Shown here: in pieces, positions 1 to 40,250 of the stretch
How the letters are laid out: each line of letters opens with the position of its first letter
Position numbering within the stretch: the first letter of the stretch is position 1
Assembly (NCBI GenBank): GCA_902556355.1
Contig: CACDVW010000011.1
Coordinates: forward strand, 1 to 40,250
DNA length: 40,250 bases
DNA from: an uncultured SAR86 cluster bacterium
Lineage (GTDB): Bacteria; Pseudomonadota; Gammaproteobacteria; Magnimaribacterales; D2472
Reading direction: 5' to 3'
Made by a program: the position numbers and the translations under genes
The notes under the pieces: model-generated
What the model was told of the DNA's origin: nothing
Seen by the model: the letters and a program-made list of their open reading frames with translations, nothing else
Databases searched by the model: none

Positions 1-113
1 GGAGGTGGAGTTGTTGGACCACTATCACCACCGTTTCCACCTCCACCGCCACCGCCTCCACAGGAGACAATGAATAAAACACTAAATGTTATGGGTAGTA
101 ATTTTTTAATCAA
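1..113 (-). CDS. N-terminus of a Gly-rich lipoprotein (truncated by window edge)
   Basis: Reverse strand reads (TTG start) LIKKLLPITFSVLFIVSCGGGGGGGGNGGDSGPTTPP..., a lipobox followed by poly-Gly; open to the window edge. Confidence 0.7.
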   Translation of the reverse strand, partial: MIKKLLPITFSVLFIVSCGGGGGGGGNGGDSGPTTPP

Positions 114-122
114 CTTAATTTG

Positions 123-147
123 GTTTAGTTTAGTTTAGTTTAGTTTA
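123..147. repeat. Pentanucleotide tandem repeat (GTTTA)5
   Basis: ggtttagtttagtttagtttagttta read directly, about 10 nt upstream of the minus-strand lipoprotein start. Confidence 0.9.
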
Positions 148-190
148 TGTTCTAAATTAACTCGTATTACAATGAATGTAAATACCAAGA

Positions 191-266
191 TGGTGGAGCT
201 AGTCGGGATCGAACCGACGACCTTCAACGTGCCACGCTGACGCTCTCCCAGCTGAGCTATAGCCCC
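191..266 (-). tRNA. tRNA-Ala (anticodon GGC)
   Basis: Reverse complement GGGGCTATAGCTCAGCTGGGAGAGCGTCAGCGTGGCACGTTGAAGGTCGTCGGTTCGATCCCGACTAGCTCCACCA: full cloverleaf, encoded CCA, loop GTGGCAC. Confidence 0.96.
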
Positions 267-326
267 ACAAAGATGCAAATTTTAAATAATTGATATGGTT
301 TAGACAATAATTAATGAGTTTAAAAT

Positions 327-866
327 TTACAGCTGATTATTTAAAACTTTTTCCACAAATGCCATTCTTTCTTCATTGCTCTTAAATTCTTGATCTAAGA
401 TTAAATTAGCCTCATCTCTGAGTAAAAACTGATTTTTATCTTGTAGCAAACCCTCATAGAATCGATACGTATACCTATGTGTATGCTTCTTGATAATGCA
501 AGCACTATCATTTGAATCTTTAGGTGGTAAAAATTTTAAATATTTAGCTGCATCCACTGAAACTTTTTTAAAAAATGGGCAAGGTTTAAAATTTATTGAA
601 CCATCATCATCTCTAGATACAGCACAGTTTGACTCTGCTACCTTGATATTGCTTACACTTCCATCATTGTTAATAGCGTAACTGACAATCGAATAACCTT
701 GGAAGGTTGTATATGGATATTCAGGTTTCATTATTTGTATTTTTCTAGTAGAACAGTCATCCTCAGTAATTGCAGCAGAAACCGAAGAGCTAATAAAAAC
801 AATACATGTTAACAAACAAGTAATTATGTTTGTTTTTTGAAAATACAGTTTGTTTGTCTTTTTCAT
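327..866 (-). CDS. Secreted protein with TonB C-terminal-like domain
   Basis: Signal peptide; PEYPYTTFQGYSIVSYAINNDGSVSNIKVAESN resembles TonB_C (xPxYPxxAxxxGxVxVxFxVxxDGxVxxxxVxxS). Confidence 0.6.
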   Translation of the reverse strand: MKKTNKLYFQKTNIITCLLTCIVFISSSVSAAITEDDCSTRKIQIMKPEYPYTTFQGYSIVSYAINNDGSVSNIKVAESNCAVSRDDDGSINFKPCPFFKKVSVDAAKYLKFLPPKDSNDSACIIKKHTHRYTYRFYEGLLQDKNQFLLRDEANLILDQEFKSNEERMAFVEKVLNNQL

Positions 867-901
867 ATATTTATCCGATTTGTCGATTGAATTGTTTTGA
901 T

Positions 902-1870
902 TTATTTTAAATATATCACATCCCCGGGTGATACTGATTTAAAGTCTATAGAACCATTTTCATTAACTGCTTTTTTTAATCTCTCTTTTGGTTCAATAGT
1001 ATCTTCATCTGTTAGGGTAAATGTAGCCCAGTGCATTCCAAAAGCTTTTTCAGCCTCCAGATCAAGCATTATTTGCACAGCATCTTCAGGATTAACATGA
1101 CTCTCTGCCATAAACCATTCAGGATCATATGCGCCTATTGGTATAAAGGCATATTTTGGAGCCCCGAGTTTTAATCTGGTATCTATAAAATCTTTAGAGT
1201 AACCAGTATCTCCAGCATGATATATAGAATAGTCTTTATTTTTTATAAACCAACCTCCCCATAAGCTCTTATTTCTATCAAACAAAGATCTTTTAGACCA
1301 ATGTTGAACTGGGGTAAAGGTAAATACAAATTCCATGTGCTCAATTGATTCCCACCAATTAAAATTGTAAACATTTTTAATTCTTTTTCTTTGTAATAAC
1401 TTTTCATCACCTGCTGGAACTAAAAAAATAGCATCTGGATGATTTTTAGAAATTTTTTTTAATGAACGTATATCAAGATGGTCGTAATGATTATGACTTA
1501 CAGTAACAACATCAATTTTAGGAATCTTGTTTAGCGGTATGGCAGGAGGAATCAATCGTCTAGGTCCAATATTTCTAAAAGGTGATGCTCTTTTTGAAAA
1601 AATTGGATCAGTTAAAATTGTCACTCCATTCTTTTTAATTAAAAAAGTTGAGTGGCCTATCCAAACAGCATAATTATCATCTTCTGATAAGTTTATTTCT
1701 TCCCAGTCAGATGATATTTCAATTTTAGTAATCTCAGGTACTACATCTGATCTAATCCACTTCAACATATCCCCAAATGATTTATCTGAAGCAACACCAT
1801 TTGTGTTTTTATATTCAGCAAACAACAAACCTGAAGTAATTAATAGAAATATATATAAAGTTTTGTACAT
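902..1870 (-). CDS. MBL-fold metallohydrolase, UlaG/NAPE-PLD-like
   Basis: WIGHSTFLIKKNGVTILTDPIFSKRASP...TVSHNHYDHLD...YHAGDTGYS. Confidence 0.88.
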   Translation of the reverse strand: MYKTLYIFLLITSGLLFAEYKNTNGVASDKSFGDMLKWIRSDVVPEITKIEISSDWEEINLSEDDNYAVWIGHSTFLIKKNGVTILTDPIFSKRASPFRNIGPRRLIPPAIPLNKIPKIDVVTVSHNHYDHLDIRSLKKISKNHPDAIFLVPAGDEKLLQRKRIKNVYNFNWWESIEHMEFVFTFTPVQHWSKRSLFDRNKSLWGGWFIKNKDYSIYHAGDTGYSKDFIDTRLKLGAPKYAFIPIGAYDPEWFMAESHVNPEDAVQIMLDLEAEKAFGMHWATFTLTDEDTIEPKERLKKAVNENGSIDFKSVSPGDVIYLK

Positions 1871-1874
1871 AAGT

Positions 1875-2681
1875 TTAAATAAATCCTCTAAAACCTTTTT
1901 GAACTCTTAATTTAAAAGCAAAAAAATTATCCTTCCCGGACGCCTTTATCCTTTTTAGTTCAAAAGGTAAATCAAGATCAGCTACTCCTTCATCTGTTGT
2001 AACCGCAGATTCGTAACTGCTGTTTTTTACTATCTCAACATCATCGTCATTATATATTCCAAAAGGATAAGCAAAACTTGAAACTTTGCTATTAAATGTT
2101 GTTTCTAATATATTTTTACATTCAATCATTTCATATTGTTTATCATCGGTTGAGGTATTTGGTAAAAAAGGATGGGTAATGGTGTGGCCACCAAGTTCAA
2201 AAACCCCTGAATCTAACATTTCTTTAATATGATCATCAGATAATTTTTCTTCATTAGCTAAGACACCAGTGTTATGTTTAGGGTTCTTTTTTACAGACCA
2301 ATCATTTTTATGTCTATCAATAACTAAATACAAAGTAGCGCAGGCATTATATTTTTTTAATAAAGGGAATGCATTGGTATAGTTATCTAAATAACCATCA
2401 TCAAATGTTATTGCTACTACTTTATTGTCGTTTTCATAAAGTTGTAATTCAGACATCTTGATAAATTTCCATCCATTATTTTTAAAATACTTTAAGTGCC
2501 TCTCAAACATATCCGGAGAAACCCTTAAACCAGATTTTTTGGTGCTTTCAAGCTGACCTGAAATCATGTGATACATCATAATTCTTGTTTTTTTCATATC
2601 TTTTCTTGGGTACCACCATGCGTATTTCAATGAAAAAAGAATCAATAGTAGGTCAATAAGGATAGCTATGGTTATTGTCAT
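1875..2681 (-). CDS. Polysaccharide deacetylase family protein
   Basis: AITFDDGYLDNYTNAFPLL...GGHTITHPFL...FAYPFG motifs. Confidence 0.9.
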   Translation of the reverse strand: MTITIAILIDLLLILFSLKYAWWYPRKDMKKTRIMMYHMISGQLESTKKSGLRVSPDMFERHLKYFKNNGWKFIKMSELQLYENDNKVVAITFDDGYLDNYTNAFPLLKKYNACATLYLVIDRHKNDWSVKKNPKHNTGVLANEEKLSDDHIKEMLDSGVFELGGHTITHPFLPNTSTDDKQYEMIECKNILETTFNSKVSSFAYPFGIYNDDDVEIVKNSSYESAVTTDEGVADLDLPFELKRIKASGKDNFFAFKLRVQKGFRGFI

Positions 2682-3784
2682 GAGATTATTTCATTATAAA
2701 AATCTATAGTGGATTCACACATATTTGATTTTAAAAATTTTGTATTTTCTTTAATATCTCTATTGTGCCCGTCAAGTATTGAGATTGATTTTTCTAACAA
2801 GGATTTTGAATCATTTGCCTCTATACAACCGTAAGGATAGAGTTCTTCTAAAATCTCTTGTACTCCACCTCTATTATAGCCAATAGATGGAATTCCAATT
2901 GATAGCGGTTCTAAGATACTTCTTCCAAATGACTCAGGCTTGTTGGATGTATTAAAAACAATACTAGAGATTGCATAAATATTCTTAATATCTTTTCTAA
3001 AGTCTAAAAAACAAATATCTGAATCTAAGCTTAAGGATTTTATTAATTCTTTTAGTCGATTAAGATATTTTTGATGCTTATCTTTTGCTTCACCTGCAAT
3101 TAAAACCTTTACCTTATGATTTGAGTTATCCTTAATAGCTTTTGTAAGGTGAATAATTTTTTCAAAATCTTTCAGTGGAGATATTCTTCCGGCAATTGTT
3201 AATAAATTAGTATTCCTTGTCTCAGGATATTGTGAGTACCACTCTTCCAACCAATTATTAGACGGCCTGTAACCAGAAAAAAACTCTGAAGAATCAACAC
3301 CCCTGTATATAAGTTTTATATTTTTAGATTTTGTATTTTTATAATTTTCTAATAAATAGTTTTTTGCTGAATTTGAAACAGTAATAATGTTTTTTGGTTT
3401 TGACATTACAGCACTATAAAAATTTACAGAATATAGACCATGAATTGTTGAAACGAGATGAGGCCTTTTATTTTCTGGTATTTTTTTTAAGGCTTTCCAA
3501 ACTATCCATGCTGGCATTCTAGATCGAACATGCAAAATATCAGCATTCATTTCTTCAATCCATTTTGCCAATGGCTTAATCTGTCTAAATGTAAAAATAT
3601 TTTTTTTATGCAGATTCCAGTCGTGATGACGTGTTCCTTCCTGGATTAATTGATCTACTAGCCGTCCACCAGCAGAAACAACATGAGATTCATGACCGGC
3701 ATCTACTATAGCTTTTGATATTTCTAGGACACCCTGCTCAACACCACCACTTTCAAGAGTTGGAACAAATTGGATAACTTTCAT
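2678..3784 (-). CDS. Glycosyltransferase family 4 protein
   Basis: N-terminal VPTLESGGVEQGVLEISKAI; C-terminal NKPESFGRSILEPLSIGIPSIGYNRGGVQEIL (E-x7-E). Confidence 0.9.
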   Translation of the reverse strand: MKVIQFVPTLESGGVEQGVLEISKAIVDAGHESHVVSAGGRLVDQLIQEGTRHHDWNLHKKNIFTFRQIKPLAKWIEEMNADILHVRSRMPAWIVWKALKKIPENKRPHLVSTIHGLYSVNFYSAVMSKPKNIITVSNSAKNYLLENYKNTKSKNIKLIYRGVDSSEFFSGYRPSNNWLEEWYSQYPETRNTNLLTIAGRISPLKDFEKIIHLTKAIKDNSNHKVKVLIAGEAKDKHQKYLNRLKELIKSLSLDSDICFLDFRKDIKNIYAISSIVFNTSNKPESFGRSILEPLSIGIPSIGYNRGGVQEILEELYPYGCIEANDSKSLLEKSISILDGHNRDIKENTKFLKSNMCESTIDFYNEIIS

Positions 3785-3826
3785 GACAAGATTCTAACAC
3801 TGATGACGAAGGTATCTAAATTTTGT

Positions 3827-4114
3827 TTAGCTTACTCCCTCAACTATAGTTACCAATCTTTTTGCTGAAGCTTTTACATAAACTAGGGCTTCTTGATACT
3901 CATCAGAGTTATAACAAAATAATGCTTCATCAAAGCTATTAAATTCTATTAATACGGTTCTATGGTAACCATCACCCTCGACTTCAACTTGTTTACCACC
4001 TCTTACAAGAAACTTTCCTTTATATTTACTAATAATTGGTCCAGCTAAATCGATATATTTAGCATACTCATCTGGATTGAGTATATTACCTCTTACAACC
4101 CAATAGGCTTTCAT
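3827..4114 (-). CDS. DUF1330 family protein
   Basis: YWVVRGNILNPDEYAKYIDLAGPIISKYKGKFLVRGG...FNSFDEALFCYNSDEYQEA. Confidence 0.85.
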   Translation of the reverse strand: MKAYWVVRGNILNPDEYAKYIDLAGPIISKYKGKFLVRGGKQVEVEGDGYHRTVLIEFNSFDEALFCYNSDEYQEALVYVKASAKRLVTIVEGVS

Positions 4115-4116
4115 GT

Positions 4117-6333
4117 TTAAGACTTAAATTTAAGTCTTGTTTGATGAAGAATTGGCTCTGTATAACCACTGGGCTGGACTCTTCCTTCGATAGCAAGATT
4201 GCACGCAGCCTCAAAAGCTAACCCATCATATGAGGGAGCCATTGATTTATATAGAGGATCAGAATCATTTTGCTTATCTACAACAAGTGCCATTTTTTTC
4301 ATTGCTTCCATAACCTGCTCATGAGAAACCAAACCATGATGAAGCCAATTGGCTATATGTTGACTAGATATTCTACAGGTTGCCCTATCTTCCATAAGCC
4401 CAACATTATTTATATCTGGAACTTTTGAACAACCTACACCTTGATCAACCCATCTAACTACATAACCCAAGATACCCTGACAATTATTTTCGAGTTCTGC
4501 TTGAATATCTTCAGAAGAAATTTCAGCAGGATTTTTATGAACAGGGATATCTAAAATGGCATCTAAACTCGCCTTTTCTCTATTCATTATTAAATCTTGT
4601 TCATCACTTACAAGAATCTGATGGTAGTGAATCGCATGAAGCGTTGCAGCTGTAGGAGAAGGAACCCATGCGCAGTTAGCGCCAGCTTTTGGATGCATAG
4701 TTTTTGTATTATACATTCCAAGCATTTCATCAGGCATTGGCCACATACCTTTACCTATTTGAGCCTTACCTTTAAAACCTGTTTCTAATCCTATATCTAC
4801 ATTCCAATTTTCATATTGCGCTATCCATTGATGTAGTTTCATGTCGGCCTTGGTAATCATTGGGCCTGCTTCCATACTTGTATGAATTTCATCGCCTGTT
4901 CTATCAAGGAAACCAGTATTTATAAAAATAACTCTATCTTTAGCTACTTCTATACATTCTTTTAAATTAACCGTAGTTCTTCTCTCTTCATCCATAATAC
5001 CCACTTTTGCAGTGAGTTGTGGAAGACCAAGAGCATTCTCAACGGCTGAGAATAAATCGCAAGTAAATTGTACCTCTTCAGGGCCATGCATTTTCGGTTT
5101 AACAATATATACACTTCCAGTTTTTGAATTTTGATACAAGCCATTTTTATTAAGATCATGCATGGCGATACAAATTGTGAACATGGCATCAATTATCCCT
5201 TCAGGAACCTCATTTCCTTGAGAATCTAAAACGCCAGGATTAGTCATAAGATGTCCAACATTTCTTACTAACATCAAACTTCTTCCAGGAAGAGTTAAAT
5301 CATTTCCATCTGCAGTTGTATATGATCTATCAGGATTTAATTTTCTTGTTAATAGAGATCCGTTTTTATCAAAAGATTCTTTTAAATCTCCCTTCATCAA
5401 TCCTAACCAATTTCTATATACAGCTGTTTTATCTTCTCCATCAACAGCAGCTACTGAATCCTCACAGTCTTGAATTGTAGTAATTGCAGATTCCATAAGG
5501 ATATCTTTAATACCTGCTTTATCGGTTTGACCAATAGAATGATTTGGATCGATTTGAATTTCAAAATGTAGATTATTATTTTTAAATAAAAGAGAGTAAG
5601 CATTATTTCCATTATCACTATAGCCAATATATTGAGCTGGGTTTTTTAAACCAACCTTGCCGACCTCTGGAAGCAGTACTTGAATTTTTCCTTCAACAAA
5701 TTCAAAACCCAGAACATCTTTAAAACTTCCTTGTTCAAGAGGAATAGCTTCATCTAAAAAATTCTTTGCAAAATCTATAACTCTATCTCCTCTTACTGGA
5801 TTATAGCCTCCTACCTTTTCTGCTCCATTATCTTCACTGATGACATCAGTTCCATACAATGCATCATAAAGACTACCCCATCTAGCATTTGCGGCATTTA
5901 GTGCAAATCTTGCATTCATAACTGGAACAACAAGCTGAGGACCAGCAATTGTTTTAATTTCAGGGTCTACATTATCAGTAGATATTGAAAAATCTTGACT
6001 CCTGGTTGCAATGTATCCAATGTCAGTTAAAAACGTTTTATATTCTTCATAGTCAAAATCCTGACCTTTGCGTTCAAGATGCCATTTATCAATTTGGGTT
6101 TGAATATCTTCTCTTTTTTGCAATAAATCTTTATTCCTTGGAGAAAATTCATTAATAATTTTTTCAAAAGAGGACCAGAAATGCTCTTTAGAGATATCCA
6201 AACCATCAAGGACTTCGTTCTCTAAAAATTCTTGTAAATGTTTTGAAATTATTAATGAGGTAGAATTTTTATTAGGTTTAGATTCTGGTTTTGGAGAATT
6301 AAAAAAAGCGGTTAATTTTGTAAATATATTCAT
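4117..6333 (-). CDS. glcB: Malate synthase G
   Basis: 738 aa; characteristic blocks [74 protein letters not shown]. Confidence 0.97.
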
Positions 6334-6387
6334 CGAAGAATTATAGCAAGTTAGATAAAATAACCAATACTAAAAAATTAGCACTAA

Positions 6388-7527
6388 TTATTTAAAATTT
6401 CTTACCTCTTCTTCAGGATCATAATTCCAAATCTTTTTTCTTATAGATCTAATTGCCAACGAAGGTAAATGCTTCATGACAAAATTTCTTAAGAAGACTA
6501 TTACTGGATTTGAAATATGATTAAGATGACCCTGCCTTAAAGACATCTTTGTAATAGTTTTTATTCTTTTGATTCTTAAAGCCTCATAAGCATTCTGTGC
6601 TTTATTAATGTCCGAATTGTATTTAATTAAAAAATGTCCAAAAATATAGGCATCCTCAAGTGCAAGGCATCCACCCTGACCAATAAAAGGGACAATTGGA
6701 TGAGCAGCATCTCCTAGTAGAGTAAGGTTTTTATATTTAATATTTTTAATGAGTGGTCTTATATAAACTCCCCATTTAAAAAGAGATGTTTCTTTGTTAA
6801 TAAAAGAATATAAATCTTTATTACTAAAAACTAGATCATTTTTTAATTCTTCGAATGTGCCTGAAGACTTCCATGATTCTTTATATTTTTTTGGTGTCTT
6901 GATAGCAGCAACGAAACTAATTTTTGAATTAGAAATAGGATATGTGACAATGTGATGATTTGGTCCTAAAAAAGTTTGAGTATTTTTTTGTTTTTTTTCT
7001 ACTATTGCTCTCCAAACAGAATAGCCACTATAAGTTGGTTCTTTTTGAAAATCTAATTTTTTTCTACATATAGATTTAATGCCATCACAGGCCACAATAT
7101 GTCTAACTTGATATGTTTTATCACCTGTAAATTTTAGTTCAGATTTATCAAAATCTACATCATATAATTGATGATCAAATAAAATTTGGCCATCTAGAGA
7201 AATGTATTTTTCATAAAGATATTTATATAAAACCTGTCTTGATGTTGTTATTACATCTACATCAAAACTATTTATCTTTTTATTATTCGAAAAAAAATCT
7301 GCTTGTTTTGGATTTGACGAAATAGAGATGATTTCATCGTATAAATTTAAATATTTTAGAATTTTGGCTCCGTTTGGCGAGATGGATATTCCTGCTCCAT
7401 ATTCACTTATATTGGTTGATTTTTCAAAAATAACGACAGGAATATCTGCTTTTTTTAAAATACAGCCCAAAGCTAGTCCTGAGATTCCTGCACCAATAAT
7501 ACCAATATAATTCTCGTAATTTTGCAT
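6388..7527 (-). CDS. FAD-dependent monooxygenase (salicylate/3-hydroxybenzoate hydroxylase-like)
   Basis: GIIGAGISGLALGCILKKADIPVVIFEKS; LLGDAAHPIVPFIGQGGCLALEDA. Start revised from 7563 to the internal Met (MQNYENY) because the track start lies inside a terminator hairpin. Confidence 0.9.
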   Translation of the reverse strand: MQNYENYIGIIGAGISGLALGCILKKADIPVVIFEKSTNISEYGAGISISPNGAKILKYLNLYDEIISISSNPKQADFFSNNKKINSFDVDVITTSRQVLYKYLYEKYISLDGQILFDHQLYDVDFDKSELKFTGDKTYQVRHIVACDGIKSICRKKLDFQKEPTYSGYSVWRAIVEKKQKNTQTFLGPNHHIVTYPISNSKISFVAAIKTPKKYKESWKSSGTFEELKNDLVFSNKDLYSFINKETSLFKWGVYIRPLIKNIKYKNLTLLGDAAHPIVPFIGQGGCLALEDAYIFGHFLIKYNSDINKAQNAYEALRIKRIKTITKMSLRQGHLNHISNPVIVFLRNFVMKHLPSLAIRSIRKKIWNYDPEEEVRNFK

Positions 7528-7550
7528 ATTATAATTATGCACTAATAACA

Positions 7551-7580
7551 AAAAAGGAGGCATATAGCCTCCTTAAAAAA
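7551..7580 (-). terminator. Rho-independent terminator
   Basis: AAGGAGGC-ATATA-GCCTCCTT followed on the minus strand by a T-rich run. Confidence 0.88.
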
Positions 7581-7594
7581 ATTAATATCTTCGG

Positions 7595-8347
7595 TTAGTT
7601 TTTTATTGGGACAATCGTAAAAGATCTTTGATTTTCGCAAACTCCACCCAATGCTTCCAAGGCTTCATATTCAGGCATTTCTTCTGCAGAACCCCAAAAG
7701 TTAGTCCAATTTTTTCCATAATCAGAAATTGTAGAAGTATAGACAGCTTGTACATAATCATAATCCCAACCAGGTGTTACCCCCATTGTTGGCCATATCA
7801 TTTTTCTACCTGCAACATCACCTAATTTTTTAGCAGCCTGAGCATATGCATAATAAGCATCATATTGTTGTTCTCCAGTTACACCTTCGCCATATTTGCA
7901 ATCTGAATAAACAACATAACCAGCTCCTCCATCAGGCGTTTCTGAAACTGTTCTTTGCCATGTATTAATTACTTGAGGGTTATTTACAGGAAGTTCGCCT
8001 AATAACTTACCTCCATTTTGAACCCAATAATCATTACCTTCGGCTTGCTTTTCTGGATTTGAATTGATTCCAAGCCAAATAAAATCAAATGTATCTAGGT
8101 TTACACCATAGTAAGGTATTAGCATTGATGCTCTATAGTCCTCATTTGGACCGGCAGCATCTCCAGTTGTTGCCCATTTTTTCCACTTTTCAGCCCATTT
8201 CATCATGTCATCCATGTCCTTTCCATCATTAAATGAACTGACATAATATTCAGCAACATTTGGTTCATAGGTAGGACCTTCTTCTGCATAAAGGTCTGAA
8301 GTTATAGTCATAGATAAAACTAAAACCATTGATAATAAGAATTTCAT
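7595..8347 (-). CDS. Secreted protein of unknown function, possibly tandem ferredoxin-like/ABM-type fold
   Basis: Signal peptide MKFLLSMVLVLSMTITSDLYAEE; 250 aa; two similar halves by eye. Confidence 0.6.
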   Translation of the reverse strand: MKFLLSMVLVLSMTITSDLYAEEGPTYEPNVAEYYVSSFNDGKDMDDMMKWAEKWKKWATTGDAAGPNEDYRASMLIPYYGVNLDTFDFIWLGINSNPEKQAEGNDYWVQNGGKLLGELPVNNPQVINTWQRTVSETPDGGAGYVVYSDCKYGEGVTGEQQYDAYYAYAQAAKKLGDVAGRKMIWPTMGVTPGWDYDYVQAVYTSTISDYGKNWTNFWGSAEEMPEYEALEALGGVCENQRSFTIVPIKN

Positions 8348-8430
8348 CTTCCCCTCCTTTTTTTTAAATCATCATTAATACTACATTAAAGAATACGAAA
8401 ATGAAGTAAATATATGTATAAATCTTATAC

Positions 8431-9402
8431 TTAATTTATTCTTCCATTGATATCATAAGTGTTAAAAAAGTCCCATATTAATATCGATGCGCTGATACCA
8501 AAATTATCTTCTCTAGGCCATGTATGCCACATTCCATTAATTTTTTGTAACTCAACTTGAATATCATTTAAACAATTTTTATAAACTAGGTGCTCAACTG
8601 AATAACCATTTTCAAAAAAATCTTCTATCTTGATTGGCTCTGATGAACATGAATTATAAGACTTCCAGTATTCCATAACATCAGGAATACTCTCCATGCC
8701 TATAGCAGAATTACCATCAAATGGAACAATTCCATCAATGCTTCCATGTATTTGCAATATCGGAGTAGCGTGGGAAGGATCGCAACTACCCAATGTTTCT
8801 CTGCTCATTGAACCTGTAACAGATGCAATTGCTGCTATTTTAAAGCTTAAATTACATGCCAAATGATAACTCATAAAACCACCATTTGACATTCCAGTAG
8901 AGTAAATTCTATTCATATTAATGTCATATTTTTGTGAAATTAATTTGATGATAGTATCTATAAAATCTACATCATCTACATTGCTTCCAATTGTCCAAGC
9001 TCCAGAGTTCCAATGAGAGGCACTTGATGTAAGAGGAGTGTTAAGTGGTGCACCTTGAGGATGAATTAATATAAAATTATTTTCCTTTGTGTTTGTATAA
9101 TTATTTAAACCAGTGTATTCCATTTGAGCCAATGCATTACTACCGTAGCCATGCAAATTAAATATTACTGAGCTTGGTCCTGTTGCTTCTGGGTGCGGAG
9201 ATTGAATCAAGTAATATCTATCAAGCCCCTTGTGTTTAAAATCACATCTTTTGAAATTTATTTGTTGTTGCTGGCAAGTCTCAGATAAAGAGTTTGAGTT
9301 ATTGTTTGAATTATTGTTTGGCGGAGTTTCAACCGATGAGCTAGAGCCACCTCCTCCGCATGAAACAACTAAAAAAATAGAGAGTAAATATAATTTATGC
9401 AT
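8431..9402 (-). CDS. Lipoprotein esterase, PHB-depolymerase/LpqC-like
   Basis: VSCGGGGSSSS lipobox; VIFNLHGYGSNA, IYSTGMSNGGFMSYHLACN (GxSxGG), PILQIHGSIDGIVPF, GMWHTWP. Confidence 0.9.
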   Translation of the reverse strand: MHKLYLLSIFLVVSCGGGGSSSSVETPPNNNSNNNSNSLSETCQQQQINFKRCDFKHKGLDRYYLIQSPHPEATGPSSVIFNLHGYGSNALAQMEYTGLNNYTNTKENNFILIHPQGAPLNTPLTSSASHWNSGAWTIGSNVDDVDFIDTIIKLISQKYDINMNRIYSTGMSNGGFMSYHLACNLSFKIAAIASVTGSMSRETLGSCDPSHATPILQIHGSIDGIVPFDGNSAIGMESIPDVMEYWKSYNSCSSEPIKIEDFFENGYSVEHLVYKNCLNDIQVELQKINGMWHTWPREDNFGISASILIWDFFNTYDINGRIN

Positions 9403-9433
9403 TTAGTATGAATAATAAATGATGCTTATAAAA

Positions 9434-9462
9434 TAAAAAAGGAGCCATAGGCTCCTTTTTAA
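9434..9462 (-). terminator. Rho-independent terminator
   Basis: AAAAAGGAGCC-ATA-GGCTCCTTTTT. Confidence 0.92.
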
Positions 9463-9475
9463 AGCTAAATACAAA

Positions 9476-10177
9476 TTATTCGTATGCGGCTAAAACCACT
9501 ACAGTAGAAGTTTGAATTAGCTTTCTATTACCTGAAACAGCTTTAGAAAACTCTGCAAACTCATCACTTGAATATAATTGTTGTTGACCTTCCATAGCCG
9601 ACTTAATACTGCTGGCTCCAACAAAAGCATAGTGTGAATAGTATGAATTATTTCCAGCCACTTGAGCTCTTAATCCGTATCCACCATCCATATTTCCAGA
9701 ATCTTCTTGAGCCTTAACAATTTTAGAATAAGCTTTTGCATATGAGGCTGGATCTTTGACATCCATCCTATAGACTGTATAGACTTTGTTTTTTTCAGGA
9801 TCAGAGTCACCGCCGCTTATAAGTTTCATATGTAGAGATTGCTCAACAGCCTCAACATAAGACGAAGTTTTAGCTAGAAATGCTCCAAATGCTGGTTGAT
9901 AAAACATTTCTGTTCCAGATGCCATTTGATCAGTATCTTCATAACTAATGATTACTGCATGTGTAGCATCATCATATCCATTAAAAGCATAATGAGTTAA
10001 TGATACATAACCTGGAAATGCTTGACCCCAATCAGAAGCCATTAAGGTATCCATTTCTTTTGCAAACTGAGGTACATCAGATACCTTCATTGTATATGTT
10101 GCTATATATCCTTGAGCAATAATTAGTTGCGGTAATGTTATAAGCAAAGCAAATGCTGTAATTAAATATTTTTTCAT
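9476..10177 (-). CDS. Secreted protein, internally duplicated ABM/ferredoxin-like fold, unknown function
   Basis: Signal peptide; two halves each with a 'Y..Y.M.V.D...(F/Y)AK' strand-helix and 'HYAF' block. Confidence 0.65.
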   Translation of the reverse strand: MKKYLITAFALLITLPQLIIAQGYIATYTMKVSDVPQFAKEMDTLMASDWGQAFPGYVSLTHYAFNGYDDATHAVIISYEDTDQMASGTEMFYQPAFGAFLAKTSSYVEAVEQSLHMKLISGGDSDPEKNKVYTVYRMDVKDPASYAKAYSKIVKAQEDSGNMDGGYGLRAQVAGNNSYYSHYAFVGASSIKSAMEGQQQLYSSDEFAEFSKAVSGNRKLIQTSTVVVLAAYE

Positions 10178-10262
10178 AAAGTTCTCCTATTAGAATTCTT
10201 TTAAAGATAACACCAGAGTAAAAAGGAGAGAAAAATAATAATGTATAGAATCTATACATAAA

Positions 10263-10339
10263 TGGTGCGGTACGCCGGTCTCGAACCGGCGGCCTTCTGC
10301 TTGGCAAGCAGACGCTCTACCAACTGAGCTAGTACCGCA
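10263..10339 (-). tRNA. tRNA-Gly (anticodon GCC)
   Basis: Reverse complement TGCGGTACTAGCTCAGTTGGTAGAGCGTCTGCTTGCCAAGCAGAAGGCCGCCGGTTCGAGACCGGCGTACCGCACCA. Confidence 0.96.
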
Positions 10340-10415
10340 TTGGGTGTGTAATATAACCTTTAAGCATGATGCTTTCAAGCGTTCAAATTACAAAAAAGGT
10401 AATCGAAAAAAATTA

Positions 10416-10874
10416 TTAATTTACCTCTATTTTCTTGATTTCTTTTAAACCGAATTCATCTTGAAAGAGCAAAACTAGATGAGATATTTGCAAAGTTAAA
10501 GGTATAGCTATTTCAAATTCTTGATCAATGTAGCCACTAAATATTTCATTTTCTTCGTAACCAATATGATCAACATGAAAATAAAAAGGATCACCAAGAC
10601 CCACAAGTAAAACTTCTTTGCCCTCTTTATTTAAAGCGCGCAGAGCATATTTATCTTTTTTAGAAAGAGTATGATATTTACTCATGCTTAATTTGCTTGG
10701 TTTCTCAATTTTTATTGATTTAAGTGTCATGCTATCAAAACTTGCAGACACGCTATAAATCATAGCTTCATTATCAAGAGAAATATTTTCAGGTGATAAA
10801 TAATTTTGAGGACCCTTACTGAGACCAGCTTCAAGGTTTAGACTTAAAAGTAATATAAATATTTTTTTTACCAT
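10416..10874 (-). CDS. Small exported protein of unknown function, coupled to the M64 peptidase gene
   Basis: Track ORF begins 10883; the second Met (MVKKIFILLL) gives a better signal peptide and an ATGGTAA overlap with the upstream stop. Confidence 0.65.
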   Translation of the reverse strand: MVKKIFILLLSLNLEAGLSKGPQNYLSPENISLDNEAMIYSVSASFDSMTLKSIKIEKPSKLSMSKYHTLSKKDKYALRALNKEGKEVLLVGLGDPFYFHVDHIGYEENEIFSGYIDQEFEIAIPLTLQISHLVLLFQDEFGLKEIKKIEVN

Positions 10875-12997
10875 TTTGACCAATTAATACCCCATGTAAA
10901 TCCTAATGGTCCATTCATATAACCGTAATCAAAATTACTATATTGAGATGGATTTGGATCTCTTCTAAAATCATTACACTCTCCAGATGACTGATCGTAG
11001 TCAGCACACCAAGTAAAATTTGATTGGAATATACCTTCATAAAAATCATTATTATCTAAAATATCATCAGGAGATGTTATTGTTCCAGTTAAATCAAAAG
11101 CTTTTGCAGTATATATTTGAACAGAATTGTCAGCTGGTCTATTAAAACTAACTGATTTTTGATTCTCGAGCTCTGGTTGCTCTTCACCATTCACATACCA
11201 TTTAAGTGTAATTTTTGATGTATCATAATTTGCTAGTATCGTCATATCCCATCTGTTGTTACCATTTGAAAATCCAAAATCAACATCATCGAATGCATTA
11301 TAAAAACCTTGGTTGTGAATTGATCCAACCGCAAAACCCTCAACATTTACTGGACCATATCCTCCACTAGAACATGAATCCATAATTGAACAAAATGTTG
11401 GTCTATAGTTATCAAACTCTCCAAAGTAATTACCCTCAAATAATCCAACTTTAGAGCATTCTGGGTTTTTTCTAATAAATGGATATGTCACTTCTCCAGT
11501 GTCAGGATCTGTTACTCCTGCACCCCATTCATTAACCAAACAGGAACAACCTTCGCCATCAATATATTCTCTAGTTCTAATATCATAGATTCTTCCATCA
11601 CCCCAGTTGTAACAGACTTTTACATCCTTACCTAAAACATTTAGATGATCTTCAATATGATGTTTCCATTTGAGCAAAGATATTGAGGATTGTGTGGTTG
11701 TATTAGGATTTAAATCAGCCCAAGCAGATACATCTCTATCATCAGTACTTCTATACTCATCACCCATAAAACCATGTGCATGGCCTAACTCATGCATTAA
11801 TGTGGTACTTGTTCTTTCTGGGTCATTTTCTCTTATTCTTTGAATGTTTTTATTTCCTGAATTTACTCCTCTTCCATCAATTCTTGTAAGCACAGATATT
11901 AAATGTCTTCTATATTCGTATCCAGGAAGGAAGTCTGGAAAAAGATCAGTATCCATTTCACCAATACAATATATTGTTTCATCAAAATCAGCACACCCTG
12001 TTCTAATTCCAAACGGGGATGAGCCATCAGGATCAATGGGTTCTGCAGAAAGAATAGTAAAGTAATTTGGATTAAAAAACTCTGATGCATCAGAATCATT
12101 GAGTTTATTTACAGATGCTAAGAGCGCCCTTCTATATAAATTTATATCAATCTCTCCATTAAGAGAGTCACCAACGAATAAATATTTCGTACCAGCAGCA
12201 GAGTCTGGACCTCCAGACAGATAATATATTTCATAGTCCTTTGAAACTTTTTGACCTCCTTCAAACCCGTCTGTAGGGTCAACATCTTGTTGAATAGTTA
12301 TTGTTCTTCTGTTTCCAGCAAACCATGACTCAAAAATTACTGAATCATAATTAGTTCCATCAAATACTCTAATTTCAGCATCATAAAGACCACCACTTTG
12401 AAGTGAAGATAAATCAAAACTAAGAATCCCATCCCCTTCTGTTTCTGTAGAAGTATCAGGTGAGAAATTACCAGGAATTTCAGCATTACCTAAAACCATA
12501 TCAAAACTTAATTCATTTAGCTCGCTATCTGAATCTGTAACTTTAATGTTAAATGAAAGATTAGGATTATGAATCAAAGTATCTTTTGAAAAATTGATAT
12601 CTGATAGAACGCCAATTTCAGGTTCATCATTTACAGAATTAATAGTTATGTTAACTGTTGCATTTTTGGTAACATTTTTTTCTTCAGCAGTAACAGAGTA
12701 TTCGAATTGATCAGAACCAAAAAAATCTGAATCTGGTGTATAGGTTATTTCACCTGATGATGATAAATCTAAAGTACCCTTTGAAGTAGATGAGATTAGC
12801 GAATAGGTAATTGTAACAGTTTCATTTGCAGTAGCATTTAATGAGCCGGAGTATTGTGAATCTTCATCAACAGAGAATGCTGTTAGTCCAATTGTAAGAG
12901 AAAACGGTATAGGCTCAGGAGCAGAAACTTCCGAGCTTCCTCCACCACCACAAGCAGATAATATGAATAAAATTGATAATAAAAAAAGTTTTTTCAC
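10868..12997 (-). CDS. Lipoprotein with cadherin-like/tandem-95 repeat and M64 (IgA-peptidase-like) metallopeptidase domain
   Basis: SACGGGGSSE lipobox; VDEDSQYSGSLNATA...TYTPDSDFFGSDQFEY; TLMHELGHAHGFMGDEYRS zinc motif; NYRPTFCSIMDSC. Confidence 0.85.
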   Translation of the reverse strand: MKKLFLLSILFILSACGGGGSSEVSAPEPIPFSLTIGLTAFSVDEDSQYSGSLNATANETVTITYSLISSTSKGTLDLSSSGEITYTPDSDFFGSDQFEYSVTAEEKNVTKNATVNITINSVNDEPEIGVLSDINFSKDTLIHNPNLSFNIKVTDSDSELNELSFDMVLGNAEIPGNFSPDTSTETEGDGILSFDLSSLQSGGLYDAEIRVFDGTNYDSVIFESWFAGNRRTITIQQDVDPTDGFEGGQKVSKDYEIYYLSGGPDSAAGTKYLFVGDSLNGEIDINLYRRALLASVNKLNDSDASEFFNPNYFTILSAEPIDPDGSSPFGIRTGCADFDETIYCIGEMDTDLFPDFLPGYEYRRHLISVLTRIDGRGVNSGNKNIQRIRENDPERTSTTLMHELGHAHGFMGDEYRSTDDRDVSAWADLNPNTTTQSSISLLKWKHHIEDHLNVLGKDVKVCYNWGDGRIYDIRTREYIDGEGCSCLVNEWGAGVTDPDTGEVTYPFIRKNPECSKVGLFEGNYFGEFDNYRPTFCSIMDSCSSGGYGPVNVEGFAVGSIHNQGFYNAFDDVDFGFSNGNNRWDMTILANYDTSKITLKWYVNGEEQPELENQKSVSFNRPADNSVQIYTAKAFDLTGTITSPDDILDNNDFYEGIFQSNFTWCADYDQSSGECNDFRRDPNPSQYSNFDYGYMNGPLGFTWGINWSKW

Positions 12998-13020
12998 AAA
13001 AAAAATTATACCAATATATA

Positions 13021-13048
13021 AAAAAAGAGGGCTAAAAAGCCCTCTTAA
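13021..13048 (-). terminator. Rho-independent terminator for TonB receptor gene
   Basis: AAGAGGGCT-AAAA-AGCCCTCTT with T-run on minus strand. Confidence 0.92.
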
Positions 13049-13066
13049 ATTTAATCAATTCTAAAA

Positions 13067-16000
13067 TTAGAAATTAACTCTAAAACCTATTTTATAAATT
13101 GGTCCATGATCTTGGTATAAGAATGTCATTTCTTCATATCTTGAATATAAATGAACATCTTGATCAGTTACGTTAATTCCTTCAACAAATACAGCTGCAG
13201 TATCACTTAGGTTGTAAGTAGCATTGAAATCTACTGTACTTCTTTCAGTAACAAACAATGGGTTATATTGATCGTATCCAGTAAAGTATTCACCAGTTAC
13301 GTTGTAGGCAACCCTTGCTGATATTTTTTCATTTTCATAAAAGACAGCTAAGTTAGCAGCATCACCAAATCCTGGTAAAGCAAACTGCTCTGAGGCATCT
13401 GCTGCAGGATAAGGATCAACATCCGTATCACCACTAATCATTGTTACGTTAGCTACAACACCCCAATCATTATCGAATAAATGCTGAACAGCAAGTTCAA
13501 CTCCTTCAAGTGTTCCATCATATTGATTGATAGGTTTTGCTAAATTAAATATATATAAAGGGTCGTCTCCATTGCTTTGGAATACAGCATTACCATTTCC
13601 AGGATCAGCAAAGCAGTCCTCTTGATTATTACATCCAAATGAGAAACCTGTGTTATTTAACCATGCCCAGTCAAACTGATTTGACCATCCACATGCCCAG
13701 TAACCCTGAGGGGCTGTCCACTGACATAATGCATCTGCATTATCTTCAGTTGCTAAAGCTGCTCTAGGCCCTCTAGTAATATCTGTTACGCCATTAAATG
13801 ATCCTTGCTCGAAACCAGCGCCATGATAGCCTTCAATATCTTTAACAAAAACGTTAACAGCAACATAACTACCTTCTTTATAGTAATACTCATATGCTAA
13901 ATCAACGTTAGTAGACTCATATGGCTCCAGTGCTGGGTTACCAGTCCCTAATGTAGCAGGATACATCCAGCTAAATGCAGCAGGAGTAGATACTGAAACA
14001 TCCATTTGCTCTAGAGCTGGTCTAGCTATAGTTTTACTTGCTGCAAACTTGATAACTCTGTTTTCAGCATGCTCAAAAGTTACATTTAAACTTGGTAAAA
14101 CGTAATCATTTGATCCTGTTCCAGTATAGGTTGCAGGCCCTGTCATAAGACCAACCTTATCACCGTATGAGAATGCACCTAAGCTCCATACTGTATTTGT
14201 AGGAACAGTCGTATCAGCAGTAGATGTTCTTTCCTCATCTTCATACCTAATACCAAATTGTGCTCTTAATTCTTGTCCTTTTTCTGTAACAGTTTCAAAG
14301 TTGAAGTTAACAAATAAAGCTTCTAATTCTTCTTTAATAACTGAGATTGAATCCCTGTCACCATAACAACCTTCTAATTGCCCCCAATTAGATGTTGGAG
14401 CTTCATACATATCTACTGCTCTTAATCCGTTTGGATTTCCATCAGCATCAAACGCATCATTTCTGTAACATGAAGATGGCCAATCTGAAGCAGGTCCATA
14501 AGCGTTCCACCATGTTCCGTCACCAGTATTTAAGTCTCCCATAAAACCAGCTCTACCAAACCAGTAGAATAAATCTTCTTGACTCATATCAAAATAATAG
14601 AAATTTCCTGTTGAGCCTAAGAAACCTGGGATAGAAACTTTAGTAAGAACATCATCAGGGAGCATCGCATATGTCATGTTTACTGGATCGCCATCTGCGA
14701 TGTGACCAGTTCTGACATAGTTAAACCATTTTTGACTATTAAACACAGTTTCTTGAGTTGAGTAACCAAAGTCAATAGATGTCAATGATTCCATAAACAT
14801 ACCTTCATTGTTATCCCATGTTCCGATTAACTGGAACTGATCAAGGTCGCTTTTTCTTTCTTGATAGTTTACATATGCTTCTCTTGGTCCGATATCGCTA
14901 GCATCAAACTCAGTGACGCCTAGATCAGCACCTTGGAAATTTTTATCAACTTGCCATGCAAGATTTCCATTTACTGATTGTGTGAAATCAAATGTTCTAT
15001 TTCTAAAACATGCTGACGCTTCATTTACAGGCCACCAGCCCCAAGCTGCCCAACAACCGTTACCAAAAGTTGCACTACTTGTAGCACTTCCACCAGGGTT
15101 ACCTTTATAACCAGCTGTTGAATCATGATAATCAGCAGTAAGTGTGAAGTTATCAGTAAGTCTAAACTCTAAATTTAAACCAATAGATTTGTTGTTTGTG
15201 TCATCATTTGCCCACTTAAAGTTGTTGTTAAATATACCACCATTGAAATACGTGCCATTAACAAATGCGCTTGTTACTGCACCATTAGGGCTTACTGTCA
15301 TGCTTGTTGTATCCCAACCTGATAACCATGAACCAGCTTCAACACCGAACTGACTTGCGTTAACAGATGAAATTGTGTAATCAAGAGTAGCAGTTACGAT
15401 TCCTTGCTCCCATTGAAGAGTAGTTTGAAGATTCTCTCTAGTTCTTTCATTATCCATGTTTTTATATAAAAGACCACTTGGATAAAAGAATGCACCATCT
15501 TCTCTTGTGTTGTTATTTGTTATTGTTGCATTTCCAGGAACATTGTTAATAATTGGGCTTGGTAACCATGTTATCTCGTTGGTACCTGATTCTCTGTTAT
15601 GCATTACATGATGAGAGCCTGAAACTGAGAAGCCCCATTTAGCATCACCAATTTCACCATTTCTTAAAAAGACTAAATCTACCTCTGGAGTGTGATCATC
15701 TCCTTTTTCTACAGATGAATGATGCATAGCTCTAACTGAAATACCGCCACCATTTTTACCATCTATTGGTTTTGTTGTTACCATGTTGATAGTAGCGCCA
15801 AGTCCACCTGTTGGAAGAATTGCATTAGCAGATTTATATACTTCAACTGCTGCAACACCAGAGGATGATACATCACCAAAGTCGAATGATCTTCCACCAA
15901 CCCATAAAGGCGGTACTGTTGGCATTGATCTGCCATTTAGAGTTACCAAGTTAAATTCTGGTCCTAATCCTCTAATTGTTACAGATGTGCTTTCACCATT

Positions 16001-16264
16001 ATCTCTATTAGTAGTAACACCAACAAGTCTAGATAACGCTTCAGCAATATTTCTATCAGCAAATTTACCAATATCCTCAGCTGTTATGGCATCTACAACA
16101 CCAACGTTTTCTCTTTTAATTGATATAGCATCAATCAAACTAGATCTAATTCCAGTTGTTACTACTTCCTCGACTTCTGCATTTTCAGCCTCTTCTGCTT
16201 CTTCAGCAAAAGTAAAAGTTGATAAAGGTAATAAAACCATTAATGATAATAAATATTTATTCAC
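13067..16264 (-). CDS. TonB-dependent receptor (TIGR01782/Caulobacter-Xanthomonas type)
   Basis: Signal peptide; EEVVTTGIRSSLIDAISIKRENVGVVDAITAEDIGKFADRNIAEALSRLVGVTTNRDNGE...TIRGLGPEFNLVTLNGR; GTG start with AAGGGG SD; C-terminal Phe. Confidence 0.96.
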   Translation of the reverse strand: MNKYLLSLMVLLPLSTFTFAEEAEEAENAEVEEVVTTGIRSSLIDAISIKRENVGVVDAITAEDIGKFADRNIAEALSRLVGVTTNRDNGESTSVTIRGLGPEFNLVTLNGRSMPTVPPLWVGGRSFDFGDVSSSGVAAVEVYKSANAILPTGGLGATINMVTTKPIDGKNGGGISVRAMHHSSVEKGDDHTPEVDLVFLRNGEIGDAKWGFSVSGSHHVMHNRESGTNEITWLPSPIINNVPGNATITNNNTREDGAFFYPSGLLYKNMDNERTRENLQTTLQWEQGIVTATLDYTISSVNASQFGVEAGSWLSGWDTTSMTVSPNGAVTSAFVNGTYFNGGIFNNNFKWANDDTNNKSIGLNLEFRLTDNFTLTADYHDSTAGYKGNPGGSATSSATFGNGCWAAWGWWPVNEASACFRNRTFDFTQSVNGNLAWQVDKNFQGADLGVTEFDASDIGPREAYVNYQERKSDLDQFQLIGTWDNNEGMFMESLTSIDFGYSTQETVFNSQKWFNYVRTGHIADGDPVNMTYAMLPDDVLTKVSIPGFLGSTGNFYYFDMSQEDLFYWFGRAGFMGDLNTGDGTWWNAYGPASDWPSSCYRNDAFDADGNPNGLRAVDMYEAPTSNWGQLEGCYGDRDSISVIKEELEALFVNFNFETVTEKGQELRAQFGIRYEDEERTSTADTTVPTNTVWSLGAFSYGDKVGLMTGPATYTGTGSNDYVLPSLNVTFEHAENRVIKFAASKTIARPALEQMDVSVSTPAAFSWMYPATLGTGNPALEPYESTNVDLAYEYYYKEGSYVAVNVFVKDIEGYHGAGFEQGSFNGVTDITRGPRAALATEDNADALCQWTAPQGYWACGWSNQFDWAWLNNTGFSFGCNNQEDCFADPGNGNAVFQSNGDDPLYIFNLAKPINQYDGTLEGVELAVQHLFDNDWGVVANVTMISGDTDVDPYPAADASEQFALPGFGDAANLAVFYENEKISARVAYNVTGEYFTGYDQYNPLFVTERSTVDFNATYNLSDTAAVFVEGINVTDQDVHLYSRYEEMTFLYQDHGPIYKIGFRVNF

Positions 16265-16298
16265 GGATTTCCCCTTAAAAAATTAACGAAATTAGGCG

Positions 16299-16324
16299 CA
16301 TTTAACCCTCTTGTTGGTTAAATG
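16299..16324. promoter_or_regulatory. 9-bp inverted repeat in 5' leader of TonB receptor
   Basis: CATTTAACC-8nt-GGTTAAATG, perfect arms. Confidence 0.7.
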
Positions 16325-16334
16325 TCAAGATTTA

Positions 16335-16376
16335 TGTAAATAGTATAAAAAATGTAAATAATTTACACTATTTACA
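16335..16376. promoter_or_regulatory. Nested palindromic operator-like cluster upstream of TonB receptor
   Basis: TGTAAATAGT...TGTAAATAATTTACA...ACTATTTACA; inner 15-bp perfect palindrome at 16353-16367. Confidence 0.7.
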
Positions 16377-16440
16377 CATAAAATAGATGTAATTAAATCG
16401 TTAAATTATTGTGATTTTTTTACTTAAGATTTATAAATGA

Positions 16441-16686
16441 TTATCTTGATTCTTTAGGTCTAGATTCATTTACAACTAGCTTTCTTCCGTCAACTTCTGC
16501 TTCATTCAGTGCATCAATTGCAGCCTCAGCTCCATCACTCATCTCAACAAAACCAAATCCTCTAGAACGATTAGTCATCCTGTCAGTAATAATCTTTGCA
16601 GAAGTTACGGTGCCGTGTTCAGCGAAAAGATTTTCAAGGTCTTGATCATTCATTCCCCATGAAATATTTCCAACGTATATATTCAT
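16441..16686 (-). CDS. RRM-domain RNA-binding protein
   Basis: NIYVGNISWGMNDQDLENLFAEHGTV...SRGFGFVEMSD (RNP2 and RNP1). Confidence 0.95.
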   Translation of the reverse strand: MNIYVGNISWGMNDQDLENLFAEHGTVTSAKIITDRMTNRSRGFGFVEMSDGAEAAIDALNEAEVDGRKLVVNESRPKESR

Positions 16687-16748
16687 TTATATCCTATTAT
16701 TAAAAAAGGTGTATCTTACAGTAAAAAATAGCGCAATAGTACAAAAAA

Positions 16749-17678
16749 TTAATCTTCTATGAAATTTAATACGCTTTCTTTATATTCTGACCACCAATCC
16801 AACCCCATAAGGTGAATTTTTTCTAAATTCTCTTCTGAGTCATCGTCTAACATTTTATTAATTTTGCCTATAGGTGAATTAATTCTTAAGTAATTGTTAC
16901 TTATAATATCCTCAGCTATATCGTTGTGAATCTCTGAATCGAGCATCATTCCCATAATGTCATTTCTTAACCAACCAACACCACCCCATTTAGATGATAT
17001 TTCTCCTGAAATTTTTTTCTTATTAAGTCCAGCACCTATGCTAAGCACTTTAATATTATTTGTGTTAAAAAAATTTTTTGCGTGATTAAACCCTATTAAA
17101 GTTGGATTATTTGTTACTACCCCTCCATCAATCATCCACGACCCATTATCCATTTGATATGTTGGGAAATACATCGGAGCTGCACTTGACGCGCAAACTG
17201 CATCAATATAACTAATACTTGGGGTCATATTACTTGAGTGAACTATATGAGATCTTTTTTCTATATCATAACAAAGGGTAACAATTGGCTTCTTTGAATC
17301 GCCAAGTGTTGCATTTCCAAATATCTCTTTAAGAACTTTTACCCTTCCCTTAGTCTCATACCTTGGTCTTGCTTGAATAAGTGAAGCTTGATCCCAAAAA
17401 AAAGAAGTTTCCATAATTCTATCTAAGTAATCTTTAGACCAATATGATTTCAATTCAACTGCACTCATTTCACCATGCGCTAAGCAAGCAGCATTAAAAG
17501 CTCCAGCACTAGTTCCAACAAACATATCAAATATATCTGATATCTTTCTACCGCTTTCAACTTCTAATTTTTTTAAGAAGACGATGCCGGCAATAACTCT
17601 TACACCACCACCATCAAAAGATATTATTTTTTTTGTTTTTTCTTTCTTTTTATTAAAAAGATTTGAAAGGATTTGCAT
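16749..17678 (-). CDS. Patatin-like phospholipase
   Basis: ISFDGGGVRVIAGIVFL, FVGTSAGAFNA (GxSxG), MIDGGVVTNNP (DGG). Confidence 0.92.
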   Translation of the reverse strand: MQILSNLFNKKKEKTKKIISFDGGGVRVIAGIVFLKKLEVESGRKISDIFDMFVGTSAGAFNAACLAHGEMSAVELKSYWSKDYLDRIMETSFFWDQASLIQARPRYETKGRVKVLKEIFGNATLGDSKKPIVTLCYDIEKRSHIVHSSNMTPSISYIDAVCASSAAPMYFPTYQMDNGSWMIDGGVVTNNPTLIGFNHAKNFFNTNNIKVLSIGAGLNKKKISGEISSKWGGVGWLRNDIMGMMLDSEIHNDIAEDIISNNYLRINSPIGKINKMLDDDSEENLEKIHLMGLDWWSEYKESVLNFIED

Positions 17679-17710
17679 AATTTAATTGTACCTTTTAATT
17701 AAATTGTACA

Positions 17711-17742
17711 TAAAAAAAGGGGTTAAAAACCCCTTTTTTAAA
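17711..17742 (-). terminator. Rho-independent terminator
   Basis: AAAAAAGGGGTT-AAA-AACCCCTTTTTT. Confidence 0.92.
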
Positions 17743-17753
17743 ATAAGAAAGTC

Positions 17754-18044
17754 TTATTGCTTAATTCCAGATGTAGCATTAGAGTTTGATACTTCTTTAG
17801 ATACATTTTTTAGAATTGTGCAACTGCCTTTATATGTATCCAATGTGAATGCAGCACATGAACTTCTAGACTCACATAAAGATTGACAAGCTTCTAAGTT
17901 TCTGAATTTCTTTGAAGTTTTTACCGAAGCAATTTTGCCTTTAAGAGATATGTTTTCTTTTTTTTCAAAAACCATATCGGCTGTATATGCTGGAATAGCA
18001 ACGATAATTGCTCCAAGAATAATTAGTTTAGATATTTTTTTCAT
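17754..18044 (-). CDS. Small secreted PAN/Apple-domain-like protein
   Basis: Signal peptide then FRNLEACQSLCESRSSCAAFTLDTYKGSCTILKNV, a typical PAN Cys pattern. Confidence 0.75.
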   Translation of the reverse strand: MKKISKLIILGAIIVAIPAYTADMVFEKKENISLKGKIASVKTSKKFRNLEACQSLCESRSSCAAFTLDTYKGSCTILKNVSKEVSNSNATSGIKQ

Positions 18045-18074
18045 TTTTATACCTTATATAGGGGGTTAATTATA

Positions 18075-18093
18075 ATGTTTACACTGTAAACAT
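18075..18093. promoter_or_regulatory. Operator-like palindrome, copy 1
   Basis: ATGTTTACA-C-TGTAAACAT, perfect 9-bp arms. Confidence 0.8.
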
Positions 18094-18110
18094 ATAGTAT
18101 ATTACATGTG

Positions 18111-18131
18111 AATGTTTGCACTGTAAACATT
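18111..18131. promoter_or_regulatory. Operator-like palindrome, copy 2
   Basis: AATGTTTGCA-C-TGTAAACATT, same 19-mer as copy 1 with one mismatch. Confidence 0.8.
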
Positions 18132-18155
18132 ATTATGAACAAACAATATATAAAA

Positions 18156-18464
18156 TTAATCAATAATTTTTGTATCTAATAGCTTACTTGCTTCTAATAT
18201 GCTGCCAGCATTTTGAGCATTTATGTATCCTGCATCCAAAAGAATCTTGGTTGCCTTTCCTGATCTATTTCCACTCCTGCAGTAGAGATATATTTCTTCA
18301 TCTTTAGGTGTATTTGGTGATAGCTTTAAAATATCTTGCCATTCTATGTGAAGCGCTCCCTCGAGATGCCCAGTATCCCACTCAGCCTCAGTTCTTACAT
18401 CAATAATAGTAAGAGACATGCCTGTAAGAGAAAATATTAAAAGTGATATATATCTAAAATACAC
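18156..18464 (-). CDS. Rhodanese-like domain protein
   Basis: IIDVRTEAEWDTGHLEGALHIEW...IYLYCRSGNRSGKATKILLDAGY, active-site CRSGNRS. Confidence 0.93.
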   Translation of the reverse strand: MYFRYISLLIFSLTGMSLTIIDVRTEAEWDTGHLEGALHIEWQDILKLSPNTPKDEEIYLYCRSGNRSGKATKILLDAGYINAQNAGSILEASKLLDTKIID

Positions 18465-20150
18465 CTAAGACCAATCTTTAAGAATAATATCTGATGCTTT
18501 TTCTCCTATCATAATAGTTGGTGCATTAGTATTACCACCAACTAATGTAGGCATGATTGATGCATCTACAACTCTTAAGCTTTTAACTTTATGGACTTTG
18601 AGTTTGCTATCAACCACAGCCATATTATCGCTACCCATCTTGCATGTTCCAACAGGATGGTAAACTGTGTCTGCTGATTCTCTTATAGCTTTTTCAATAT
18701 CCTCATCATCATCTAAGTCTATTGGTCTCATAACGTGCTTACTTGTGTATTTAGAGATTGGTTCTTTATTCATAATTTTCATCATCTTTTTGTAGCCAGC
18801 GATCATGTCTCTGACGTCATCTGGATGAGACAAAAAATTTGGATCTATGCATGGGTCTTCTGCAGGATCAGCTGAATTTAGTGTAACCTCACCTCTTGAT
18901 TTAGGTCGTAATAAACATGAATGACAGCTGATTCCAGTACCCCATAATTGCTCTCTTCCGTGATCAACGATCATTCCAGGTGCAAAATGTAATTGGATAT
19001 CAGGCATATCTATATCATTTCTCGATCTAATAAATCCTCCAGCTTCAGCTACTGTTGATGTAAACATACCTGTTTTGGCAAGAATATATTTAAGTAATTC
19101 AAAAGGATATTTAAATAACAGAGTACCCATTGAAAAACCTAAAAGGTTTATTGATTTGTGTCTATGAACAGTTATGAAATCAATGTGGTCTTGAAGGTTT
19201 TTACCTACTCCCGGTAAGTTTATTTTATGCTCAATGCCATGCTTGGTTATTTCTTCTTCAGGACCTATGCCAGATCTGAGAAGAATCTGCGGTGAGCCAA
19301 AGGCTCCTGAGGATAATAAAACTTCTTTGGAAGCATTTATAGTAAATTCATTACCCTCCTCATCTATACATTGAACGCCTGTAGCCATTCCATCAGAAAT
19401 ATTAATCTTATTTACATTAGTGTCAGTTAATATAGTTAAATTATCTCTGTCTATAACCGGAACAAGATATGCCTTTGCAGCACTGCATCTTTTGCCATTT
19501 TTTTGAGTTGTTTGATAATAGCCAATTCCTTCTTGATTTTCTCCATTAAAATCTTCGTTATATCCAAAAATAGAAGATCCTGTTTTAACAAAATCATCAA
19601 CAGATTTATTTTTATGTCTTATTTTTGACACGTTTAATGGGCCATTTTGTCCATGATAATCATTATCAAAAACTTCATTATGCTCACATTTTTTAAAATA
19701 AGGTAATACGTCTTTATATGACCATCCTTCATTGCCCAACTCTGCCCAATGATCGTAATCCCACGCATGACCCCTGACATATAACATTGCATTAATTGAA
19801 CTGGAACCTCCCAAAGTTTTTCCTCTTGGCTGAAATCCTCTTCTATGTTCCATTACTTCAGTTTCAACTTCATGCACTCCACCTGCCGAATCTACAACCG
19901 AAGATGCAGGTTCTGTTACAGAAACCTTTTCAAATTCTTTTTGAGGAACGGTATCGTAGTTCCAACTATATTTGCTTTTATCACCCAAAAAAGCGAAGCC
20001 TAGTGGAACATGAAGCCTGACATCATTATCCTTTGAACCCGCCTCAATAAGACATACATTAAAGTTCGGATTTGAACTTAGCCTATTTGCTAAGACACAT
20101 CCAGCTGAACCAGCTCCTAAAATAATAAAATCGTAATCTTTAGCTTCCAT
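18465..20150 (-). CDS. GMC-family oxidoreductase (choline/alcohol dehydrogenase-like)
   Basis: DFIILGAGSAGCVLANRLS; RGKTLGGSSSINAMLYVRGHAWDYDHW; GAFGSPQILLRSGIGP; C-terminal LVGGNTNAPTIMIGEKASDII. Start likely MEAKDYDF rather than 20171. Confidence 0.95.
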   Translation of the reverse strand: MEAKDYDFIILGAGSAGCVLANRLSSNPNFNVCLIEAGSKDNDVRLHVPLGFAFLGDKSKYSWNYDTVPQKEFEKVSVTEPASSVVDSAGGVHEVETEVMEHRRGFQPRGKTLGGSSSINAMLYVRGHAWDYDHWAELGNEGWSYKDVLPYFKKCEHNEVFDNDYHGQNGPLNVSKIRHKNKSVDDFVKTGSSIFGYNEDFNGENQEGIGYYQTTQKNGKRCSAAKAYLVPVIDRDNLTILTDTNVNKINISDGMATGVQCIDEEGNEFTINASKEVLLSSGAFGSPQILLRSGIGPEEEITKHGIEHKINLPGVGKNLQDHIDFITVHRHKSINLLGFSMGTLLFKYPFELLKYILAKTGMFTSTVAEAGGFIRSRNDIDMPDIQLHFAPGMIVDHGREQLWGTGISCHSCLLRPKSRGEVTLNSADPAEDPCIDPNFLSHPDDVRDMIAGYKKMMKIMNKEPISKYTSKHVMRPIDLDDDEDIEKAIRESADTVYHPVGTCKMGSDNMAVVDSKLKVHKVKSLRVVDASIMPTLVGGNTNAPTIMIGEKASDIILKDWS

Positions 20151-20245
20151 GATTAAACTCTCCTCATTCAAGTTTATGATTTCATACAGAAACTGTAAAC
20201 TTTTATATGTTGAAAAATTTACATATCATGATTATATAAATTGTT

Positions 20246-20995
20246 ATGAATTATTTTAGTATTTTTATTATTTTTTGGATCCTGGTTGCGTTTATAACTT
20301 TTATTTATCTATTTTACGTTGATGCTCCTTATGGAAGACATATAAGGAAAGGATGGGGTAAAAATATTTCAGCACGTCTTGGATGGGTTGTAATGGAATC
20401 ACCATGTGTAATCTTAATGATAATTTATGCATATCTTGCAAAGGATCAGCTTCAATCTATACATAAAGTATTTCTAATATTATGGTTGATTCATTACATA
20501 CATAGATCTTTCATTTATCCATTTGTCATAGATATGACAAATCCAAAAATGCCAATAAGTATAGCTGCTTCAGCCTTCTTCTTTAATATTGTGAATGTTA
20601 ATGTTCAAGCCTTCGGAATATTCTACTTTACAGAATATGCACAAAATTGGATAAATAATCCTGTGTTTTATTTTGGAATATCTATCTTTTTAATCGGAAT
20701 GTATATAAATATTCGATCTGATTATTTAATAATTTCTCTAAGAAAAGATAAAGGTCCTGGATATCATATGCCTAATAAATTTATGCATAAATACATTTCT
20801 GCTCCTAACTATTTAGGCGAAATTATTGAATGGATTGGATGGGCTTTTCTTACATGGAGCATCTCAGGCTTAGTGTTTGCACTTTGGACCATAGCAAACT
20901 TATTTCCACGCGCGCTTGCTCACCACAGATGGTATCAAGAAAAATTTAGCGATTATCCTAAAAATAGAAAAGCAATTATTCCTGGGATTATTTAA
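20246..20995 (+). CDS. Steroid 5-alpha-reductase (3-oxo-5-alpha-steroid 4-dehydrogenase) C-terminal family membrane protein
   Basis: YGRHIRKGWGKNISARLGWVVMESP; GPGYHMPNKFMHKYISAPNYLGEIIEWIGWAFLTWS...NLFPRALAHHRWYQEKFSDYPKNRKAIIP. Confidence 0.9.
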   Translation: MNYFSIFIIFWILVAFITFIYLFYVDAPYGRHIRKGWGKNISARLGWVVMESPCVILMIIYAYLAKDQLQSIHKVFLILWLIHYIHRSFIYPFVIDMTNPKMPISIAASAFFFNIVNVNVQAFGIFYFTEYAQNWINNPVFYFGISIFLIGMYINIRSDYLIISLRKDKGPGYHMPNKFMHKYISAPNYLGEIIEWIGWAFLTWSISGLVFALWTIANLFPRALAHHRWYQEKFSDYPKNRKAIIPGII

Positions 20996-21992
20996 GTATT
21001 CCTAAATCTTTCATTTGATTGGCGATATCTAAGATCGACTCTTCTGCTGGCCTTGGATCCCATCCTAGTATTTCTTTTGCTTTTGTATTTTTAATACTTC
21101 TTGTTCTTCCAAGGTATGGTAATGTTAATTTTAATTCTTTGTTAAAGTTAGCAAGAATTTTTGCAAGCCATACTGGAATGCCCATGGTAGGTGCTTTATC
21201 AAAACCATTCTCTCTTAATATTTTAGCAACATCTGTATACCATAAATCTTTTTCAACTAGTGCAAATCTCTCACCATTTGAAGCCGAAGTTTGCATTGCA
21301 AGAATATGAGCTGCAGCAACATCTCTAACATCAACATATCCAAACATCATAGGCACTGCAACTGGCATTCTGCCGCTTGCTACCATTTCAACAGCTTTGT
21401 TTGATTCGCCAATATCACCTGAAAGTGAAGCTCCAACAACAAGAGCAGGATTTATGACAGCAAGTTCAAATGGATGACCATCTTTCTCCACAAATTCCCA
21501 TGCAGCTCTTTCTGCTAAAGTTTTGCTTTTTGAGTATGCACTTATTGCAGGATTGTCTGGATCAGACCAATCTGATTCATCAAAATGGGTTTTCTTTTCT
21601 AAAGTATCAAAAATAGCAGCTACAGACGATGTGAGTACAACTTTTTTTATATTATGTTTTTTTGCAAAGGATAGAGCCCTGTTCACACCATCAATAGCAG
21701 GTTGTACAAAATAAGCTTCGTCTGTTCGCTCCAAAGATATTGGAGAAGCAACGTGAAGCAAATAATCACAGCCTTCCATACCATCATCCCAGCCAGTATC
21801 TTCTGTTAAATTAAAGGTAAAAAGATTAAGGTGTTCTATAGATGTATTGTGACTTTTCAGAGCATTAATTATTTCATCTTTTCTTTCAGGAGACCTTACT
21901 GAACCATTTACAGCATAGCCCTGATTAAGTAGTTGGTGTATGCAGTGTAAGCCTATATATCCAGTAGCTCCTGTAACTAAAACTTTTTCCAT
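20988..21992 (-). CDS. NAD(P)-dependent SDR, dihydroflavonol-4-reductase-like epimerase
   Basis: VLVTGATGYIGLHCIHQLLNQGY; SSVAAIF; YSKSKTLAERAAWEF; DVRDVAAAHILAM. Confidence 0.93.
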   Translation of the reverse strand: MEKVLVTGATGYIGLHCIHQLLNQGYAVNGSVRSPERKDEIINALKSHNTSIEHLNLFTFNLTEDTGWDDGMEGCDYLLHVASPISLERTDEAYFVQPAIDGVNRALSFAKKHNIKKVVLTSSVAAIFDTLEKKTHFDESDWSDPDNPAISAYSKSKTLAERAAWEFVEKDGHPFELAVINPALVVGASLSGDIGESNKAVEMVASGRMPVAVPMMFGYVDVRDVAAAHILAMQTSASNGERFALVEKDLWYTDVAKILRENGFDKAPTMGIPVWLAKILANFNKELKLTLPYLGRTRSIKNTKAKEILGWDPRPAEESILDIANQMKDLGILK

Positions 21993-22076
21993 AATAAATC
22001 TCCCCCTATTAATTTAAGCTAGTAAGTAACTATATATTAATATTAATAGATGGAGAGATAATTCTCGGATATATTT

Positions 22077-22204
22077 TTATTCTATATCAACAATTTTTTT
22101 CTTATGTAATTGGGTTTCAGCTAAAAGATCACTCATGTATTCTTGAAAAAAGATAATTTTTCCATCTTTAAGTTTCATAACCATTACATAATTATTATCA
22201 ATGC
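22077..22204 (-). pseudogene. C-terminal fragment of a SnoaL/NTF2-like protein
   Basis: Reverse frame reads DNNYVMVMKLKDGKIIFFQEYMSDLLAETQLHKKKIVDIE*, with no supporting start. Confidence 0.55.
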
Positions 22205-22318
22205 ATGGATAAAGATGCGGGGTATGAAATATCAGAACAAATGCCTTATGAAGAATATCAAGAAAAATTAAAACAATATTGCCTCAATAAATTTCCAGAA
22301 AAGCTTATACCACTTTAA
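22205..22318 (+). pseudogene. 37-aa ORF or C-terminal gene fragment directly abutting the NTF2-like fragment
   Basis: MDKDAGYEISEQMPYEEYQEKLKQYCLNKFPEKLIPL*, followed by a terminator; no clear RBS. Confidence 0.4.
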
Positions 22319-22319
22319 A

Positions 22320-22347
22320 AAAAAGAGAGCATTTTGCTCTCTTTTTC
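22320..22347. terminator. Bidirectional Rho-independent terminator
   Basis: AAAAGAGAGCA-TTT-TGCTCTCTTTTT. Confidence 0.88.
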
Positions 22348-22362
22348 GTTAATTGAAAAACC

Positions 22363-22527
22363 TTACAAATAGTAAGGAAAGAATACATCCTTTTTAGGTT
22401 TAGACTTATGCTCAGTTTTATTTTGCATGCGTAAATTGTAATTAAGCTTGTTAATTGCGATTTGCAACATGACATTGTTTCCTAACTTAGGTGTATATTG
22501 TTTTTTTTGAATGTTTAAAGCATTCAT
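22363..22527 (-). CDS. 54-aa basic protein downstream of tandem glutamine riboswitch-like RNA
   Basis: MNALNIQKKQYTPKLGNNVMLQIAINKLNYNLRMQNKTEHKSKPKKDVFFPYYL*; strong AAGGAG SD; terminator follows at 22320-22347; absent from the ORF track because it is under 60 aa. Confidence 0.8.
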   Translation of the reverse strand: MNALNIQKKQYTPKLGNNVMLQIAINKLNYNLRMQNKTEHKSKPKKDVFFPYYL

Positions 22528-22548
22528 AACATCTCCTTTTTAAAAAGA

Positions 22549-22597
22549 TGCGTTCCTTCGGTATCATTACCTACTTCCGTCTCTTGCGAGATGAACG
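22549..22597 (-). promoter_or_regulatory. Glutamine riboswitch-like aptamer, proximal copy
   Basis: CGUUCA-[UCUC GCAA GAGA]-CGGAAGUA-[GGUA AUGA UACC]-GAAGGAACGCA; P1 CGUUC/GAACG closes a three-way junction; conserved CGGAAGUAG and GAAGGAACGC segments. Confidence 0.85.
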
Positions 22598-22604
22598 ATG
22601 ATAA

Positions 22605-22651
22605 TGCGTTCCTTCATCTTGCGACTACTTCCGTCCCCTTAAGGATGAACG
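22605..22651 (-). promoter_or_regulatory. Glutamine riboswitch-like aptamer, distal copy
   Basis: CGUUCA-[UCCU UAAG GGGA]-CGGAAGUA-[GUC GCAA GAU]-GAAGGAACGCA; same core, different helix sequences (helix-preserving variation). Confidence 0.83.
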
Positions 22652-22659
22652 ATTTAAAA

Positions 22660-22688
22660 ATATTAACAGAGAAAAAATATATATACAA
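22660..22688 (-). promoter_or_regulatory. Sigma70-like promoter for the riboswitch-54aa transcript
   Basis: TTGTAT-17 nt-TAATAT on the minus strand; expected start site just 5' of the distal aptamer. Confidence 0.55.
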
Positions 22689-22757
22689 ATTTTATATATA
22701 TAAAATAGATAACTATTTTTAAACACAATATGTGTATAAAAATAAATTTAAATTAAG

Positions 22758-24182
22758 CTAATTGCCTATATTTCTATTAGAGAGATATATCTCAACATTA
22801 GCAGTGAAATTTGCTTTTAATGGAAACATAATTAAATCTTGGGTTCCATCTTGATTTACATCATATAAATACCCTTGAGAGTCATCATTCTCACTGAAAA
22901 CTGGCCAGCTTGAAGTATCTAGATTGTAATATTCACTATTACCTGAATTTAAATAAATTTCTGGTATACCTTTATTATTAGGTGATTGTTCATTCCATGC
23001 CTGACTGAATACCTGCGCAACAATATCCTTTTTATTATCTTGATTAATATCAAAACATGAAAAAAAATTAAAATTATGATCAGTTTCTTCTCCAATAATA
23101 GATATATTTTTTTCTAATAATTCATCATTTTCTATCTTGTAAAAAGAAAATAAAACTACTGGAGTTGTTTCATTTTGTGAATAATACTCATTTTCTATTA
23201 TTTCTCTATCAATTGGTTTGCTAGCATTTATCGTTGCTAAAATTAAATCATCTTTTCTGCACATTTCAGTTGTCATGCCATGAAAGTAGTATTCATTTCT
23301 ATATTCATAAACTCCAATTTGTTCATAGTTACCAGTACCAGTATTATTCCAAGCTTCAAAATATACTTTGAAAATTTCATCTTTCATCACTGATGATGTG
23401 ATTTCATTATTTCTTAAAAGCTCAAGGCCTTGTCTTCCATCTTTTCTTACACTATTAACAATAAATTCGTCATAAACTAAAAAACTTGAAAAACTAAGCT
23501 CTTTATATTTCTCAGATATATCAACCATATTTGAGTCCATATATTTAAATGCTTGAGATTTATGTCCTCCAAAAAGAGCTTCCTCATTCCTAATTTGAAC
23601 TGAGTGGCCCCAATCTTTCTCTCCTAATTCGATAACTTCATATCCTGAAACTGTGCTCAATAAAATAGCAGGATATGCATAATTTGTTTGAACTGTTTCT
23701 TCATCATATGCTGCCCTACCATCCTCCGCATTCATAGCAAACGCAAAATCATCTTTTCCATCTCCATTAATATCACCTCTTGCATACTTTCTGCTAGCAC
23801 CTCCAAGTTTTGGATATGGTTCACCGAATATATCTTGATTATTGATGACATAATTGCCATTACTGTCGCTTATATAAACAACCAGAGAATCTGGAACATT
23901 TTCATTGCTGATTTCTGCAGGAGTCTCTGAATCACACCAAAAATGGGCAATAAAATCTATAAAATTATCATCATTTATATGAACCGGAATTAAAAATTGA
24001 AATGAGGGATTATTGCAAGCATTTGAGTAATAACTAACAGCATCTTCTAGAATAATTGGATTTGGATTAAATAATGAAATTTCTGAATCAGGTATTTGTG
24101 GAATTTGATTTGGTACTGAAATGGATTCATTACTACACCCATAAATAAGAAAAAATGAGAAAAAGAGAACTATTTTTTTCAT
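22758..24182 (-). CDS. Lipoprotein with FG-GAP/VCBS-like repeats
   Basis: LIYGCSNES lipobox; DINGDGKDDFAFA, DINQDNKKDIVAQ, DVNQDGTQDLIMF. Confidence 0.8.
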   Translation of the reverse strand: MKKIVLFFSFFLIYGCSNESISVPNQIPQIPDSEISLFNPNPIILEDAVSYYSNACNNPSFQFLIPVHINDDNFIDFIAHFWCDSETPAEISNENVPDSLVVYISDSNGNYVINNQDIFGEPYPKLGGASRKYARGDINGDGKDDFAFAMNAEDGRAAYDEETVQTNYAYPAILLSTVSGYEVIELGEKDWGHSVQIRNEEALFGGHKSQAFKYMDSNMVDISEKYKELSFSSFLVYDEFIVNSVRKDGRQGLELLRNNEITSSVMKDEIFKVYFEAWNNTGTGNYEQIGVYEYRNEYYFHGMTTEMCRKDDLILATINASKPIDREIIENEYYSQNETTPVVLFSFYKIENDELLEKNISIIGEETDHNFNFFSCFDINQDNKKDIVAQVFSQAWNEQSPNNKGIPEIYLNSGNSEYYNLDTSSWPVFSENDDSQGYLYDVNQDGTQDLIMFPLKANFTANVEIYLSNRNIGN

Positions 24183-24239
24183 AGAATTATGTTGCCATAA
24201 TAGTTTGTTAAAATAAAAGACATTGTTTAGGATTAAATT

Positions 24240-24686
24240 ATGAAAAATAAAATACCACCTCCAATTGTTACTCTGTTCTTTGGTTTATGTATATATTTTT
24301 CACAAGAATACTTCCCAGAATCTAATTTAGAATTTTTGACTATATTAAGTTATATTTTTTACTTTTCTGGATTCTCTGTGCTTGTATTAGCTGTGAGTTT
24401 ATTTAAAAAGCAAAATACAACTGTTAATCCTATAAAAATTGAAAATGCGTCTTCATTAGTTACCTCTGGAGTTTTTGAATATTCAAGGAATCCAATGTAT
24501 TTAGGCATGGCTCTAATTTTATTAGGCATAGCATTAATGTTTAATGTGATTGGCGGCATCCTTTTCTCTCTTCTATTTACTATCTACATAACTAAATTTC
24601 AAATTAGGCCAGAAGAAGAAGTTATGGAAAAATTGTTTGGAGAAGATTTCTTAAAATATAAAAAAAATGTTCGAATGTGGCTATGA
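24240..24686 (+). CDS. Isoprenylcysteine carboxyl methyltransferase (ICMT)-family membrane protein
   Basis: TSGVFEYSRNPMYLGMALILLGIAL...RPEEEVMEKLFGEDFLKYKKNVRMW. Confidence 0.9.
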   Translation: MKNKIPPPIVTLFFGLCIYFSQEYFPESNLEFLTILSYIFYFSGFSVLVLAVSLFKKQNTTVNPIKIENASSLVTSGVFEYSRNPMYLGMALILLGIALMFNVIGGILFSLLFTIYITKFQIRPEEEVMEKLFGEDFLKYKKNVRMWL

Positions 24687-24853
24687 ATCAAAATAAAGTT
24701 GCCAGAATAGTGCTTTGTGCCGCAGCCTTAGTTCACATACTAAATTTCTTGTTTTCTGGTCAGATGTCTATTTGGGGATATGTAATACCACCAGTTGTAT
24801 CTTTATTTATATCTATCTTTTTAGGATACTTAGCCTATAAATTAAAACCATAG
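24683..24853 (+). CDS. 56-aa two-TM membrane protein
   Basis: ATGA overlap with the ICMT-family gene stop; MNQNKVARIVLCAAALVHILNFLFSGQMSIWGYVIPPVVSLFISIFLGYLAYKLKP*; below track cutoff. Confidence 0.65.
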   Translation: MNQNKVARIVLCAAALVHILNFLFSGQMSIWGYVIPPVVSLFISIFLGYLAYKLKP

Positions 24854-24865
24854 AAAAAATATAAA

Positions 24866-25129
24866 TTGATAAAAATTTTCTACCCGCTGTTAATTCTTTT
24901 ATTTCCTTTGACTGGTAAAATTTTTTTTAAGCTAGATTGGAGTGGGTATGATTTTTTGGTTATGGCACTACTAATACTTTCTTTTAGCATCATAATAAAT
25001 CTTACTCTTTACTATCTAAAATCTTCTAAGTTCAAATTTTTATTAGTATTTATTTTAATGATTATTTTTATGCTTATTTGGATAGAACTAGCTGTTGGAA
25101 TTTTTGGAACAGCTTTTGCAGGTAGTTAA
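24866..25129 (+). CDS. Small membrane protein (TTG start)
   Basis: 87 aa, about three hydrophobic segments, same strand and tight spacing. Confidence 0.55.
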   Translation: MIKIFYPLLILLFPLTGKIFFKLDWSGYDFLVMALLILSFSIIINLTLYYLKSSKFKFLLVFILMIIFMLIWIELAVGIFGTAFAGS

Positions 25130-25132
25130 TTT

Positions 25133-25258
25133 ATGAGAGAAAGAACTAAATCAATAATAGGATGGACAGTTATTATTGTTGGCCTTATTGCTTATAACTA
25201 TTATGAGTACACTAGATGGTGTGATGGTTGGTTTTATATATGGAAGCCATGGTGCTAG
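25133..25258 (+). CDS. 41-aa single-TM small protein
   Basis: MRERTKSIIGWTVIIVGLIAYNYYEYTRWCDGWFYIWKPWC*, 4 nt after the previous stop. Confidence 0.45.
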   Translation: MRERTKSIIGWTVIIVGLIAYNYYEYTRWCDGWFYIWKPWC

Positions 25259-25307
25259 GATTTATTTCATTTGTAATTTATTTAAAGAAAGTTCAACTAA
25301 GAAAAAA

Positions 25308-25760
25308 TTACTTCCAAGCCCCGTATTCACTTCTTCCATTTTTTCTCAGTCCATATGGACCAGCAAAATAAAGTGTAATTGGCTTAATACCTCGTTCTAA
25401 GTCAACTCGATGTAAATAATCAGCACTTCTAAAACCTATATAAAATTTTCCACGCCATTTTCTTTCTTTTTTAATGTTTGTCTCCCAGTATCCGCCACTT
25501 AAGATAATTGTAATATATGGAAAGGGATGATTATGAAGTCCAATACCGTGATCATTATCTATAATATGATTGATAAATATATTGAAAGGAAACCATTTCG
25601 GTCTTTTTCTAAATAGTAAATAATACCTATCAGTCCATGGTTTAGCTAAATGATATTCTGGGTGTGAGGGACCTCTATCCATTACAACTCTTTTTCGTCC
25701 TAATTTTTCGAGAATCTTAAGAAAAAACATAGAAATAATAATGCCATAACATACAAACAT
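25308..25760 (-). CDS. Cupin-fold-like protein of unknown function
   Basis: DNDHGIGLHNHPFPYITIILSGGYWETN...GKFYIGFRSADYLHRVDL (cupin-like HxH...G...H). Confidence 0.6.
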   Translation of the reverse strand: MFVCYGIIISMFFLKILEKLGRKRVVMDRGPSHPEYHLAKPWTDRYYLLFRKRPKWFPFNIFINHIIDNDHGIGLHNHPFPYITIILSGGYWETNIKKERKWRGKFYIGFRSADYLHRVDLERGIKPITLYFAGPYGLRKNGRSEYGAWK

Positions 25761-25765
25761 AGCCC

Positions 25766-25793
25766 ATAAAAAAGCCCACTATTGTGGGCTTCT
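25766..25793 (-). terminator. Rho-independent terminator downstream of tRNA-Glu
   Basis: Minus strand AAGCCCAC-AATA-GTGGGCTTTTTT. Confidence 0.9.
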
Positions 25794-25801
25794 TAGTAAA
25801 T

Positions 25802-25877
25802 TGGCATCCCGTAGGGGAGTCGAACCCCTGTTGCCGAGATGAAAACCCGGTGTCCTAGGCCTCTAGACGAACGGGAC
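25802..25877 (-). tRNA. tRNA-Glu (anticodon TTC)
   Basis: Reverse complement GTCCCGTTCGTCTAGAGGCCTAGGACACCGGGTTTTCATCTCGGCAACAGGGGTTCGACTCCCCTACGGGATGCCA. Confidence 0.96.
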
Positions 25878-25931
25878 GTGATGCGAGACGTATTATATGG
25901 AATCATAAGCAATTAGCAAAGTAATTAATAA

Positions 25932-26657
25932 CTATTTTAGCTTCTTATTTATTGCAGCTAAAAAACCCCTCATAAAACTTGTTTCCATTTCATCTGGATG
26001 AAGTCTTGAAAACATTCGTTTTATTCTTGAAATGATTTTTTTTGGGTTATCTGGATTTATTACATCAATATTTTTAGCTGTTTCGATAAAATGATCTATT
26101 AGCATTTGAAGGTTTTCAGAATCTACTTCTGGGTAGTCGTGCCAATCTCTTGCTACTTGATTAAAATGAGATTTAAAAATTTCATAACATACTATTTGAG
26201 CTGACATAGCTAAATTTAATACTGGATATTCTGGGTTTGCTGGAATCTCAATATGAGTGTTTGCTAGTTGCAGCTCTTCATTAGTGAGACCTCTATCCTC
26301 CCTACCAAATAAAATTGAAACTTTCTTGTTTGATGTTACCTGATCATTGATTATTGAAGCTCCCTCCCCGGCATGGACTGTTGGCCATTGAATTGTTCTG
26401 CTTCTTGAAGATGTTGCATAAACAAAAGTGCTATCTTTTATTGCATCCTGAATTGAACTGAAGATTTGAGCATTTTCTAAAACGTCACCAGCATTTCCTG
26501 ACAAAGCATTTGCCTCTCCAGAAGGAAACTTTCTTGGATTAATCAATGATAAGCTAGAGAGTCCCATGGTTTTCATTGCTCTAGCTACAGATCCAATGTT
26601 TCCAGGGTGCGATGTCTCAACCAAGACAATGTTGATTAAATTACTTTTGAAACTCAT
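25932..26657 (-). CDS. trmJ: tRNA (cytidine/uridine-2'-O-)-methyltransferase
   Basis: INIVLVETSHPGNIGSVARAMKTMGLSSLSLINP; SILFGREDRGLTNEEL; NLAMSAQIVCYEI. Start likely MSFKSN, not 26699. Confidence 0.95.
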   Translation of the reverse strand: MSFKSNLINIVLVETSHPGNIGSVARAMKTMGLSSLSLINPRKFPSGEANALSGNAGDVLENAQIFSSIQDAIKDSTFVYATSSRSRTIQWPTVHAGEGASIINDQVTSNKKVSILFGREDRGLTNEELQLANTHIEIPANPEYPVLNLAMSAQIVCYEIFKSHFNQVARDWHDYPEVDSENLQMLIDHFIETAKNIDVINPDNPKKIISRIKRMFSRLHPDEMETSFMRGFLAAINKKLK

Positions 26658-26692
26658 ATGCCTATTATCTCTATTTCCATTACAATAGCGAC

Positions 26693-27490
26693 ATGTCAAT
26701 ACAAGCTTTATTAAATGTTAATCAGATTGCAGCTAGAAAAGGTGCTAGTGAGCTTGAATTTGCTGTAAAAAAAGTCCATAACTTAGATGCATCTAAAGGC
26801 GGTCCAGATGGGTACCTTAAAGCTATTATTAGAAGAGTCGAAGGCATAGTTATTGACGAAATTAGAAAATTTTATCCAGAAGATAACTTCCTTGGTGCTG
26901 AATCAGGTTCAGAAGTAAATAACTCTAATATTACTTGGGTATTAAAAGCAATTGATGGAGAAACAAATTTTATAAATGGTTATCCGCATTTTGCACTCTC
27001 ACTATGCTCTCTTATAGATGAAGTGCCAACAACAGCAGTAATTATTGATCCTTTAAGAAGAGAAGAATTTTCAGCATCTAAAGGCTCAGGAGCAGATTTA
27101 AATAACAGTAAAATCAGAGTAAGCAAACAACAAGGTTTAATCGGCTCTATGGTTTCATTTTTTAAAAATAATGAAACAAAAAAAAACTATTCATATGACT
27201 TTGATAAAACTTATAAAGAGATAGCTAATCAAGACTTATCACTCAGAACTTCAGGGTCTGTTGCGCTTGATTTAGCTTATATTTCAAGTGGTAGATTAGA
27301 TGCTATTTGGGCAAGCGGAGTTAAGCTTTGGGATGTTGCAGCAGGCCTTCTTATTGCTCAGGAATCAGGAGCGCTAATAAGTAATTTCAATGGGGACCCA
27401 AAATATTTAGATGGAGACCACTTTATTTGTTCTTCACCTAAAGTTTATAAATCTATACTAAAATCAGTAAAACCTTATTTCAAGGCTTAA
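26693..27490 (+). CDS. suhB: Inositol-1-monophosphatase
   Basis: AIDGETNFINGYPHFALSL; IIDPLRREEF; SGSVALDLAYISSGRLDAIWASGVKLWDVAAGLLIAQESGA. Confidence 0.93.
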   Translation: MSIQALLNVNQIAARKGASELEFAVKKVHNLDASKGGPDGYLKAIIRRVEGIVIDEIRKFYPEDNFLGAESGSEVNNSNITWVLKAIDGETNFINGYPHFALSLCSLIDEVPTTAVIIDPLRREEFSASKGSGADLNNSKIRVSKQQGLIGSMVSFFKNNETKKNYSYDFDKTYKEIANQDLSLRTSGSVALDLAYISSGRLDAIWASGVKLWDVAAGLLIAQESGALISNFNGDPKYLDGDHFICSSPKVYKSILKSVKPYFKA

Positions 27491-28401
27491 GGTAACTCTT
27501 CAAACTCTGCGCCTTCAGGCTCAGGTACTGCTAAATCTTCTTGAATTAGAGTTAGTGACATCAACATATTTGCAACAACATAAATTGATGAATAAGTACC
27601 AACGAGAACACCTAAAATAAGAGCTAAGCTAAAGCCTTTTATCATCTCGCCGCCGAAAATAAATAATGCAAACAATACCAACAAGGTTGTTAAAGATGTA
27701 ACAACTGTTCTTCCAAGAGTTTGATTTAAAGATAAATCTATCATTTGCATTGGTTCCATTTCTCTTTGAATTCTAAAATTTTCTCTAATCCTATCAGAGA
27801 CAACAATTGTATCGTTTAGTGAGTAGCCTATAACTGCTAATAAAGCAGCTAAAACAGTTAGATCAAAATCCCATGCAAAAATAGAAAATAAACCGAGAAT
27901 AATTACTACGTCATGACCTAATGCTGTTACGGCTCCTAATGCAAACTTATATTGGAATCTAAATGCTACGTAAATAAGAATCATAAACAGCGCAACCAAC
28001 ATACCTAAGCCACCCTGATCTCTTAATTCAGAGCCAACTTGTGGTCCAACAAACTCAACTCTTTTAAGCTCTCCTTTGTAACCCTCTTCATTTAAAAGAT
28101 TATAAACAGCCTCTCCAATTGAGCTATTACCGTTTTGGTCAGCAACCTTAATCAAAACATCTAAATTAGTTCCAAAATTTACAACCTGTGAATCTTCAAA
28201 ACCATTATCAGTTAGTGTTGTTCTTATAGATTCAAGATCAACTGGAGTTTCATAAGTCACCTCAACAAGAGTTCCCCCACTAAAATCAAGACCTAAGCTT
28301 AAACCTCGGAAAGTAAGTGATAAGACTGATAATGAAAATATTATAATTGAGGCAATACCTGCAATTTTTCTATACTTCATAAATTGAAATCTAATATTCA
28401 T
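27487..28401 (-). CDS. secF: Protein translocase subunit SecF
   Basis: GLDFSGGTLVEV; GYSLNDTIVVSDRIREN; LGRTVVTSLTTLLVL. Confidence 0.98.
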   Translation of the reverse strand: MNIRFQFMKYRKIAGIASIIIFSLSVLSLTFRGLSLGLDFSGGTLVEVTYETPVDLESIRTTLTDNGFEDSQVVNFGTNLDVLIKVADQNGNSSIGEAVYNLLNEEGYKGELKRVEFVGPQVGSELRDQGGLGMLVALFMILIYVAFRFQYKFALGAVTALGHDVVIILGLFSIFAWDFDLTVLAALLAVIGYSLNDTIVVSDRIRENFRIQREMEPMQMIDLSLNQTLGRTVVTSLTTLLVLFALFIFGGEMIKGFSLALILGVLVGTYSSIYVVANMLMSLTLIQEDLAVPEPEGAEFEELP

Positions 28402-30257
28402 TATATTTTCAATTCCTTCACGTTTTTATTTCCATAAACAAGATTAACCATTGCCCTTGTGCACATAATTGCAGTAAACATTGAAGTTACTATTCCAATT
28501 GATAGAGTTATGGCAAAACCTTTTACAGGACCAGTTCCAATCACATACAAAATTAATGCAGCAATTAAAGTTGTAACATTTGCATCAAAAATAGTAATAA
28601 AAGCTCTTGAGAAACCATCCCTTATTGCTGTTTGAGGATCTTTTTCTTTGAGCTCTTCTCGAATCCTAGCAAAAATTAGAACGTTTGCATCAACAGCCAT
28701 GCCAACTGTAAGAACTATACCGGCTATACCTGGCAATGTTAGGGTTGCTCCAAGCAAAGACATAATTCCTGTAATTAAAACTAAGTTAATTAATAATGAT
28801 ATGTTCGCTGCAAGGCCAAAAACCCTGTAGTAAAAGATCATAAAAATAATCACTAATGCTAATCCCATCATTATTGATTTCATGCCTAGCTCAATATTTT
28901 CTTTACCCAGACTTGGGCCAACAGTTCTTTCTTCAACAAACTTCATTGGTGCAGCCAAAGCCCCTGCTCTTAACAATAAAGCTAGTTCACTTGCCTCTTG
29001 TGGCGAACCAACCCCAGTGATTCTGAAACTTGTTCCTAAGACAGCCTGGATAGTAGCAAGACTAATAATATTTTTTTCAATATATGTAGTCTGTTCTATA
29101 ACACTTTCACCTTGATCGTTAGTAACTAACTCTGATTTACTTTTTTGTTCAACAAAAAGGACCGCGAGTTTTCTGCCTATATTTCCTGATGTAGCTTTTT
29201 GCATAGCTCTACCACCTTCCATATCAAGGGTGATGTTAACTTGCGCAAAACCACTTTCATCAAAGCCAGTATTTGCATTCGTAACCCTGTCACCAGAAAC
29301 AACTACAGCTTTTTCTAAAGAGGCAGTCATAAGTTCATTTTCTTTAAATACAAATTCTTCCTTTCTAAGCGGTGACGTTCTAGAATTAGCTTCAAGTCTA
29401 AATTCTAAATTAGCAGTTTTTCCAATAATTTTTTTTGCTGCTGTAGGATCTTGAACGCCAGGAAGTTGAACAACAATTCTATTAGAACCTTGGCGCTGAA
29501 CAATCGGTTCAGAAACACCAAGTTCATTCACCCTATTTCTTAAGGTCATTAAATTTTGGCCAACAGCATAATCTCTAATTTTTCTTAATGCGACATCTGA
29601 ATATTCAAGTGAAAGCGAGTTAATTGAAGGCCTCTCAGTAATGATATATTGAAGTCCATTTATTGACTGACTGTCTAATCTCAATTTATTTAGAGCTTTG
29701 TTATAGCTATCTCTATCATTAAATTCAAAATTTAATTTTAAATCTGCGATCGATGACTTAGATAACTGTATCCTTTCTTCTTTAAAGTTTTTTCTATAAG
29801 TATCTAATAAAAGTTCAAGTCTTCCTTGTTGCGCAGTATCAATATCTACTTCCAATAAAAAATGAACACCTCCAGACAAATCTAATCCAAGCTTAAGTGG
29901 CTGACCTCCAATGTTTTTAAGCCAATCTGGAGTAGAAGGCTCTAAGTTCAGGGCAATAATCACCTTATCTAAAAGTTTATTTTGTAAGATAGTTTTTGAA
30001 TCAAGTTGATCATCAAGGGAATTAAATTTGATGACTATTTTATTTTCTCTTAAAAAAATCTCTTGAGGATTTATATTATTATCATCTAATATTTCTTCTA
30101 AATCATTCAAAAGCATTTGGTCAGCTGATTTACCCGAATCAGTGTAAGCTACTTGTATTGAGGGTTGAGTTGGGTATAAATTTGGGAGTGCATAAGTAAA
30201 TCCAAGTACCAATACAAAGAATATTAATAAATATTGATAAATGGAGAATTTATTCAC
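28401..30257 (-). CDS. secD: Protein translocase subunit SecD
   Basis: KLGLDLSGGVHFLLEVD; RNRVNELGVSEPIVQRQGSNRIVVQLPGVQDP; GMAVDANVLIFARIREEL. Confidence 0.98.
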   Translation of the reverse strand: MNKFSIYQYLLIFFVLVLGFTYALPNLYPTQPSIQVAYTDSGKSADQMLLNDLEEILDDNNINPQEIFLRENKIVIKFNSLDDQLDSKTILQNKLLDKVIIALNLEPSTPDWLKNIGGQPLKLGLDLSGGVHFLLEVDIDTAQQGRLELLLDTYRKNFKEERIQLSKSSIADLKLNFEFNDRDSYNKALNKLRLDSQSINGLQYIITERPSINSLSLEYSDVALRKIRDYAVGQNLMTLRNRVNELGVSEPIVQRQGSNRIVVQLPGVQDPTAAKKIIGKTANLEFRLEANSRTSPLRKEEFVFKENELMTASLEKAVVVSGDRVTNANTGFDESGFAQVNITLDMEGGRAMQKATSGNIGRKLAVLFVEQKSKSELVTNDQGESVIEQTTYIEKNIISLATIQAVLGTSFRITGVGSPQEASELALLLRAGALAAPMKFVEERTVGPSLGKENIELGMKSIMMGLALVIIFMIFYYRVFGLAANISLLINLVLITGIMSLLGATLTLPGIAGIVLTVGMAVDANVLIFARIREELKEKDPQTAIRDGFSRAFITIFDANVTTLIAALILYVIGTGPVKGFAITLSIGIVTSMFTAIMCTRAMVNLVYGNKNVKELKI

Positions 30258-30262
30258 TGTTA

Positions 30263-30559
30263 TTATTTAATTGAATCTATGGTGCCTTTAGGCAAAATAT
30301 TTGCAATTGCTGATTTCTGAAGTTTGATAACGTTATTTTCACCAATTTCAATTGAAACATAGGCGCCACTAATGTCTTTTACTTTTCCTAGTATCCCGCT
30401 CGCAGCAATAATCTCTGATCCTTTTTCAAGCTTTGATAGCATATCTTTGATTTGTGCATTTCTTTTATTTTGAGGTCGAATAATCATTAAGTACATGAAT
30501 AAAAATAAACCACCAAAAATAACAAAGGTTGGCCACAATGAAGGTTGAGCTGGTTCCAT
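30263..30559 (-). CDS. yajC: Preprotein translocase subunit YajC
   Basis: LMIIRPQNKRNAQIKDMLSKLEKGSEIIAASGILGKV. Confidence 0.96.
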   Translation of the reverse strand: MEPAQPSLWPTFVIFGGLFLFMYLMIIRPQNKRNAQIKDMLSKLEKGSEIIAASGILGKVKDISGAYVSIEIGENNVIKLQKSAIANILPKGTIDSIK

Positions 30560-30568
30560 AATTAAATC

Positions 30569-32693
<2,125 letters not shown>

Positions 32694-32741
32694 GAGAAGC
32701 TGATTTTAAATTAGTTCATACTTGGCTACAATGCCATGCGT

Positions 32742-32826
32742 GCCCTATTGGCGGAATTGGTAGACGCGCGCGATTCAAAATCGCGTTCCTTCGGGAGTGC
32801 CTGTTCGACTCAGGCATGGGGCACCA
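32742..32826 (+). tRNA. tRNA-Leu (anticodon CAA)
   Basis: GCCCTATTGGCGGAATTGGTAGACGCGCGCGATTCAAAATCGCGTTCCTTCGGGAGTGCCTGTTCGACTCAGGCATGGGGCACCA; long variable arm. Confidence 0.95.
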
Positions 32827-32830
32827 ATAT

Positions 32831-34627
32831 CTATTTATTACATTTTAAATTTATAAGAGTAAAAAGGTAATTTCTTGTATCCTCTTCATTATCACCCCAA
32901 CCAACATCTGTTACAGAAATTAAATCTAGACATTCAGAATTATCAGCATTTATTGGCAGACCTTTCATCAACATGTCATATAAATTTCCACCACTGTCTG
33001 GTCTATAAGGCAGGTCTGCATTTTCTAAAGAAATGAAATTTCCGTAGCCATCATTTATTGCAATATGTGCTCCATGGTAGCCACTCTCATAATCTCTAGT
33101 TGAATGAATAATATCTATAAAGCTATCATTATTCATATCTCTTACATAGATATTGCCCTCACCATGATGCTTGTCTGCTCTGAATTGATTTGGGAATCGT
33201 GAAGAAGTTTCATCAAATAATTTTCCAGTTCCATCATTTATAAGAACCTGAATATATGCTCCTTCGTAGTATGGATCATCTCGAGTAACAGCAACAACAA
33301 CGTCTTTGAAACCATCATTATTAAAATCTTCTGATGCTGCATGATTATATTTGTTCTTGTTTTCTCCAAATGGTCCATGAGGAAGAGCCATCTTTTTCCA
33401 GCTTTGAATATCAGCAGAACCATTGCTTAAGAGGATATATCCTTCATCTGCATCTGACCAAAATTGTCTATTATCAAAATTCCAAAAAACTAAATCATCA
33501 TAATCATCATTATTTAAATCAACCATAAGACTACTCATTGGATTCCCATATTGATTATTGATTTGCCAATTAAAATTTATATACGGGTGTATAGAAAAAT
33601 TACCTATTCCATCATTAATTAATAAAACATTGCATGCATAAATATCTATATCGCCATCATTATCAGGGTCCCCTGCACTAGCATCGTGAGCAAAGCCACA
33701 TAACATACCTTTACCATCGTTATCATCAATAATGTTTGATGAGCTTTCCACAAGTTTTCCATCTGGATTTGATAGCATCAATAGATGCGGGTATGGATTA
33801 ATATAATTTTGTGAGTAATCCTCTCCTCTGTATTGAATTCCCATTGAGCCCGCAAATAAATCATCAAAACCATCGTCATTGAAGTCTTCTGCTAAAAGCC
33901 TATATGCAAAAGGATGTGTAGGCGCTTCTCCAGAATTATAAATACTAAGATCTTCTTTGAATCTACCACTTTTATCATTTAAATAAATGTTAATTGGCGC
34001 GTTTACTTTTTGATCTTTTTCAATTGTGTGAGGAAACAGTGCCCATGCAACAACAAAATCTTCAAAACCATCTCCATTAAAATCACCCGTAGTCATGTTA
34101 TGAGCATCTTGACCAAAAAGTGCGTTCTCCCATGTCTCGCAATCATTAGCGGTGGGGTAACATATTGTTGCTGAAAATCTATCAGTGATAACTATCCCGC
34201 CAAAACCAATATCATTAATTTTGTAATAGTTTGAAGAGAGATCGGGTATATTGGCTGGAAATGCATCGTACTTTGTAGGAAATTTATTTACAGTCATTGA
34301 AATAGTTTTAGATGCAAACATACAGTTTCCCGATGGAATGGTAGACAGGGACAAATCAAAGTTCTCTGAATTTGAATAAATTATAGGATTTCTAAATGAG
34401 AAGTTTCTGTTATTAGTGCTAGATAAATGAATTAAATCATCATTATCGACTCTATATCTACAATTATTATTATCTGAGCTTACAGATATATTCTGTTTAT
34501 CAAAACTAAACCCACTTAAATTTAGGCCTGTAACAAAAATTTCAAAATTATCTTCATTGAGATTTGATGTTGGACTTCCTCCACATGCTATTAAAAAAAA
34601 TACGCAAAAAATAGATACTTTTTTCAT
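32831..34627 (-). CDS. Lipoprotein with multiple FG-GAP/VCBS repeats
   Basis: LIACGGSPTS lipobox; at least six Ca-binding-type repeats (DFNGDGFEDFVVA, DFNDDGFDDLFAG, DPDNDGDIDIYA, DLNNDDYDDLVF, DFNNDGFKDVVVA, DMNNDSFIDIIHS). Confidence 0.88.
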   Translation of the reverse strand: MKKVSIFCVFFLIACGGSPTSNLNEDNFEIFVTGLNLSGFSFDKQNISVSSDNNNCRYRVDNDDLIHLSSTNNRNFSFRNPIIYSNSENFDLSLSTIPSGNCMFASKTISMTVNKFPTKYDAFPANIPDLSSNYYKINDIGFGGIVITDRFSATICYPTANDCETWENALFGQDAHNMTTGDFNGDGFEDFVVAWALFPHTIEKDQKVNAPINIYLNDKSGRFKEDLSIYNSGEAPTHPFAYRLLAEDFNDDGFDDLFAGSMGIQYRGEDYSQNYINPYPHLLMLSNPDGKLVESSSNIIDDNDGKGMLCGFAHDASAGDPDNDGDIDIYACNVLLINDGIGNFSIHPYINFNWQINNQYGNPMSSLMVDLNNDDYDDLVFWNFDNRQFWSDADEGYILLSNGSADIQSWKKMALPHGPFGENKNKYNHAASEDFNNDGFKDVVVAVTRDDPYYEGAYIQVLINDGTGKLFDETSSRFPNQFRADKHHGEGNIYVRDMNNDSFIDIIHSTRDYESGYHGAHIAINDGYGNFISLENADLPYRPDSGGNLYDMLMKGLPINADNSECLDLISVTDVGWGDNEEDTRNYLFTLINLKCNK

Positions 34628-34692
34628 AAAAATAAGTATAAATTAATTGTTTAAAAAGAAGTTGACTTTATAATCGCAGAAAACGCGAAAAT

Positions 34693-35463
34693 ATGATTTC
34701 AAAATCTAACAAAATTGTTATTAAAATAGGTTCATCTCTGCTCACAAATAAAAGAGGCGGTGTTAATAGGACTGTATTAAAAAATGTTGTTAAAGATATA
34801 GTCTGGTTATTAAATTCAAAAAAAGAAGTCATAGTTGTTTCATCTGGAGCTATATCTCTTGGTAGAGGGAAATTAGATCTAAAACATGATTTAACCTTAA
34901 ATGAATCTCAAGCTGTTGCGGCAAGAGGTCAAATTGAATTAATGACAGCATGGAAAAATGAATTTAAAAAATATAAAAAACAAGTAGCACAGATTCTTTT
35001 ATCACCCTCTGATATAAAAAATAAAAAATCATCTAAAAATGCTATGGCTACATTAGAAAATTTATTAAATTTTAATTGTGTTCCAATTATTAACGAAAAT
35101 GACACGACCTCTACTGATGAAATTAAGTTTGGTGATAACGACATTCTCGCGGCACAAATTGCAGTCTTAATTAATGCTGATCATCTAGTATTACTATCTA
35201 ATGTAGACGGCCTTTATAAAGAACCTCCTAAAAATAATAAAAACGATGATTTGGTTCTAGAAGTAAAATCAATAACAAAAAAAATTAAAGACATGGCAGG
35301 TGCTGCTTCTAAGCTTGGTAGAGGTGGGATGATTTCTAAAATTAAAGCAGCAGAAATATGCATGAAATCAAAATGTTCAGTTATTATTACCTCAGGATTA
35401 AAAGATAACCCTATTAAAAGTCTTATTAATAAGAAAACAAAATCAACTAAATTTATAGCTTAA
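34693..35463 (+). CDS. proB: Glutamate 5-kinase lacking PUA domain
   Basis: KIVIKIGSSLLTN; VSSGAISLGRG; NENDTTSTDEIKFGDNDILAAQIA; GRGGMISKIKAAEI; ends at 256 aa. Confidence 0.95.
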   Translation: MISKSNKIVIKIGSSLLTNKRGGVNRTVLKNVVKDIVWLLNSKKEVIVVSSGAISLGRGKLDLKHDLTLNESQAVAARGQIELMTAWKNEFKKYKKQVAQILLSPSDIKNKKSSKNAMATLENLLNFNCVPIINENDTTSTDEIKFGDNDILAAQIAVLINADHLVLLSNVDGLYKEPPKNNKNDDLVLEVKSITKKIKDMAGAASKLGRGGMISKIKAAEICMKSKCSVIITSGLKDNPIKSLINKKTKSTKFIA

Positions 35464-35465
35464 TA

Positions 35466-36719
35466 ATGACTGATAACATCGATCAAATTGGTATTAACGC
35501 AAAAAAAGCAGCAAGAATTCTTGCCAAAACATCTTCAGAACAGAAAAATCATGCTCTACAAGCAATGTCAAAATATGTGCTTGCTGACAAGAAATTTATT
35601 TTAGAAGCTAATAAATTAGACATTGAAAATAGTAAATCAAAAAACTTATCTGAATCTTTTATCGATCGTCTAGAGTTAAATGATGAGAGAGTAGAATCTA
35701 TATCGGATACTCTTCTAGAGATTGAGTCTTTTAAAGATCCTGTAGGAAAAATACTCGATTCTTGGCAAAGACCGAATGGTATGCATATATCAAGAGTCTC
35801 AACACCTCTTGGTGTAATTGGTATCATATTTGAAAGTAGGCCAAACGTAACTGCAGATGCTGGAGCATTATCATTAAAAGCTGGTAATGCATCTATTTTA
35901 AGAGGTGGTTCAGATAGCATAAATTCTTGTCTAGCAATTCATCAATCATTAGTAAAAGGCTTAAAAGATGCTGAAATTGATGAAAATGCTATTCAAATCA
36001 TAAAAACTACTGACAGAGAAGTTGTAAAACAAATGCTTCATGGAATAAATAAATCTATAGATGTCATAGTCCCAAGAGGTGGTAAAAGTCTTGTATCTAT
36101 GGTTGAAGAAGAAGCAAGAGTTCCAGTTTTTGCTCATTTGGAGGGTATATGTCATATATTTGTAGACAAATCAGCAAATCTAGAAAAGTCATTAGATGTT
36201 TGTATTAATGCAAAAATGCGGAGACCAGGCATATGCGGTGCGGTAGAAACAATACTTGTTCACTCTGATATTGCTAATGAATTTATGCCACTTCTGATAA
36301 ATGCCCTAAAGGCTCGGGCTTGTGAGATTAGAGGATGTTCAGAAACATGTAAATATAATGAAAATATAAAACAAGCATCTGAAGAGGATTGGTCCACTGA
36401 ATATCTTCTCCCAATTGTTAGTATAAAAATAGTAAATAGCATAGATGTTGCAATTAAACATATTGAGCGTTACTCATCCGGACATACTGAATCAATTCTT
36501 ACAGAGGATTTAAACAGAGCTTCTATATTTCAAAAAGAGTTAGATAGTGCAATTGTTATGCATAACGTTTCTACCCAGTTTGCCGATGGTGGTGAATTTG
36601 GTCTTGGTGGAGAAATTGGAATAGCTACTGGTAAATTTCATGCAAGAGGGCCTGTTGGAATTGATCAATTAACAAGTTTTAAATATCTTGTTAATGGAAA
36701 TGGCCATACAAGAAATTAA
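35466..36719 (+). CDS. proA: Gamma-glutamyl phosphate reductase
   Basis: PLGVIGIIFESRPNVTADAGALSLKAGNASILRGG; VPRGGKSLV; RRPGICGAVETILVH; FADGGEFGLGGEIGIATGKFHARGPVG. Confidence 0.97.
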   Translation: MTDNIDQIGINAKKAARILAKTSSEQKNHALQAMSKYVLADKKFILEANKLDIENSKSKNLSESFIDRLELNDERVESISDTLLEIESFKDPVGKILDSWQRPNGMHISRVSTPLGVIGIIFESRPNVTADAGALSLKAGNASILRGGSDSINSCLAIHQSLVKGLKDAEIDENAIQIIKTTDREVVKQMLHGINKSIDVIVPRGGKSLVSMVEEEARVPVFAHLEGICHIFVDKSANLEKSLDVCINAKMRRPGICGAVETILVHSDIANEFMPLLINALKARACEIRGCSETCKYNENIKQASEEDWSTEYLLPIVSIKIVNSIDVAIKHIERYSSGHTESILTEDLNRASIFQKELDSAIVMHNVSTQFADGGEFGLGGEIGIATGKFHARGPVGIDQLTSFKYLVNGNGHTRN

Positions 36720-36833
36720 AAAAATCTTATAACTGTAGTAAAACTACAAAAATATATTCCTATAAACCTTTTTAAATCAACATTTATAAATAATTTGACA
36801 AATATTTATTTAATAAAATAGTATGCACTACAA

Positions 36834-36925
36834 GTATTGCTTGGATTACATTTTATAGTTATATGTTCTCCCCTATTAGAATGTGTAAACTATCTCCTCT
36901 CCAAAAAATTAATTACAAGCAATAC
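36834..36925 (+). other. Long imperfect stem-loop in intergenic region (possible structured RNA)
   Basis: GTATTGCTTG ... ATAGTTATATGTTCT-CCCCTATT-AGAATGTGTAAACTAT ... CAAGCAATAC; nested inverted repeats with G-U pairs compatible with + strand RNA. Confidence 0.5.
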
Positions 36926-37040
36926 AACTTTTTCTGCTTTGACTAAATCTTATTTATTAGAGGCATTTAATAAATTTATATATTTAGGACGCCCAGAAAA
37001 TTTTTATACAGATATATGTATGAAATAACTGGAAATAAGT

Positions 37041-38936
37041 ATGAAAAATTTTACCTTAGTTTTTGCATCATTATTTATGATTGTCGCTTGTGGTGGTGGC
37101 GGTGGAGGGTCAGATGCATCAGGCTCTGGATACACTGCACCTACTAACAATCCTCCTTCAATAAATAACACTATTATGAACATTTCTGTTGTTGAAAATC
37201 AGATTTCAGCATTTACTGTAAATGCAACTGATCCAAATGGAGATACACTTACATATTCTTTAAGCGGTGATGATGCCAGTCTATTATCTATCTCAAATCA
37301 AGGTGTTGTAACCTTTAACACAGCTCCTGACTTTGAGAGCCCATCTGATGGCGATGCTAATAATGTTTATAAAATAACAGTTACTGTTTCTGATGGAAGC
37401 TTAAATGCAACTGCGAACTTTGAAATAACAGTTACAAATGATACATCTGATGACAGTACAACTGAAAATTACGACGGAACTTTTATACTATCTGGCCCTG
37501 TCCAGTCTGCAGACATATGTTTTGTTGAAAATCTTACAATTCCTTGTAGTGAATCATCTTACATCACAACAACATCTCAAGATGGCTCTTTTAGCCTTAG
37601 TGTTGATCCTAATGCAGGAACTGGAATCATAAAAACTGAAAATGGATTTGATCCAAATACTAATTGGGAATATGAAAAGGAAATAAGCTATGCTATAGGT
37701 GAACCTACAACTGGCCAAAATTTTATAATTAATCCAGCTACAACTGCTCTTTATCTTTACGATAATAATACTGATTACGAGACTTTTAAGAATAAACTAG
37801 ATATAGATTCAGGCTTTATGATTAGATTCGAAAATCCATTTACAAGTTTATCTTCTAAGGCTTCCAATAAAGTTGCAGTGATTTATTCTCAGCTCATTGT
37901 ATTAAATGAAATCCTCAGAGAAATTCATACATTTAATGAAAATACTTCTGAGTGGTATTTAACAAAGAATATAATCGAGAGAACTGGCGATCAAACTTCA
38001 TTGGGAGATACCACTTTCATAAAAAATCTGCTAAGCAATCTTGATGACAGTTTTTCGCCATCAAGCAGCCAGTTAGTGAGCCTTTCAGCAGGCATATCCT
38101 CATTTTTACAAAAGATGTATGCGGATAACAACAATGCACACTCCTACCTCACAAAGATAGGTACTAATGAACTAGAAGCCCTAATGGGGGCTGTAATGAA
38201 TAATACTGCTGATATTAATGAAATCGATAAATTAACTTTTAATACTATTGATTGGATTAATGAAAATACTTCATGGGAAGGTGGCAGCATAATCGACAAT
38301 GAACAAAATATAGTAACAACAACTTATTCTTTATCAAATGAAAGTAGTTCAAATTATCTTGTTGATCAGGTTAATACATCAAGCACTGAATTTATAATTT
38401 ATGTTAAAGAAGGTGACATAATTAAATTTGATGCAACAAGTTCAGTGACTTCGAATCACCCCTTTCTTCTATCCACTGAAGTTGATGATAGAGATGGCAG
38501 TGCACAAATTGGCACTAATGAGGGTTGGAATAAAGATACTCTAACATTAACGGTTTCAGAAAATACACCTGATGAAATTTATCCGTATTGTGAATTTCAT
38601 GCAGGTATGTACTCTAGAGGTAAAATTATAAAAGTTGATAGCTATAATGCTAATAATCTTGATGTAACTAATGTATCAGGGGCTCTTCAGGTTAAAGGTA
38701 CTGTTGCAACGGGTCCCTTTAAAGGCGCATCGGGCTTCACTTATAAAGTTTATTTAACTAGGCAAGACAGTTCTGATCACGAACATACATTCTATGAATA
38801 TCCAAACCTAACTTTCTATATGCCTAACGACCAAGGTTATCATGGTTCAGAAAATGCTTCTACTGATGAATTGTTTAAACCCAAGTCTCATTATGTGGCC
38901 TCGTCAGGAAACAGCGAATCAGATGATGGTTATTAA
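37041..38936 (+). CDS. Lipoprotein with cadherin-like domain and C-terminal cupredoxin-like domain
   Basis: VACGGGGGGSD lipobox; NPPSINNTIMNISVVENQ...VTDPNGDTLTYSLSG-type repeat; NHPFLLS...YPYCEFHAGMYSRGKI (His, Cys-x2-His-x2-Met). Confidence 0.75.
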   Translation: MKNFTLVFASLFMIVACGGGGGGSDASGSGYTAPTNNPPSINNTIMNISVVENQISAFTVNATDPNGDTLTYSLSGDDASLLSISNQGVVTFNTAPDFESPSDGDANNVYKITVTVSDGSLNATANFEITVTNDTSDDSTTENYDGTFILSGPVQSADICFVENLTIPCSESSYITTTSQDGSFSLSVDPNAGTGIIKTENGFDPNTNWEYEKEISYAIGEPTTGQNFIINPATTALYLYDNNTDYETFKNKLDIDSGFMIRFENPFTSLSSKASNKVAVIYSQLIVLNEILREIHTFNENTSEWYLTKNIIERTGDQTSLGDTTFIKNLLSNLDDSFSPSSSQLVSLSAGISSFLQKMYADNNNAHSYLTKIGTNELEALMGAVMNNTADINEIDKLTFNTIDWINENTSWEGGSIIDNEQNIVTTTYSLSNESSSNYLVDQVNTSSTEFIIYVKEGDIIKFDATSSVTSNHPFLLSTEVDDRDGSAQIGTNEGWNKDTLTLTVSENTPDEIYPYCEFHAGMYSRGKIIKVDSYNANNLDVTNVSGALQVKGTVATGPFKGASGFTYKVYLTRQDSSDHEHTFYEYPNLTFYMPNDQGYHGSENASTDELFKPKSHYVASSGNSESDDGY

Positions 38937-38950
38937 AATAGTAAGTTAAA

Positions 38951-39265
38951 TTAAATATGGTCAGAAAACTTTTTAAGATTTTTGGCCATTTTTTTTGTAT
39001 ATCTTTTAAATATCTTCAAAGCCTTAATTAAGTCACTAGATTCTTCTAATTCTGATAAAGAATAGCCATCCCAATAGCTAATAATATAGCCGAATTTAGT
39101 TTCAGAAAGTTCAATTATTGCTGGATCCTGATTTTGCTCATTCAGGTGTATTATTTCCACCCTATCATCTCTTAAATCTATAGATGTATTCCTAACCTCT
39201 GAAAAAATTGATTTATAAAGATTTTCAATTCTAATATGATTAGCTTTTAAGTTTGTTTTGGTCAT
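38951..39265 (-). CDS. Conserved hypothetical protein
   Basis: MTKTNLKANHIRIENLYKSIFSEVRN...; track start 39289 overlaps the upstream gene by 50 nt, internal Met at 39265 preferred. Confidence 0.55.
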   Translation of the reverse strand: MTKTNLKANHIRIENLYKSIFSEVRNTSIDLRDDRVEIIHLNEQNQDPAIIELSETKFGYIISYWDGYSLSELEESSDLIKALKIFKRYTKKMAKNLKKFSDHI

Positions 39266-39455
39266 ATGAATGATGTCTTCCAACTTCAAAATCTCTTAAA
39301 CCCAAGTGTTTAGTTTTTCTTCCTCTTGCCCTCTTTCTCCAAAGAGTATAACTACCCTTTTTTAGATTTTTTCTCATCAAATCTTCAACCTGATTCTGAT
39401 TAAGGCCAAAAGTAGCTTCAATAGCATCAAAAGGAGTTCTATCCTCCCATGCCAT
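39240..39455 (-). CDS. TIGR03643 family protein
   Basis: MAWEDRTPFDAIEATFGLNQNQVEDLMRKNLKKGSYTLWRKRARGRKTKH. Confidence 0.85.
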   Translation of the reverse strand: MAWEDRTPFDAIEATFGLNQNQVEDLMRKNLKKGSYTLWRKRARGRKTKHLGLRDFEVGRHHSYDQNKLKS

Positions 39456-39484
39456 CTCAATGATCCTAGAAATCTCTTCCTCTT

Positions 39485-39652
39485 TTAGCCTTTTAATTTA
39501 GATACCTCAGACTCTAATTCAGCAATTCTTCTTTTTAATGGTTCAATTTCATCTTTTTGAACAAAACCCGCTTCCTTCATAAATTTTTCTAAAGCTGGCT
39601 TCATCATCTTCTCCATATTTTTAGCATCTTTCATCATTGTAAAAGGGTTCAT
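39485..39652 (-). CDS. 55-aa coiled-coil protein, BMFP/UbiK- or phasin-like
   Basis: MNPFTMMKDAKNMEKMMKPALEKFMKEAGFVQKDEIEPLKRRIAELESEVSKLKG*; below track cutoff. Confidence 0.65.
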   Translation of the reverse strand: MNPFTMMKDAKNMEKMMKPALEKFMKEAGFVQKDEIEPLKRRIAELESEVSKLKG

Positions 39653-39661
39653 TTCATCTCC

Positions 39662-40250
39662 TTATATATATACATCAAACCTTGTTGATTTACCTTTAAC
39701 TTGATAATTTAAGTTAGTATCTATTATCTTTGATTTAATTGGTCTTTTTAAGACAATCTTTTTATATTCTTCTTTTTTAAAATCAAAAAATATCTGATCT
39801 TCAAGATTTTTGATTGCCTCAATTTCAAGAATATTTTTTATATCATTCATACTACCTGATCTAGCAGTATTTTTCTTGCTATCAGGATACATTGGGTCCA
39901 GATAAATCAGATCAATATTTCTAGTATTTTTGTAAATATCGATAGCATCTCCATGAGTTAAAACTAAATTTTTTAAAAAAATTAATTCATCTCTTGCTCT
40001 ATTAATAGCATCATTTAATAGCATAAACAAAACACTGCTTTGCTCACAAGCAATTACCTTGTGACCTAAGGCTAGAAAAATGAGGGTATCTGATAAAAAA
40101 CCTGCAGTTCCATCAAGTATTTTTAAATTGTCTTTTTTTTTACCTAATGCTTTCTTTAAAAGAGTTTCATGATCTGTTCTTTTAAGTCTCCATCCCATTT
40201 GCCCTTTTAAAAAATCTATATGAATGAATTTTTTTTGTGGTGAGTTAATA
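39662..40250 (-). CDS. rsmJ: 16S rRNA (guanine1516-N2)-methyltransferase, 5' end beyond window
   Basis: ILDGTAGFLSDTLIFLALGHKVIACEQSS; LIYLDPMYPDSKKNTA; frame stays open upstream of 40198 (INSPQKKFIHIDFLKGQMGWRLKR). Confidence 0.88.
   Translation of the reverse strand, partial: INSPQKKFIHIDFLKGQMGWRLKRTDHETLLKKALGKKKDNLKILDGTAGFLSDTLIFLALGHKVIACEQSSVLFMLLNDAINRARDELIFLKNLVLTHGDAIDIYKNTRNIDLIYLDPMYPDSKKNTARSGSMNDIKNILEIEAIKNLEDQIFFDFKKEEYKKIVLKRPIKSKIIDTNLNYQVKGKSTRFDVYI

Follow-up and report, generated by a model that had tools for sequence, protein, structure and literature searches.

Tandem glutamine-I aptamers before a conserved SAR86 mini-protein: a possible RNA-based brake on nitrogen assimilation

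A 2018 review described glutamine riboswitches as restricted to cyanobacteria; their associations with glutamine synthetase (GS), PII and ammonium-transporter genes came, in its account, solely from environmental sequences that had no host assigned (PMC6316151). The closest described systems are the gifB/IF17 circuit of Synechocystis and PMM1846 of Prochlorococcus, in which a glutamine aptamer precedes a small basic protein and an ON switch has been shown; DUF4278 covers the N-terminal part of IF17 (PMC6316151). The Downstream-peptide or glutamine-II class (RF01704) is likewise found before short ORFs of marine bacteria and has a similar ligand site (PMC6698751), but its fold is a pseudoknot. 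Tandem glutamine aptamers were noted early (PMC2864571), and the accessible part of a tandem catalogue gives 157 doublets and 4 triplets (PMC9481103); the tandem layout itself is already known for the glutamine-I class. As in that part of the catalogue, the locus described here has two aptamers in series and one apparent expression platform; it differs in coming with a named host, a target and an order-wide context. The kind of switch is thus known, and what is new is the host, the regulon and the controlled protein, which together suggest that nitrogen assimilation is braked through RNA.

The window, i.e. the whole 40,250-nt stretch of SAR86 DNA that was analysed, was searched with cmscan and gave two RF01739 (glutamine-I, glnA) matches, both on the minus strand. 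The best reading of the locus is a self-contained one-gene unit made up of a promoter, two glutamine-I aptamers, a gene for a 54-aa basic protein (family A) and a terminator:

22660 to 22688, minus strand: putative, weak sigma-70 promoter, TTGTAT-17 nt-TAATAT, read from the sequence just before aptamer 1
22603 to 22653, minus strand: glutamine-I aptamer 1 (RF01739, 59.9 bits, E 6.5e-11)
22547 to 22599, minus strand: glutamine-I aptamer 2 (RF01739, 61.9 bits, E 1.8e-11)
22529 to 22551, minus strand: predicted expression-platform hairpin GCAUCUUUUU-AAA-AAAGGAGAUGU, which buries the Shine-Dalgarno sequence (SD) and takes in G59 and C60 of aptamer 2
22363 to 22527, minus strand: 54-aa basic protein of family A (MNALNIQ...KKDVFFPYYL), ATG at 22527, identified by homologues and pN/pS
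22317 to 22346, minus strand: intrinsic terminator AAAAAGAGAGC-AAAAT-GCTCTCTTTTTTTT, read in the sequence, which ends the one-gene unit

No nitrogen genes adjoin the unit. The promoter-like TTGTAT/TAATAT pair is kept in several family-A relatives, and the upper limit of 22688 drawn in an earlier note on this DNA coincides with the -35-like TTGTAT; a generic promoter scan left the pair unranked and found no excess over shuffles. The hairpin and T run 3' of the ORF recur at 8 of the 11 family-A loci.

The earlier note had read tandem glutamine aptamers here, 7 nt apart on the minus strand, with P1 and the junctions kept while P2 and P3 vary and still pair, and had proposed an Rfam covariance-model check. 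That check has now been run and bears out the reading, since both copies exceed the RF01739 gathering score of 35 bits. Seven nucleotides separate CGCA of one aptamer from CGUUCA of the other, and 20 nt lie between the pair and the start of the ORF. P1 (CGUUC/GAACG) and the junctions CGGAAGUA and GAAG have the same letters in both copies; P2 is AUCCU/GGGAC in one and AUCUC/GAGAC in the other, and P3 is GUC/GAU in one and GGUA/UACC in the other. The note had offered glnA or Downstream-peptide as the class. Only the first of these stands: the Downstream-peptide class was rejected because the Rfam scan of the window gave no RF01704 match at the gathering threshold and RF01739 is the match. In the alignment the ligand-contact and bound-state nucleotides C1, G22, G23, C58, G59 and C60 are present and identical in both copies. 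C60 occurs in all 117 distinct glutamine-I aptamers examined, in which the core-proximal P2 and P3 pairs are 94-100% paired with 2-5 pair types and the most distal P2 pair is 79% paired. Chance is excluded by the E-values together with the finding that in 11 of 11 genomes family A stands behind this tandem leader, equally spaced; these are certainly glutamine-I aptamers, a known kind of RNA, and both would be expected to bind glutamine. They resemble other members of the class in covariance score, P1, loop-E junction, ligand-contact nucleotides, 5' UTR position and tandem arrangement, and differ in the SAR86 host, in a target without known relatives and in an anti-SD hairpin built on C60.

SAR86 bacteria are streamlined cells and among the most abundant in the surface ocean. 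The gammaproteobacterial host suspected in the earlier note is SAR86. Its opinion that such a host would be notable calls for moderation: roughly every second SAR86-order genome sampled carries the aptamer (RF01739 matches in 81 of 151 relatives), although among the other gammaproteobacteria sampled only one (G434) had it. G434, with a 1.1 Mb genome, has glutamine-I aptamers before gltB-like and gltD-like genes (loci L135 and L138).

Downstream genes were read from about 95 aptamer loci and representatives were checked by Pfam. In the SAR86 order the aptamer lies upstream of GSII, GSI and glutamate synthase (GOGAT) genes, and of Gcw_chp outer-membrane protein genes with amtB close 3' on the same strand wherever positions could be compared. 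It also precedes genes for TonB receptors, circularly permuted ATP-grasp proteins, DUF4177-like and DUF4278 proteins, and four mini-protein families, A and three more unrelated basic ones (B-D). Tandem aptamers stand before every complete locus of families A-D and before the DUF4278 loci that lack a nested domain (see below), single ones before GOGAT, ATP-grasp and DUF4177-like genes. The ATP-grasp cases are loci L025, L026, L031, L060, L078 and L079. The host genome itself (1.07 Mb, 75% complete) contains, on a search of its own sequence, the two RF01739 aptamers of the window and no further ones. Within the accessible open-access literature on SAR86 riboswitches and glutamine synthetase we found no report of glutamine riboswitches in SAR86, and the SAR86 host regulon is new to the literature reached. 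A glutamine-RNA regulon can now be assigned to a host order.

The regulon coincides with losses of other nitrogen-control proteins. GlnE is absent from all 151 SAR86-order genomes (control genomes give matches), so GS adenylylation is not available. GSII is the sole GS in most genomes of the order and the only one found in the host. PII is missing from all genomes of genus g13 and from 9 of 10 of genus g6, and GlnD from both genera, absence being taken from full lists of the matching genomes; in these lineages it is GS itself that has the aptamer in front. Since two lineages can represent no more than two events, the relation between PII/GlnD loss and the GS aptamer is only a correlation. A far-reaching reading is that the glutamine-I riboswitch is the main nitrogen sensor of SAR86, controlling GS, glutamate synthase, the ammonium-channel operon and unrelated mini-proteins that brake GSII; that GS inactivation by proteins arose a second time, outside cyanobacteria; and that RNA replaced PII and GlnD altogether in two lineages. 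Taken as a whole this is doubtful.

What is the protein behind the window's aptamers? Family A (54 aa, ten K+R, two D+E) occurs in 11 of 151 SAR86-order genomes (the window protein and ten homologues), in three genera of one family; its closest relatives, with 91-94% identity, are in named SAR86 single-cell genomes. This search of related genomes for the same locus had also been suggested in the earlier note. The family has no match in Pfam, NCBIfam, PHROGs or PDB, nor could sequence similarity to DUF4278 or to another known family be detected; PF14105 (DUF4278) gave no match in the host genome, and comparison with mini-protein family B found no homology. A low-depth AlphaFold model has one long helix at residues 15-41 (pLDDT 71, pTM 0.36), which suggests a fold of one long helix with a loose basic tail; a PDB search with the model found no fold match, and the sequence matches were at chance level only. 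A phage origin was rejected: no relative was found on viral contigs, nor any PHROGs family. So was a mobile unit, because most genomes with family A have the unit close to one and the same epimerase-oxidoreductase block, the genes between varying; it has therefore probably been passed down at this site and lost from some relatives. Of the 18 genomes of the genus, 11 lack the family, including some that are >85% complete, so it is dispensable. It, too, is new to the literature reached.

Our overall reading, which we favour with some reserve, is that an excess of glutamine turns on a mini-protein which acts as a brake on nitrogen assimilation, GS being the likeliest point of action. Made at nitrogen excess, the family-A protein would lower nitrogen assimilation, the likeliest way being to bind the GSII-type glutamine synthetase, much as the riboswitch-controlled IF17 acts on cyanobacterial GS. 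Family A fits the GS inactivating factors in size, charge and glutamine-riboswitch leader; it is not detectably homologous to IF17 or DUF4278, and the SAR86 system differs further in having GSII and tandem aptamers, and in that the ON switch is here a prediction. An action of family A on nitrogen assimilation stands at about an even chance, and GS as its direct target is a well-motivated hypothesis that falls short of that. With PII and GlnD kept in the host, family A would not be its only nitrogen control.

The same riboswitch and ON logic could instead serve another target, such as PII-AmtB, glutamate synthase, a transporter or RNA polymerase. The host does have PII, GlnD and AmtB, DUF4278 genes lie within a few kb of amtB in several relatives, and several unrelated basic mini-proteins occupy the same slot, so no common target is required. 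Against this, IF17, the only characterised mini-protein under a glutamine riboswitch, acts on GS (PMC6316151, PMC7760959), and we consider a target other than GS rather unlikely. Either way, mini-protein effector candidates are now named and open to testing.

The direction of the switch was judged from the platform. The SD (AGGAG, 22537-22533) lies inside the platform hairpin, whose predicted folding energy of -7.2 kcal/mol falls to -3.3 when G59 and C60 are withheld, a cost of 3.9; predicted losses of about 2-4 kcal/mol result from the same treatment before families A-D, DUF4177-like and GOGAT genes. The observed SD burial is reached by 0.8% of spacer shuffles at the window leader, a significance found there and not at every leader. 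Leaders of families A-D and of DUF4177-like genes have the CAUCU/AGGAGAUG pairing, and GOGAT leaders a variant of it; the inner stem has other letters in family B and the DUF4177-like group, yet still pairs. Glutamine contacts the C1-G59 pair (PMC6698751), and the bound form has a G23-C60 pair, G22 and G23 being disordered when free (PMC5393176). Bound aptamer and hairpin thus both claim G59 and C60, and on this ground, not on forced-aptamer folding, a glutamine-dependent translational ON switch is the probable arrangement. Without glutamine the stretch just 3' of the aptamer-2 P1 would fold with the ribosome-binding site and block translation; at high glutamine the aptamer would close P1 (C1-G59) and form the long-range G23-C60 pair, taking two nucleotides from the blocking hairpin and opening the site. 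Two aptamers in series would give a steeper response.

When family-A leaders were folded with P1 forced and C60 blocked, the SD stayed mostly paired and was not released; any release would therefore be partial or ribosome-assisted. This persisting burial also favours a switch of opposite sign, in which bound glutamine stacks the 3' hairpin on P1 and represses a protein that the cell needs when nitrogen is limiting, as does the expectation that GS genes behind the same aptamer are glutamine-repressed. From that expectation OFF versions probably do exist, and the GS leaders differ from those of family A. Because the bound aptamer and the hairpin need the same G59 and C60 (PMC5393176), and because the characterised glutamine riboswitches before mini-proteins are ON switches (PMC6316151, PMC6698751), an OFF switch at this locus is unlikely.

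The conserved platform of the GS leaders is of another kind: there, instead of closing P1, GAAGGAAC can pair with GUUUaaCUUC. GS and TonB-receptor leaders share this platform, with a GUUAAAC/GUUUAAC hairpin and a CUUC that can pair with the aptamer GAAG, and many of them have (U)CCUGCA...UGCA upstream of the SD. Leaders of this type are at loci L004, L010, L013, L014, L018, L020, L022, L030, L043 and L070. This platform is possibly an OFF version of the switch.

A real small protein behind the aptamers, as the earlier note had supposed, is supported by codon-level constraint as well as by the homologues. pN/pS of family A is 0.13 within the genus and 0.05 across the last ten codons; gaps in the alignment are whole codons, 14 columns are invariant, including the C-terminal FFPYYL, and the last ten codons keep a fixed amino-acid motif (KKDVFFPYYL) with silent changes. 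Judged by these patterns, the ORF is under purifying selection. That it is non-coding, the conserved stretch being RNA only and the leader a glutamine sponge or small RNA, would suit a short unit that ends in a terminator and an ORF without a protein family, but is highly improbable given this codon-level pattern and an SD and AUG in place in 11 of 11 leaders.

Some glutamine-I aptamers carry an RNA domain of 61-95 nt, in every case examined within P3, in 25 SAR86-order genomes (loci L129-L134 and L142-L166) and on 29 viral contigs (L167-L195), the viral ones found by a pattern holding GCAAGUACC and GGGAACGAGACCGAA. A YRG-repeat (DUF4278-like) mini-protein mostly follows. Across 30 sequences GAAAACCUC, GCAAGUACC (with one exception) and GGGAACGAGACCGAA are unchanged, and 7 of 13 predicted pairs have changed on both sides. 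Rfam has no family for this domain and detects only the surrounding aptamer. It is a conserved, undescribed RNA of SAR86 and marine viruses, and could be either a second aptamer, making a composite switch, or a tertiary-contact domain. A 99-nt RF01739 match reported in cyanophage S-CREM1 (PMC9964418) may be of this nested form.

Follow-up and report, generated by a model that had tools for sequence, protein, structure and literature searches.

Two glutamine aptamers lie in direct succession ahead of one small gene in an uncultured SAR86 cluster bacterium. Do they act independently, as such doublets have been classified, or does the first act through the second? We addressed this by covariance-model searches, comparative sequence analysis and constrained RNA folding, starting from a 40,250-nucleotide stretch of contig CACDVW010000011.1 (hereafter the window). 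Our reading is that the locus is likely to be a tandem glutamine-I riboswitch whose aptamers are chained, and which at high glutamine would switch ON the translation of a 54-aa protein.

Two glutamine-I aptamers upstream of a small ORF

All features of this locus are encoded by the minus strand. A distal aptamer (22603–22653) is followed head to tail by a proximal aptamer (22547–22599), a Shine-Dalgarno sequence (SD) and a 54-codon ORF (22363–22527, start codon 22525–22527). Both aptamers belong to Rfam family RF01739: the proximal one matches the covariance model with 61.9 bits (E 1.8e-11) and the distal one with 59.9 bits (E 6.5e-11), compared with a gathering cut-off of 35. Each has the conserved junction CGGAAGUA and a linchpin C after P1, and from the family match both are predicted to bind L-glutamine. 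The aptamers are separated by a linker of 9 nt that contains neither a terminator nor a ribosome binding site (RBS), which leaves the distal aptamer without an expression platform of its own. A terminator scan likewise found none between aptamer and ORF. A likely intrinsic terminator 3' of the ORF (AAAAAGAGAGC-AAAAU-GCUCUCUUUUU, then U-rich; 22317–22346) was recognized by eye and is absent from the output of that scan. The promoter scan gave nothing above chance for the cassette; a weak promoter-like site directly upstream of the distal aptamer (22676–22704) has 9 of 12 matches, which is within chance expectation.

Aptamers above the family cut-off occur in 81 of 203 SAR86-order genomes. One review describes glutamine riboswitches as confined to cyanobacteria, though the paper that founded the class also records them in marine metagenomes and in tandem (PMC2864571), and one is known from a marine methylophage (PMC9004378). 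The locus resembles the glutamine-I (glnA, type 1) riboswitch, for example that of Synechocystis gifB (PMC6316151), in its aptamer, junction, linchpin C, short downstream gene and expected ON direction, but the host is a gammaproteobacterium and the downstream protein is not IF17. With the Glutamine-II (Downstream-peptide) riboswitch RF01704, an ON switch for which occlusion of the RBS has been proposed (PMC6698751), it shares the short downstream ORF, the expected direction and the proposed mode of occlusion. RF01704 differs by its pseudoknot fold and has no match in the window.

A covarying helix over the Shine-Dalgarno sequence

The tail of the proximal aptamer, GCAUCUUUUU (22551–22542), pairs with AAGGAGAUGU (22538–22529) through 10 bp including three G-U pairs, leaving a 3-nt loop and fully enclosing the GGAG of the SD (22533–22536). 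When the leader is folded without constraints, its minimum-energy structure includes this hairpin. The original prediction, whose quoted RNA matches the minus strand letter for letter, had proposed that GCAUCU pairs with AGAUGU and buries the SD, and the comparative data bear this out. Aptamers with their downstream DNA were collected from SAR86 genomes and marine viral contigs, yielding 93 unique tail/SD combinations. At least 4 contiguous bp starting from the linchpin C were found in 71% of the native pairs, compared with 26% after tails and SDs were swapped between loci. Among 37 sequences that could be aligned in a fixed register, the covariation score was 0.457 compared with 0.247 ± 0.025 for shuffled pairings (0 of 500 as high), and slid registers gave at most 0.27. 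The same set contained 32 double-change cells, the shuffled mean being 12.8, and both sides were altered at four of the six pairs. Compensatory classes include CAUC/GAUG, CACC/GGUG, CACU/AGUG and CAAUC/GAUUG, and two loci have extra inner stems (UUGCU/AGCA in L015, UGCC/GGCA in L028). Other platforms are found at some loci, such as CUUUAC/GUAAAG hairpins that likewise cover the SD, and at some loci of the collected set no platform was evident. The anti-SD helix is thus real, conserved and covarying, and as a translational platform it is of a common type.

The 5' strand of this helix shares two nucleotides with the bound aptamer, the final G of P1 and the C next to it. This C (22550), directly 3' of P1, is the equivalent of C60 in the solved glutamine-I aptamer, which pairs with junction G23 only when glutamine is bound (PMC11477058). 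By motif position and analogy with that structure, the junction GG at 22577–22578 is the putative equivalent of G22/G23. The proposed reuse of the final G-C of the aptamer, linchpin included, is confirmed, and the anti-SD helix and the bound aptamer exclude each other at these two positions. Because the helix uses both nucleotides, ligand binding should weaken it. When the proximal aptamer of the window was held bound and its C withheld, the computed cost of opening the SD dropped by 2.4–2.6 kcal/mol, from 6.0 to 3.5–3.6 kcal/mol, which if taken literally corresponds to a roughly 50-fold shift at 37 °C. Of 96 leaders, 63 became cheaper to open by more than 1 kcal/mol when G and C were withheld, and the opening cost itself was 5.4 in native compared with 2.6 in shuffled leaders; in both figures some start codons are set too early, as the AUG inside GGAGAUG was taken as the start codon in some leaders of this set.

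The original proposal that ligand binding should free the SD is supported, with a limit on how far the SD would open. Folding with the constrained aptamer does lower the opening cost, but the bound-state model loses only 2 of the 10 bp. An 8-bp AU-rich helix persists, and the probability that GGAG is unpaired rises from 0.01 in the free state to 0.04–0.05, so that the SD stays mostly paired at equilibrium. Switching would thus depend on a smaller energy barrier to the ribosome, which would have to finish the opening itself, rather than on full release. The proposed glutamine-ON direction is well supported by this anatomy, with its conserved helix from the linchpin C and lower computed cost, and by analogy with gifB, since glutamine-ON has been shown experimentally for the cyanobacterial type-1 riboswitch (PMC6316151). 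Considered alone, an ON switch operating through the anti-SD helix is highly probable.

A second helix between the aptamers and its possible role

The original prediction considered only the proximal aptamer. Its proximal switch stands, but a second helix of like design seems to couple the distal aptamer to this switch. The distal tail CAUUAUC, located in the linker (22606–22600) and beginning with the distal linchpin C, forms 7 bp with GGUAAUG (22571–22565) in the unconstrained leader fold of lowest energy. GGUAAUG comprises the 5' strand and the loop of the proximal P3 hairpin GGUAAUGAUACC (22560–22571, from the Rfam alignment), to which the tail-P3 helix is an alternative. We took tandems from genomes and viral contigs and scored the 34 unique translational ones. 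The mean tail-P3 helix score was 4.72, compared with 3.77 when the P3s were permuted (0 of 20,000 permutations as high). Pairing the distal tail with the P3 of its own aptamer scored 1.60 and with the P3s of single aptamers 2.04. P3 is also the stand-out leader region for this tail, with 4.78 for native and 2.29 for shuffled linkers, whereas P2, J2/3, J3/1 and the spacer are at or below the shuffled level and the SD region is slightly above it.

In 18 of 26 class-1 tandems, which have linkers of 6–11 nt devoid of terminator and RBS, the 7-bp helix is found in a fixed register. Compensatory forms are UAUUAUC/GGUAAUA (L126) and CAUUGUU/GGCAAUG, the latter in two P3 contexts. Tail and P3 covary with a score of 0.177 compared with 0.129 (0 of 500 as high; slid registers at most 0.087) and with 6 double-change cells compared with 1.9, these double changes being confined to two positions in a set whose related sequences are not independent. 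GGUAAUG itself is kept in class-1 tandems, whereas the 3' half of their P3 is variable.

A survey has filed 157 glutamine doublets as pseudo-cooperative, that is as pairs of complete and independent riboswitches (PMC9481103). Like the members of that class, the window has a pair of successive glutamine aptamers upstream of a single gene. It departs from the published picture in the relation between them, as the linker is too short for a platform and provides a covarying match to the next aptamer. Applied to this locus, the published classification would mean that the anti-SD helix is functional, that each aptamer acts for itself, and that the tail-P3 complementarity has no role or was inherited with a spreading cassette. 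We consider this unlikely. It is consistent with the roughly one third of translational tandems (class 2) in which the tail-P3 helix is weak or absent: linkers of the CAUCUU type allow 4 bp, the helix is absent with CCGAA and CCACAUU linkers, and most of the CAUUGUAAAA set lacks it as well. The coupling is thus not universal, and little of it is predicted even for some class-1 tandems. Against independence stand the covariation of tail and P3 and the conservation of GGUAAUG beside a varying P3 3' half. Moreover, the distal aptamer of class-1 tandems has no output of its own, because their short linker holds neither terminator nor RBS, and good pairing with the SD is limited to the proximal tail, as expected of two aptamers sharing one platform. 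In CAUCUU-type tandems the two tails are nearly identical and the distal one could also reach the SD, which is perhaps another way for both aptamers to count.

In constrained folding of 70 tandems the predicted coupling between the two aptamers averaged 2.0 kcal/mol, compared with 0.76 kcal/mol with shuffled linkers; in the window it was 2.9 compared with 1.5 kcal/mol, only about twice the shuffled value. At 37 °C the tail-P3 helix has a probability of 0.93 when the RNA is free, which falls to 0.56 once the distal aptamer is fixed in its bound fold, and at 15 °C it changes from 0.95 to 0.86, a small modelled effect. Taken together, the data favor a coupling between the two aptamers somewhat over its absence.

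The proximal aptamer thus seems to serve as the expression platform of its distal neighbor. In the chain that we infer from these models, absence of glutamine would leave the proximal tail, from its linchpin C, paired with the SD, blocking the ribosome, while the distal tail, from its own linchpin C, would occupy the 5' half of P3 in the proximal aptamer and keep that aptamer unfolded. Glutamine on the distal aptamer would draw in the distal linchpin C and weaken the tail-P3 helix. The proximal aptamer could then fold, bind glutamine and draw in its own linchpin C, which would weaken the anti-SD helix and allow translation of the 54-aa protein. Distal binding would thereby license proximal folding, and proximal binding would license translation, giving one output with a cooperative, steeper response to glutamine.

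Cooperativity might also arise by contact. The distal tail and P3 could form a tertiary, loop-type contact that the ligand stabilizes and that aids both folds, with no mutual exclusion between them. The best-kept segment, CAUU/AAUG, would suit such a contact, as AAUG, one part of the partner sequence, lies in the P3 loop. However, the complementarity continues through the 5' strand of P3, where GGU/GGC covaries with the tail, and pairing there needs an opened P3. The helix is also already present in the free-state fold without ligand. We regard a tertiary contact as improbable. A glutamine-OFF or mainly transcriptional switch is very improbable: other SAR86 glutamine aptamers, upstream of glutamine synthetase, have a different hairpin platform and may be OFF, but here the bases withdrawn by the ligand are those of the anti-SD helix, no terminator lies between aptamer and ORF, and type-1 riboswitches in cyanobacteria are known as ON.

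Glycine tandem riboswitches also place two aptamers before one expression platform and act cooperatively, with inter-aptamer contacts of the glycine type. The chained SAR86 tandem is alike in its two similar aptamers, single output and expected cooperativity, and differs in that its coupling would be a base-paired helix between distal tail and proximal P3 in place of such contacts. In the literature that we searched, which covers the key papers of the class only in part, neither the tail-P3 helix nor glutamine switches of this tandem type in SAR86 are described, and the series wiring of two glutamine aptamers looks new. If the tail-to-P3 helix acts as proposed, tandem glutamine aptamers would be a cooperative device of simple, testable and transplantable design.

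The 54-aa protein and other glutamine-aptamer loci

The ORF (MNALNIQKK...KKDVFFPYYL) is real and under purifying selection, with a dN/dS of 0.03–0.19 in seven relatives. It is present in 11 of the 203 SAR86-order genomes, all 11 of which carry tandem aptamers, and at those loci that were read it starts directly 3' of the anti-SD helix. The protein is basic (net +8) with an invariant C-terminal KK..FFPYYL. Single-sequence AlphaFold2 predicts one helix (residues 15–39) and a mostly disordered remainder at a mean pLDDT of 67, too weak for a fold search. Membership in a known family was ruled out by the lack of matches in Pfam, NCBIfam, PHROGs and PDB sequences, and tblastn against phage records gave nothing better than E 5. 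Isolate phages yielded just short partial matches to the leader. A conserved operon partner was also ruled out; the genes flanking the cassette change from one relative to the next, which makes it look like an autonomous unit.

Nine SAR86 genomes were searched for nitrogen regulators. Glutamine synthetase (GS) is present in all nine and PII in eight, while the adenylyltransferase GlnE was not detected in any of them. A small basic protein induced by glutamine in a cell that lacks GlnE invites comparison with the cyanobacterial GS inactivating factors, and we offer this as a hypothesis by analogy. The ORF, lacking any Pfam match, does not contain DUF4278, the N-terminal part of IF17, and this domain is absent from six genomes searched, that of the window included. 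It is present in another SAR86 lineage behind a similar tandem leader (L020). More broadly, serial wiring, with the second aptamer as the platform of the first and the tails invading first P3 and then the SD, may be a device common to SAR86 and many marine viruses for making small basic proteins, possibly GS regulators in the absence of GlnE, at high glutamine; we hold this wider proposal to be evenly balanced. Glutamine-ON control of small uncharacterized proteins would be placed in an abundant heterotrophic lineage, with no GlnE detected in the nine genomes searched, and in marine viral contigs. This raises the question of whether small proteins regulate nitrogen assimilation in SAR86 and viruses as inactivating factors do in cyanobacteria.

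In many marine viral contigs (L078, L090, L142, L172, L248 and others), basic ORFs of 30–65 aa are preceded by one glutamine aptamer or a tandem of them, together with anti-SD helices that covary. A large viral ORF family behind such aptamers has the pattern MTKYQ..RAVKK..LPxYITDNPFYP. Profile comparison lent no support to its common descent with the SAR86 54-aa family, giving a probability of 1.7%. Two of its members (L117, L307) have an inserted YRG motif resembling DUF4278, which hints at a link to the N-terminal domain of IF17. Small ORFs of the DUF4278 type, one above the Pfam cut-off, were found behind tandem glutamine aptamers outside cyanobacteria, in SAR86 relatives and a Porticoccaceae MAG (L020, L027, L211, L393).

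Further loci differ in gene and platform. Seven (L009, L011, L016, L062, L063, L212, L214) have a single glutamine aptamer and no evident anti-SD helix before a 476-aa protein without family assignment. Aptamers upstream of glutamine synthetase and of a TonB-type receptor (L005–L008, L024, L032, L034–L037) have in common the hairpin GUUAAAC...GUUUAAC, which is likely a different platform and perhaps OFF. A DUF4177-like 71-aa ORF follows a single aptamer with an extended anti-SD stem, UUGCC/GGCA, at nine loci (L028, L205, L207, L219, L223–L225, L229, L230). In other SAR86 (L012, L017, L019, L057, L209, L210), a single glutamine aptamer lies upstream of a gene resembling gltB (glutamate synthase), whose SD is covered by a strong AUCUUUC/GGAAGGAU helix. 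Glutamine-ON control would fit this gene, because glutamate synthase consumes glutamine.
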